DNA from: a virus
IMG/VR virus record: IMGVR_UViG_3300032156_000031
Location: 1-41,071 of that record
Strand: one strand, 5' to 3'
Length of the DNA: 41,071 bases
The notes under the pieces were generated by a model. The model ran no database searches, was not told the DNA's origin, and saw nothing but the letters and a program-made list of their open reading frames with translations. This document shows, in pieces, positions 1-41,071 of the stretch (its first letter is position 1; every line of letters begins with the position of its first letter). A program made the position numbers and the translations under genes.

Positions 1-127
1 GGGTTCGGTTTCTGTGATGCGAATTAACTCTTTGTCGTGGTCAGGATGCGAATGTAAAACCAGAGGCAGTTCATCTTTGAACTGTTCAAGTATGAACCCT
101 TCAGGCATCAGTCCGCTGAACCAAGGG
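1..127. repeat. Terminal direct repeat, copy 1 (circular junction)
   Basis: Bases 1-127 are identical to 40945-41071. The repeat falls inside an open reading frame that continues across it, with the stop codon at 40921-40923. A 127-base exact overlap is a typical large assembly k-mer, so this marks a circular or circularly permuted molecule rather than a biological terminal repeat. The unique length is 40,944 bp. Confidence 0.95.
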
Positions 128-1689
128 TCTACTTTTACGTCGCCAACCATTCTGTCAGCGCCGTCACGCAGCGTTAGCTTGTACTTCAGGGCTTCCACGC
201 CTTTCGCGTTGCCAAAATGGTAAACGTTGACGCCGTCCAGAACCTGCTGGCGTTTTCGATATTGCGGGTAGTCAAGGCTTACGGGAATGCCGAAGCCGTC
301 TATGGGTATTTCGTGTTTCTGAGCGAAGTTTAAGCCTGGAATGTCAGTCCAAGTTAGAAAGGCGTGCGGTGCACCATACAGTGCCCAGGGACTAAGCGGG
401 TTCATCACGTAGGCGATGTGTTTGAAGTCGTGCCAGAAGTTGTAGAAACGTTCTGGTCGAGCATACACGATTTTGCCGTCTTGGTTGGCTTCGCAGAACT
501 GTCGGACTTTGTCCATGCCTTTCGGGTCTAGGATCTCGTCGCCGTCAATGTAGAGCATCCATTTGCTACTGCAGATTTCCAACAGTTTAGTTTGTATTTC
601 TTCTCTGGTGTGCCATTTTCCCTGTATCAACCTGATTTTCTTTTCTGGGTCAGGGAAGTTCTTGATAATGTCTACTGTGCCGTCTTTGCTGCTTCCGTCA
701 GTTTTTGCTCTTTGAAGAGAGTCTGCTATTGCGCCTTCAACAATGTCGATGCGATCCACATAATCGTAAATGCTTTTGAGACTGTACTCAAGAAATCGGG
801 CTTCATTGAACACTTTGTAGCTGGCTGTTAAGAGTGACCGTTTGTTCCACCATTCATGCACGGACTTGCTTTCTTCAGGAAACTTTGTGTCAAACCATTT
901 TTCGTAGAGTTCCCGATCGAGCTGATAGCGGTAGGCGCCGACTTCGTGCATTGAATATTTTTTGCCGTCGCAGGTGATGTAGGGCACGAAACTGTAAGGG
1001 TGATTTATCGGGTAGTGCATGATGCCGAAGTATTCAAGGTCAGCATGGTAAACGTGGACTCGCGGGTCAAGATATATTGTGAATCCTTGTTCTTTCAGGC
1101 CTTTGCAGAATGGAATGTTTGGGTAGGGGTTAGTGTATGTGCCTGCCAGTTCTGCCTCTCGCTTTCTCAGTCCACACACATTGCCGAAAGAGTCAATTGG
1201 GATAGGTTCAGTCGCGTTGAGTCCTGGCGGCCTGAACAGGTGGAACATGCAGCCGTCTTTGCGGAACATGTAAGTGTCAAAGAACGTTGGAACTTCACGT
1301 TTTTCAATCCAAACCATCGGTGCGACAACGTCGTAGCCGCTTCGTTGTAACTGGCTGATTAGGTCAGGCGGAAACTGGACAAGGTCTGGGTCAAAGCTTA
1401 GGTAGTAGTCTTCGTCGCCTTGCTTGAGCAACTGTTGAATGTCCCGTTTTATGGTGGCAAGGTTATAGTTTGTTCGGCTGGGCGTAGGAAGGTAGGGTTC
1501 ATGGTAGACTTCAACTTTGTGCCTTGAGGTTTGCTTGTAATGTTGTAGCATGCGCAGCGAGGGGTCGACGCTGTCGCCGTACATGAATATTACTCGGCCT
1601 ACGGGGTCTTCAAGTTGCTCGACCAAACTCAAGAATCTCGGCAGCCACATGGCCACTTCTTTAACTTTGACTGCTATCATGGTTTTCAT
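1..1689 (-). CDS. Two-domain glycosyltransferase (GT-A/GT2-like), crosses the circular junction
   Basis: An open frame starts at ATG 1689 and runs off the left edge. On the circle it continues from 40944 to a TGA at 40921-40923, giving 570 residues. The start overlaps the stop of the upstream GT4 gene (ATGA). The N-terminal half (about 1-230) looks like an Anp1-like GT-A domain with a DPD motif at residues 100-102. The C-terminal half (about 285-510) is a GT2-like domain that opens with an N-E-A-R-F-L segment and has D-G-D-E at 382-385. Both are candidate metal/nucleotide-sugar sites. It probably adds sugars to a virion or host-surface glycan, as part of the GT4-GT-methyltransferase-epimerase set. 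Domain assignment is by motif and order only; acceptor and sugar are unknown. Confidence 0.8.
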   Translation of the reverse strand, partial: MKTMIAVKVKEVAMWLPRFLSLVEQLEDPVGRVIFMYGDSVDPSLRMLQHYKQTSRHKVEVYHEPYLPTPSRTNYNLATIKRDIQQLLKQGDEDYYLSFDPDLVQFPPDLISQLQRSGYDVVAPMVWIEKREVPTFFDTYMFRKDGCMFHLFRPPGLNATEPIPIDSFGNVCGLRKREAELAGTYTNPYPNIPFCKGLKEQGFTIYLDPRVHVYHADLEYFGIMHYPINHPYSFVPYITCDGKKYSMHEVGAYRYQLDRELYEKWFDTKFPEESKSVHEWWNKRSLLTASYKVFNEARFLEYSLKSIYDYVDRIDIVEGAIADSLQRAKTDGSSKDGTVDIIKNFPDPEKKIRLIQGKWHTREEIQTKLLEICSSKWMLYIDGDEILDPKGMDKVRQFCEANQDGKIVYARPERFYNFWHDFKHIAYVMNPLSPWALYGAPHAFLTWTDIPGLNFAQKHEIPIDGFGIPVSLDYPQYRKRQQVLDGVNVYHFGNAKGVEALKYKLTLRDGADRMVGDVKVDPWFSGLMPEGFILEQFKDELPLVLHSHPDHDKELIRITETEP

Positions 1690-2948
1690 AGCAGTCGGGT
1701 CTCCAGAGGCGTGTAGCCTGTTTCGCCGCGTATGTCCTCGAAAAACTCGATCCATTTAGCGTTTACATGTTTGAAGTCGTAGTCCAACGCGAACTGTCGG
1801 CCAGCCTCGCCGAACTTTATTCGCTTCTCAGGATGGTTGTACGCATCTTCTAATGCTTCTGCAGCTTTATACTCGTCTGCTATGCCCTGCAAAGCGTCTA
1901 GCGGGCTGAAATATTTCGTTTTCATGGGAATGCTCCAGCCGTGCCCTTCTACGAGCTCGCCCATGCCTACAAAGTCGCTGCCAATCACTGGCACACCGCA
2001 TGACAGTGCTTCAAGAATTGGAACTTCAAAGCCGCCGCCTTCGCTTAGATGCATGAAAACGTCGGCTGCACCATATATTTTTGCCATCGCAGACTCTGGC
2101 ACGCTGCATAAGTTGTGGTAGTCGTCTGTGCCTCGGCACAAATGTTGAATGTGCAGGGTCTTTGCGCCGTGCGGAATGTCGCGGGCCTGCTTCATCCAGC
2201 TGTGCACGTAAACGCGAAGGTTCTTCTCTGCTTCTGGATTGTTATGCAGGAATATTTGGATGGCGCTGAACATGCGCATAAACCCTTTCCGATAAGCGTC
2301 TTTGTTTGCGCCGTTCATTACTATGACGAAAGAGTCTTCAGAAATGCGCGTGTTGTTATTCGGATCCAAAACTACGCTACGGTCATTTAGCCACGTTTTG
2401 CATTCTTTCTTGTTTTCAGGCGGCGCGTAGGTTTCTGTGTTGACTCCGAAAGGAATGTGCCACGCGTCAACGTTGTATTTGCGGAATTGTTCTACGCCGA
2501 ATAAGGTTGGCGTTACTACTCTGTAGGCTACTGCGGCTTGGATCAATGTGGCTTCTGGAATTGGTTCGTGGTCAACCATGACTATGGGAACCCAGTATGG
2601 ATGTATAGGCTGGAAACCCTGCGGAGTTTTGTCTGAAGGGTCAACGTATGCGCCCATCCAAATGTCGTAGAGAGTAACGAAGAGGTCTGGCTTCCACGGG
2701 CTGTTGCGAAATATTAGTCTGGCTGTGCGGTCTCCATGTTGGTCTCCAGACAATGTGGGATAGATTTGGAGCCCGTTGAAACTGAGTGTTGCGCCGTCAA
2801 GCCCGTAAAAGGCTAGTTGTCGCACATCGTAATACTTGTTCCATTCGTACAGTGTGCCCTTGCTTTGCACTCCGTAGCCGCTGGGAACCCACACGCTGTT
2901 GCTTAATTGTAGGATTCTGAATTTTTTGCTGTCTGGTTTAACTTTCAT
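1686..2948 (-). CDS. Glycosyltransferase family 4 (group 1)
   Basis: The 420-residue protein has a GT-B architecture. The C-terminal signature of GT4 enzymes is clear: G-G-G-F-E-V-P at about 304-310, then I-L-E-A at 311-314 and C-G-V-P-V-I at 317-322, which is the EX4-7E donor-binding site. N-terminal V-P-S-G-Y-G (21-26) is typical of the acceptor domain. It retains its sugar, transfers from an NDP-sugar and probably acts in the host cytoplasm on virion proteins or a cell-surface glycan. It sits directly downstream of the major capsid gene and overlaps the next glycosyltransferase by ATGA, so the two are probably translationally coupled. Confidence 0.9.
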   Translation of the reverse strand: MKVKPDSKKFRILQLSNSVWVPSGYGVQSKGTLYEWNKYYDVRQLAFYGLDGATLSFNGLQIYPTLSGDQHGDRTARLIFRNSPWKPDLFVTLYDIWMGAYVDPSDKTPQGFQPIHPYWVPIVMVDHEPIPEATLIQAAVAYRVVTPTLFGVEQFRKYNVDAWHIPFGVNTETYAPPENKKECKTWLNDRSVVLDPNNNTRISEDSFVIVMNGANKDAYRKGFMRMFSAIQIFLHNNPEAEKNLRVYVHSWMKQARDIPHGAKTLHIQHLCRGTDDYHNLCSVPESAMAKIYGAADVFMHLSEGGGFEVPILEALSCGVPVIGSDFVGMGELVEGHGWSIPMKTKYFSPLDALQGIADEYKAAEALEDAYNHPEKRIKFGEAGRQFALDYDFKHVNAKWIEFFEDIRGETGYTPLETRLL

Positions 2949-3017
2949 TCTCCAACTTCTCCATTATTCAAACTGAAAAAAAGGGGAAAGATTGTTTGCG
3001 GATTCTGCCGTGCTATT

Positions 3018-3738
3018 TTACTTGGCGGTGTAGATTAGCCAAACACCGTCGCTGCAGACGATAGATTTGCCGAACCGCACTGAAGCGTAGATGTATTTGC
3101 GTTGGGTCTGCACCAAGTACTGCTGTTCCATAACTGGGTCGCGTTTCTTGGCTGCGTGCACTGCGTAGCGACTGAGCATAATGCTCGCGTACGTGCCGAC
3201 ACCTGGCTTTAAGCTGCCTTTCGGAACCACAATTATGTCTAGGCCCAAATACTGGATTATGTGTCCGCCTGTTATGACGCTGCGATCTCCAAACGTGGCT
3301 GCGTTCACGAACTGCGAGTCTTGCATAAGGCTAGCTTCAACGACGGGGTGGATGACGAGGGCCACGGGTTCGCATGTTCCGTTGCGCATGCTGCCGATTG
3401 CTTCAGCGATTGTGTTGCCAGTCATGGTGCCTGTGGTTTTGTTTAATGTGCCGCCGACGGGTCCATCTAGAATGTTGGCTATGAAGGCGTTGTCGATGCA
3501 CGTGTCCAAACATGCCATGAGGCTTTCGTTCAGTTCAGTTATGGTGTCTTCAACCACGTCTTCAAGGTCGTCTCTACAAATGTATTGGCTGCACTGGTAC
3601 TCTTCCAAAGTGATAGCACAAGCACCAATCGTTAATGTTCCTGCCACTGGTTCTGCGCATCCAGCAGTTCCGCATGTTGCACGTGGCACGGTGATAACGT
3701 GAATAGTGTCGCCTGGCTTGCCATGTATGTCTTCATGC
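3018..3738 (-). CDS. Major capsid protein (HK97-like), C-terminal exon
   Basis: The frame is open from just after an in-frame TAA at about 3741 down to the stop at 3018. It begins H-E-D-I-H-G-K-P-G-D-T-I-H-V, a segment typical of the N-arm/E-loop boundary of HK97-fold capsid proteins. No ATG/GTG/TTG lies upstream of this conserved segment; the first possible start is GTG 3689, with no ribosome-binding site. The rest (V-V-E-A-S-L-M-Q-D and the D-R-S-V-I-T-G-G-H-I region) fits the P and A domains. Joined to the exon at 4313-4635 across a shared GCATG it gives 1,044 nt, exactly 347 residues plus stop, a normal capsid size. The alternative is a two-polypeptide capsid, which the missing start makes less likely. 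Confidence 0.75.
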
Positions 3739-3751
3739 CATTAATCACGCA

Positions 3752-4243
3752 TCAGTATGCCCAAAGAGGAATGGTTAGTGCGAACATTTGGTTCCATGTT
3801 AGGTGTAAATATTCCATAGCCCAATGAACATGACCGTGGCAACTATAACAGATATATGTAAAGTCGTTAGCATGCTCAAGAATATATTTGTAACTTCGCG
3901 GGTGTTTTTGCCCGTTCTTTTGGTGAAAAATCAGTTTTCTTTCTCTTTCTTCACCGCAAACGGGGCATTTTCTTCCAAAGATTTGAAACAGTTGCTCTTT
4001 TTCTTTATGGTCATGTTTCCGCTCGGAATCTCTTACTCTATCAGGATGCCGCGCCTGATATTTTTTCACAGTTTGCAACATTTTCGCTTTATAATCTTGG
4101 TTGTTTAGTCTCCATTTAGCGTGATAATTTTTGAAAGCGTTTTTGTCGAAAACAAAATTCTTGCGGCAATGACGGCAGTAAGATAATCCACTTTTTGCTG
4201 AACTGTCTATTTCTGCATTACAATTTGGGCAATGAACTAACAT
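3752..4243 (-). CDS. HNH homing endonuclease encoded in the capsid-gene intron
   Basis: The 163-residue protein has an N-terminal zinc ribbon (C5, C8, C23, C26), a basic middle, and a C-terminal HNH/zinc module: C-P-V-C near residue 94, F-H-Q-K-N-G about 13 residues on, then C-Y-S-C-H-G-H-V-H. It probably nicks or cuts the intron-less capsid allele and drives intron homing. Codon use is A+T-rich compared with the flanking capsid exons. It ends 13 nt before the second exon, so its 3' end may overlap intron structure. ATG 4243 is the only good start. The family call is firm; the homing role is inferred from location. Confidence 0.8.
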   Translation of the reverse strand: MLVHCPNCNAEIDSSAKSGLSYCRHCRKNFVFDKNAFKNYHAKWRLNNQDYKAKMLQTVKKYQARHPDRVRDSERKHDHKEKEQLFQIFGRKCPVCGEERERKLIFHQKNGQKHPRSYKYILEHANDFTYICYSCHGHVHWAMEYLHLTWNQMFALTIPLWAY

Positions 4244-4262
4244 ATTTTACTCTAACATAGTT

Positions 4263-4301
4263 CCATTTAATAAATGTTCTCACTCATCCCCTATTAAATG
4301 G
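4263..4301 (-). repeat. Inverted repeat at the 5' end of the capsid intron
   Basis: A perfect 10-bp inverted repeat: minus-strand CCATTTAATA (4301-4292) and TATTAAATGG (4272-4263), with a 19-nt loop. It includes the stop codon of the first exon frame. The left arm, extended as ATGCCATTTAAT, can alternatively pair with ATTAATGGCAT at the 3' boundary (3745-3735), 11 pairs with one bulge. This is a likely RNA-structure element of the intervening sequence. Confidence 0.6.
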
Positions 4302-4312
4302 CATCTGCATGC

Positions 4313-4635
4313 TTTATGAATGGCGCATCCCAGAAGGCGCTTGCGGGGTAGGGGCAACATCTGAACACGTCTTTCGCCCAGATTTCAGGCACTGCGCTGC
4401 CAGCTTGTAGTGGGGCGATTGCCTCGAAATACTTTGCTTCGCGAGCCTTGTCTTCGCCGCTCCATCGCCAGCTACAGTTTATGTCTCGAACCATGCCTGC
4501 AACCTGTTCCTTGTAGGTTCCGACAGGCGCTTTTGCTTCACTGAGGCTTATTGGCTTCTCAGCGGGCTTCATTTTCTCTTCTAGTTTTCGAGCTGTTTTT
4601 TCTGCAAGTTCGTCTACGCTTATGATGGTTGGCAT
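4313..4635 (-). CDS. Major capsid protein (HK97-like), N-terminal exon
   Basis: The exon encodes about 107 residues from ATG 4635: a charged helical N-arm (V-D-E-L-A-E-K) followed by the conserved stretch V-P-E-I-W-A-K-D-V and A-P-F-I-K, seen just before the G-K-P-G-D segment in many HK97-fold capsids. The frame continues a few codons into the intron and stops at 4294-4296. A GTG at 4665 is an alternative start adding 10 residues; ATG 4635 is preferred because a small upstream ORF ends one base before it. A truncated translation product of 113 residues could exist if splicing fails. Confidence 0.75.
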
Positions 4636-4636
4636 T

Positions 4637-4729
4637 TTATCTTCTTTTTCTGGTATTAAAACCACCTTTCTTTTTTGTGGGCGTGTCAGCCCCGAAGGGC
4701 TTAACCCATGCTACCCATTTCTGCGTCAT
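4637..4729 (-). CDS. Possible 30-residue basic leader peptide before the capsid gene
   Basis: A short frame encodes about 30 residues, with an aromatic start (K-W-V-A-W-V-K-P-F) and a Lys/Arg-rich end. Its TAA lies one base upstream of the capsid ATG, consistent with translational coupling. A GCCC-TTCG-GGGC type hairpin lies inside it at about 4690-4703. No clear ribosome-binding site precedes it, so it may be only leader sequence. I do not recognise a family. Confidence 0.35.
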   Translation of the reverse strand: MTQKWVAWVKPFGADTPTKKKGGFNTRKRR

Positions 4730-4803
4730 GGGAGAGATGCTTCATCGCGCCTCTATGCTCATTGTAACACTAAGGTTACCTGGTAAACTCCACTGTTCCA
4801 AAA

Positions 4804-5178
4804 CTATTTTGCGGTGTGCTTTCCGCAGCCGCTGCACACGAAGTAATCTAGTAAGCTGTTAGTTGCCAGAGCCGCGCCGCACTCGCTGCAACATGGCGGT
4901 TTGCATCCTTCGCAACTGTGAACATGCGTGAATTTCGGGTTTGCCTCAATGTGACCGCAGACTTGGCACACGTACATTTGGACTAGGTGCCTGTTGCTTT
5001 TAGATGATTCTTCGAAGATGTAGTTGTTGCACGCGGAGCATTTGACGCTGCTGATGAACCTTGGGTTTGTGAACTGTTTTTTGCAGGCGTCGCAAACGTA
5101 GAAGGGTACTGCTTGTCGGCAGCCGACGCATGATGGTTCGCCTACTTCTGCGCCGCAGTGGGGGCAAGGAACTGTCAT
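4804..5178 (-). CDS. Multi-zinc-ribbon protein, 124 residues
   Basis: At least five CxxC pairs are spread through the protein (C-P-H-C, C-V-G-C, C-D-A-C, C-S-A-C, C-Q-V-C, C-E-G-C, C-S-E-C, C-S-G-C), enough for three or four zinc ribbons. AGGAG about 9 nt upstream of ATG 5178 supports the start. It lies between the protease-scaffold and capsid genes and directly follows another zinc-ribbon micro-gene, whose sequence is similar to its own first ribbon. The function is unknown; nucleic-acid or protein binding during head assembly is possible. Confidence 0.75.
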   Translation of the reverse strand: MTVPCPHCGAEVGEPSCVGCRQAVPFYVCDACKKQFTNPRFISSVKCSACNNYIFEESSKSNRHLVQMYVCQVCGHIEANPKFTHVHSCEGCKPPCCSECGAALATNSLLDYFVCSGCGKHTAK

Positions 5179-5181
5179 CTT

Positions 5182-5307
5182 TCATCTCCTGTAACTTGGG
5201 TTGGAAACATAGGCTCCGCAAACGCATACGTAACTGTGAATCTTCTTTTTGCAGGTCCGACACGTGGATTCTTCGACTGGTGCCCCGCAGTTCTGGCATT
5301 TCAACAT
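5182..5307 (-). CDS. Zinc-ribbon micro-protein, 41 residues
   Basis: The protein runs from ATG 5307 to TGA 5182 and contains C-Q-N-C, C-R-T-C and C-V-C pairs with basic residues between them. It resembles the first unit of the multi-ribbon protein immediately downstream, suggesting a duplicated or split domain. Its last codons overlap the AGGAG that serves the next gene. Role unknown. Confidence 0.65.
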   Translation of the reverse strand: MLKCQNCGAPVEESTCRTCKKKIHSYVCVCGAYVSNPSYRR

Positions 5308-5342
5308 AAGCGTCACTTTGGGGAAAGGTGGGAAAATGGGGT

Positions 5343-6944
5343 TTAAGTGTTGACTATTTCGAAGCCTTTAGTCTTCAAGAACTCGTAGACGTATTTCTGG
5401 TGCTTCAAAGCTTTAGTCAAGCCTTCCTGCAAAGTCTGTTTATCCTTAGTCCATTGGATTTCATGAGACTTCATCTCGGTCAACTGGTTTGTCAGGCCCA
5501 AGTTTTCTTTGCCTAATCTCTCGTTGTCCGTTACTGTGGCTTCTCTGCTTGCCCGTTCAGAATTATACATTTCCTTGTAGTTGTCTCGGCTCTTAACCAT
5601 TTCTTCTAGGTGTTGCAGTGCATTCTGCTCTCGCTTCGTTAATTCTTGGAGTTGGTTGACGTTTCGTTTATCTTTACCTTCTAAACTGTCAATGCGCCTG
5701 TTCTGTTCGCTGACGATGCCGTCTTTGGTGTAATTGCCTTGTGTCAGTTTTTCGACGAGTTTAGTGCTTTCAGCGTCTTTGCGTTTCTGCTGTGTTTTCA
5801 GAGATTCGTTTTCTTCTTTTAGCTCAGTTTTTTCCTCGTTTAACTGAATGTTCTGAAGCTCGTAGTCTGCAACTTTCAATCTTAGTTTTGACTCGTTTAC
5901 TTGCGGGTTATCTGGGATACACTTCTGCAATGCCGCATCGAAATGCCATCCCGCCTCGCACTCTTGTGCAACGTCAGGAACACACTTGTTCGCGTCTGGG
6001 TCCCAATGATGGTTTGCTGGGCATGTTGCAGTATCGTCTTTAGCCACTTTAGATGGCGCGTTGGTTGCGTCTGGAACTTCCTGTTCTTTCAATTCCGATT
6101 CTGCCAACACTTCCTTTATGGCTTCTTTAACTGATTCATTCAAATTGTTTTTCACCTCGCTTCTTGTTGTACACTCACAAACCATTTTTCCACCTTTAAA
6201 CTCGCAAATGCTCTTTCCAACACTCTCATTGAACACTAAAGGAACAATCTCTGTCAACGGACAGCCAGGCAACTCAACGCCTTTCTCTAGCAGGGCCAAG
6301 CCTGTGAAGTGGTAGCGTCCGCTTATCGGGTGGGGCCTACCTTCTATGCTGGGATGCAGGATTTTGCCTTCGTCAAGCATTTTCTGCAGCCACGCGTCGC
6401 GGTTGTCAACTCTTAAAGTTGCTTCAAGGCTGAACTCGTTTGCCGCTGAAAAGTCCACTCGTGTACGCGGATAAGATAACCATTTGTCGTGGTCGTGGTT
6501 GATGTTGACGGGCCGCCAGTTCATGCTGCTGTCCTCTCTTGCCAACCTGTCTTCTGAGCCGTAGTCCACGTTGTTCATGCTGATGTCCGCGGTTAAAGCT
6601 GTGACTAAATAGTATTTCGCGTCTTTATCTTGCTTGTACGGCTGAATGAGAGGTTCTATCCACTCGAAACTTTCTTTGAACTGCACGTTTGGGTTGTAAG
6701 CTTTGGACAGGTTTAAGCTGTTGCGCATTACGAATTTGCCGAATTTCTCGATGGCTTCATCTACCCTGTAACGTTTGAAGAATAGGCTGATGATGCGTTG
6801 GAAGTCAGGGTGTACTGCTTCGCCTCGAAACTTGCTGTAGCAGATGGCTGCCCGCTGCTTCGGCTCGTACTTTTGCATGTCGCCATATTTCATGCAACGA
6901 GCTACAAATTCGCTCTCAGATTCTCCTTCACTCGGTGTTGGCAT
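5343..6944 (-). CDS. Prohead protease-scaffold fusion
   Basis: ATG 6944 is chosen because AAGGAG lies 11 nt upstream; a longer frame to 7019 would overlap the preceding gene by 92 nt. The first 35 residues (M-P-T-P-S-E-G-E, then Y-E-P-K-Q-R-A-A-I-C-Y-S) match a segment common near phage capsid proteases. The middle (about 100-260) holds N-H-D-H-D-K and H-P-S-I-E-G followed by F-T-G-L-A-L-L, consistent with a His/Ser maturation protease. After about residue 345 come long coiled coils rich in Glu, Lys and Gln, as expected for a scaffold. It sits between MuF and the capsid gene, the normal position. The catalytic residues are inferred. Confidence 0.65.
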   Translation of the reverse strand: MPTPSEGESESEFVARCMKYGDMQKYEPKQRAAICYSKFRGEAVHPDFQRIISLFFKRYRVDEAIEKFGKFVMRNSLNLSKAYNPNVQFKESFEWIEPLIQPYKQDKDAKYYLVTALTADISMNNVDYGSEDRLAREDSSMNWRPVNINHDHDKWLSYPRTRVDFSAANEFSLEATLRVDNRDAWLQKMLDEGKILHPSIEGRPHPISGRYHFTGLALLEKGVELPGCPLTEIVPLVFNESVGKSICEFKGGKMVCECTTRSEVKNNLNESVKEAIKEVLAESELKEQEVPDATNAPSKVAKDDTATCPANHHWDPDANKCVPDVAQECEAGWHFDAALQKCIPDNPQVNESKLRLKVADYELQNIQLNEEKTELKEENESLKTQQKRKDAESTKLVEKLTQGNYTKDGIVSEQNRRIDSLEGKDKRNVNQLQELTKREQNALQHLEEMVKSRDNYKEMYNSERASREATVTDNERLGKENLGLTNQLTEMKSHEIQWTKDKQTLQEGLTKALKHQKYVYEFLKTKGFEIVNT

Positions 6945-7137
6945 CTGGTTCGGTTCTCCTTCTAGGTTTTGGTTTAACTTCTGTTGTTTCCACACTTCCA
7001 GTGAATACTTGCTCTGCAACGTTGCTGATGATTGGGCCTGCTAGTAGTTCCAACTTTGCTTTCAGCTCTGCGACAGCCTGCTCTAGGCCAGCCACGTAGT
7101 CGGATACGTCTTTTCCCATTCCATCGTAATACTTCAT
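6928..7137 (-). CDS. Small coiled-coil protein, 69 residues
   Basis: GGAGGTG stands 8 nt before ATG 7137, one of the best ribosome-binding sites in the region. The protein has a helical heptad stretch (about 12-33) and a Lys/Arg/Pro-rich tail (K-P-K-P-R-R-R). Its end overlaps the start of the protease-scaffold by 17 nt. It could be a head-assembly accessory; no family recognised. Confidence 0.65.
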   Translation of the reverse strand: MKYYDGMGKDVSDYVAGLEQAVAELKAKLELLAGPIISNVAEQVFTGSVETTEVKPKPRRRTEPDANTE

Positions 7138-7150
7138 TCACGCACCTCCT

Positions 7151-7201
7151 TCAAGGTCTTCGACCGTGACGCTTCTTTTTAGCGCCTTTCTTACGTTTCA
7201 T
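7151..7201 (-). CDS. Possible 16-residue Lys/Arg peptide
   Basis: The frame starts at ATG 7201, overlapping the MuF stop as ATGA, and ends at 7153-7151. Eleven of its sixteen residues are Lys, Arg or His. The overlap is the same coupling signature seen at confirmed genes here, but the length is so short that chance cannot be excluded. If made, it would be a DNA- or RNA-neutralising peptide. Confidence 0.3.
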   Translation of the reverse strand: MKRKKGAKKKRHGRRP

Positions 7202-7611
7202 TTTTCAACGCCTATATCTCCAAAATACAAGGATCTTTCAAGACGGCAACGACAGTGCGGGTGAACATTAGGAATAATCGTTTCCAGATCCGCAATTTCA
7301 AGGTATGGAAACTTTGCCCGTAACGTGTTGCCAGTGAAAGTTTGGTTTTCAAACCCTAAACAATCAGGGCAGACAACGTTGTCGAAGACGGCGGTGAAGA
7401 CCCACTCGTCGTGGACGCTGAAATATGTTATTCTTGCGGGGGTGTCTGTGGGAATGCGTTTTAAAGCTTCAACTTGTCGATGGGCCCTTTGAATTTCTGT
7501 GGTTCTCTGCAGGTGCATTTCTGCTCTCGTCATGTTGCCGAGGCGATGCGCTCCAACTATCCTTTTCAGGCGAAGGGCAAGCCGTTTTTTTGCGGCTTCA
7601 TAAATTGTCAC
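7198..7611 (-). CDS. MuF-like minor head protein (short)
   Basis: The C-terminal half carries C-P-D-C, then P-Y-L-E-I, and ends with H-P-H-C-R-C-R-L, the metal-binding signature of the phage head morphogenesis (Mu gpF) family. At 137 residues it is shorter than most MuF proteins, with only a helical N-terminus before the core. GTG 7611 overlaps the upstream stop as GTGA and is preferred over GTG 7626. It lies between portal and capsid protease as in other tailed viruses, though adhesin-like genes intervene. Confidence 0.75.
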   Translation of the reverse strand: MTIYEAAKKRLALRLKRIVGAHRLGNMTRAEMHLQRTTEIQRAHRQVEALKRIPTDTPARITYFSVHDEWVFTAVFDNVVCPDCLGFENQTFTGNTLRAKFPYLEIADLETIIPNVHPHCRCRLERSLYFGDIGVEK

Positions 7612-7796
7612 GCTGAAACCTTCCACTGCAGGTAGTCTCTGATTGCGGGCAGCCAGTTCGGTTTCGGCTCGTGCTTCTTCTTTTTAGGTGCGCCAACAGT
7701 CGGAACCGCGGGTGCGGCGACGCCTACGCCTGTGCCTACGCCTGCGACTCCGTGTAACTGTTCCTTGGCGATTACGTCGCCTTCGAAGAAGCTCAC
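7608..7796 (-). CDS. Small Gly/Ala/Pro-linker protein, 62 residues
   Basis: The protein has a Gly/Val/Ala-rich middle, a Lys-rich K-K-K-K-H-E-P-K-P linker and a C-terminal amphipathic helix (N-W-L-P-A-I-R-D-Y-L-Q-W). It overlaps both neighbours by four bases. The C-terminal helix may dock on the MuF protein that follows. No family recognised. Confidence 0.55.
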   Translation of the reverse strand: MSFFEGDVIAKEQLHGVAGVGTGVGVAAPAVPTVGAPKKKKHEPKPNWLPAIRDYLQWKVSA

Positions 7797-7981
7797 GGCG
7801 GATAGTCACCTATTTTCCAGTCGCCCATAACTATGTTGAAGTCTTCTGTGAATGAGGCTATGTTTCGTGTTCCGAAAGTGCTGTGAAACTGGCTTGTCAG
7901 CTCTCCTATGTTGGAAGGTTCTGTGGGTTGAGATGTTGCCTGTTTGTTGAAGGAGTCGCTGAATCCGTTGCTGAAGGTCAT
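7793..7981 (-). CDS. Hypothetical structural protein, 62 residues
   Basis: ATG 7981 overlaps the stop of the upstream fibre-like gene (ATGA). The protein is Ser/Thr/Phe-rich with F-S-N-G-F-S-D-S-F and ends in M-G-D-W-K-I-G-D-Y. A longer frame reaching 8182 runs antisense-like through the fibre gene and is not supported. It belongs to the adhesin block by position. Confidence 0.55.
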   Translation of the reverse strand: MTFSNGFSDSFNKQATSQPTEPSNIGELTSQFHSTFGTRNIASFTEDFNIVMGDWKIGDYPP

Positions 7982-8907
7982 TCTATGTACACGTATCCTC
8001 CGTAGATGGTTGTCAACGGGTTGGTTGCCCATGCGGGTTGCACAGATTTGATTTCGAAGTAGTCGCCTGCCGCCACTGCGATGTTTAGGGCGGAGTTGGT
8101 GAACACTCTTTCGCTGGTTGACGCTGACAATGTGGCAATCAACGTGTCTGTGGTGTTGTTGACTCTGATGTATAGTGACCATGCTTCTGCGGTTCCTGCT
8201 GTGCCAGAATAGCAGTAGATGTTCGCCATTTTTATTGTGCCTGCCTTGCGCACGTAGACTTTGCTGGTGTTCGCGGTTGTTGTGGGTGCTTTGGGCAGTT
8301 GGCCGAAATAGGCGGAAACGGAATCTGCGGGACTAGAGGTTAACGCTTGAACAGATAGACTATAGCCTAAGCCTCCGCCGCCTGCCGCGTGGCTGTGACT
8401 GGCAATTTCCCCTGTTAATTTTGCTTCGATTTCTGCTTTAGTTATGTCACTGTTCTTCTGAGCATCGCTAGGAGCGTGCGTTGAGTTGACGTGGGTTTGG
8501 ATGTTGCTGTTCGCTGGTTCTTTCCCAGCGATTGCGGTGTTCTGCGCTGAACCGTCATGGTCTAAACTGTTGCTGTGGTCTAGGCTGTTGCTGTGTTTTT
8601 TGGAAACTGCGTCACTTAGGTCTATCTCAGTTTGAGTGTAACTGTCGAGCAACGTCTTGTTTGCATGTTCATGGTCTGCATGTTTTTTAGATACTGCGTC
8701 AGCAATGTCTGCTTCAGTTTGGCTGTAAGTGTCAAGTAACGTTTTGTTTGTGTGGGAATGATCTAGGCTATTGCTGTGGTCTAACGTGTTCTCATGGCTT
8801 TTCTGTTCAACAGGTGTGAATGCGTCTACAAAGTCATTCCAGTTTTGCGTGTAAACTATGTTCGGGTCCTGTCCAGAATCTGGAACTGTAACTTTTTTGA
8901 GAGTCAC
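7978..8907 (-). CDS. Fibre-like protein with tandem repeats
   Basis: Residues about 35-120 contain two near-identical 23-residue units beginning N-K-T-L-L-D and ending D-A-V-S-K-K-H, with several L-D-H-S-N-S motifs between them. Such repeats build trimeric fibre stalks. After a Gly-rich hinge (A-G-G-G-G-L-G) the C-terminal 130 residues are Ser/Thr-rich beta-sandwich sequence, resembling a receptor-binding head. Together with the lectin-like gene upstream it is probably a virion surface fibre. Its position between portal and MuF is unusual for a fibre. Confidence 0.6.
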   Translation of the reverse strand: MTLKKVTVPDSGQDPNIVYTQNWNDFVDAFTPVEQKSHENTLDHSNSLDHSHTNKTLLDTYSQTEADIADAVSKKHADHEHANKTLLDSYTQTEIDLSDAVSKKHSNSLDHSNSLDHDGSAQNTAIAGKEPANSNIQTHVNSTHAPSDAQKNSDITKAEIEAKLTGEIASHSHAAGGGGLGYSLSVQALTSSPADSVSAYFGQLPKAPTTTANTSKVYVRKAGTIKMANIYCYSGTAGTAEAWSLYIRVNNTTDTLIATLSASTSERVFTNSALNIAVAAGDYFEIKSVQPAWATNPLTTIYGGYVYIE

Positions 8908-9585
8908 TTAGAATCTCCTTGTTGTGAGTTTTGGGAAACGGTTGCAGAAGCTGAACAGCATTTTGCTGTTCAACATCTCCGTCATGGTAGCGGATAGGTT
9001 GCTGCCCTTCTTGACTGTGGCTTCTGTGCCGATGTATGCGTCGGCAACAACGACACAGTCAAAATACGCATTCGAAACCTGCTGTGCGGTTCCACCCACT
9101 TGAACAGTGTCTGCACCGTAATAATCATAAGCGAAACTTGCTTTGAGTACACCGTTAATGTATAAGTCAACTGTTCCGCTTGTGGTTCTCCTTTTCAATT
9201 CTACACAATACCAAGTGTTAATTGCAACTGCAAAATCAGTGTCAGTTCTGGCATGACCACCGCTGAACATGCTAAAAACAACGGGACCCGCAAGCTTTAC
9301 CGCTTTAACGGTTGTGGCATAGGCCCAGTTAGAGGCTTTGCCCACAATCATTATGTCTGTCCCATAGTCTGTAGCAGTTGTAAGAGCTGAAAACCGCACA
9401 TAAACACGAACAAAGATTTCCGCATACGCAGCGCCTAGAGTTTTATTCGCAGAGTGCGTTCCACTTGGGTTCTTCATTACGTAAGTACCATGATGGACAG
9501 GAGAAGTCTCAACTGTTGGTGTTCCAGTTGTTCCTGTCCACGCTGAAAAATCTCCACTCTCAAAACCATCACTAAAAATCGCCAT
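8908..9585 (-). CDS. Concanavalin-A-like (LamG-type) lectin structural protein
   Basis: The 225-residue protein opens F-S-D-G-F-E-S-G-D-F-S-A-W, a common start of carbohydrate-binding jelly-roll domains. It later has W-Y-C-V-E-L-K-R and V-D-L-Y-I-N-G-V-L-K-A, the core strands of LamG/ConA-like folds. A short tail after residue 190 may be an assembly handle. It probably binds a glycan on the host surface or decorates the head. TAATG overlap with the preceding gene fixes the start. Confidence 0.65.
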   Translation of the reverse strand: MAIFSDGFESGDFSAWTGTTGTPTVETSPVHHGTYVMKNPSGTHSANKTLGAAYAEIFVRVYVRFSALTTATDYGTDIMIVGKASNWAYATTVKAVKLAGPVVFSMFSGGHARTDTDFAVAINTWYCVELKRRTTSGTVDLYINGVLKASFAYDYYGADTVQVGGTAQQVSNAYFDCVVVADAYIGTEATVKKGSNLSATMTEMLNSKMLFSFCNRFPKLTTRRF

Positions 9586-9761
9586 TAGACAGAGCCGCCT
9601 TCAGTTATGGGAACTTCATGCACATTCCACGTTGCACTCACAATGTTGCCTGCTGCCTTCGCATTGTTAAGCATCAGAACCACAGCATCTCGAACACCGT
9701 TCTTTTTGGCTTCATTCGTGCCAATCTCGATTTGAACACTTATACTGTAACTGTTTGCCAT
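9585..9761 (-). CDS. Hypothetical protein, 58 residues
   Basis: ATG 9761 has GGTGGTG 6 nt upstream; ATG 9773 or 9767 are alternatives. The protein has a beta strand (S-I-S-V-Q-I-E-I-G) then a helix with A-V-V-L-M-L-N-N-A-K-A-A-G. It could be a small virion or assembly protein; no family recognised. Confidence 0.5.
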   Translation of the reverse strand: MANSYSISVQIEIGTNEAKKNGVRDAVVLMLNNAKAAGNIVSATWNVHEVPITEGGSV

Positions 9762-9773
9762 CCACATCACCAC

Positions 9774-11219
9774 CTAGTAGTAGCTTACTATGAGGAAAGT
9801 CTGCACGTCACAAAGATTCAAGTTTGCTTGGTCAACATCATTGTCGTCTATGATGAAGTTGTACGTTTTGTTGAAAGCGGCAACCTGAGCCACAATGTCA
9901 ATGTTTCCTATCGCAGCATCGCCGCCTTCCCGCGTGGTTGCAGCTAGAAGCCACTGATTGTCCACAAGGTTAATCGCGTCCACGTATGCGCCTGCCGCGC
10001 TTTCTTTAACTTGAATGTCTTGGGCACCATTAAGTCCGTTTGTGGCAGCGTTCGTGTTTTCTATCATGCGAAACTTTATGCCCGCGTAGACGTGGGTGAT
10101 TGTTCCTGTAATGTTGGGCAAGACGACGCTGGGCAACGTTAAGTCTGAACTGTCAGTATTGCAGGTTATAATGTCGTCTGTGGCGCTGAAGAAGGCTTTG
10201 GTGATTTCAAGGCGGTCTGTTCGAGCGCGAACCGCGTCTACGTCGGTGTGGACGGTGCCAACATCAGTGTGTAAGTCGGGCAGGTCAGTTGCGTGGACGT
10301 CGCCGATGGCAGTTATGGCTGTACCTACGTCAGTGTGAACATCGCTTAAGTTGGTAATTACGGTTCCAACGTCAGTGTGGATGTCTGGAATGTCAGTGTC
10401 GTGAAGGTCTCGGATAACGGGTAAGATGTTGCTCGTGATTATCACGTCGTCGTTGACAGCTACAGCAACTGAGAAAGCGTTAGTTGTGAATAATCCCGTG
10501 GCAGTGACATATGTTAACACTTGTCTATATTCGCCTTGAGGCGCTCCTGAAACTCCACCGTTACTTCGGAGTACATAAGCATACCACGGACTTGTTGCAT
10601 CAGCGAAGATGCCAGCGCCTAATCCTGCTAACGTGGCGATGGTGAAGCTTACTCCTGCAACTGCCGCTGTGACTATGCCTCTGAATCCTAAGCCGCTGTT
10701 GACAATCGAGTACGCGGCTGCCGTGCCTGCGGCTGTGATGCACGTTCCAACGTCGGTGTGGACATCAGCAACATCAGTGTGAATGTCACCAACTTCCGTG
10801 TCAACGTAATCGTCTACCGTGTCAACTTTGGTTACGAGCGAGGCTGTTTCTGCTTTGATGGCTGCGATGTCTGCGCTTACGCTTGCGCCTGCAGGTGCAC
10901 CGACCCGCGTGTAAATGTCTGCTTCCTGCCCCGCACCAACATGAAACTCTTTGTAGGGGTAATGGAACGTGTAGTTTGCTGGGAGCGCGGTTTTGCTCCA
11001 GTCCGTAGCCCACGTTCCCGCCGCGTCAGGAGTAATGTCAGCGTAGTACCAACCGTTTGCCCATGCACATTCAGTTGCCACGATAGCAGCGCCAAACGCG
11101 GTGCCCGTTTCATCTATAACTTGGCATGTAACGTCAAGAAGCCCAACGGCGCGTACGCCAGTAGCGGTTACGGTGAGACAGCAATAGTCTCTGAAGACTT
11201 CACCAATTTTCAGTCCCAT
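9774..11219 (-). CDS. Large structural protein with H-T-D-V-G repeats
   Basis: The 481-residue protein has an N-terminal beta domain (about 1-95, with V-T-A-T-G-V and G-W-Y-Y-A-D-I). A region follows with repeated D-V-H-T-D-V-G / D-I-H-T-D-V units (about 135-165 and 280-345) interrupted by a domain at 170-275, then a C-terminal beta domain. Such proteins are common in tail-fibre, neck-whisker or head-fibre roles. It follows the portal and coiled-coil genes, so a connector-associated fibre is a reasonable inference. Confidence 0.55.
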   Translation of the reverse strand: MGLKIGEVFRDYCCLTVTATGVRAVGLLDVTCQVIDETGTAFGAAIVATECAWANGWYYADITPDAAGTWATDWSKTALPANYTFHYPYKEFHVGAGQEADIYTRVGAPAGASVSADIAAIKAETASLVTKVDTVDDYVDTEVGDIHTDVADVHTDVGTCITAAGTAAAYSIVNSGLGFRGIVTAAVAGVSFTIATLAGLGAGIFADATSPWYAYVLRSNGGVSGAPQGEYRQVLTYVTATGLFTTNAFSVAVAVNDDVIITSNILPVIRDLHDTDIPDIHTDVGTVITNLSDVHTDVGTAITAIGDVHATDLPDLHTDVGTVHTDVDAVRARTDRLEITKAFFSATDDIITCNTDSSDLTLPSVVLPNITGTITHVYAGIKFRMIENTNAATNGLNGAQDIQVKESAAGAYVDAINLVDNQWLLAATTREGGDAAIGNIDIVAQVAAFNKTYNFIIDDNDVDQANLNLCDVQTFLIVSYY

Positions 11220-11230
11220 TTGTGTCTACC

Positions 11231-11593
11231 CTACTTGTTCTTTTTCAACGTTTCCTCGATGTCTGTTAAGACTTTGCGTTCCAACGCCAAATTCGACTTT
11301 TTCAACTCGGCAAGCGTGTCGATTTTGCTTGATAAACTATTGAGGATGTCCCGCACCACAGAGAGGCTGCTTGCCACGTCTGTTTCTGCCTCAGCAAGTC
11401 GTCTGCGCGAGTCAACCACAGGCATTATCTTCTCTAGGAACTCGTTGCCAATGTTTTCCGCTTCGATACGTTTCTCTATGTCCTCTTTTAGCTGGGCAAC
11501 TGAAGGCGGCAACTCTTCAGGCTGCGATTCGTCTATTGCTTCTTTGTAGCTTTCCGCTAAGGCCTTTTCTAATTCAAGTTTCTTTTCAGCCAT
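11231..11593 (-). CDS. Coiled-coil protein after the portal, 120 residues
   Basis: Nearly the whole protein is predicted helix: an N-terminal Lys/Glu-rich segment, P-E-E-L-P-P at about 26-30, and heptads to the end. There is no Cys. It lies 7 nt after the portal gene. Likely a portal-associated or assembly chaperone protein; no family recognised. Confidence 0.6.
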   Translation of the reverse strand: MAEKKLELEKALAESYKEAIDESQPEELPPSVAQLKEDIEKRIEAENIGNEFLEKIMPVVDSRRRLAEAETDVASSLSVVRDILNSLSSKIDTLAELKKSNLALERKVLTDIEETLKKNK

Positions 11594-11600
11594 TGATGTT

Positions 11601-12875
11601 TCACCCTTTCATAAGAACGATTAGCTTGTCAGACCCCTTTTTCTCCATTTTACTGTTTGGTTCCTCTTCAGGCTCTTCTTCTGTTTCTTTAGGTTTCCCC
11701 TGTTTTTTCGGTTCTTCCTGCAAGGATTCAGAGATTTTAACGCCGATTTGCTTCAGAATCTCGTAATACTGCTGCTGATTAATGTAGCCCAGCTCCAAGC
11801 CCTTAGCAATGATTTCTGAAGGCGCAATATCCTCAACGCCTGTGGGTTCTCTGCCAAAGTTGACGCGAGGCATCTCTTCCAACCCGTTCATCTCGCACAG
11901 TGGCCCAAGCCACGCCTTCTCAATTATGCGTTTAATGTTGCGCTGAATCGAAGCCACGTGCCGAGCCACAATATCCTCCATTTTCTCCGCACTAGCAAGA
12001 TTAGCGTTTTTAGTGTACCACACGTTGCTCGCACGCGAATAGGCGTAGACGCGCAGTTCAAGATTCTCCATGTAATCCCAGAAGGGCACACGCGGGTCCA
12101 CCTGGTAAAACTTGACAATGTCGTCTTTCATCTCGTCAGGCGTCAGTTGCCCAAGAAATATGGCTTCTCCTTCCTGCCTCTTCAGCACCGCCTCTTTGAG
12201 TGTGCTGCTGGGAGCTCGGCTTTTCCACACGGCAATCGGGCTGACATAGCGTTCGGCAATCGTGCTAACCGTGTTCGTCGCGTTGTCCAACGTGGTTAAA
12301 AGCGACAGTATGCTTTGAATGAAGCTTATTCCTCGCGGGTCGTTGGCTAAGTTGCCGTATGTGAACCAGGCGAGGTTCTTGCCGTCCAGCCTCATCTGTT
12401 TGTCTCCGACCTTCTGCAGAACCTCCAAAACTTCGCCTGTGACGGGGTCAGTCACGATTTTATCAACCGTCTGTGGATGCACGACTTTCAACGCGCACTT
12501 CTCTATGGTTGGCGACAGTTTGGTTTCGACTGGGCAGAACCCGGCGATGAGAATGTTCTTAGCAACCTTGGGCAATACTTCGTCAAGGTTAAAGTGTTTG
12601 GCGAACTCGTCGCAGAGCTCTTTGCTTCTGTTTTTCTGGAACACTGGGCTTAACTTCTCGACTGTAGTGTAGATGCCCTGTCCGCATGCGCTTTCAGCCA
12701 AGTCATCTATCATTCCTCTTACAAGGTCATGGTTCGCGTAGAGTTCGTAGTACGTGCTGATGGCCTTAAGCTTGTATTCTACTCTGGCCGTGGTTCGCCA
12801 CATGGACACAGTGTCTATGTCTAGGGCTGCTTCCTTCATGAAAGGCCAAGTTAACTTGTATGAGCCTATCTTCAT
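11601..12875 (-). CDS. Portal protein
   Basis: The 424-residue length, position after terL and before MuF/protease, and several segments match portal proteins: V-R-G-M-I-D-D-L-A, the wing/stem region V-H-P-Q-T-V, A-W-F-T-Y-G-N-L and the D-P-R-G-I-S-F-I-Q-S motif. A long acidic/basic tail (about 385-424) ends K-K-G-S-D-K-L. It forms the dodecameric ring for DNA packaging. Start ATG overlaps the preceding zinc-ribbon gene by ATGA. Confidence 0.88.
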   Translation of the reverse strand: MKIGSYKLTWPFMKEAALDIDTVSMWRTTARVEYKLKAISTYYELYANHDLVRGMIDDLAESACGQGIYTTVEKLSPVFQKNRSKELCDEFAKHFNLDEVLPKVAKNILIAGFCPVETKLSPTIEKCALKVVHPQTVDKIVTDPVTGEVLEVLQKVGDKQMRLDGKNLAWFTYGNLANDPRGISFIQSILSLLTTLDNATNTVSTIAERYVSPIAVWKSRAPSSTLKEAVLKRQEGEAIFLGQLTPDEMKDDIVKFYQVDPRVPFWDYMENLELRVYAYSRASNVWYTKNANLASAEKMEDIVARHVASIQRNIKRIIEKAWLGPLCEMNGLEEMPRVNFGREPTGVEDIAPSEIIAKGLELGYINQQQYYEILKQIGVKISESLQEEPKKQGKPKETEEEPEEEPNSKMEKKGSDKLIVLMKG

Positions 12876-12985
12876 TTTTGTTTAACCTCTAAGAGTTTTC
12901 CGCATCTGCACGCAATCACATACTCGGTTGGGCAGTGCGGACAGTCACGCACAAAGTGAACTGTGCCACAGTTTGGACATTTCAA
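12872..12985 (-). CDS. Zinc-ribbon micro-protein, 37 residues, TTG start
   Basis: Start TTG 12985 overlaps the upstream stop as TTGA. Residues read C-P-N-C, C-P-H-C and C-R-C, followed by a short charged tail. It fills the space between the larger zinc-finger gene and the portal with four-base overlaps on both sides, which supports it despite its size and non-ATG start. Role unknown. Confidence 0.6.
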   Translation of the reverse strand: MKCPNCGTVHFVRDCPHCPTEYVIACRCGKLLEVKQK

Positions 12986-13200
12986 AACGCTGTTGCCTCT
13001 TCACCGTCATAGCCCATAGATTCTTTCATTGTGGGCAACTCGCTACGCCAAGTCTTACCGCAGAAATTGCACTTCTTAAGCTTGCTACCGTGCACATGCA
13101 GTTTGCCATCCTTATCCGTGACCGTGTAGAAGGGTTTGCCTATTCGTTCAGTGTCAGTTGATTCGCCACAGAAAGGGCACGGTTCCCAAGTTAAACCCAT
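12982..13200 (-). CDS. Zinc-finger protein, 72 residues
   Basis: Two CxxC pairs (C-P-F-C-G near residue 8 and C-N-F-C-G near 45) bracket a Lys-rich beta hairpin, a restriction-alleviation-like (Lar) single zinc knuckle arrangement. It sits between terL and portal. It might assist packaging or act in host takeover; this is not established. Confidence 0.65.
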   Translation of the reverse strand: MGLTWEPCPFCGESTDTERIGKPFYTVTDKDGKLHVHGSKLKKCNFCGKTWRSELPTMKESMGYDGEEATAF

Positions 13201-13202
13201 TT

Positions 13203-14486
13203 TTACAGTCTCACCTTACTAAAGCTAACGTCCAAGCTTGACACGCCTGCCCTGCTCATTATCGCGTAGCGCGTCGCATCAATCGCGTGATCGTTCTCTT
13301 TGACTTCAGCATTGTAAACCATAACCTCACTTATCCACTTCACACATTTGCTTGACACGAAGATGCGCGGTTTGCCGTCGCCCTGCACATGAAACCTTCC
13401 GCCCAACTCATGGATGCCGTCTTCACGCTTAGAAGTGTTGCCTTGAGCAACGAGTCCCGCTTTGCAGAACATGTCAATCGTCTGCGGCTCGCTACTGTCG
13501 CAAACTACGGGGCCTTCACCGTATTGGGCTTGCATTTCTTTAAGCTCTTGAACGAGGGTTTCTGTTTGGGTGCGGTTCTGGTAGAACTCGTCAAGAATGT
13601 ACGCCCTGTCATCGCCGTCGAACCCTACGCAAACGATGGCTGAAGGGTTTGTCCATCCGAAGTCCACACCGTACACGACTACCTTGACCGTTTGTTTTTC
13701 AACTTGTTTTACCTCATGAACTGTGCTGTCAAAGTCGAAACTGCCTACCCCTGCAGGTGCAAAAAGCCCCTCTATAAACCGTTTAGCGAGGCTTCCATGA
13801 TGCGACGCTTTAATTTCAGCTTTATATTGCTCTGTAGTGTAAGGATTATCATCTAAATGCCAACGGTAGACTTTTGACAACGGATTTCTTGTTTTTGGAT
13901 CTTCAAAAAATTCATGTAACCTATCGCCCGGTAATAGAGGCGGCGGTGTCGTTGTTACTACAGCACAGGAAATGTCTCTCTTTATTTGTCCACTACCACG
14001 CAATCTTCGCAAGATAACATCCCATGATTCAGTAAAACGTCGTATATATTGCGCTTCGTCAACACCAATAATGTCAATGTTTGGACCTTCCGCATATTCA
14101 GGTTCTTCTAAACTGCCAAACCATAGAGTGCCTTCCGCTTCTTCGGAATTATTAGGATTGCAACCATGAAGATTTATGTAATTGTCCCCACGGTTATAAA
14201 AAGCAACAAGAGGATTACTTTCAAACGGTTTGCCCAATAGCCATTTGCTTTCCAATGCTGGAATTAGGATTCTGCGAACCATTTTGTATGTAGGCTCAAA
14301 AATATACGCGACAGCACCTGGGTTTTCTAACAACATGCCTAGGATTTCAAAACAGAGAGCATATGTTTTTCCAGTGCCTGTTCCTGCGAAGACACTTCTA
14401 TAACGGATTTTGTAGCGGTCACGGTGAAAGACTTGTTGTTTTGGGTGGGGCCAGTAGCGGAGTATAACTTCATTTTGCTGGCTCAT
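13203..14486 (-). CDS. terL: Terminase large subunit
   Basis: The ATPase domain has Walker A G-T-G-T-G-K-T at 35-41, Walker B I-D-I-I-G-V-D-E-A at 137-145 and the coupling motif V-V-T-T-T-P at 176-181. The nuclease domain has the acidic residues D275 (Y-G-V-D-F-G-W), D330 (V-V-C-D-S) and D403 (H-A-I-D-A-T-R). The protein pumps and cuts viral DNA at the portal. Length 427 is normal. It overlaps terS by 17 nt. The N-terminal part is A+T-richer than the C-terminal part, which may reflect recombination. Confidence 0.95.
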   Translation of the reverse strand: MSQQNEVILRYWPHPKQQVFHRDRYKIRYRSVFAGTGTGKTYALCFEILGMLLENPGAVAYIFEPTYKMVRRILIPALESKWLLGKPFESNPLVAFYNRGDNYINLHGCNPNNSEEAEGTLWFGSLEEPEYAEGPNIDIIGVDEAQYIRRFTESWDVILRRLRGSGQIKRDISCAVVTTTPPPLLPGDRLHEFFEDPKTRNPLSKVYRWHLDDNPYTTEQYKAEIKASHHGSLAKRFIEGLFAPAGVGSFDFDSTVHEVKQVEKQTVKVVVYGVDFGWTNPSAIVCVGFDGDDRAYILDEFYQNRTQTETLVQELKEMQAQYGEGPVVCDSSEPQTIDMFCKAGLVAQGNTSKREDGIHELGGRFHVQGDGKPRIFVSSKCVKWISEVMVYNAEVKENDHAIDATRYAIMSRAGVSSLDVSFSKVRL

Positions 14487-14820
14487 CTTCAGGCTTCCAC
14501 ATCTTAACGATAATAGCCGCTTTCAATTCTGTAAGTGAATGAGCCTCAATTTTGCGGGTTAACATTTTTCCTATGAGTTTGGCGATTTCTTGAAACGCTA
14601 AAACCTTGTCTTCTGCTTTAATTTCAGGATATGTTATTAGAAACTCGACTTTGAGCCATGTTTCAAATTCGCCGCTTTCCACCCATGTTTTAACGTCGCG
14701 TTCTATGGTTCTGTGGTTTTTTAGTTTGCATGTTGCTGCTATTTCGTCGTAGTTTAATCCTCGTAGTATGCCGTCTTTGATTTTGGGCATTCGTAGTTGT
14801 GTTTGTTTAGAGAGTGACAT
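14470..14820 (-). CDS. terS: Terminase small subunit
   Basis: The 116-residue protein directly precedes and overlaps terL. Residues 8-45 form a helix-turn-helix (L-N-Y-D-E-I-A-A-T-C-K-L-K-N-H-R-T-I-E-R), the usual DNA-recognition element, followed by a helical oligomerisation region. It would select the packaging site. Assignment rests on position, size and the HTH. Confidence 0.75.
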   Translation of the reverse strand: MSLSKQTQLRMPKIKDGILRGLNYDEIAATCKLKNHRTIERDVKTWVESGEFETWLKVEFLITYPEIKAEDKVLAFQEIAKLIGKMLTRKIEAHSLTELKAAIIVKMWKPEDEPAK

Positions 14821-14832
14821 TTTGGGACAATC

Positions 14833-14922
14833 CTAACGTGGTACGTTGTGCTTTCTGCATTTCCAGCACGTTCCGAACTCTGGCAGGTTGTAGCTTCTGC
14901 AGTTCCAACAAACCCAAATCAT
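14833..14922 (-). CDS. Zinc-ribbon micro-protein, 29 residues
   Basis: ATG 14922 overlaps the upstream stop as ATGA and the frame ends at TAG 14833. It contains exactly two C-x2-C pairs (C-W-N-C, C-W-K-C) spaced like a minimal zinc ribbon, with aromatic and basic residues. One of many such mini-proteins here. Confidence 0.5.
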   Translation of the reverse strand: MIWVCWNCRSYNLPEFGTCWKCRKHNVPR

Positions 14923-15128
14923 GCGTTGCTGTCCTTCTTTGCCGTTGTTAGCCATTCTATTATGTGTGGTATGTGTTCGGACGCGTTTTCTAGGGCTTTC
15001 TGCACTTGCGGGTTTTTGGATTGGTTAGCCCTGTTGATTTCCAGTTCCAACTCGCACGCCATCTGAATAAGCTGAGTGAAAGTCAACGTTTTCGGGTTGC
15101 CAAAGTTTAGGTGTTTGAGGCAAGTCAT
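14919..15128 (-). CDS. Hypothetical helical protein, 69 residues
   Basis: Mostly helical sequence (F-T-Q-L-I-Q-M-A-C-E-L-E-L-E-I, then H-I-P-H-I-I-E-W-L) without known motif. It lies just upstream of terS and shares overlaps with the next gene. Start ATG 15128. Role unknown. Confidence 0.55.
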   Translation of the reverse strand: MTCLKHLNFGNPKTLTFTQLIQMACELELEINRANQSKNPQVQKALENASEHIPHIIEWLTTAKKDSNA

Positions 15129-15138
15129 GGTTTCTGAC

Positions 15139-15330
15139 CTAGTGAAAGAGGCTGTTCCAGCATTCCAAGTGATAATAAACCGTCTTGCACACTGTGTGGT
15201 TTGAGTACCTCCTTGAAACTATGATTCTGCCTATTGTGAGAGGGTTGTCGCATCTTGTGCAGTTCAAGTTGACACCTCTTGTTTTCAGCTTTTGATATAG
15301 GAGTGGTGAGAGTTCCAGTTTGTGAGTCAT
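15139..15330 (-). CDS. Zinc-finger protein, 63 residues (LIM/treble-clef-like)
   Basis: From ATG 15330 the protein has C-T-R-C at about 21-24, a R-R-Y beta hairpin and Y-Y-H-L-E-C-W near its end, a treble-clef or LIM-like zinc site. Longer frames to 15378 and in another phase to 15397 exist, but only this one keeps the zinc motif and a compact length. Probably a regulator; not assignable further. Confidence 0.6.
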   Translation of the reverse strand: MTHKLELSPLLYQKLKTRGVNLNCTRCDNPLTIGRIIVSRRYSNHTVCKTVYYHLECWNSLFH

Positions 15331-15400
15331 GGTTTTGCGCCGCCGACACGCCGAGGCAAATAGGAGAAAGGAGTTCACAAAGATTCTCAGGTGCCAACGT

Positions 15401-15808
15401 TTACGCTATGTTTACCCACATGTCCCACGCGAAAGCCTGTAGTGGCGCGTCAGATGGTACTGTTAGGTTTAGCAGACCTGCCGCGTATGTGTATGGCGGG
15501 ATGGTTGTGCCTGTGAGGTTCCACATTTCAGTCCAGCCCTCTGGCAGATTGGGAAGCGTGAGTGTGACGGTTGCTGGGTTGCCTGAAGTGTTGTTCACGT
15601 CCAGAGTCTTTGTGTAGGTGTTGCCGCGTTGCAGATGGCCCCAGTTCACTATAGTGTTGTTCTCGTAGAGAAGGCCGTCCAAGATGAGGGTTACGCCTGT
15701 GACTGTTGCTGTTTGGCTCATAAGGTAGTTTTGAACTTCGCTGGCAATTACTGCGCCTACTAGGAAGAAAGTTAGGATTAACGCTGCGTATTTTACTGTT
15801 TTATTCGT
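15401..15808 (-). CDS. Membrane-anchored beta-sandwich protein, possible ACG start
   Basis: ATG 15721 gives 106 residues of an Ig-like surface domain (T-G-V-T-L-I-L-D-G, V-N-W-G, L-D-V-N-N-T-S-G, L-P-E-G-W). The same frame is open further upstream and encodes a perfect signal anchor: K-T-V-K-Y-A-A-L-I-L-T-F-F-L-V-G-A-V. No ATG/GTG/TTG precedes it, but ACG 15808 lies 10 nt after a strong GGAGG. Either ACG is used, or a base difference hides the start. The protein is likely displayed outside the host membrane and might act in superinfection, lysis or adhesion. Start is uncertain. Confidence 0.5.
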   Translation of the reverse strand, partial: TNKTVKYAALILTFFLVGAVIASEVQNYLMSQTATVTGVTLILDGLLYENNTIVNWGHLQRGNTYTKTLDVNNTSGNPATVTLTLPNLPEGWTEMWNLTGTTIPPYTYAAGLLNLTVPSDAPLQAFAWDMWVNIA

Positions 15809-15825
15809 TCCAGATGCACCTCCCT

Positions 15826-16017
15826 TTATCGTCCCATTTTCCGTAGTTTGCGTTCAACGTAAGAACTGCGTTTCTTCTTTTCAGGCTGAAGTAATGCGCT
15901 AAACCATAGCGCGCGCGTGCTGTCAGTGCTGTCTGTAGCCAGTTCCACCCTCACTATGACGTTGTCTGTCGCTGCTGAATCAGAACTTATCTTGACTGTA
16001 GAAGTTTGGTCACTCAC
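15826..16017 (-). CDS. Hypothetical beta-rich protein, 63 residues
   Basis: GTG 16017 overlaps the stop region of the upstream micro-gene. The sequence has beta strands (T-V-K-I-S-S-D-S, V-I-V-R-V-E-L-A-T-D) and a very basic tail (K-K-K-R-S-S-Y-V-E-R-K-L-R-K). No family recognised. It is followed by the GGAGG of the membrane-anchored gene. Confidence 0.5.
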   Translation of the reverse strand: MSDQTSTVKISSDSAATDNVIVRVELATDSTDSTRALWFSALLQPEKKKRSSYVERKLRKMGR

Positions 16018-16132
16018 AGTAATCTCTTCCGTTATGAAGTTCCATGAATAGTTCAGTTAAGAGCCAATAACCTCGATTGGATAAACCTAGTTTGAATACG
16101 CTATGTAGAAGAGTACAAACTTCACAAGTCAT
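16010..16132 (-). CDS. Small Cys-containing protein, 40 residues
   Basis: ATG 16132 with AGGAAAGG upstream; the stop overlaps the next GTG. It has C-E-V-C near its start and a helical body (L-L-H-S-V-F-K-L-G) with one late Cys. The CxxC suggests metal binding, but only three Cys are present. Confidence 0.45.
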   Translation of the reverse strand: MTCEVCTLLHSVFKLGLSNRGYWLLTELFMELHNGRDYCE

Positions 16133-16145
16133 TCTGTTGCCTTTC

Positions 16146-16328
16146 CTATTTTGCTGCTCGTTCAGTCAGGTAAATCAGCTTGCTAGTCTTGATGAGTTTC
16201 CACTTGTCGCCCCAGCCACGCTTATAATAGAAGAAGAGGCCGCACGTGTTGCAGCGCATGATGAGCCAGCCTTTCTGTTCGTCTTTTTCGTATAGGCTGA
16301 GTTCCTTGGCGCATTGAGAACAGTTCAT
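16146..16328 (-). CDS. Zinc-ribbon protein, 60 residues
   Basis: C-S-Q-C at 3-6 and C-N-T-C at 26-29, separated by a hairpin, form a classic zinc ribbon; a basic, aromatic tail follows (F-Y-Y-K-R-G-W-G-D-K-W). ATG 16328 overlaps the previous stop as ATGA. Confidence 0.65.
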   Translation of the reverse strand: MNCSQCAKELSLYEKDEQKGWLIMRCNTCGLFFYYKRGWGDKWKLIKTSKLIYLTERAAK

Positions 16329-16444
16329 TTAGCGTACCACACCTTTCGGCATTTATGGCAAGATTCAATCTCTATCTTTCCCAAATTCGAATCGAACAGC
16401 CAACTTTTGAAGGTTTTGTGCCTCTTGTTTATTGGACAAGTCAA
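16325..16444 (-). CDS. Com-like zinc-ribbon protein, 39 residues, TTG start
   Basis: TTG 16444 overlaps the preceding stop as TTGA. The C-terminus has C-H-K-C-R-K-V-W-Y, like Mu Com translational regulators, and an upstream Cys at residue 3. Longer upstream translation in this frame runs over the membrane protein gene and is not supported. Confidence 0.5.
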   Translation of the reverse strand: MTCPINKRHKTFKSWLFDSNLGKIEIESCHKCRKVWYAK

Positions 16445-16650
16445 TCGTGGTGTCCTCCCGTAAAGAACAGAAGATATGTGCAAACACCGATTATGGGAAC
16501 AACATAGCACCAGACGGGAATAACCCAGACGGGCTGGTAAAGCATGATTTGCGTCCAGTGGTCTCTCGCAAAGTTTCCAACAATTAAGCCGAAGAGAAAG
16601 GCAACTATCCCGAATTTCAGGGCGTTGCGGATACCAGTGAAAATTTCCAT
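16441..16650 (-). CDS. Small membrane protein, two TM segments, 69 residues
   Basis: Two hydrophobic stretches (F-G-I-V-A-F-L-F-G-L-I-V-G at about 13-25 and V-V-P-I-I-G-V-C-T-Y-L-L-F-F at 49-62) flank a polar loop with R-D-H-W. Size and topology are compatible with a holin-like protein, but archaeal virus lysis proteins are poorly known, so this is only a possibility. TAATG overlap with the upstream gene. Confidence 0.55.
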   Translation of the reverse strand: MEIFTGIRNALKFGIVAFLFGLIVGNFARDHWTQIMLYQPVWVIPVWCYVVPIIGVCTYLLFFTGGHHD

Positions 16651-16778
16651 TATTTCTCAAATTTCCCTTGGCCTAGACTCCAAAAACCCCTTTCAAATAT
16701 CTTCTTTTTTCTTGGTTCTGGCAACTGCTTGAAAGTCCGTTCCATACGAGACCAATCTAGGTATTGCCACCACTTCAT
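16650..16778 (-). CDS. Small basic protein, 42 residues
   Basis: From ATG 16778 (ATGA overlap with the previous micro-gene) to TAA 16650. It is Trp- and Lys-rich (K-W-W-Q-Y near the start, P-R-K-K-K mid-way), without Cys. Perhaps membrane-surface binding next to two membrane proteins; no family. Confidence 0.45.
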   Translation of the reverse strand: MKWWQYLDWSRMERTFKQLPEPRKKKIFERGFWSLGQGKFEK

Positions 16779-16849
16779 TTCCGCTTCGCCTTCCAGATTG
16801 GAACCAGAACAACTAGGATCAGAAACGTGAGGGTGATGATGTCATTCAT
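16775..16849 (-). CDS. Single-TM micro-protein, 24 residues
   Basis: The peptide is one hydrophobic helix (L-T-F-L-I-L-V-V-L-V-P) ending in K-A-K-R-K. It starts just after the stop of the coiled-coil membrane protein and overlaps the next gene by ATGA. Such single-span peptides can be holin- or toxin-like; unproven. Confidence 0.4.
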   Translation of the reverse strand: MNDIITLTFLILVVLVPIWKAKRK

Positions 16850-16850
16850 T

Positions 16851-17378
16851 TTAATGCACCGTTTCAACGGGTACAGGAAGGCTTTCAGCCACGGCCCTTA
16901 TGCGAATCAAAGCGTTGTACTCGTCCCTGACCCGCTGCGCTTGTTGCTCCGCCGCTGAAAGGCTTGTCTTGAGAGTTGCGACTTCCGTTTTTAGCTGTGC
17001 GGTTTCCTGAACCTGCTTTGTGAGGCTATCAACTTGTGTCTTGAGCGACTCTATTGTTGTGTTCTGTTCTGTCAGTGCAGAGTTGGCTTGACTCAAAATG
17101 TCAGTTCTCTCTTGACTTGCGGACACTGCCAGTTCATTCTGTTTTGACAAACCTCGCGACCACATAACAACTGCTGTCACGGCACTACTAACCATTCCTG
17201 CTATGGGCGCGGTCAACGGATTCGTGGTGACAAAAGAGGTAACTTGGCCGACCAAACCGAGAACAAACGTTTTTCCACTGGTGAACAGTGCGCCGAGCGG
17301 CGAATATAGAGTGCAAGCCAAAATGAAAACCGCGCCTGCTATGGATGCGACGCCGATTACTAACAGGGTTTTGTTCAT
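16851..17378 (-). CDS. Membrane protein with long coiled coil, 175 residues
   Basis: Two N-terminal membrane segments (about 5-25 and 35-75, with the loop T-S-G-K-T-F) are followed by a coiled coil from about 90 to 160 (heptads with L, V and many Gln/Thr). It could act as a spanin-like, injection or scaffold protein. Its end abuts the micro-protein genes and its start overlaps the unknown gene upstream (ATGA), placing it in the GTPase cassette. Confidence 0.6.
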   Translation of the reverse strand: MNKTLLVIGVASIAGAVFILACTLYSPLGALFTSGKTFVLGLVGQVTSFVTTNPLTAPIAGMVSSAVTAVVMWSRGLSKQNELAVSASQERTDILSQANSALTEQNTTIESLKTQVDSLTKQVQETAQLKTEVATLKTSLSAAEQQAQRVRDEYNALIRIRAVAESLPVPVETVH

Positions 17379-17782
17379 GTTTTCACTTCCAAAGGTTCAA
17401 GCACGTTCGAGTCTGAAACCACAAACGACAGGTCCACGCCCAAACTGGTGAGGCTAATATAATCTTTGATGGGGATGAGCACGGTGTGGTTGGCTACGCC
17501 TTCGCGTCGCGCATTGTCCTTCGCCTTCGTTACTGTTGATATTGCGACGAGCTGTTCGGTTGGAAGCCAACTGTAAACAGGGTTCTTCTTCGCTGGCAAG
17601 CCCTGCAAGTATCTCAAGCTGAAATCGCGCAGCATACCCAAGACTTTTGGGCTTCGTTTGAAGACGTAGCCGTCGCCGTCGGTTAAGCCGTACCAGAAAT
17701 GCTCAAGTTTCAAAACGTTCCTACCTTCACCCATTTTACTATCCATTTTTGGTTCAAGCAGCGGTATTCTTTTTGTCCACAT
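17375..17782 (-). CDS. Unknown protein in the GTPase cassette, 135 residues
   Basis: A soluble alpha/beta protein with no recognised motif. Conserved-looking segments are H-F-W-Y-G-L-T-D-G-D-G-Y, L-G-M-L-R-D-F-S-L-R-Y-L-Q-G-L-P and D-Y-I-S-L-T. ATG 17746 is an alternative start. Located between the GTPase gene and the coiled-coil membrane protein, it may be a regulator or effector of the GTPase. It is not similar to anything I can name. Confidence 0.6.
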   Translation of the reverse strand: MWTKRIPLLEPKMDSKMGEGRNVLKLEHFWYGLTDGDGYVFKRSPKVLGMLRDFSLRYLQGLPAKKNPVYSWLPTEQLVAISTVTKAKDNARREGVANHTVLIPIKDYISLTSLGVDLSFVVSDSNVLEPLEVKT

Positions 17783-17843
17783 CCAGTAGTTGCAAATTCA
17801 CAGGGGCAGGATGAGGGTATTTGATCTTGTTTAAAGGTGCTAC

Positions 17844-18848
17844 TCAAGAGGCGAACGTTCCTAGATAGTTTATCAAGTCAACGTAGCTCTGGGCCCAATA
17901 CTGCGGAATCCGCAGGTTAACTTCCATCTCAATCTTGTCGTGCCCGTCAGGCCACCGTTGCGGCTTGCCCTGACTATCCTTAGCAACCTTCACGTAACTC
18001 GGAAAGAACCTAAGTTCCAGCGACGAGCCAGGCCTGTCCTTCTCAAACTTTAGCAGGCTAGTGGTTTGCGGGAAAAATGTTTCCATGAATGATTGTATGC
18101 CTTGCCCCGTCGAATCGTCTAGGTCTATGCCCATTTCCTGAGCGTAAGGCATCAGCTTATCCCACTTCGTCACCACAACAGCAATAGCCTTAATCGGTTT
18201 GCCCTTGCAGTTTTCCTTGTACGCGATGATGTCCTGCACGAAATTGTATAGGTTCGCGTCAGGATCAACACTTATGCCACTCAGTTCCTCATCTTCAGTT
18301 TCCTTTTCCAGTTGCACGCCATCCTGAAACGCCATAGCACGCGAAGCAGGCGCAATGAGAATGTAACCTTCACAGTCCCGCACATAGTTGATTAGGCTGC
18401 TGCTAATGTTGTACGCTTCTTGGCTTGTCGGATCTCTTCGCCTGTGCGCGAGAGTCTGAATCATGCTTTGAAGTTTTTCGCCTGCCAAATCGCAAATCGG
18501 AATATTGACTTGTTTTGAGCCTCCGAACCGTGCGGCCCAGCGACAGAGCAAGCCGTCTTCGTGGCGTTCTGGGCTCGTAGCATCAGTCTTCGGTGGAAAG
18601 TGTCCCGTGCGCATTTTGCTGACGTAGTCAATGATGTTGGTGCTTCCTGGCAGGGTACGGCATGTGAAGTTGGGCAACATATTGCTTAGCGTCTGACTTG
18701 TCAAAACCATGAGTGTGGAGACGGTGGTTTTGCCGCTTCCGATGGTGCCGACCATCGCGAATTTGGTTTTGAACTTGAACGTCTTGCTCAACGGCTCAAC
18801 TTGGGTCTGCTGTGGCTTCTTGAATAGCGTTTTGTAAATGTTGCTCAA
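17844..18848 (-). CDS. GTPase (P-loop, G-protein-like), 334 residues
   Basis: G1/Walker A is G-T-I-G-S-G-K-T at 34-41, G3 is D-L-A-G-E at 119-123, and G4 is T-K-W-D at 226-229, which specifies guanine. Large insertions lie between G3 and G4. The layout is that of a TRAFAC-class GTPase rather than a packaging ATPase, and terL is present separately. TTG 18848 follows the upstream membrane gene by two bases. Possible jobs are membrane remodelling, timing of egress, or interference with host signalling; all are inference. Upstream and downstream genes encode membrane proteins, suggesting action at the envelope. Confidence 0.8.
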   Translation of the reverse strand: MSNIYKTLFKKPQQTQVEPLSKTFKFKTKFAMVGTIGSGKTTVSTLMVLTSQTLSNMLPNFTCRTLPGSTNIIDYVSKMRTGHFPPKTDATSPERHEDGLLCRWAARFGGSKQVNIPICDLAGEKLQSMIQTLAHRRRDPTSQEAYNISSSLINYVRDCEGYILIAPASRAMAFQDGVQLEKETEDEELSGISVDPDANLYNFVQDIIAYKENCKGKPIKAIAVVVTKWDKLMPYAQEMGIDLDDSTGQGIQSFMETFFPQTTSLLKFEKDRPGSSLELRFFPSYVKVAKDSQGKPQRWPDGHDKIEMEVNLRIPQYWAQSYVDLINYLGTFAS

Positions 18849-18850
18849 GT

Positions 18851-19246
18851 TTAGGTCTCTTCTTTCTTAACTTCTGTGGGAGTAGCCTTTTCGATTGTCT
18901 GTGGAAGTTCTGGTTCTGGACCGCCGCGCAAAGTGACTGCCGAAGTGACGGGTTTCGCTACGCCCTTGATGGGGTTCCAAACGTACCGTTTCAAGAGCAC
19001 AAGCCAAAGTACCGTGAAGCCTATGCCTACGCCGAAGAATACTGCGGATGCTTGCGCTAGGTTTACTGATCCCCACGCCATCATGCCCGTCATCAGGTTG
19101 GTTACGCCGTTCACGATGCCCTTGCCGACCACGTTCACGCCGATGTCATAGATTGTTGCGCTGAAAACTGGCGAGTAAAGGCATCCTACAGCGAGGGCTA
19201 GGGTCACGATGAGCACGATTATTACGAGCCATGCGAGTTTTCTCAC
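18851..19246 (-). CDS. Membrane protein with two TM segments, 131 residues
   Basis: Segments at about 4-24 (L-V-I-I-V-L-I-V-T-L-A-L-A-V-G) and 63-85 (A-V-F-F-G-V-G-I-G-F-T-V-L-W-L-V-L-L) are membrane-spanning. A cytoplasmic tail follows, rich in Pro, Glu and Lys (P-E-P-E-L-P-Q, ending E-V-K-K-E-E-T). The tail could recruit the GTPase encoded 2 nt downstream. GTG start overlaps the basic micro-gene stop. Confidence 0.7.
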   Translation of the reverse strand: MRKLAWLVIIVLIVTLALAVGCLYSPVFSATIYDIGVNVVGKGIVNGVTNLMTGMMAWGSVNLAQASAVFFGVGIGFTVLWLVLLKRYVWNPIKGVAKPVTSAVTLRGGPEPELPQTIEKATPTEVKKEET

Positions 19247-19302
19247 TTGTGCTTCACCTCCGCACCCTTCCGTTTAGATGCGGACTTCTTAGATTTTGCC
19301 AT
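19243..19302 (-). CDS. Basic micro-protein, 19 residues
   Basis: GGAGG stands 10 nt upstream of ATG 19302; the stop overlaps the next GTG. Nearly half the residues are Lys or Arg. The good ribosome-binding site and GTGA coupling argue that it is translated; it may serve mainly to couple translation. Confidence 0.45.
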   Translation of the reverse strand: MAKSKKSASKRKGAEVKHK

Positions 19303-19326
19303 GGTTTCTCAACCTCCATTTTTCAT

Positions 19327-19467
19327 TTAAGATATTTGCCACACTGCACTTGTGGATGACGAAGCAGTTCCAAAGTCAAGCATTTCGCTTCTGAATCGAC
19401 AAAACCGCGTGCAATAGACTGACAGGCGCGCGCTACAGTAAACCCTGCAGTAAGTATCATCTGTCAT
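19327..19467 (-). CDS. Cys-rich micro-protein, 46 residues
   Basis: ATG 19467 overlaps the stop of the upstream gene (ATGA). Four Cys lie within residues 7-24 (C-R-V-Y-C, then C-T-R-F-C), separated by basic residues, and a Ser/Thr-rich tail follows. Metal binding is likely; function unknown. Confidence 0.5.
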   Translation of the reverse strand: MTDDTYCRVYCSARLSVYCTRFCRFRSEMLDFGTASSSTSAVWQIS

Positions 19468-19715
19468 TGTTGGATGGTTCCTCTTCCACGGGAATCCGTC
19501 AACACTTCGCCCTGATCGTATCTTGCCGCAAAACTGTAGGTAACACCTTCAGGAAACATTAGGCCCAGCTCGGCGGCAAGCCGTTCAGGCGTCAACCTGT
19601 TTATAGATTCAGAAATCTTGACGTCTTGAAAAGCGAATCGTTGCACTATCCGTCTTGCTTCTCGACGTTGCAGCCTTCGCTCTTGGGCTTCTGGGCTTCG
19701 AGTGTGTTTGCTCAT
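19464..19715 (-). CDS. First gene of the leftward operon, basic protein, 83 residues
   Basis: From ATG 19715 the protein starts with an Arg/Glu-rich helix (E-A-Q-E-R-R-L-Q-R-R-E-A-R-R) and then a mixed domain (L-T-P-E-R-L-A-A-E-L-G-L-M-F-P-E-G). A longer frame to 19931 crosses the divergent control region and is not supported. As first gene of a long late operon it may be a DNA-binding regulator; no family recognised. Confidence 0.55.
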   Translation of the reverse strand: MSKHTRSPEAQERRLQRREARRIVQRFAFQDVKISESINRLTPERLAAELGLMFPEGVTYSFAARYDQGEVLTDSRGRGTIQQ

Positions 19716-19964
19716 AACCACGTTTCCATTTTTGTAGTTACGCGGTAATTGAACATGAGAGAATAGGCAAGTTTCGTATATGGCGTTTTGAGATTTAAGA
19801 CTTATTACACCGATTATGCACCGAAAAGCATAAATACATAAACGGTACATGGAACAGTCAAGAAACGGCGGCCCTTGTATGGATAGATTTGAACTCTCCC
19901 ATAAGAACTTGAATTTAGTCGCAAGAGACACGACGCTTTTTGAACTGATTTTTGAGGTGTCTGC
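19716..19964. promoter_or_regulatory. Divergent control region
   Basis: This 249-bp gene-free block separates the leftward and rightward operons. It contains GAAAAGCATAAATACATAAA at 19823-19842, which can be read as BRE plus TATA-like sequence on the plus strand or as TTTATG-type TATA on the minus strand. A second TTTAAG lies at about 19793-19798. GAGGTG before ATG 19965 is the ribosome-binding site of the rightward operon. Exact start sites cannot be told from sequence alone. Confidence 0.45.
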
Positions 19965-20891
19965 ATGAGCGAAGAGTATGATTTGAAAAAGTCAGAAAAC
20001 AAGATTGGACAGTTGTATCCTATTCTGAAGTCGAAAGACGGACAAATCATTGATGGGTTTCACCGTCAAAAGGCTGACCCGAACTGGAAGAGTCTTGTGG
20101 TTCCAGAGATTGACAGTGAAGAAAAATTGTTGTTAGCGCGTCTGATTGCCAATTTTCATAGACGGCAAGTATCGAGGGAAGAGAAGGAAGAATGGATCAA
20201 TGGGCTGGCTAAAATCTATAAAGACCAAGGTTTGAGGGTCTCGTTTATAAAGGGAGATGGTATTCAAAACGAAATCAAGCAAAAAATCATGGAAGTTACT
20301 GGTTTATCCGAATCTACGGTCAATAGATACCTCGCGAATGAGTTCAAATCAGAACAGAAAGGCGGTGGTACATCTGTTGTTCCAACGTTTGAAAAAGTCG
20401 AAAGAGCATTGGGCAAGAAAGGTCTGCAAAAGTTCAAAAAACAAGTTTTGGAAGAAGCGAAGCTTACTCCGCAAGAAAGAGGCGTATTGACCAAGAAACG
20501 AGAACATGAAAAAGAAGAACGCCAACGTAAGCGAGTAGAAAACAAGCGGTTGAAAGATGAGAAGTTGCAGAAGCAAGCGGAAGAAACAGCGAGGCAAAAA
20601 CTGTTAAAAGACAAAGACTTCATTGCCGACGCTGCTAGGTTAGCTCCTTTAATTGAAGAGCCAGAACTTCAAGAGGAATCAGAACCTACTGTTCAAGAAA
20701 ACAGTCAACAGTTGACATCCTTCCTAACAAACTATGCAAAAGCTCTAAAGAAAAATCCATATCCACAAGTTGAAACCGACGAAGTTCAAACAGCTATAAA
20801 TTTCTTTAAACAACTTCTCAAAAAAGACAAAATCCACTGTCCAATTTGTGGCGAAACACATCTTCAATGGGGATGTGGACATGAGTTCTAA
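19965..20891 (+). CDS. ParB-like domain protein with C-terminal zinc finger
   Basis: The N-terminus carries the ParB/sulfiredoxin-fold signature I-G-Q-L-Y-P-I-L then I-I-D-G-F-H-R (14-34). A helix-turn-helix follows near 105-125 (V-T-G-L-S-E-S-T-V-N-R-Y-L). Residues about 165-225 are a highly charged helix and the end has C-P-I-C-G-E-T-H-L-Q-W-G-C-G-H. Likely a DNA-binding regulator or partition protein at the head of the early operon. It shares fold order with the second ParB-like protein at 24643. Its 3' end overlaps the next start. Confidence 0.8.
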   Translation: MSEEYDLKKSENKIGQLYPILKSKDGQIIDGFHRQKADPNWKSLVVPEIDSEEKLLLARLIANFHRRQVSREEKEEWINGLAKIYKDQGLRVSFIKGDGIQNEIKQKIMEVTGLSESTVNRYLANEFKSEQKGGGTSVVPTFEKVERALGKKGLQKFKKQVLEEAKLTPQERGVLTKKREHEKEERQRKRVENKRLKDEKLQKQAEETARQKLLKDKDFIADAARLAPLIEEPELQEESEPTVQENSQQLTSFLTNYAKALKKNPYPQVETDEVQTAINFFKQLLKKDKIHCPICGETHLQWGCGHEF

Positions 20892-21546
20892 AACGCCTCC
20901 CCTACGCATCCACATAGCCATGCTCAACAGTTTAAGAGCAATCGACATTCTTGGCGGTGGAAAATTATTAGTCTCACAAATTCATGGCCAATATTCAAGA
21001 GGCCTAGCCACAAACCGTTCTCCAATTAACGCCACGGTATTGCGCGACCATCTACAAAGTTTAACCGAACTATACTCTATTTCATGGAAGGCAAAAGGAA
21101 GAGTAGACTGGTTAACCGTTCAGCAAATTCTAAACGACTTAGAAAAGGAAGGTTGCCCAGATGTGTTTTTAGAATCAATAACAATAGAACGTCAATGGAT
21201 AAAATATAGCTCTTACACTATGCAAAACGAAGAAATCCATGTTCCTTTCATGTTTCATCCGCATCCTTTCAAACCCTCAGTGTTTCATAGACTCAAAAGT
21301 AAACTTCCAAGTTACGGACTATGGTCAAAAATGAAGGAATTACGCGCTGATTTAAGCACAACCCTTGATGAACAGACCAAAAAAAGATGGAGAGACATTC
21401 TTCTAATCAATATTCCGAATCCGACGCTTGAAAATCAGGAAATCCGCCAGTTATGGACAAACGTATCATGCTGTATCATCCTTAAGGAATCCAAAGGAAA
21501 ATTCATGTTAATGGAAGTTGAGGAATTTAGAGGGGTTGGTGTTTGA
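20881..21546 (+). CDS. Hypothetical protein, 221 residues
   Basis: ATG 20881 lies inside the last codons of the ParB-like gene. The sequence looks like a regulator: a winged-helix-like N-terminal half (A-M-L-N-S-L-R-A-I-D-I-L, T-V-L-R-D-H-L-Q-S-L) with W-L-T-V-Q-Q-I-L-N-D-L-E, and a mixed C-terminal half. It precedes the integrase gene with a one-base overlap, so an excision/integration regulator is possible. No firm family. Confidence 0.55.
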   Translation: MSSKTPPLRIHIAMLNSLRAIDILGGGKLLVSQIHGQYSRGLATNRSPINATVLRDHLQSLTELYSISWKAKGRVDWLTVQQILNDLEKEGCPDVFLESITIERQWIKYSSYTMQNEEIHVPFMFHPHPFKPSVFHRLKSKLPSYGLWSKMKELRADLSTTLDEQTKKRWRDILLINIPNPTLENQEIRQLWTNVSCCIILKESKGKFMLMEVEEFRGVGV

Positions 21547-22379
21547 TGCAGAACCACTTTAATCATTTTAAGCCGTCTCTCTGTGCGGTTCAGAAGTGGA
21601 GGAGCAACGAAACCGTTAAAGCCCAACTGAAACTGACGGTAACTTTTGCAATGAAGGACGGACGCTACCACAGAAGAGAGTGGTCAGGACAGGCCACGGT
21701 CATTCGCAGAACCGACATTGAACGTATCTACGATTATGCACGGGAAAACTGCACCTTGCGAAATCACGTTATCGTGAGGTTGCCAATGAAAATCGGTTTG
21801 CGCACGGGCGAAATAGCCAGCTTCCGCATCGAGAATATTGACTTTGACACGAGAAGCTTCCAAGTTCTGGACAGCAAACAGAAGATTTTCTATCCGTTGC
21901 CGCTGGACGTTGTGACGTTGCAGCTTGTTCAGGACCTGATCAGGGAAAGGCTTGAAGGCTACGTTTTCACTCGTGCGCGAAGCTGGAAACGCGTTAAGAA
22001 AGGTTTGCCTTTGACGGTTCAGGAGGTTTGGCACGTCATCCACAAAGTCGGAGCCGAAGCGGGTGTGGAAGGGTTCAAGCCGCGCATGCTAAGAGAGTAT
22101 TTCGCTGCGAACTGGGCCCACACAGAACGGAAATCGCTGCCGACGTTGCAACAGATTCTACGGCACAAGAGCCTAGAAACCACGCAGATCTACATTAACA
22201 AGCTCGTGTTTTTTGAGGATGTCCAAGCCGAGTTTGACGGAGTCAGAAACGGGCCGTTAATGGCTGAAAGCGTTTGCAGGGGCTGTTCCGTCGTGAACGT
22301 GTGCAAGTACGCGCCTTTGCCTGACTGTGTGGAGGGTTGCCGTTTCAAACCAAAAATCAAGGAGGAAATGAAAAGATGA
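21546..22379 (+). CDS. int: Tyrosine recombinase/integrase with Cys-rich tail
   Basis: The 277-residue protein has catalytic R86 (I-G-L-R-T-G-E-I), a beta-hairpin Lys near 111, R183 in M-L-R-E-Y-F-A, H207 in L-R-H-K-S-L and nucleophile Y216 in T-Q-I-Y-I. The usual first box-II His appears as Arg 180. After residue 228 four Cys (C-R-G-C, C-K-Y-A, C-V-E-G-C) form a likely Fe-S or zinc tail. It shows the virus can integrate or resolve multimers. No att core could be identified. The start overlaps the previous stop as TGATG. Confidence 0.85.
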   Translation: MQNHFNHFKPSLCAVQKWRSNETVKAQLKLTVTFAMKDGRYHRREWSGQATVIRRTDIERIYDYARENCTLRNHVIVRLPMKIGLRTGEIASFRIENIDFDTRSFQVLDSKQKIFYPLPLDVVTLQLVQDLIRERLEGYVFTRARSWKRVKKGLPLTVQEVWHVIHKVGAEAGVEGFKPRMLREYFAANWAHTERKSLPTLQQILRHKSLETTQIYINKLVFFEDVQAEFDGVRNGPLMAESVCRGCSVVNVCKYAPLPDCVEGCRFKPKIKEEMKR

Positions 22380-22528
22380 ACGAGAAAAAATGGGTTCACA
22401 CGCACTTTAGGTCGCTAAAGGAACAGCGTGACAAGTTTGACGAGGCCATAGATAGCGAGTTTCCGACGCGTTCGGCTGCGTTGAACGAGTTGATGAGGCG
22501 GTTCATTAAGGAGGCAAAAAAACAGTGA
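22376..22528 (+). CDS. Ribbon-helix-helix protein, 50 residues
   Basis: ATG 22376 overlaps the integrase stop (ATGA) and GGAGG lies 10 nt upstream. The N-terminal strand (W-V-H-T-H-F-R) and two helices (F-D-E-A-I, then S-A-A-L-N-E-L-M-R-R-F-I) fit a CopG/Arc-type dimeric repressor. It may repress the integrase region or the divergent promoters. Confidence 0.65.
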   Translation: MNEKKWVHTHFRSLKEQRDKFDEAIDSEFPTRSAALNELMRRFIKEAKKQ

Positions 22529-22713
22529 GGAAGTACGTGTGCGACAATTGTGGCAAAGAACTTGTTGAAATCGACTTGTACGTTGCAACTGCCAAGCGAC
22601 AGGGCGATTCACGGTTCACCAGAACAACTGTCCCTGACGAAGTGGTTTTAGGCGAGTTTTGTTTGGAGTGCCTTCGCAAGGTCGGGGTGCGGATCAAGGA
22701 AGGAGTGAACTAG
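22525..22713 (+). CDS. Zinc-binding protein, 62 residues
   Basis: GTG 22525 overlaps the previous stop. C-D-N-C-G at 6-10 and C-L-E-C at 48-51 frame a beta-rich middle, a split zinc ribbon. It resembles other small zinc proteins of this genome; function unknown. Confidence 0.6.
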   Translation: MRKYVCDNCGKELVEIDLYVATAKRQGDSRFTRTTVPDEVVLGEFCLECLRKVGVRIKEGVN

Positions 22714-22715
22714 GA

Positions 22716-22835
22716 ATGAATAAGGCTGTTAGAAAGTGGCTTCTTCGGGCGGCACAGTGGTACGCAGAGAAAGGTTTCAGTCCGTACGAGCAAGCAGAAA
22801 TCTATTTTCAGGTTTGGGGGATGCCTAGGGAATGA
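22716..22835 (+). CDS. Hypothetical helical protein, 39 residues
   Basis: ATG 22716 is preceded by AAGGAG and the stop overlaps the next ATG. Two helices (K-W-L-L-R-A-A-Q-W-Y-A, Y-E-Q-A-E-I-Y-F-Q-V-W) with many aromatics. No family. Confidence 0.5.
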   Translation: MNKAVRKWLLRAAQWYAEKGFSPYEQAEIYFQVWGMPRE

Positions 22836-22978
22836 CTCGGTTTGAGGTTGCGTGGACAGTCGCCGTCGGCAAAGTCGCACGCAAACTATTCAACACGTAT
22901 GAGGAGTTGTGCGAGTGGCTGGAAAGGTTCGAATTTCGGAGAGAGTTCAGAGCCAGCGTCAAGGAAGCGGAAACATGA
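22832..22978 (+). CDS. Hypothetical protein, 48 residues
   Basis: Overlaps both neighbours by ATGA. It begins with a strand (F-E-V-A-W-T-V-A-V), then a helix with W-L-E-R-F-E-F-R-R. No family recognised; supported by coupling only. Confidence 0.5.
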   Translation: MTRFEVAWTVAVGKVARKLFNTYEELCEWLERFEFRREFRASVKEAET

Positions 22979-23145
22979 GCGAGATTTACGTGTACAACAT
23001 CATGTTAGAAGCAAAGACCAGAGCCATGGTTGCCATAACAAAGAAGTACCATCCAGATTGGTCAAATGAACGAATACGAGAATTTCTCAAGAACGCAATG
23101 GATTATGCGGTTACAAAGGAACTAGAGGAGACTGTGAAAGCATGA
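22975..23145 (+). CDS. Hypothetical regulator-like protein, 56 residues
   Basis: ATG 22975 overlaps the previous stop; the stop overlaps the next start. The helical C-terminal half (W-S-N-E-R-I-R-E-F-L-K-N-A-M-D-Y) resembles the helices of ribbon-helix-helix proteins, with a strand before it (E-I-Y-V-Y-N-I-M-L). Only a weak suggestion. Confidence 0.5.
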   Translation: MSEIYVYNIMLEAKTRAMVAITKKYHPDWSNERIREFLKNAMDYAVTKELEETVKA

Positions 23146-23375
23146 GTTTGTTTGATAGTGAGGAAGCCGAGAGGATAAAGCGCCATAGGCGTTTCATTGA
23201 ATATCAGCATGGGCAGGACGTTGCCGAGTTAAATCGGAAACTTGACGACCAAATGCAAGAGGCCTCCGAGTATGTGGACGCTGAAAGTTCCGAGATGATG
23301 GGCAAGATAGAGGTCTTGGAACGGGATGTTGCTGAGTTGAAACGGCAGTTTGAACTGTTGAAGGCGAAAACATGA
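23142..23375 (+). CDS. Coiled-coil protein, 77 residues
   Basis: Almost wholly heptad helix (R-F-I-E-Y-Q-H-G-Q-D-V-A-E-L-N-R and M-G-K-I-E-V-L-E-R-D-V-A-E-L-K-R). No Cys. ATGA overlaps at both ends. Role unknown. Confidence 0.55.
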   Translation: MSLFDSEEAERIKRHRRFIEYQHGQDVAELNRKLDDQMQEASEYVDAESSEMMGKIEVLERDVAELKRQFELLKAKT

Positions 23376-23620
23376 AACCTATGAAATATAAAAACGACTT
23401 ACAAATGTGGCACAAGTTCGCAGAGTTTGCAGACCACCTAAAATTCGTAGCAAAAGCCCAAGAGCAAACTCTCTATTCCGAGTGTGTCCATTACCATTGG
23501 GACAACGACGCTTTCGAGGAAGACTGTAATAATGGAAACATAGTTCGCAAAGAAGACTTTGATGCCCAAGCTGAATGCTGGAACTGCCCATTTTATTTTA
23601 CACAGAAGGCGAAACTGTGA
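23372..23620 (+). CDS. Cys-containing protein, 82 residues
   Basis: The N-terminal half is helical (W-H-K-F-A-E-F-A-D-H-L). Later come C-V-H-Y-H, E-D-C-N-N-G and C-W-N-C-P-F-Y-F, four Cys in a pattern like small Fe-S or zinc proteins of prophages. Ends overlapping the GTG of the next micro-gene. Confidence 0.55.
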   Translation: MKPMKYKNDLQMWHKFAEFADHLKFVAKAQEQTLYSECVHYHWDNDAFEEDCNNGNIVRKEDFDAQAECWNCPFYFTQKAKL

Positions 23621-23718
23621 CGGCCAAAATATACGTGAACGAATGTTACGCTTGTTCGCCTAGTTGCGAGATTCGCGGAACATGTAAGAAGAAGGAGAAG
23701 ATGTTTAATGATGTCTAA
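23617..23718 (+). CDS. Cys-rich micro-protein, 33 residues
   Basis: GTG 23617 overlaps the previous stop (GTGA). Four Cys (C-Y-A-C, then P-S-C and G-T-C) with a Lys-rich tail. Its stop overlaps the HNH gene start region. A likely metal-binding micro-protein of unknown role. Confidence 0.5.
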   Translation: MTAKIYVNECYACSPSCEIRGTCKKKEKMFNDV

Positions 23719-24235
23719 TATCAAGATTAATGGTAAATGGATTACTAATCCAGAATATGAGAGAAAATATCGAAGACTGCATCTTCTGGAGAGAAATGCA
23801 AATAGCCGAAAGGTATGGGTTTCAAATCCTAAGATTCGAGAATATTATCGTCTGAATCAATGGGCAAGAAAACACACTGTCCTAAGTTCTCGTTGCGAAC
23901 TATGCGATTCTACTGAACATCTTGAAAGACATCACCCAGACATATGGAACTATCCAGAAATCATAGTGACTCTCTGTGTTGAATGCCATAATTCTTTTCG
24001 CAAAGAGCAGTGCGCACAGAAACGTGAGGAGGTCAAAAAGAAACGACGAGAAATTGAATGGAAAGCAGGATATGAACGGGTTCAAGCAACTCGTAAACTT
24101 CTAAATCCCAATAATCCACATCAACCTACAGTGAGAGAAATTGCGCCGGCAGTAGGTCTTTCCAGAAGTTGGGTTTCCAAACATGATGTCTATGGGTACG
24201 CCTCATGCAGGGACAAGGAGCGAAACAAGCCATGA
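23711..24235 (+). CDS. HNH endonuclease with C-terminal HTH
   Basis: The central module has C-E-L-C-D-S at about residue 61, R-H-H-P-D, and C-V-E-C-H-N, i.e. an HNH nuclease supported by two CxxC zinc pairs. The C-terminal 45 residues contain P-T-V-R-E-I-A-P-A-V-G-L-S-R-S-W-V, a resolvase-type HTH for site recognition. Base use is A+T-rich compared with neighbours. It resembles the HNH protein at 26567. Probably a free-standing homing endonuclease; ATG 23708 is an alternative start. Confidence 0.8.
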   Translation: MSNIKINGKWITNPEYERKYRRLHLLERNANSRKVWVSNPKIREYYRLNQWARKHTVLSSRCELCDSTEHLERHHPDIWNYPEIIVTLCVECHNSFRKEQCAQKREEVKKKRREIEWKAGYERVQATRKLLNPNNPHQPTVREIAPAVGLSRSWVSKHDVYGYASCRDKERNKP

Positions 24236-24441
24236 AGTTCAACATTAAAAATCGACCTCAACCAAAAGATTTCCCAGCAAATAAAACAAGACATTTGGGA
24301 GTTAATATGACAGCATGGAAAAAGGCTGATGATGAGTGGTTTGAGGGTTTTGAGAAGCAACTCCGAAAGGAATTGAGAGACATGTACCGTAGTGCAGAAA
24401 CCAAGCAGTTAATCAAAGAGATTTTGGGTGACGAGAAATGA
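24232..24441 (+). CDS. Hypothetical protein, 69 residues
   Basis: ATG 24232 overlaps the HNH stop. It has a basic N-terminus (N-I-K-N-R-P-Q-P-K-D) and a long helix with W-F-E-G-F-E-K-Q-L-R-K-E-L. No family recognised. Confidence 0.5.
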   Translation: MKFNIKNRPQPKDFPANKTRHLGVNMTAWKKADDEWFEGFEKQLRKELRDMYRSAETKQLIKEILGDEK

Positions 24442-24524
24442 AGGTGCGACATCACGTCTTTCCAATGGGCGTCCTGTGCGAGCTGAGGCCAAACGGCAAA
24501 TGGGTTAAGGTGAAACGAAAATGA
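24438..24524 (+). CDS. Micro-protein, 28 residues
   Basis: ATGA overlaps at both ends. A short strand-rich basic peptide (H-H-V-F-P-M-G-V-L and W-V-K-V-K-R-K). Supported only by coupling. Confidence 0.35.
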   Translation: MKVRHHVFPMGVLCELRPNGKWVKVKRK

Positions 24525-24640
24525 ACTTGTCTGAAGTATGGGAAATAACCATTCAAGAAACAATTAACAACAGAATACCGTTCAAACATAGACGAAGATT
24601 CTGCAATCAGAGAGTAAGAGAACTGTACTGTGAGGTTTAA
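24521..24640 (+). CDS. Micro-protein, 39 residues
   Basis: ATG 24521 overlaps the previous stop; TAA 24640 lies 2 nt before the next ATG. Helical start (L-S-E-V-W-E-I-T-I-Q-E-T) and a basic middle (F-K-H-R-R-R-F). No family. Confidence 0.4.
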   Translation: MNLSEVWEITIQETINNRIPFKHRRRFCNQRVRELYCEV

Positions 24641-24642
24641 GA

Positions 24643-26040
24643 ATGAACCTTTTCGACCTTTTGAAGGAGCATGCGGGCATGAGCCAAGAAGAAGCAGAAA
24701 ACTATTTCCACATCGAAAACACGGCCTCGGAGTGGACCCTAAAATCGATTCGTTACTTGGAACCGACCAAGTTTCACGCTGTGCTGAAGTTGGCGGCGGA
24801 GTATGGCGGAACCTACGATCCGAAAGCTAAGGGGGGGGTTGTCCACATTCCTAAGGAAGGCTTAGACAAGGATGAGAAGTTGGAAGAGGCTCTAGGCCAC
24901 ACGCCACCCAGCAAGGCCACCCTTTCAAAAGCCGAGGAAGAAGATGTTGTCGCAAGCCGAAAGGAAATTCAAGACGGAAAAGCCAAGACCTTCAAAACCG
25001 CTGACGAATTGATAGTTGAGCTTCACAAGAACGATAACGAATCATCGGAGGAGTATGCTCTTAGCCGTAGTTTGAAAGGGAAACTTGGCCAGCTCGTGCC
25101 CTGCCTAGAAGACGCGGAAGGAAGAATCTTTGACGGAATCCACAGAAAAGCGATTGACCCGAAAGCATGGACCGTTAAACTCGACAAAATCAAGACGCCA
25201 GTGGACCGTGCTCTTGCGCGGATGACCGTGAACTTCTGCCGCAGACACTACATGCCTGAAGAAATGAAAAACGACATTGGACTACTGATTGGTTCGGGTC
25301 TTACGGTTGAAGAAATAATAGAGTCGACAGGAATCAGCGAAAGAACCATCTACAAGTATAAACCTCAGGAGTTGAAAAACCAAGTTAGGGTGGAAGCTGG
25401 CAAAGAGGCGCATCGTGAATCGCAAGATAAAGCTGCGAGCTCGCAGGTCACTGTTAAGACTCAAGATGCCGCACAACCAGAAATCCCGCAAAGGATTCAA
25501 AGAGAAACACTGAACGAACTTGTAGAATGCGCGAATTGCCACATGGGCTTCCACATCAGCAAAGCCACGTTGATTGACAATAAGAACGTTTGTCCAAGAT
25601 GCGCGGAACATGTGAAGCCTCAGCCCAAACCCAAGATTGAGCCGACACCATTCAAGCCGAAGGAAACAGGCGATTTCCGCGTTGCCCAGATGCACCCTAA
25701 AGTGAGCAAAATGGACACGGCCATGCTAGTTCGTTTGCAGAACAACGAGGAACTTAGAAAGCTTGGATGGCGCATTGAATTTCAGAAGCCACGAACGAAA
25801 GTAATCTGCATTTCAGACGTGACCTTAATTGACAGGTTTGGAAAGGAAATTGACGTTTACTTTGACTTTGTGGAGACTCATAAAAACAGCGAAGTTGAAG
25901 ACGACTTCAGACGCCAAGAAGCCGCTAGAATTCATAAAGTTGAGGTTATTCCGTTACTGTATGATGCTGTTACTGAAACTGAGGAACGTAGACTAGAGAA
26001 GGCTATTGTTGAACAGTTGAAAATTCGAGGGAGTTTCTGA
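24643..26040 (+). CDS. ParB-like protein fused to a nuclease-like domain
   Basis: Order of parts in 465 residues: an N-terminal helical domain (1-70); a linker; a ParB-like core with L-G-Q-L-V-P-C-L and I-F-D-G-I-H-R at about 148-168; an HTH (S-T-G-I-S-E-R-T-I-Y-K-Y, about 225-240); a zinc ribbon with C-A-N-C and C-P-R-C (about 288-320); and a C-terminal domain (about 350-455). In that domain L-R-K-L-G-W-R-I-E-F-Q, D-V-Y-F-D-F-V and the R-R-Q-E-A-A end fit a PD-(D/E)XK-type (DUF559/Vsr-like) nuclease. It is a paralogue in arrangement of the protein at 19965. A run of eight G at 24831-24838 lies near its start. The nuclease call is tentative. Confidence 0.7.
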   Translation: MNLFDLLKEHAGMSQEEAENYFHIENTASEWTLKSIRYLEPTKFHAVLKLAAEYGGTYDPKAKGGVVHIPKEGLDKDEKLEEALGHTPPSKATLSKAEEEDVVASRKEIQDGKAKTFKTADELIVELHKNDNESSEEYALSRSLKGKLGQLVPCLEDAEGRIFDGIHRKAIDPKAWTVKLDKIKTPVDRALARMTVNFCRRHYMPEEMKNDIGLLIGSGLTVEEIIESTGISERTIYKYKPQELKNQVRVEAGKEAHRESQDKAASSQVTVKTQDAAQPEIPQRIQRETLNELVECANCHMGFHISKATLIDNKNVCPRCAEHVKPQPKPKIEPTPFKPKETGDFRVAQMHPKVSKMDTAMLVRLQNNEELRKLGWRIEFQKPRTKVICISDVTLIDRFGKEIDVYFDFVETHKNSEVEDDFRRQEAARIHKVEVIPLLYDAVTETEERRLEKAIVEQLKIRGSF

Positions 26041-26041
26041 A

Positions 26042-26296
26042 ATGAAGGGCAATCTTGACACTCTGAGACAAGTTGTCTTTGAAAAACAGAAAGTGCCATT
26101 CTACAACCGTAGACACGGAGATTTGACGATTGCAACAGTTCTAGACAATGAAGGACTACATACTTTTGTCTATAATTCGAAGGGTCTTGACAGTCATTCC
26201 TTGAAGGTTTGGGACGAAATCACTGAGGAAGATGTTGTCCTTCTTCTTGAGAAACTTCCAGAGATTGTGGATTCTACGGAGGCAGTCAAAGCATGA
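26042..26296 (+). CDS. Hypothetical protein, 84 residues
   Basis: A beta-rich first half (L-T-I-A-T-V-L-D-N-E-G-L-H-T-F-V-Y) then an acidic helix. No motif recognised. It starts two bases after the ParB-nuclease stop and overlaps the next gene by ATGA. Confidence 0.5.
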   Translation: MKGNLDTLRQVVFEKQKVPFYNRRHGDLTIATVLDNEGLHTFVYNSKGLDSHSLKVWDEITEEDVVLLLEKLPEIVDSTEAVKA

Positions 26297-26565
26297 GTGA
26301 AGGGCTGAAACAGAAAATCCAGAAAGAAATTGACGGAAACGTTCAAATGTTGCGTAGTAAAGACCCGAAATCAGAAAGGAGAATATCTGTTCTTCATGCC
26401 AGAATCGAAATGCTGACATGGGTTCGGAAGGAACTGGATGAAGCCGCAAAAGAAGTCAATCAAATCATGTGTGAAGATTACTGGACTTCTAATTTTGCTT
26501 TGAATAAGGTCAGATTAAAGATTTTGGCTGTTTTGGGTGTGGACGAAAAGGAGAAGGTGAAATAG
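26293..26565 (+). CDS. Hypothetical helical protein, 90 residues
   Basis: Helical throughout (K-Q-K-I-Q-K-E-I-D-G-N-V-Q-M-L, I-S-V-L-H-A-R-I-E-M-L-T-W-V). Possibly an oligomeric accessory factor; no family recognised. Confidence 0.5.
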   Translation: MSEGLKQKIQKEIDGNVQMLRSKDPKSERRISVLHARIEMLTWVRKELDEAAKEVNQIMCEDYWTSNFALNKVRLKILAVLGVDEKEKVK

Positions 26566-26566
26566 A

Positions 26567-26884
26567 TTGGTCGGCAATCACCCAGAAAAAACTATTGCTA
26601 AGCGAGAACGATTCAGGATTAATCATCCAGACTACCAAGAGAATAAGCGGAAAGAGTACAAAAAGAGGATTGACGCATACAATCATGTTTACAATGTAAA
26701 CAATAAAGACAAAAGAAGTGCTGAGAACAAAGTTAAGAAAAGCCTTCTAAGAGCAAATTGTGAAATTTGTGGCAGTAGTGAAAACCTAGTGCGGCATCAT
26801 CCAGATTATTCTGAACCGTTATTTTATGTGACGCTTTGCTCAAGTTGCCATAATTATGTTCACAATGGAGTGGCGAAACCATGA
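26567..26884 (+). CDS. HNH endonuclease, 105 residues
   Basis: TTG 26567 is the likely start. After a basic helical first half, the zinc-HNH core reads C-E-I-C-G-S-S-E-N-L-V-R-H-H-P-D, then C-S-S-C-H-N. It is clearly related to the HNH core at 23711 but lacks the C-terminal HTH. A+T-rich composition suggests recent arrival. Probably a mobile endonuclease. Confidence 0.75.
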   Translation: MVGNHPEKTIAKRERFRINHPDYQENKRKEYKKRIDAYNHVYNVNNKDKRSAENKVKKSLLRANCEICGSSENLVRHHPDYSEPLFYVTLCSSCHNYVHNGVAKP

Positions 26885-27312
26885 GTTTGAAAGAGAAATC
26901 CAAAACAGCCGAAGAAATCAACTTACAAATTCAAGAAATGGTAAAGCGTAATCGAAAGGAACATGGCGCATATTCTTTTGAAGAGATACAGGAAATCTCA
27001 AAACGGAAGTGGGTTTTGGTTTCGGACGCACAGCAAGAAATAGACAAGCTCAAAACTTTCAGAGACAACGCCTACACGAAATGGTGCGATTCACAAGCAG
27101 AGTTGGAGAGGGAGCGTGGCTTGCAAAAACAGAAACTACAAGCCTTTTATGACACTCTGATGGCGATGGTTCCTAAAACCGTCAAGATAGACGAGTGCGA
27201 CCCAGAAACAAAGGAAACGTGGATTGTTCAGACTGCAGACCCTTCAGAATGGAGCATGTTCATTGATTCCTTAGGCGAGTGGCTTGTAAAGTTCAAGGAG
27301 TTGCTGAAATGA
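26881..27312 (+). CDS. Coiled-coil protein, 143 residues
   Basis: Helical with heptads (E-I-D-K-L-K-T-F-R-D-N and Q-A-E-L-E-R-E-R-G-L-Q-K-Q-K). The C-terminal third has E-T-W-I-V-Q-T-A-D-P-S-E-W. Overlaps both neighbours by ATGA. No family recognised. Confidence 0.5.
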   Translation: MSLKEKSKTAEEINLQIQEMVKRNRKEHGAYSFEEIQEISKRKWVLVSDAQQEIDKLKTFRDNAYTKWCDSQAELERERGLQKQKLQAFYDTLMAMVPKTVKIDECDPETKETWIVQTADPSEWSMFIDSLGEWLVKFKELLK

Positions 27313-27491
27313 TGATGCCAGTATTCAAAATTAAAAGCGGAAAAGGCTGGACATTGTGTGAAAACTGCATTACCCCAATTTTAAAAGGCAAAAACAAAAG
27401 ATTCTGTGAAAAATGCTTAAAGGGAAAACAGAAAGCAAAAAATCATAGAAACTATCTGAAACAAGTTGCTATGGGATGGAGGCACTACTGA
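27309..27491 (+). CDS. Zinc-ribbon protein, 60 residues
   Basis: C-E-N-C at about 16-19 and C-E-K-C at 34-37 form a zinc ribbon; the C-terminus is strongly basic (K-G-K-Q-K-A-K-N-H-R). ATG 27309 overlaps the previous stop. Confidence 0.6.
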   Translation: MMMPVFKIKSGKGWTLCENCITPILKGKNKRFCEKCLKGKQKAKNHRNYLKQVAMGWRHY

Positions 27492-27492
27492 A

Positions 27493-27669
27493 ATGAGTGG
27501 CGATTTCATAGCGTTTCGGGCGTTGTGGGATTCATACCCGTTCACCGAGGAAGCGACGCAGCTCGTTTGCGACTGCCTAAACTGGTATGTGAAGCGGAGT
27601 GGAAAGCCTTTGGAGACGGTTGAACGCGCCTTAGCACTGTACAAACTGAAAATGGAGATGAAACAATGA
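27493..27669 (+). CDS. Hypothetical protein, 58 residues
   Basis: Helical protein with aromatic core (F-R-A-L-W-D-S-Y-P-F) and C-D-C-L-N-W-Y; ends overlapping the DUF5131 gene. Perhaps a partner of that gene by position; no family. Confidence 0.45.
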   Translation: MSGDFIAFRALWDSYPFTEEATQLVCDCLNWYVKRSGKPLETVERALALYKLKMEMKQ

Positions 27670-28385
27670 GAACCAGAATGTTTCCTTTCATAACTTGCAC
27701 ATGGAATCCAATAGTGGGTTGTCTTCACGATTGCGTCTATTGCTGGGCACGGAATCTTGCGGAAACAAAACTCAAAAGCACAGAGCGTTATCGTTACGGT
27801 TTCAAACCTCAGTTTCTAGTCAAAGAATTAGGGAGACGCTTCAAGAAAGGGGACACTGTTTTTGTTTCAGACATGGGCGACGCTTTCGGAGACTGGGTTA
27901 AAGAACAATGGATAGCAGAACTTTTCAATGTTATCCGAAGGAATGAACTAACCACCTTTTTCTGTTCAACCAAGAACCCTAGCCGTTACACACAGTTCTT
28001 CTTTCCAGAAAACGTAATCAGGGCAGCAACGATTGAGACAAATCGTGAAATCCCACCAGAAATTAGCAGGGCTCCCCAACCGAAAGACCGTTTAAACGCT
28101 ATGATAGACATGGACATTTGGGACCATCCTACTTTTCTGAGTGTCGAGCCAATAATGGATTTTGACCTAGACGAATTTAGCCAAGCAATCATAAACATCA
28201 ATCCTTCATTCGGCGTTGCAATCGGATACGACAATTACAACAATCACCTTCCTGAACCTTCCCTAGAAAAGACAGAACAGCTAATCGCAAAACTTGAAAC
28301 AGCTCACATCAAAGTTTTCAGAAAAACAATTCGAGAAAAGTGTTTGGTACTGTACAAACTCAAAACGGAGACACAGAAAACATGA
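27666..28385 (+). CDS. DUF5131 (phage Gp37/Gp68-like) radical-SAM-type protein
   Basis: The 239-residue protein begins with T-W-N-P-I-V-G-C-L-H-D-C-V-Y-C-W-A (12-28), where C19-x3-C23-x2-C26 is the radical-SAM iron-sulfur motif typical of this phage family. V-F-V-S-D-M-G-D-A-F near residue 62 is the second family hallmark. Members are found in many phages, but their substrate is not established. It is probably a cytoplasmic enzyme made early. Length is normal. Nearby Cys-rich genes may be partners, which is inference. Confidence 0.85.
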   Translation: MRTRMFPFITCTWNPIVGCLHDCVYCWARNLAETKLKSTERYRYGFKPQFLVKELGRRFKKGDTVFVSDMGDAFGDWVKEQWIAELFNVIRRNELTTFFCSTKNPSRYTQFFFPENVIRAATIETNREIPPEISRAPQPKDRLNAMIDMDIWDHPTFLSVEPIMDFDLDEFSQAIININPSFGVAIGYDNYNNHLPEPSLEKTEQLIAKLETAHIKVFRKTIREKCLVLYKLKTETQKT

Positions 28386-28492
28386 GAACTGTAAAATGTC
28401 CTAATTGCGGAGTTAGACAAGTTGTCGTTTGGAATAAACAACACCACAAATGCGAGAATTGCCACCAAGTTTTCTGGAGTGGAAACCTATGA
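28382..28492 (+). CDS. Zinc-ribbon micro-protein, 36 residues
   Basis: A minimal ribbon, C-P-N-C-G at 6-10 and C-E-N-C-H at 24-28, with W and H between. It overlaps the DUF5131 stop and the next start by ATGA. Similar to MJ0042-type or Com-type ribbons. Confidence 0.6.
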   Translation: MRTVKCPNCGVRQVVVWNKQHHKCENCHQVFWSGNL

Positions 28493-28590
28493 GGTGGTTT
28501 GTTTTGGCTCTGCTATTTCCCATCGCTGCACCATTATGGCTGCTAGGTTGGGTGTGCTACGTGACAGGAAAAAGAAAGGAGACAAGCTGA
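28489..28590 (+). CDS. Single-TM micro-protein, 33 residues
   Basis: Two hydrophobic stretches (F-V-L-A-L-L-F-P-I-A-A and L-W-L-L-G-W-V-C-Y-V) form one or two short helices; a basic tail follows. TGATG overlap with the next gene. Possibly a membrane-targeted accessory; no family. Confidence 0.4.
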   Translation: MRWFVLALLFPIAAPLWLLGWVCYVTGKRKETS

Positions 28591-28706
28591 TGAGTTGTCC
28601 GATGCTTGGGAGATGTGGAAAGTATGGCATGTGTTGCGATGGCAGAAACTTTGATGAATGCGACTTTTACAAGCGCCTTCTGAAAGAGCCTAGAAAAAGG
28701 AGATAA
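28590..28706 (+). CDS. Cys-rich micro-protein, 38 residues
   Basis: Five Cys in 25 residues (C-P-M-L-G-R-C, M-C-C-D-G-R, D-E-C-D-F-Y), a small Fe-S or zinc binding pattern, and a basic end. A longer upstream frame to 28422 runs through two other genes and is not supported. Confidence 0.5.
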   Translation: MSCPMLGRCGKYGMCCDGRNFDECDFYKRLLKEPRKRR

Positions 28707-28710
28707 AACA

Positions 28711-29040
28711 ATGGAAGAAATAATCGTAAATAGTAGCGAATTGATCTTGAGAGATTTGGATTCTGACCTTGAATTTATCTTTTTGTTCATGCCTAATTTG
28801 CCTTATCGCGCCTTTTATGGTGATGCATCTCCAGAGAGTCACCCATGTATTGGTATAAATCTTGCAGACAAACTGTTAAAATATGCAGCCACAAAGTCAG
28901 TGGAAGCTACTTCATTTCACCTTTCTTACCTCGTTTTACATGAACTAACGCATTGGGCAACCGATGATAACAAGCAACACAAGCATTGGTGTGAATATCT
29001 GTTCAGATTACTTTTTCGGTTGGAGACTGAGACAGAATGA
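28711..29040 (+). CDS. Minimal HExxH metallopeptidase-like protein, 109 residues
   Basis: L-V-L-H-E-L-T-H-W-A at about 78-87 is a gluzincin/SprT-like HExxH zinc site, with H-K-H-W about 10 residues later as a possible third ligand. The remaining N-terminal part is a beta domain (L-E-F-I-F-L-F-M-P). The protein is much smaller than SprT or M78 peptidases but keeps the core. It may degrade a host regulator or a repressor; inference only. Confidence 0.6.
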   Translation: MEEIIVNSSELILRDLDSDLEFIFLFMPNLPYRAFYGDASPESHPCIGINLADKLLKYAATKSVEATSFHLSYLVLHELTHWATDDNKQHKHWCEYLFRLLFRLETETE

Positions 29041-29087
29041 TTTCTGGGTTGGCATGTGGGCAACCAAAAACGAGGCCTAAACAATGA
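29037..29087 (+). CDS. Possible 16-residue peptide
   Basis: The frame overlaps the upstream stop and the downstream start by ATGA each. It may be a true micro-gene or only a coupling stretch. No features beyond a basic C-terminus. Confidence 0.25.
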   Translation: MISGLACGQPKTRPKQ

Positions 29088-29323
29088 AGTTTAATTCAGA
29101 AGAGCTTTTAGAACAATTTGGCAACGTATTTCACGCTGGAAAATGGTGCAAAAGGTTTGATTGTCTTTCATGTGAATTCTTCTATACTTGCCCTCCAAAG
29201 TTCCGTGACCGCAAAGCCAAAACAGAGAAAGACCCCACTGACGACTATGTTTTGCGAAATCTTACGTTTGGATGGAAACTTGACAAAGCCGAATTCCATT
29301 TAGAAGGAAAGGTGAGGGGTTGA
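29084..29323 (+). CDS. Cys-cluster protein, 79 residues
   Basis: Four Cys in C-K-R-F-D-C-L-S-C-E and Y-T-C-P-P, the arrangement of small Fe-S or zinc proteins; the rest is helical with a late basic strand. Function unknown. Confidence 0.5.
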   Translation: MKFNSEELLEQFGNVFHAGKWCKRFDCLSCEFFYTCPPKFRDRKAKTEKDPTDDYVLRNLTFGWKLDKAEFHLEGKVRG

Positions 29324-29457
29324 TGCCTCGCTGTGTCTGTTGTGGTTGTCTGGACAGGCCCAGCCGAAACTGCAGCTTCTACAAGGCCACGATTAAGGAC
29401 ATTCACCAGTCAATCCCGTGCAACGGATACAAACCAAAGGAGACAAAAAAGATATGA
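29323..29457 (+). CDS. Cys-rich micro-protein, 44 residues
   Basis: ATG 29323 overlaps the previous stop (TGATG). Cys occur as C-V-C-C-G-C near the start, then S-R-N-C and I-P-C, six in all, with a basic tail. Probably metal-binding. Confidence 0.5.
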   Translation: MPRCVCCGCLDRPSRNCSFYKATIKDIHQSIPCNGYKPKETKKI

Positions 29458-29825
29458 GTTTGACAGATGGCGGAATGATTAGAAAAACAAAGAAGAATCA
29501 GGTCTTATTGGCTATAATCAAGTTCATTGAAAAAACCTTGTACGATTTCAACAGTGGCTCTGGAACTTTGTGGAGATTGAGCAGAATGAATAAGGTTAGG
29601 GTGCAAACGTGGAATTTCCGAGACGAAATCGTGGACGACCAAGTCTTGGACGTTTGGACGGGCCTAGAAGACTTTCTGGACGATGTTTACACGCGGTTCA
29701 GCGGCCGGACGTTGAAGAGGGTCAGCTTCGAAAAGGTGAGAACACTGAGAACACAGACGCCAAAGGAAAGGGTTCTGTATAGTCTAAACCGCGCAATTAT
29801 GAAGGCTTATGAAATAAGGGGGTGA
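29454..29825 (+). CDS. Hypothetical protein, 123 residues
   Basis: ATG 29454 overlaps the preceding stop. Helix-rich, with basic start, L-L-A-I-I-K-F-I-E-K and W-T-G-L-E-D-F-L-D-D-V-Y. No family recognised. The longer frame to 29418 lies in the Cys-rich gene and is unlikely. Confidence 0.5.
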   Translation: MSLTDGGMIRKTKKNQVLLAIIKFIEKTLYDFNSGSGTLWRLSRMNKVRVQTWNFRDEIVDDQVLDVWTGLEDFLDDVYTRFSGRTLKRVSFEKVRTLRTQTPKERVLYSLNRAIMKAYEIRG

Positions 29826-29830
29826 TGTGG

Positions 29831-30109
29831 ATGGAAGAAGGACAACTCAAAAAACGAATAGTCGCGCAAAGTAACAATGGGTTATCACCAGAGGAAAAAG
29901 ACGGAGATATTAATTCGGAAGATTTGCTTCAATGGCTCGATGAGGCTGAAAAAGAATTTCCTACTGACAAAGACGCAACCAAAATGATCGAAGCCGAAGA
30001 TCGTTACCATGGAACAACATATAAAAAACCTTTTGTTGATTCTGACCTTTGGGAAACACTTGTAGAAAAATGGTTTAAGAAGTGGTTTGGAGGTGAAAAG
30101 AGTGAGTGA
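29831..30109 (+). CDS. Hypothetical acidic protein, 92 residues
   Basis: ATG 29831 is preferred because GGGGGTG lies 6 nt upstream; GTG 29822 and ATG 29825 are alternatives. Acidic helices (D-L-L-Q-W-L-D-E-A-E-K-E-F) and a Trp/Lys-rich C-terminus (W-F-K-K-W-F-G-G). No family recognised. Confidence 0.5.
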   Translation: MEEGQLKKRIVAQSNNGLSPEEKDGDINSEDLLQWLDEAEKEFPTDKDATKMIEAEDRYHGTTYKKPFVDSDLWETLVEKWFKKWFGGEKSE

Positions 30110-30479
30110 AATAGACAAGAAGATTGACGAAATACGAGAAATGAAGCAGAAGCTCGAACGACTTCAAGAAGCCATCCTGATCTATTCTGACGCTGTAGAC
30201 GCCGCAACGACGCAGTTAAGACAGAATCTAGGCGCGGAAACAAAGCCGCAAGGAAGCCCAAAACTCAAGTTTGACACGTCAAAGATTCAATGGAAGAATG
30301 CGGAAGGCGACAGGGGCCCGTTCGAAATCGCGGAGAAGAAAGCCAACGACGGAAACCCAGACTACGTTGCGCTTGAACAGTTCCTAGAAAACGCGGGCGG
30401 ACGGGTTACGAGTGAAGGGTACTTTGTGTGGATGTTCACGGATAAAGGCGCGATTGGACGGAAGGTTAAGCAGAAGTAG
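30102..30479 (+). CDS. Coiled-coil protein with C-terminal domain, 125 residues
   Basis: GTG 30102 follows GGAGGTG at about 10 nt. The first 45 residues are heptad helix (I-D-E-I-R-E-M-K-Q-K-L-E-R-L); the last 65 are a compact domain with G-P-F-E-I-A and D-Y-V-A-L-E-Q-F-L-E, ending in a beta hairpin (Y-F-V-W-M-F-T). No assigned function; the C-terminal half resembles winged-helix sequences. Confidence 0.5.
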   Translation: MSEIDKKIDEIREMKQKLERLQEAILIYSDAVDAATTQLRQNLGAETKPQGSPKLKFDTSKIQWKNAEGDRGPFEIAEKKANDGNPDYVALEQFLENAGGRVTSEGYFVWMFTDKGAIGRKVKQK

Positions 30480-30507
30480 GATTGAGAGAAAAAACGGAGG
30501 TGAAATG

Positions 30508-30687
30508 ATGAACGAGAAAATCGTCACAGTTGTTGGGATGCGACAGACGCACGGTCTTACAGTAGGTGATGAAAGAATTGAACTGGAATTTGACAGTGGC
30601 GACAGAATAACTATTCCGCAGGTTGAGGTAGAAAGTCACTCTCTGAAGATTGGCAGTCAAGTGAAAATTTCGTTAAACAACGTTTGA
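30508..30687 (+). CDS. Small beta-barrel-like protein, 59 residues
   Basis: ATG 30508 has GGAGG at a 7-nt spacing. Strands (I-V-T-V-V-G-M, I-E-L-E-F-D-S-G-D-R-I-T-I, Q-V-K-I-S-L) suggest an SH3/OB-like mini-barrel. It is the last gene of the rightward operon. No family recognised. Confidence 0.5.
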   Translation: MNEKIVTVVGMRQTHGLTVGDERIELEFDSGDRITIPQVEVESHSLKIGSQVKISLNNV

Positions 30688-30943
30688 AGTAGGGCTTTCG
30701 CTGAAGATTAGAAAAGTTGCACAAAAACAGACTGGGGCCCGTTTGAAGAGAGCCAGTTTGAAGGGCAAAAACTCGAAGATTCAGGGTTATTTCGCTCTTC
30801 AACTGGGTTCTGATTGAAGGGCAGAAAGTCGAAGATTTGAGGTTATTTGGCCCTTGTTTCAAGAGCGGGAAAAGCCTAAAGTGGCCTTTTTTCGCTCTTC
30901 AAATCGGTTCCTAGAAAAAGCTGGTTGAAGAGCACAAAAACAG
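30688..30943. repeat. Repeat-rich non-coding block, candidate origin or partition site
   Basis: No ORF is convincing here. Two diverged direct copies of about 36 bp lie at 30757-30792 and 30813-30848 (shared core TTGAAGGGCARAAASTCGAA). TTCGCTCTTCAA occurs at about 30791-30802 and 30891-30902, and its complement-type TTGAAGAGC at about 30733 and 30925, giving inverted arms. The block lies where the rightward operon ends. It could be a replication origin, a ParB-like binding array or a transcription-end structure; sequence alone cannot decide. Confidence 0.55.
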
Positions 30944-30952
30944 AAATATAGT
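30938..30952 (+). promoter_or_regulatory. Archaeal-type TATA-like promoter for the 30974 gene
   Basis: AAATATA at 30944-30950 is centred about 27 bp before ATG 30974, with an A-rich BRE-like stretch (CAAAAACAG) just upstream. The spacing places transcription start on or next to the A of the ATG, giving a leaderless mRNA. No ribosome-binding site precedes the ATG, which agrees. Confidence 0.5.
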
Positions 30953-30973
30953 CGGAAGTGCATAGAATTAGGC

Positions 30974-31204
30974 ATGGAAAGTAAGATTGTGCAAAAACTG
31001 ATAGACCCAGTCAAGACAACGCTTTTGCTGTTGGCAATCACAACTTGCGCAATGATGACGTTTTACGGTTTCGTCCACACTGCCACGGTCACCATTCTAG
31101 GAGAATGGATATTCAGTATCGGCTGCACAATAGGTTACTTCTGCCTCTGGCTATTCTTTGTTTGGATTGGCGTCTGGCGGTATGACAACAGAAACTACGG
31201 ATAA
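30974..31204 (+). CDS. Two-TM membrane protein, 76 residues, leaderless
   Basis: Hydrophobic segments at about 15-35 (T-L-L-L-L-A-I-T-T-C-A-M-M-T-F) and 42-67 (W-I-F-S-I-G-C-T-I-G-Y-F-C-L-W-L-F-F) are joined by a short loop; the C-terminus is polar. It has its own promoter and lies alone between the operons, converging with and overlapping the hub gene by 10 nt. Candidates are a superinfection-exclusion, immunity or holin-like protein expressed in the lysogenic state; unproven. Confidence 0.65.
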   Translation: MESKIVQKLIDPVKTTLLLLAITTCAMMTFYGFVHTATVTILGEWIFSIGCTIGYFCLWLFFVWIGVWRYDNRNYG

Positions 31205-33075
31205 ACGTTCTCCAGCAATTTCTGAGTTATGTCCAACTCTCGCATCTTGATTCCTGTCGATTGCCTATCTTGGAACTCGGGTCGCACGTTAGTCAACACT
31301 TGATTGTAACTGTCAAATGCCTGTCTAGACATACTATTTACAACGTCGGACGTGACAGAATGAGTGGTGATGAATCCTGCTTCGCTCATGTCGTGTTCAA
31401 CCTGACTCTCACGCATATCCATATTAACCTGATGTGCACCTGCACTATTCGGGCGTGCATGTACATGAACCAACTGGCCTGGCAGAAGATCCTTCATCAT
31501 GGGCGTTGTGAATGTTCCTACTGTCGGCGTTGTTTTGCACCGTAGAAGTTCCGCGTAGGCCATCCGCGCGATGGTTCCCGTAGTTATGTCTTGGTCAAGC
31601 GTGTCGTCCTTGCCAAACGGGTCGTTGATTACCTTCAGTTTCAGAGGGTTAGCCGCGCTTATGACGGGATTGTTCCATTTGGCGCCTCTCAGGCACCACC
31701 CTGCAAAGCATAACCCGTCAATGTATAGTCCTGAATCTACCTCCTTGTTGACGATGGTGAACGAAATTCGGTTTATGTCTGTCCAGTCTCCGCCGCCACC
31801 TGCGGGTTGCCACTCTCTAAAAGCGTCGCTAGTGGTTTCCGCCGTTCTCCAATACTGGCTGACTGGAATGGACATGTGATACCACTGGTCAGCATTAACA
31901 AGAAACTTTGTCAGGTCTATAGCGCACGACCATACAATAGCAGCTCCCCAATTGGTGCCAAGGTCAATAGCCATAAGGTCTGGAGATGCACCTAAGGTGA
32001 GGGCGGCGTTTCTGCGGGCCCAAAAATTAACTGACGGCACGTTGTACTTGCCCCCTGCCGCGTCTAGGTCCAAATGCAGGTTATCTGTAGTTGGATAATA
32101 AAAATGCTCATCTACAGACTTAACAGTTACCGTGCCAAGGATACTGTGACCTACACCAGCTACAGGAACCTTGCATGTGTGACTATCCGTAACTGCAATG
32201 TTGACACCAGTCCAAGCCGCCGCGTTGTCTTCAGTCCATGCGTCGCCGTTACCAGGCTTCTGCCATGCGCCATGATAAAGAATGTAGTTGGCTTCAGGCG
32301 ACATCGTTTCAAGCCCTGAAATAGTGGTGAAGTCAGTGCCTTGCACGAGAGTTGCAGCCGTTGCTGAGTTGCCGTAGTATGTTGTCCACCCTACACCTGC
32401 CGATGCTGCGGAATGACTGCCCACCGTCGTTACTAGCAATTTGTCGTCTGTCGTTACGATCCAGTGGGGTCCAGCAGCGGCTCCTTTTATGGCTTGAATT
32501 ACAGTGCAAATATCGTTCAGGCATTTGTTGTTGGGTTTGTATGGGAAGTAAAGATAGTTTATGCTTCCAGTGATGGGGTCAACGTAATCTACGCCGCCAG
32601 ATGTCGTGACGTAGGCATACCCAGTGTCTTCTGCCAAATCACCGAACGTGTGATTGACCCATGCGGGCACGATTCCAGTGGTTGCATTTGTCAAAATCAG
32701 TTGTATTGTGTCTAAAGTGGGATTGTTGCTTTGAACTCCGTATTCCTGTGCACAAACGGTTTCGCAGAAGCCATACCCCGCGCCGTCGCACTTGGCCGTT
32801 ATTGTTTCTGCAGGCACAGTTTCGGTGACGAATCGGATTACTCCGACGAAAACCGTGGTCCATGCGGCTTCTGAATTGTCCTTCACTGAGATGGTGATGG
32901 CCGCGCCTTTTATGATGGTCGCGCGATTCTTGCTTTGGTAGTCTGAAAAGACAACCGTTGCCGTGTCAAACCCGTTTTCTCTGCGGATCACGTGGGCTCT
33001 CGTAACTATGTCGGCCTGAAATGTGGTGGCACCTACGACGACTTTGAGTTGAGGTATAGGCATGTAAGTGACCAT
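31195..33075 (-). CDS. Large tail hub/baseplate-like protein with carbohydrate-binding insertion
   Basis: The first 150 residues (V-R-A-H-V-I-R-R-E-N-G-F-D, V-F-S-D-Y, V-F-V-G-V-I-R-F) resemble the late-control-D/gp27-like hub beta-barrel fold. Residues about 270-470 are a jelly-roll, carbohydrate-binding-like insertion (W-Y-H-M-S-I-P-V-S-Q-Y-W-R, I-D-G-L-C-F-A-G). The C-terminal part returns to a hub-like domain (G-T-I-A-R-M-A-Y-A-E-L-L, L-P-G-Q-L-V-H-V). It is the last gene of the leftward late operon. A tail-tip role is inferred from order. Confidence 0.6.
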   Translation of the reverse strand: MVTYMPIPQLKVVVGATTFQADIVTRAHVIRRENGFDTATVVFSDYQSKNRATIIKGAAITISVKDNSEAAWTTVFVGVIRFVTETVPAETITAKCDGAGYGFCETVCAQEYGVQSNNPTLDTIQLILTNATTGIVPAWVNHTFGDLAEDTGYAYVTTSGGVDYVDPITGSINYLYFPYKPNNKCLNDICTVIQAIKGAAAGPHWIVTTDDKLLVTTVGSHSAASAGVGWTTYYGNSATAATLVQGTDFTTISGLETMSPEANYILYHGAWQKPGNGDAWTEDNAAAWTGVNIAVTDSHTCKVPVAGVGHSILGTVTVKSVDEHFYYPTTDNLHLDLDAAGGKYNVPSVNFWARRNAALTLGASPDLMAIDLGTNWGAAIVWSCAIDLTKFLVNADQWYHMSIPVSQYWRTAETTSDAFREWQPAGGGGDWTDINRISFTIVNKEVDSGLYIDGLCFAGWCLRGAKWNNPVISAANPLKLKVINDPFGKDDTLDQDITTGTIARMAYAELLRCKTTPTVGTFTTPMMKDLLPGQLVHVHARPNSAGAHQVNMDMRESQVEHDMSEAGFITTHSVTSDVVNSMSRQAFDSYNQVLTNVRPEFQDRQSTGIKMRELDITQKLLENVYP

Positions 33076-33076
33076 T

Positions 33077-33388
33077 TCAACTTCCCCTATCTAAATCGTA
33101 CATGGCACCCGCAGTTATTGCAACGGCGGATGCGGTGCTTACTATGGCGGTTGCCCATCCAATCGGACCTTCCGCGGCTTGTAAGGCAATCGCCGCAATC
33201 TGCAACGACCTCAGAACGGTAATCAAAGATTGTATGCGTACTATGGCCTTTTCCACTTCATCAGGCAGTCCCAATCTTCGAATCAACATCAGACTTCTGA
33301 AGAGTAACCGTTCAAGAGTGCGAATTTCGCCAACCGCATCTTCCACATTTACGGTTAACGCGTATTCTATTTCGACTCTCTCGCTCAT
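33077..33388 (-). CDS. Short tape-measure-like or membrane-active protein, 103 residues
   Basis: The N-terminal half is a charged helix (V-E-D-A-V-G-E-I-R-T-L-E-R-L-L); the C-terminal half is hydrophobic (L-Q-I-A-A-I-A-L-Q-A-A then W-A-T-A-I-V-S-T-A-S-A-V-A-I). That arrangement recalls a fragment of tail tape-measure proteins, and the gene sits between the neck and hub genes where a tape measure would be. At 103 residues it could span only a very short tail. Confidence 0.45.
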   Translation of the reverse strand: MSERVEIEYALTVNVEDAVGEIRTLERLLFRSLMLIRRLGLPDEVEKAIVRIQSLITVLRSLQIAAIALQAAEGPIGWATAIVSTASAVAITAGAMYDLDRGS

Positions 33389-33768
33389 TTAGTGATGGCA
33401 CTCTCCACTCGGGTCCATATCGCATCCACAATCGTTGGTTCGACCTCTGCCCATGCAGGTGCCATGAAAGGCTGTTTTGCTTCAACGAAAGCCGCGTAAT
33501 CAACCAGTCTGCCAGTTTTAGGATTCACGATGTATGAGCCGCAACGAACCTTCACTTGGCTCCAGAACTGGCCTTCGCCACCCCTTTCAACTCTGATACT
33601 GTCTCTCAGCGAGCCCGTGTCAACTGGAACGTAGATCTGTGCTAGACCCGCCATAACATGGGCCTGCTGCAACAATGCTTCCACGGCGGCGTCTTTCATC
33701 CTCTCTGGCAGCATCATTAGAATGTCTGCTTGGTTAAGTTCCAACTTAATAACGTTAGGCGTGCTCAT
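33385..33768 (-). CDS. HK97 gp10-like neck/tail-completion protein
   Basis: P-V-D-T-G-S-L-R-D-S-I at 48-58, Y-A-A-F-V-E at about 90-95 and P-F-M-A-P-A-W near 100 are the three hallmarks of the HK97_gp10 family. Length 127 is usual. It joins the head to the tail. Overlaps both neighbours by ATGA. Confidence 0.85.
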   Translation of the reverse strand: MSTPNVIKLELNQADILMMLPERMKDAAVEALLQQAHVMAGLAQIYVPVDTGSLRDSIRVERGGEGQFWSQVKVRCGSYIVNPKTGRLVDYAAFVEAKQPFMAPAWAEVEPTIVDAIWTRVESAITK

Positions 33769-34931
33769 GTGATTCCGAACCTTTCTTGACTCGTCTCCAC
33801 GTTCGCAGAACCCAAACGGTACTCGTGCATGTCCAGTTCGTAGCTGAGCAGGTTCTCGTCCGTTTTGGCCTGGCTAATCCTCATGCGGTCCAACGTGACT
33901 TTCAGGCTTGCAACGTCGCTCGTGAACCACTGCCACGGGTCGCCGAAAGCGTAGTGGAGAATCTGGTAGAACGCTTCTGCATCGTGTGTGGTCCACCTGC
34001 CGTGCCAACCTTCGCCGACTAGGGGAACGCCTGCCGCGTTAGTGCCTGTGCTATCAATGTCGCCGTAGACGCGTATAGTCGAATCGTCAGCGCCCAGGTA
34101 CTGTGTGGCGTTTCCGACTTTACCCGGGATTTTCAAGTGCTGCAGATTGTTGAAGCCTTCAAGTTCGACGCCGCCTGAAACGAAGGGCCAAGTGAAGATG
34201 CCTTGGCACACGAGTATAAAGTCAACGTACACGCTGCCCGTGGTGTCGTCCGTGTCGGAGTACGCGTAGATGCGAATGTAGTCCAAGGTTTTCCCCGCGT
34301 CCAAAGTGAATGTTGACACTGTCCAGCTTATGCTGAACTGGGGCGACGTGTAGACTGTGCCGACGATGTAGTCGCTGGTTCCGCCTTGATAGACTGCGAC
34401 TGCCGTCAAGCCAAGACCCGCGCTTGCCACGCCCGTTTTCCACCTGACTAGAACTTTCCTACTAATGTCTGTGTTCAAGTTTAGTGGGCCCGCCGCGCCT
34501 GGACCCGTGGTTGCGTGGTGGTACAGGTCCCAGTAACAGTAGTCGCCTGCTTCTGCCGCTGCGCAGTCAAGTTTTAAGTAATCGTTATAGATTGTGCTTA
34601 TGGCTTCGCCGTCAAGGTCTTGAGCTCCTGCAGTGCGTCGCCACTTGCTGAACACGTAGGTGTCGCCGTTGCCCGTGATGTTGCCGAACGCCACATGCGT
34701 TAGCGTGTGTGAGGCGTTGTCAAAGTCTGTGATTTCTCGGTATGCTCCTGCGTTGGCGCCTGTCAAGTACTTGATGTAGAAGCCGTTCCAGAAGTCGTTT
34801 GCTTCCGTGAGCGAAGCATCTACTGTTGTTGTGACAAGCCCGACTCCGCTTGTCGTGTAGACTAAAGTATCCCATAATGTGTCGTTGTCTTCTAGTAGGC
34901 TGTGGCCGTAGGTTATGGTTGGTTTTGTCAA
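33765..34931 (-). CDS. Structural protein, possible major tail protein, 388 residues
   Basis: TTG 34931 overlaps the upstream stop (TTGA) and is preferred to ATG 34961, which would overlap by 34 nt. The middle (about 150-260) is jelly-roll-like beta sequence (W-D-L-Y-H-H-A, L-D-Y-I-R-I-Y-A-Y-S-D-T-D-D). The C-terminus (about 310-388) has W-H-G-R-W, G-D-P-W-Q-W-F and Y-E-L-D-M-H-E-Y. By position between neck and upstream connector genes it may be the tail-tube or a tail-decoration protein. No definite family. Confidence 0.5.
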   Translation of the reverse strand: MTKPTITYGHSLLEDNDTLWDTLVYTTSGVGLVTTTVDASLTEANDFWNGFYIKYLTGANAGAYREITDFDNASHTLTHVAFGNITGNGDTYVFSKWRRTAGAQDLDGEAISTIYNDYLKLDCAAAEAGDYCYWDLYHHATTGPGAAGPLNLNTDISRKVLVRWKTGVASAGLGLTAVAVYQGGTSDYIVGTVYTSPQFSISWTVSTFTLDAGKTLDYIRIYAYSDTDDTTGSVYVDFILVCQGIFTWPFVSGGVELEGFNNLQHLKIPGKVGNATQYLGADDSTIRVYGDIDSTGTNAAGVPLVGEGWHGRWTTHDAEAFYQILHYAFGDPWQWFTSDVASLKVTLDRMRISQAKTDENLLSYELDMHEYRLGSANVETSQERFGIT

Positions 34932-35734
34932 GTCAGATTCCTCGTGTATTTCATTACGCATTCGACGCTGTAGAGTGTGGTTGAGCCGAGGCTCTGCGTC
35001 TTAGGAGTCATCGTTTCCAAGTTTCGCAGCGAACCCAACGGGTAAGCTTCCAACACTCGGCGCAACTGTCGTTCGCCCTGCCACATCAGGTTGTCGCCGC
35101 TAATGCCCGTCTTGTCGATTGCTTGAGGAAAGATTGACACTTTCTCTTCGTAGCCCCATGGGTACTTGTCGCCGCCGATCAACGGTGTAGATGTGCCTTT
35201 GCCAACTGAATAGACTAAGTCTACGCCTTTCGTGACGAAAACCGTTCTTATTAGATATGGAGGGTCTGCCCAACACACTATATGCGTGGCAGGCGTGCCG
35301 TCGTTTTTCAACAGGCTAATCGGCAACGACGCGAAGTACGTGTCCAAGTAGTCTTTGGTTCTGTGCCGCGGATCCTCCACCGTCGCACCCGTCCCATACG
35401 TTGTCGGCATGTCATAGTGAATGGGCAACTTAGTGAGGTTGGACTCGTAGTAAACTAGACTGTCTCCAAAGTTGTTCGGCGCGACCAATTCCACCTCATA
35501 ATAGTTGCCGAAGCTGTCTTTGACTTCGTCGCCCTCGCTGACTGGGTCAAGGTGGAACCCGCTCACTTCGTAGTGAGGGTAGAACCCCGCCGAAAGAGCA
35601 ATAGACCGCATGGCGCGTGGAATCACTGCCATTTCAATCGTTGTTTCCGCGTAGGCTTTGGCGTACCATCCTGTGACTGTGTCGGCTGCGCCGAGTTGCA
35701 GTTCCCGTCTTGTCACATCAAAGCTTATAACCAT
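34928..35734 (-). CDS. Structural protein, 268 residues
   Basis: Mixed alpha/beta protein. Notable parts: F-D-V-T-R-R-E-L near the start, a beta region with Y-Y-E-V-E-L-V-A-P-N-N-F-G, and a C-terminal region with R-Q-L-R-R-V-L-E-A-Y-P-L-G-S-L. The layout (an adaptor-like beta domain with Y-E-V-E and a late helix) could be a neck/tail terminator protein; not certain. Confidence 0.5.
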   Translation of the reverse strand: MVISFDVTRRELQLGAADTVTGWYAKAYAETTIEMAVIPRAMRSIALSAGFYPHYEVSGFHLDPVSEGDEVKDSFGNYYEVELVAPNNFGDSLVYYESNLTKLPIHYDMPTTYGTGATVEDPRHRTKDYLDTYFASLPISLLKNDGTPATHIVCWADPPYLIRTVFVTKGVDLVYSVGKGTSTPLIGGDKYPWGYEEKVSIFPQAIDKTGISGDNLMWQGERQLRRVLEAYPLGSLRNLETMTPKTQSLGSTTLYSVECVMKYTRNLT

Positions 35735-35758
35735 CTCAAATCAGCCTCTTGTTTGATG

Positions 35759-37225
35759 CTACGCTAACGTAAGTTTCAACGCTGCCCAGTTGACATCACC
35801 TGTTCCGCCTGTAACCATGACTTGTATCATGTACTGGTAATTGCCACTGGAAAGATTCGCTTTTATGTCTCCAGAAGTTTTTGTGACCCAACCATTCGTA
35901 TTATCGGTTAGTTCTGAACCAGTCACGTCGACCCAACCACCATCATTTTTGACGAGTTTAATGTAAATGGTTTGGGCTGCTGGAGACCGTATAGAAGCTT
36001 CAAAATTCGCCGCAATTATCCGAGAATATTTTGTTGTGTCCAACTTGAACATGTAATACTTGTACGTGTAGCCTGTTTCTGCGACTGTCCATGCTTCAGC
36101 AACTATCGGAACATAGATTAACGCTTTTGTATATTCCGAATCGTGCCAAATACATTGTGACGTTATCGTGTTTGTGAAGGCAACCCCCGCGAATTGTGTG
36201 TTTCTATGAACGACATCTAAAGCGTTTGCCGTCATGTAAAGAAAAATTGGTGTGCCATATCCGTAAGCCCAATTATCGTGAATATCAACATTATCCACAT
36301 AATCGGCGTAGATGGCATAATTGTTTGTTATGAAAGCGTTTTTGCTGATGGTCACTCCTTCCATGATTTTTGCCCCAGACCCCTGCAGGTAAATTTGTTT
36401 TGTTCCTGTTTGGCCTGGGGCCTCCTCAAAATAGTTGCTGACAATGTTGAGTTTGCGAGCCTGATAGTTTACTTCAATGCCTACCATGTTGGTGGCGAAA
36501 CCAAAATTGTTTTGTTGGATGTTTACCGCAACAGGATTGTTCGTGGAATCAGAGAGTTCGATTCCTTTAGGTGCACCGTCAAAATAGGAATTTCTGATAG
36601 TTATGTGATTTGCCCCTGCCCCTGCATGTCCCTCTAAAAGAAGGTTCTGTGCTGTTTGACTACGTAAGATGCAACGTTCTATTACGGTTTCCCATGCCCC
36701 ATCCATTTTTAGTCCTGTGGCGCCGTTATAGACAAAAACGTTTTTGACGTTGCCCCAATGGCAGTCGTATAGTTCGACGCCAACAGCTCCCGCTCCAGCG
36801 CCTGCATCAACATAAAAATCTTCCAAGCCAAAACCGTATAGTGCACTTGTATTTCTCACTCGCAACGCGGAACCTATCCCCGAATAAGTGATTTTTGTTA
36901 ATGGCGATGTGTGTCCCGTCGATAATCCTCGTAGTATTATTCCTTCTTTGTCAATCGTTACCCCTGTTGTGCCAAGGCTAAAGTTTGTGCCCTTTAGGAA
37001 AATCAACCCGCCGCCTGTGAGGGCATCTATCGCGGCCTGAATCACCGTTGTCGCGGAAGAACCGTTGTAGTCTGTTCCGCCTGAAACGTTGCTTTCCGCT
37101 CGGAAAGTGGCTGGCGTAGTTGAAGAGTCTTTCCATACCGCGTAACTGCAGGGGAAGCTTTCGCTCAGACTACGCATCCAAGCAGTAGTGTTTATCTGCG
37201 TCCCACTTGTTCCACGATTAGTCAT
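35759..37225 (-). CDS. Right-handed beta-helix tail spike-like protein
   Basis: The 488-residue protein begins with a pectate-lyase-like N-terminus (A-A-I-D-A-L-T-G-G-G-L-I-F-L-K-G). It continues with regularly spaced beta-helix rungs (N-V-K-N-V-F-V-Y-N-G, V-I-E-R-C-I-L-R-S, I-T-I-R-N-S-Y-F-D-G, L-N-I-V-S-N-Y-F, D-N-V-D-I-H-D-N-W) and ends in a beta-sandwich. Such spikes bind or cleave host polysaccharide. No catalytic residues can be assigned confidently. A+T content is higher than neighbours, fitting exchange of host-range genes. Confidence 0.75.
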   Translation of the reverse strand: MTNRGTSGTQINTTAWMRSLSESFPCSYAVWKDSSTTPATFRAESNVSGGTDYNGSSATTVIQAAIDALTGGGLIFLKGTNFSLGTTGVTIDKEGIILRGLSTGHTSPLTKITYSGIGSALRVRNTSALYGFGLEDFYVDAGAGAGAVGVELYDCHWGNVKNVFVYNGATGLKMDGAWETVIERCILRSQTAQNLLLEGHAGAGANHITIRNSYFDGAPKGIELSDSTNNPVAVNIQQNNFGFATNMVGIEVNYQARKLNIVSNYFEEAPGQTGTKQIYLQGSGAKIMEGVTISKNAFITNNYAIYADYVDNVDIHDNWAYGYGTPIFLYMTANALDVVHRNTQFAGVAFTNTITSQCIWHDSEYTKALIYVPIVAEAWTVAETGYTYKYYMFKLDTTKYSRIIAANFEASIRSPAAQTIYIKLVKNDGGWVDVTGSELTDNTNGWVTKTSGDIKANLSSGNYQYMIQVMVTGGTGDVNWAALKLTLA

Positions 37226-37447
37226 CTAGCTTACCTTCTCGAAACGTTTCTTTAAACTTTCAAAGTCCACGGTGAACACGTCCACCCTACACTCGACACC
37301 GTCAACAAGCACCATGCCAGAATCGACGATTGCCCTTCGCGGCGAAGGCACGTTTTTGAGTTGTTCCAGAGCCACATCAAACTTTAATACATAAACGTCA
37401 AACCGCGCATTATCGAACCTGGCATAGTCAAAAAAGGCTTCATCCAC
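37226..37447 (-). CDS. Small protein between spike genes, 73 residues
   Basis: Has short R-F-D repeats at the N-terminus (D-Y-A-R-F-D-N-A-R-F-D-V) followed by beta strands (A-I-V-D-S-G-M-V-L-V-D-G-V). It may bridge the two spike proteins. No family recognised. Confidence 0.5.
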   Translation of the reverse strand: MDEAFFDYARFDNARFDVYVLKFDVALEQLKNVPSPRRAIVDSGMVLVDGVECRVDVFTVDFESLKKRFEKVS

Positions 37448-37449
37448 AC

Positions 37450-38463
37450 TTAAACAGCCTCAAAAATTAAACCGTCACCCGCATCATTAAGTCGCACACG
37501 CTTGGTAACGGTGCCAGCCGCGTTTGTCAGAACAACACCTTTTCCTTGAACAGTTACTTGAAAATCTCCGCCACTCTTCATGAACCAGATGTCTGAACCG
37601 TCTGTGTCTGAACTGAACTTTATGTCTTCAAGTTTCAAATGCTCAAAAACCCAAACGTCGTCAGTATGCGTGTAAATCTTGGTTTTGTAGAGGCCACCCG
37701 TATCTAGCCAGTACAGTCCTGTTGCGTTGGGGACGCGAACGCGCCTATCGTTGGTTCCTGATGCTTCGCCGAGTTGCGCAGCGAATATTTTGACGTAGGG
37801 ATCGCCAGCGTTGTAAACAGCTCTCATGTAATCGTAGACACCTGGTGCCCCCGCCTGAATCGCGAAAGCCACATCTCTCGGAGTGCCTGTTCCCGTTGCG
37901 AAACTGTTAATTAGAAAGACGTTATTGCTCCAACTGAACTCCATGAGTTCTTCGGCAGTTCCAAGGTTGTAAAGGTTCCATAATGCCAGAAGCGTTGTCC
38001 ATTCTCCGCCAGGCGTTCCGTTTGGCTTCACACATATTTTAGTGCCATAGTTTGTTCTGTGCGTCTGAATCTCTAAGATCTGGCTGTTGTTTCCACCTGA
38101 CGTTTCTATCCATGTTCCAAAACGCAACTGATCTAAGAGGAGGGCTTTTGTGGATGCTCCACCAACCGTTGAACCCGCGTAGAGGGATACAAGCATCACG
38201 TTGGCAGGAATGGTTAAGCCTGCTGGTTCGTCTAGGTCTCTCAAGTAAACTATGCAACTGGTCACTGGCAAACTGTTTATTGCGTTCTGCATCACAGTAA
38301 GAAGGACAGGCCCGCTGAACGTGGTGCCACCGTCATAGTATGGAACGGCATAATATGTGGGGTTGCTAAAGTAAACTAGGTAAGTGAAGGGCGAATGGTT
38401 GCTTATTTTGCTGTCTAAAGCATTTGCCCACGCAGAACTTATTTTGTCTCCACCAACAACCAT
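37450..38463 (-). CDS. Tail fibre/spike-like protein, 337 residues
   Basis: Its N-terminus (S-S-A-W-A-N-A-L-D-S-K-I) is an adaptor helix common in fibre proteins; then a beta-rich body with I-N-S-L-P-V-T-S-C-I-V-Y-L resembling the first rungs of a beta-helix. The C-terminus (D-I-K-F-S-S-D-T-D-G-S-D-I) resembles the tip of tail fibres. It precedes the spike protein, sharing its overall style. A receptor-binding role is inferred. Confidence 0.6.
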   Translation of the reverse strand: MVVGGDKISSAWANALDSKISNHSPFTYLVYFSNPTYYAVPYYDGGTTFSGPVLLTVMQNAINSLPVTSCIVYLRDLDEPAGLTIPANVMLVSLYAGSTVGGASTKALLLDQLRFGTWIETSGGNNSQILEIQTHRTNYGTKICVKPNGTPGGEWTTLLALWNLYNLGTAEELMEFSWSNNVFLINSFATGTGTPRDVAFAIQAGAPGVYDYMRAVYNAGDPYVKIFAAQLGEASGTNDRRVRVPNATGLYWLDTGGLYKTKIYTHTDDVWVFEHLKLEDIKFSSDTDGSDIWFMKSGGDFQVTVQGKGVVLTNAAGTVTKRVRLNDAGDGLIFEAV

Positions 38464-38547
38464 CTATTTTTCCGCCTCTTGTAACGGTTTTTTATTTATG
38501 AAAGGCAAGGGAAAGTAGGAACGCAAGAAAAAAAGGAATAGTTTCAT
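38464..38547 (-). CDS. Hydrophobic micro-protein, 27 residues
   Basis: From ATG 38547 to TAG directly before the next ATG. Hydrophobic first half (L-F-L-F-F-L-R-S-Y-F), basic second half. GAG-type ribosome-binding site upstream. May be only a coupling leader. Confidence 0.35.
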   Translation of the reverse strand: MKLFLFFLRSYFPLPFINKKPLQEAEK

Positions 38548-38562
38548 GTCTTCTCTAAACTC

Positions 38563-38934
38563 CTATCCAACGTCAACGTCAACCTCTGACAACAAATGCC
38601 CAGCATCCTTGATGACAGCTGCAATTGTAGAGTTGCTCATCACGTCTGGCGATGACGCGGAAAGACTTGAAATCCCCACCACGTCCAACCCTTTGTAGAA
38701 GCCGTAGTAGACTGCGCGGGCAACCATGAAGACTGCGCCTTTCTCTTTGCTTTCTAAACTGAGGCTTTTGGCGCCTGCCGTTCCCGTCATGTTGGGCAAG
38801 TCTGCACCGTACAGGTTGAGGCAGTCAACTGCTAAGTCGATGATTTTCTCAGCGTTTATCGCGCTTATGTCCGCGACCGTGATGTTTAACAGGTCGTGCA
38901 GGTCAACATAAGTTATGGTTGCCATTTGTCCCAT
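38563..38934 (-). CDS. Possible head-tail connector (adaptor), 123 residues
   Basis: Helix-rich with I-N-A-E-K-I-I-D-L-A-V-D-C-L-N-L-Y-G, similar in length and pattern to gp6/gp15-type adaptor proteins that sit under the portal. Gene order (before neck protein and hub) agrees. ATG 38925 is an alternative start. The family call is tentative. Confidence 0.5.
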   Translation of the reverse strand: MGQMATITYVDLHDLLNITVADISAINAEKIIDLAVDCLNLYGADLPNMTGTAGAKSLSLESKEKGAVFMVARAVYYGFYKGLDVVGISSLSASSPDVMSNSTIAAVIKDAGHLLSEVDVDVG

Positions 38935-38937
38935 CTC

Positions 38938-39228
38938 TCACGCTTTGACACCATACACCATGTAGATGCATTTGCAGTTAGTAACGTCGACTCCGCCTGA
39001 CTGGGCGATTGTGATTCTGTTTCTGTTAGGCGACGCTTCAAGGTATGTGACGTCCACAACCGCGCCGTCAGTCATTTTCCAGAAGGCAACCCGGTAAAGG
39101 GCGGCTGCTGTGCCTGACAAACTGTCAACCGTCACCGTATCGCCCGTTGTGACTTCAGCTTCGCCTCCTTCCCAAGCCTCGTAGATTCCCCGTTTCAACT
39201 TCCAAACTGTTCTTGTTCTAACCGCCAT
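38938..39228 (-). CDS. Beta-rich structural protein, 96 residues
   Basis: A small beta protein (V-W-K-L-K-R-G-I-Y-E-A-W, V-T-V-D-S-L-S-G-T-A, I-T-I-A-Q-S-G-G-V). Probably a decoration or neck protein by position after the sugar genes and before the adaptor. Overlaps the epimerase end by 11 nt. Confidence 0.5.
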   Translation of the reverse strand: MAVRTRTVWKLKRGIYEAWEGGEAEVTTGDTVTVDSLSGTAAALYRVAFWKMTDGAVVDVTYLEASPNRNRITIAQSGGVDVTNCKCIYMVYGVKA

Positions 39229-40153
39229 TTTGTTTCAACCCTTCAATCGTCTTTTTTAACCCGTCTTCCAAACTTACAGTCGGCGTCCAGCCCAGAACGT
39301 TCCTTGCCTTCGAGTTGTCTCCAATAAGCGTGTAGATGTCTAAAGGACGCTTCGGAATGGTGCTCCAGACAATGTCGCCTTGAAAACCCGTCATTTCCAC
39401 ACATTTCTTCGCAAGTTCAGAGATTTTAATGCCTGTTCCCGTGCAAATATTGAAGATTTCGCCAACCGCTTCAGGATGGTTTAACGCTTTCACGTAGCCT
39501 TCAACATGGTCAGTCGCGTATAGGAAGTCGCGCACAGGTTCAGGGTCGCCCAGATGCACTTCCTTCTCGCCGTTCAGCATCTGACTCAACATTCTTTCAA
39601 CAACAAAGAATTTGCTGTGGCCACGCCCATAAGTGTTGAAGGGAAAAATGATTGTTACAGGAAAGTCGTATGCGACGTGCATGTACTGCAGGTAGTTGAC
39701 TGCGGCAAGCTTTGAAACTGAGTAAGGCGAGGTAGGATAGAACCGCGCGTCTTCTTTTATTGGAAATAGTGTTTGGTTGCCGTAGCACTCGCTTGTGCCT
39801 GCGAAAATGAACTGTCGGAGATTGTCGTCGTCGCGCAACGCATTTTCTGCAAGGTTCGCGGTTGCCACAAAGTTTGTTTCAAGAACCTCGGAGGGCCTGT
39901 CATAGGAATACGCGACGGGGGTTAAGGCGGCAAGATGAATTATGATTTCAGGCTGAACGGTTTTAATCGTGTTTCGGATTGCAAAGTGATCGTTTAGGTT
40001 GGCGTAGACTGTCTGAAGCTGTTTTCTGCCGTTTGGCGCGTAATGGCCTGACATGTACCTTTCTAAACAGTAAACGTCGTGGCCCATCTTTGACAGTCGC
40101 GGCGCCAGTTGACTGCCAACGAAGCCCGTTGTACCAGTTAGAAGAATCTTCAT
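39218..40153 (-). CDS. NAD-dependent sugar epimerase/dehydratase (extended SDR)
   Basis: ATG 40153 starts directly at the Rossmann fold: T-G-T-T-G-F-V-G at 6-13. The catalytic Y-x3-K is Y144-K148 in S-P-Y-S-V-S-K, with the Ser/Thr partner in A-G-T-S-E-C-Y-G near 118-125. G-D-P-E-P-V-R-D-F-L-Y is typical of GDP-mannose dehydratase/UDP-glucose-4-epimerase relatives. It probably makes an unusual NDP-sugar for the two glycosyltransferases of this module. A longer in-frame start at 40261 would overlap the previous gene and is not used. Confidence 0.88.
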   Translation of the reverse strand: MKILLTGTTGFVGSQLAPRLSKMGHDVYCLERYMSGHYAPNGRKQLQTVYANLNDHFAIRNTIKTVQPEIIIHLAALTPVAYSYDRPSEVLETNFVATANLAENALRDDDNLRQFIFAGTSECYGNQTLFPIKEDARFYPTSPYSVSKLAAVNYLQYMHVAYDFPVTIIFPFNTYGRGHSKFFVVERMLSQMLNGEKEVHLGDPEPVRDFLYATDHVEGYVKALNHPEAVGEIFNICTGTGIKISELAKKCVEMTGFQGDIVWSTIPKRPLDIYTLIGDNSKARNVLGWTPTVSLEDGLKKTIEGLKQNGG

Positions 40154-40413
40154 TCTTTGCGCCTCAATATAGTTGCTTGTTTCTCTGGGTTCAAGTCGTT
40201 GAAGTGCACCACGTACATGGGTTGGCTGCTTAGGGTGTAGAACACGAGTTGTCCGCCGCACTGTTGAAGATGCTTGTGAATTGCGTCTCTCAAGACTACG
40301 AGGCTGCCTTGCTTGCCGATTAGGATTAAGCCCATTTTCAAGGTTACGTCAGTGTCGCCCTGCTGGATGAGAGTCTGCACTTGCTCGAACATGACGTTTT
40401 TTACAAGTTCCAT
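40150..40413 (-). CDS. Hypothetical protein in sugar module, 87 residues
   Basis: ATG 40413 begins M-E-L-V-K-N-V-M-F. Two alpha/beta units (V-T-L-K-M-G-L-I-L-I-G and L-V-F-Y-T-L-S-S-Q-P-M-Y-V-V-H-F) without catalytic motif. Its stop overlaps the epimerase ATG. Possibly a small regulatory or binding protein; no family. Confidence 0.5.
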   Translation of the reverse strand: MELVKNVMFEQVQTLIQQGDTDVTLKMGLILIGKQGSLVVLRDAIHKHLQQCGGQLVFYTLSSQPMYVVHFNDLNPEKQATILRRKE

Positions 40414-40429
40414 ACTTTCACTTTTCCAT

Positions 40430-40921
40430 TTACGGTTTAAACGCTGCAACATACAATCCGAAGCCTCCGCAGTCAATTTCAGTGGTTGCAATGCGGAAGC
40501 CGACTTCTCTTAAGAGGTGAGACAGGCTTTCTTTGCTGTAATTCCAATAGTGAATCATGAAGGGCGAATCGCTTTCGCCTGCAGGCGTGATTCCGTAAAG
40601 CCATTTGAGCGCTTCAAAATGAACAAGATCAGTGTAGTCGCCGCCGTCCGCAAGTTTGTTTGCTAGGAAAGGCAGGTTTGGACCGTGAATCATAAGGGTG
40701 CCCTGCGGCTTCAGCCATTCGTAGCAGTTTCGCAGCAGCTTTCCAGCTTGAGGCAGATACAAGTGTTCAATAATGTCGCCCATGAATATGTCAGTGAAGC
40801 TTTGAGGCGGAAACGAAAGTGTCAACACGTTTGCTACAAGGTCTACGCCGTCGCGTTTCTTCAAGTCTACGTTCAGGTAGCCTGGTCTTATGTCTTCGCC
40901 GCATCCCAGGTTCAGCCGCAT
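40430..40921 (-). CDS. Class I SAM-dependent methyltransferase
   Basis: Motif I is L-N-L-G-C-G-E-D at 3-10 and motif II N-V-D-L at about 17-20, followed by D-I-I-E-H-L (the usual acidic/histidine segment) near 47-53. It is 163 residues, a short form common in glycan modification clusters. Start ATG 40921 overlaps the stop of the glycosyltransferase (TGATG); GTG 40924 is alternative. Likely methylates a sugar of the virion/host glycan. Confidence 0.88.
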   Translation of the reverse strand: MRLNLGCGEDIRPGYLNVDLKKRDGVDLVANVLTLSFPPQSFTDIFMGDIIEHLYLPQAGKLLRNCYEWLKPQGTLMIHGPNLPFLANKLADGGDYTDLVHFEALKWLYGITPAGESDSPFMIHYWNYSKESLSHLLREVGFRIATTEIDCGGFGLYVAAFKP

Positions 40922-41071
40922 CACACCACTTCGAACTTGTAGAAGGGTTCGGTTTCTGTGATGCGAATTAACTCTTTGTCGTGGTCAGGATGCGAATGTA
41001 AAACCAGAGGCAGTTCATCTTTGAACTGTTCAAGTATGAACCCTTCAGGCATCAGTCCGCTGAACCAAGGG
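40921..41071 (-). CDS. C-terminal end of the two-domain glycosyltransferase
   Basis: This is the 3' end of the gene described at 1-1689, repeated because of the circular overlap. The last unique codons (40944-40921) read F-Y-K-F-E-V-V and stop at TGA 40923-40921. Positions 40945-41071 duplicate 1-127 and must not be counted twice. Confidence 0.85.
   Translation of the reverse strand, partial: PWFSGLMPEGFILEQFKDELPLVLHSHPDHDKELIRITETEPFYKFEVV
40945..41071. repeat. Terminal direct repeat, copy 2 (circular junction)
   Basis: Exact copy of 1-127. Removing it closes the circle at 40,944 bp. Confidence 0.95.

Follow-up and report, generated by a model that had tools for sequence, protein, structure and literature searches.

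A 571-bp HNH-family element inserted precisely in the only major capsid protein gene of a circular tailed-virus genome

The only major capsid protein (MCP) gene of the IMG/VR virus record IMGVR_UViG_3300032156_000031 is interrupted by a precisely inserted 571-bp element of the HNH family, and close relatives have an empty site at the same position. The DNA analyzed, hereafter the window, is the whole stretch of 41,071 nt (positions 1 to 41,071 of the record). Because each particle takes hundreds of copies of its capsid protein, an insert in the capsid gene is lethal unless it is dealt with almost perfectly. Comparable inserts known from capsid genes are group I introns that splice themselves; the insert in the window is nearly all nuclease gene, with no space beside that gene for a ribozyme. 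At stake are an undescribed removal route, a capsid protein made of two chains, or a dead allele. We tentatively favor removal of the insert at the RNA level by a route outside the recognized intron classes, with a probability of roughly 0.45. The features of the region are collected in Table 1.

Table 1. Positions of the interrupted capsid gene, its insert, and associated features in the window
Feature	Position	Strand	Basis or relation
MCP gene 5' part, codons 1-108, ends FIK	4312..4635	-	Homology to uninterrupted MCP in L001 and L002
MCP gene 3' part, codons 109-348	3018..3740	-	tblastn; PHROG major head protein
Insert, 571 nt, phase 0, length 1 mod 3	3741..4311	-	Missing in L001 and L002
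HNH-type ORF, 163 aa	3752..4243	-	Nearest relative L015:2748-3146
Left arm of long inverted repeat	4225..4324	-	Decayed inverted copy of HNH gene 3' end
Right arm: HNH ORF 3' end, insert end, and first 4 nt of second exon	3737..3824	-	
Perfect 10-bp local inverted repeat CCATTTAATA...TATTAAATGG	4263..4301	-	Alternative hairpin upstream of HNH start
TATA-box-like TTTATTAAA, ~25 nt upstream of HNH ATG	4266..4274	-	Read from sequence
TAA closing first half after HADAI, then TAG	4294..4296	-	Frame reading
In-frame TAA directly before second half	3741..3743	-	Frame reading
First standard in-frame start of second half, GTG, MCP codon 126	3687..3689	-	

One capsid gene and its empty site

Searching the window by tblastn with the intact MCP of a relative placed residues 1-111 at 4635..4303 and residues 108-347 at 3740..3021, and revealed no second MCP and no other capsid-like stretch. 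Two relatives, L001 (IMG/VR 3300031952_000034, MCP 98% identical in amino acids) and L002 (3300009314_000031, 66%), carry the same gene uninterrupted with a clean empty site, and the alignment to both passes the seam without a gap. The MCP profile also matches the solved capsid protein PDB 9jwb across the seam (positions 69-288, E 3e-4), and annotated MCPs of Microbacterium phages align to residues 81-343. Homology to solved HK97-type proteins thus crosses the seam, which argues for an HK97-fold MCP; the AlphaFold model was unusable (pLDDT 28). A preliminary description made from the sequence alone had taken two ORFs for the halves of one HK97-type capsid protein interrupted by an HNH-encoding sequence and had named uninterrupted homologues as a check, and the tblastn halves, the gap-free homologues and the 9jwb profile all bear this out. 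In both halves the frame has stayed open and the protein sequence conserved; beyond codon 50 the gene differs from that of L001 by 10 synonymous and 2 conservative changes.

The junction can be read directly from the DNA of L001, where the empty site runs ...TTCATTAAG directly followed by TGGCATGAAGAC..., against ...TTCATAAAG, the insert, and TGGCATGAAGAC... in the window. Because of this empty site, the insert is placed at 4311..3741, and its size, earlier estimated at about 574 bp, becomes 571 nt. The insertion point lies between codons 108 and 109, AAG (4314-4312) and TGG (3740-3738); no target base was lost or duplicated, and the position is unambiguous. Joining the flanks there yields 1,047 nt and 348 aa with the sequence IKWHED, the seam reading FIKWHEDIHGKPGD.

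The preliminary description had instead joined the halves at a GCATG found at both edges. The two copies are real and in phase (4312-4308 and 3738-3734), but they are displaced by 3 bases from the junction, and a join there (1,044 nt, 347 residues) drops Trp109, which L001 and L002 both have; its product, which is also what a ribosomal bypass would make, would read FIKHEDIHGKPGD. Similarity of the insert ends to the flanks on the far side falls short of significance (joint p 0.11). We therefore rejected the GCATG repeats as a target duplication or splice signal, the similarity of the edges being within chance and the resulting junction contradicting the relatives.

The HNH gene and the origin of the insert

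All but 79 nt of the insert are coding. The encoded protein carries a zinc ribbon at its N terminus and CxxC...HQKNG..HP...CxxCHxHVHW at its C terminus, and library profiles match it weakly (PHROG endonuclease VII, 5e-4; HNH, 0.05). A homologue in the contig L015, located by the C-terminal motif, aligns with the whole nuclease domain (E 2e-13) and has a textbook HNH motif with HH, where the capsid-gene protein has HQ. This alignment, together with the HNH motif and the zinc-binding cysteines, supports placing the insert ORF in the HNH group, as the preliminary description had it. The change from HH to HQ falls at the usual general-base position, which puts nuclease activity in doubt. The AlphaFold model of the protein is weak (pLDDT 65), and its top Foldseek matches are HNH nucleases at a nonsignificant score (E 0.38). 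The homologue in L015 is free-standing, between Asp and Met tRNA genes; this virus contig carries an array of 22 tRNA genes (888-3672) around what is the sole close homologue of the capsid HNH gene. The window itself holds two small ORFs with HNH motifs elsewhere, at 23708-24235 (+; ERHHPD) and 26567-26884 (+; VRHHPD), both apparently free-standing, unlike the one in the capsid gene.

IMG/VR yielded no further carriers when queried with two motif patterns, with the HNH protein and with its alignment, and a scan of the genome contigs with the HNH protein returned zinc-ribbon matches only; a single copy of the element is known. An insert carried by a single contig might be an artefact, either a chimeric assembly or a sequencing error that produced a false TAA before TGG. 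The clean, target-preserving edges, the HNH family features and the inverted repeat spanning both junctions are all unlike a chimera, and we find this explanation barely credible.

The insert allele reads as a recent gain, since the nearest relative keeps the empty site. Compared with L001, the 16 nt that adjoin the insert upstream hold three synonymous changes, and the nearest further mismatch lies ~178 nt upstream; co-conversion with a donor of slightly different sequence would produce such a cluster. Identity to the relative is 95.8% upstream of the insert versus 98.4% downstream, a jump that no more than hints at a recombination border. Both the allele polymorphism and the clustered synonymous changes fit a homing-type HNH element, which would have been copied into the MCP gene from another carrier virus by HNH-promoted gene conversion.

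Expression of the interrupted gene

How can an MCP be made from such a gene? Past the junction, the first half reads on for five codons (HADAI) and then meets TAA TAG, while the second half is preceded directly by an in-frame TAA. An intein was rejected on these grounds, the frame being discontinuous, with a length of 1 mod 3 and stops at both ends. The in-frame stops and the missing start exclude read-through as well and render expression as two chains unattractive though possible. The preliminary description had remarked that the second half has no start codon before its conserved beginning, and the frames agree: the first GTG (3689) lies 17 codons into the conserved sequence. A chain begun there would lose WHEDIHGKPGDTIHVIT, a segment largely conserved in L001 and L002 that leads into the E-loop.

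Two chains, residues 1-108 plus HADAI and residues ~126-348, could nonetheless be translated separately and assemble together. Genes in pieces are a known outcome of HNH homing-gene insertion, as with mobE in nrdA of phage Aeh1 (PMC2988022), and two features of the window would suit this outcome: the first half meets stops at once, and the TGA of the HNH gene overlaps, in TGATG (3754-3750), an ATG (3752) that shares the frame of the second half, a layout typical of translational coupling. However, that ATG frame is closed three codons on by the TAA right before TGG, so the downstream piece has no start codon of its own at the junction of the kind seen in Aeh1, and no Shine-Dalgarno-like motif precedes GTG 3689, the first usable start, whose use would remove the conserved segment. 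We consider two separate chains unlikely. With both in-frame readings stopped and the second half lacking a usable start, restoration at the RNA level appears the most likely way to an MCP.

The preliminary description had called the insert an intron. Its premises, an interrupted gene and a second half with no sensible start, stand, but we recognized no known intron class. The insert gave no Rfam match to a group I or group II core at E<=10, whereas the same search, as a positive control, found the capsid intron of phage LittleE as Intron_gpI (E 1.2e-5). The edges fixed by the empty site are AAG before the insert, C and A as its first and last bases, and TGG after it. A group I intron was rejected: there is no P3-P8 core, exon 1 ends in G rather than U, and the insert ends in A rather than G. 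A group II intron was rejected as well, the insert starting with CATGC and ending with TTAA, as against a GUGYG start, an AY end and a domain V, again with no Rfam match. Full enumeration found no canonical 3-4-3 bulge-helix-bulge motif at any protein-restoring cut.

A bulge-helix-bulge intron of relaxed form, as a substrate of the archaeal tRNA-splicing endonuclease, deserves separate consideration, since the archaeal mRNA introns covered by the literature consulted are of this type and some of the enzymes accept relaxed motifs (PMC2738675, PMC12397907). One can draw a slipped hBH motif (TTCAT/ATGAA, AAA bulge, GCAT/ATG-G-C) whose cuts restore IKWHED. The best slipped variant is equalled in 24% of shuffled inserts, however (p=0.24), the stable fold puts both edges on the wrong sides of an internal loop, and an archaeal host is only suggested; this solution is quite improbable.

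What the preliminary description missed is that the insert is bounded by imperfect inverted repeats of ~90 nt. The arms (4324-4225 and 3824-3737) are complementary in 68 of 84 aligned columns and span both junctions, and their inverted-repeat score of 84 exceeds the genome maximum of 74 (2363 windows of equal geometry) as well as all 2000 shuffles. Reverse-complemented, the left arm encodes IWAMN...MFSLIPY, the counterpart at the 3' end of the HNH gene being HWAME...MFALTIPLW. The left arm is thus recognizably a decayed inverted copy of that end, as a result of which the RNA would fold as a long rod. In the prediction the arms pair and the base of the rod starts at the first base of the insert; the pairing of the insert ends has a duplex p of 0.002. 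The insert has a minimum free energy of -145; dinucleotide shuffles average -119.3 +/- 5.6 (z -4.6, 0/100), and the fold is also more stable than those of synonymous-codon shuffles (z -2.85, 0/100). As a control, a further 58 windows of 571 nt from this virus gave z 0.3 +/- 1.1, with a minimum of -2.9. The antisense strand of the insert folds well too (z -3.1), which leaves selection on the RNA unproven, and the rod may have arisen incidentally, through an inverted duplication of the DNA.

Under the reading that we favor, the paired arms of ~90 nt would form the rod and draw the exon edges together, and the insert would then be removed from the RNA, restoring a single 348-residue MCP. The predicted rod also holds the HNH start codon in a helix and may mask it on capsid transcripts, much as T4-type homing genes are held back on upstream transcripts (PMC2988022). 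The TATA-like box in the left arm, a putative promoter of the HNH gene itself, could give a separate HNH transcript. Counted in favor of RNA-level removal are the clean phase-0 insertion relative to a 98% identical empty allele, the single MCP gene in a circular genome, the conserved MCP protein, the stability of the insert RNA and the pairing of its ends. Counted against it are the failure to recognize any intron class, the mere 79 non-coding nt, the possible by-product nature of the rod and the single copy.

The same rod could serve ribosome bypassing, comparable to T4 gene 60, in which ribosomes would move from the CAT of AAG-CAT to the CAT of TGG-CAT and produce IKHED without Trp109. In-phase CAT codons do lie within GCATG at both edges and would be drawn close by the rod, and an HNH insertion (mobA) split the gene 60 region of T4. 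Moreover, distant MCPs (L011 and PDB 9jwb) have no residue at the Trp109 position, so a product without Trp is not absurd, merely less likely. On the other hand, no stop follows the take-off codon directly, the similarity of the edges is within chance, close relatives retain the Trp, and 571 nt is about 10 times the length of known bypasses. Bypassing is therefore very improbable. As for removal by neither a group I, a group II nor a canonical bulge-helix-bulge mechanism but via the terminal inverted repeat, which would make the insert a new type of minimal HNH intron, or else a very long bypass, we hold this proposal to be doubtful.

Known systems and genome context

The closest parallels each share part of the arrangement. 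The mycobacteriophage LittleE has a group I intron in its major capsid gene, with splicing established by RT-PCR and N-terminal sequencing (PMC3706429, which also cites a capsid intron of the lactococcal phage Tuc2009). Both LittleE and the window have an endonuclease-bearing sequence in a capsid gene that is missing from close relatives. LittleE has a group I core, a U at the end of exon 1 and a G as the last intron base, all three of which the window insert lacks. HNH insertion elements of the ShiLan type in phage methylases, which have no recognizable intron (PMC11855218), resemble it in consisting almost entirely of an HNH gene with zinc ribbons, in lying between two codons of a conserved stretch and in the lack of a detectable intron or intein. 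The ShiLan frame stays open, whereas stops close the frame of the window insert, which therefore needs removal or split expression. In Aeh1, too, an HNH gene splits an essential gene and the first half (of nrdA) ends soon past the junction (PMC2988022), but the second half is translated alone there and has no suitable start here. The tape-measure introns of ICP1 likewise place HNH genes inside a virion gene, variably among relatives (PMC10448857); their splicing was documented by RNA-seq and RT-PCR, whereas that of the window insert is putative. Pairing that draws the exon edges together, as predicted for the window insert, is shared with archaeal bulge-helix-bulge introns of cbf5 and rRNA, those in rRNA being able to carry homing endonucleases (PMC2738675), but the canonical motif is absent from the window, and the cbf5 introns measure 16-44 bp and carry no nuclease. 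The present case combines features of the LittleE, ShiLan and genes-in-pieces types while matching none fully. We found no published report of a capsid intron with an HNH gene in an archaeal virus in the literature searched.

An archaeal host, presumed in the preliminary description, is only suggested: behind it are weak matches to archaeal zinc-ribbon families and some terminase relatives, which occur in viruses of both domains.

An exact 127-nt end repeat (window 1-127 = 40945-41071) indicates that the record is a circular molecule, and it looks complete. Since 127 is a common, and the usual maximum, assembler k-mer size, the repeat shows circularity and nothing beyond. The virus encodes terminase, portal and tail proteins, an integrase, ParB-like proteins and sugar-nucleotide/glycosyl enzymes; its morphogenesis genes other than the MCP gene are intact, and compared with a relative, 27 of 33 matched ORFs of 100+ aa are full length, the one clear split being the MCP gene. 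Could the split allele simply be dead? The MCP would then be inactivated, and the DNA would belong to a provirus or episome that is defective or domesticated, or to a virus needing a co-infecting relative. No processing signal was recognized, the insertion is recent and absent from close relatives, integrase and ParB-like genes make a non-lytic state possible, and the circular contig may derive from non-virion DNA. Against this, the insertion is the consensus of an assembled circular genome, the other morphogenesis genes are intact, and open frames with conserved protein sequence persist in both halves of the gene. A disrupted allele is, in our estimate, an unlikely explanation, and RNA-level removal remains the reading that we prefer.

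Compared with the genome G001, blocks of 94-98% identity alternate with unalignable stretches across the window (1-41071), a strong mosaicism whose lower-identity side lies directly upstream of the insert. At 27666-28385 (+), the window carries a gene for a DUF5131/radical-SAM-like protein (PF07505, E 2e-14) with relatives in a Methanomicrobiales virus and in actinobacterial phages. A zinc-ribbon gene (window 4804-5178) sits upstream of the capsid gene. Its counterpart in L002 (4077-4495) apparently contains three in-frame stops, TAG TGA and TGA, past which the zinc-binding motifs carry on in the same frame, indicative of either a pseudogene or recoding.
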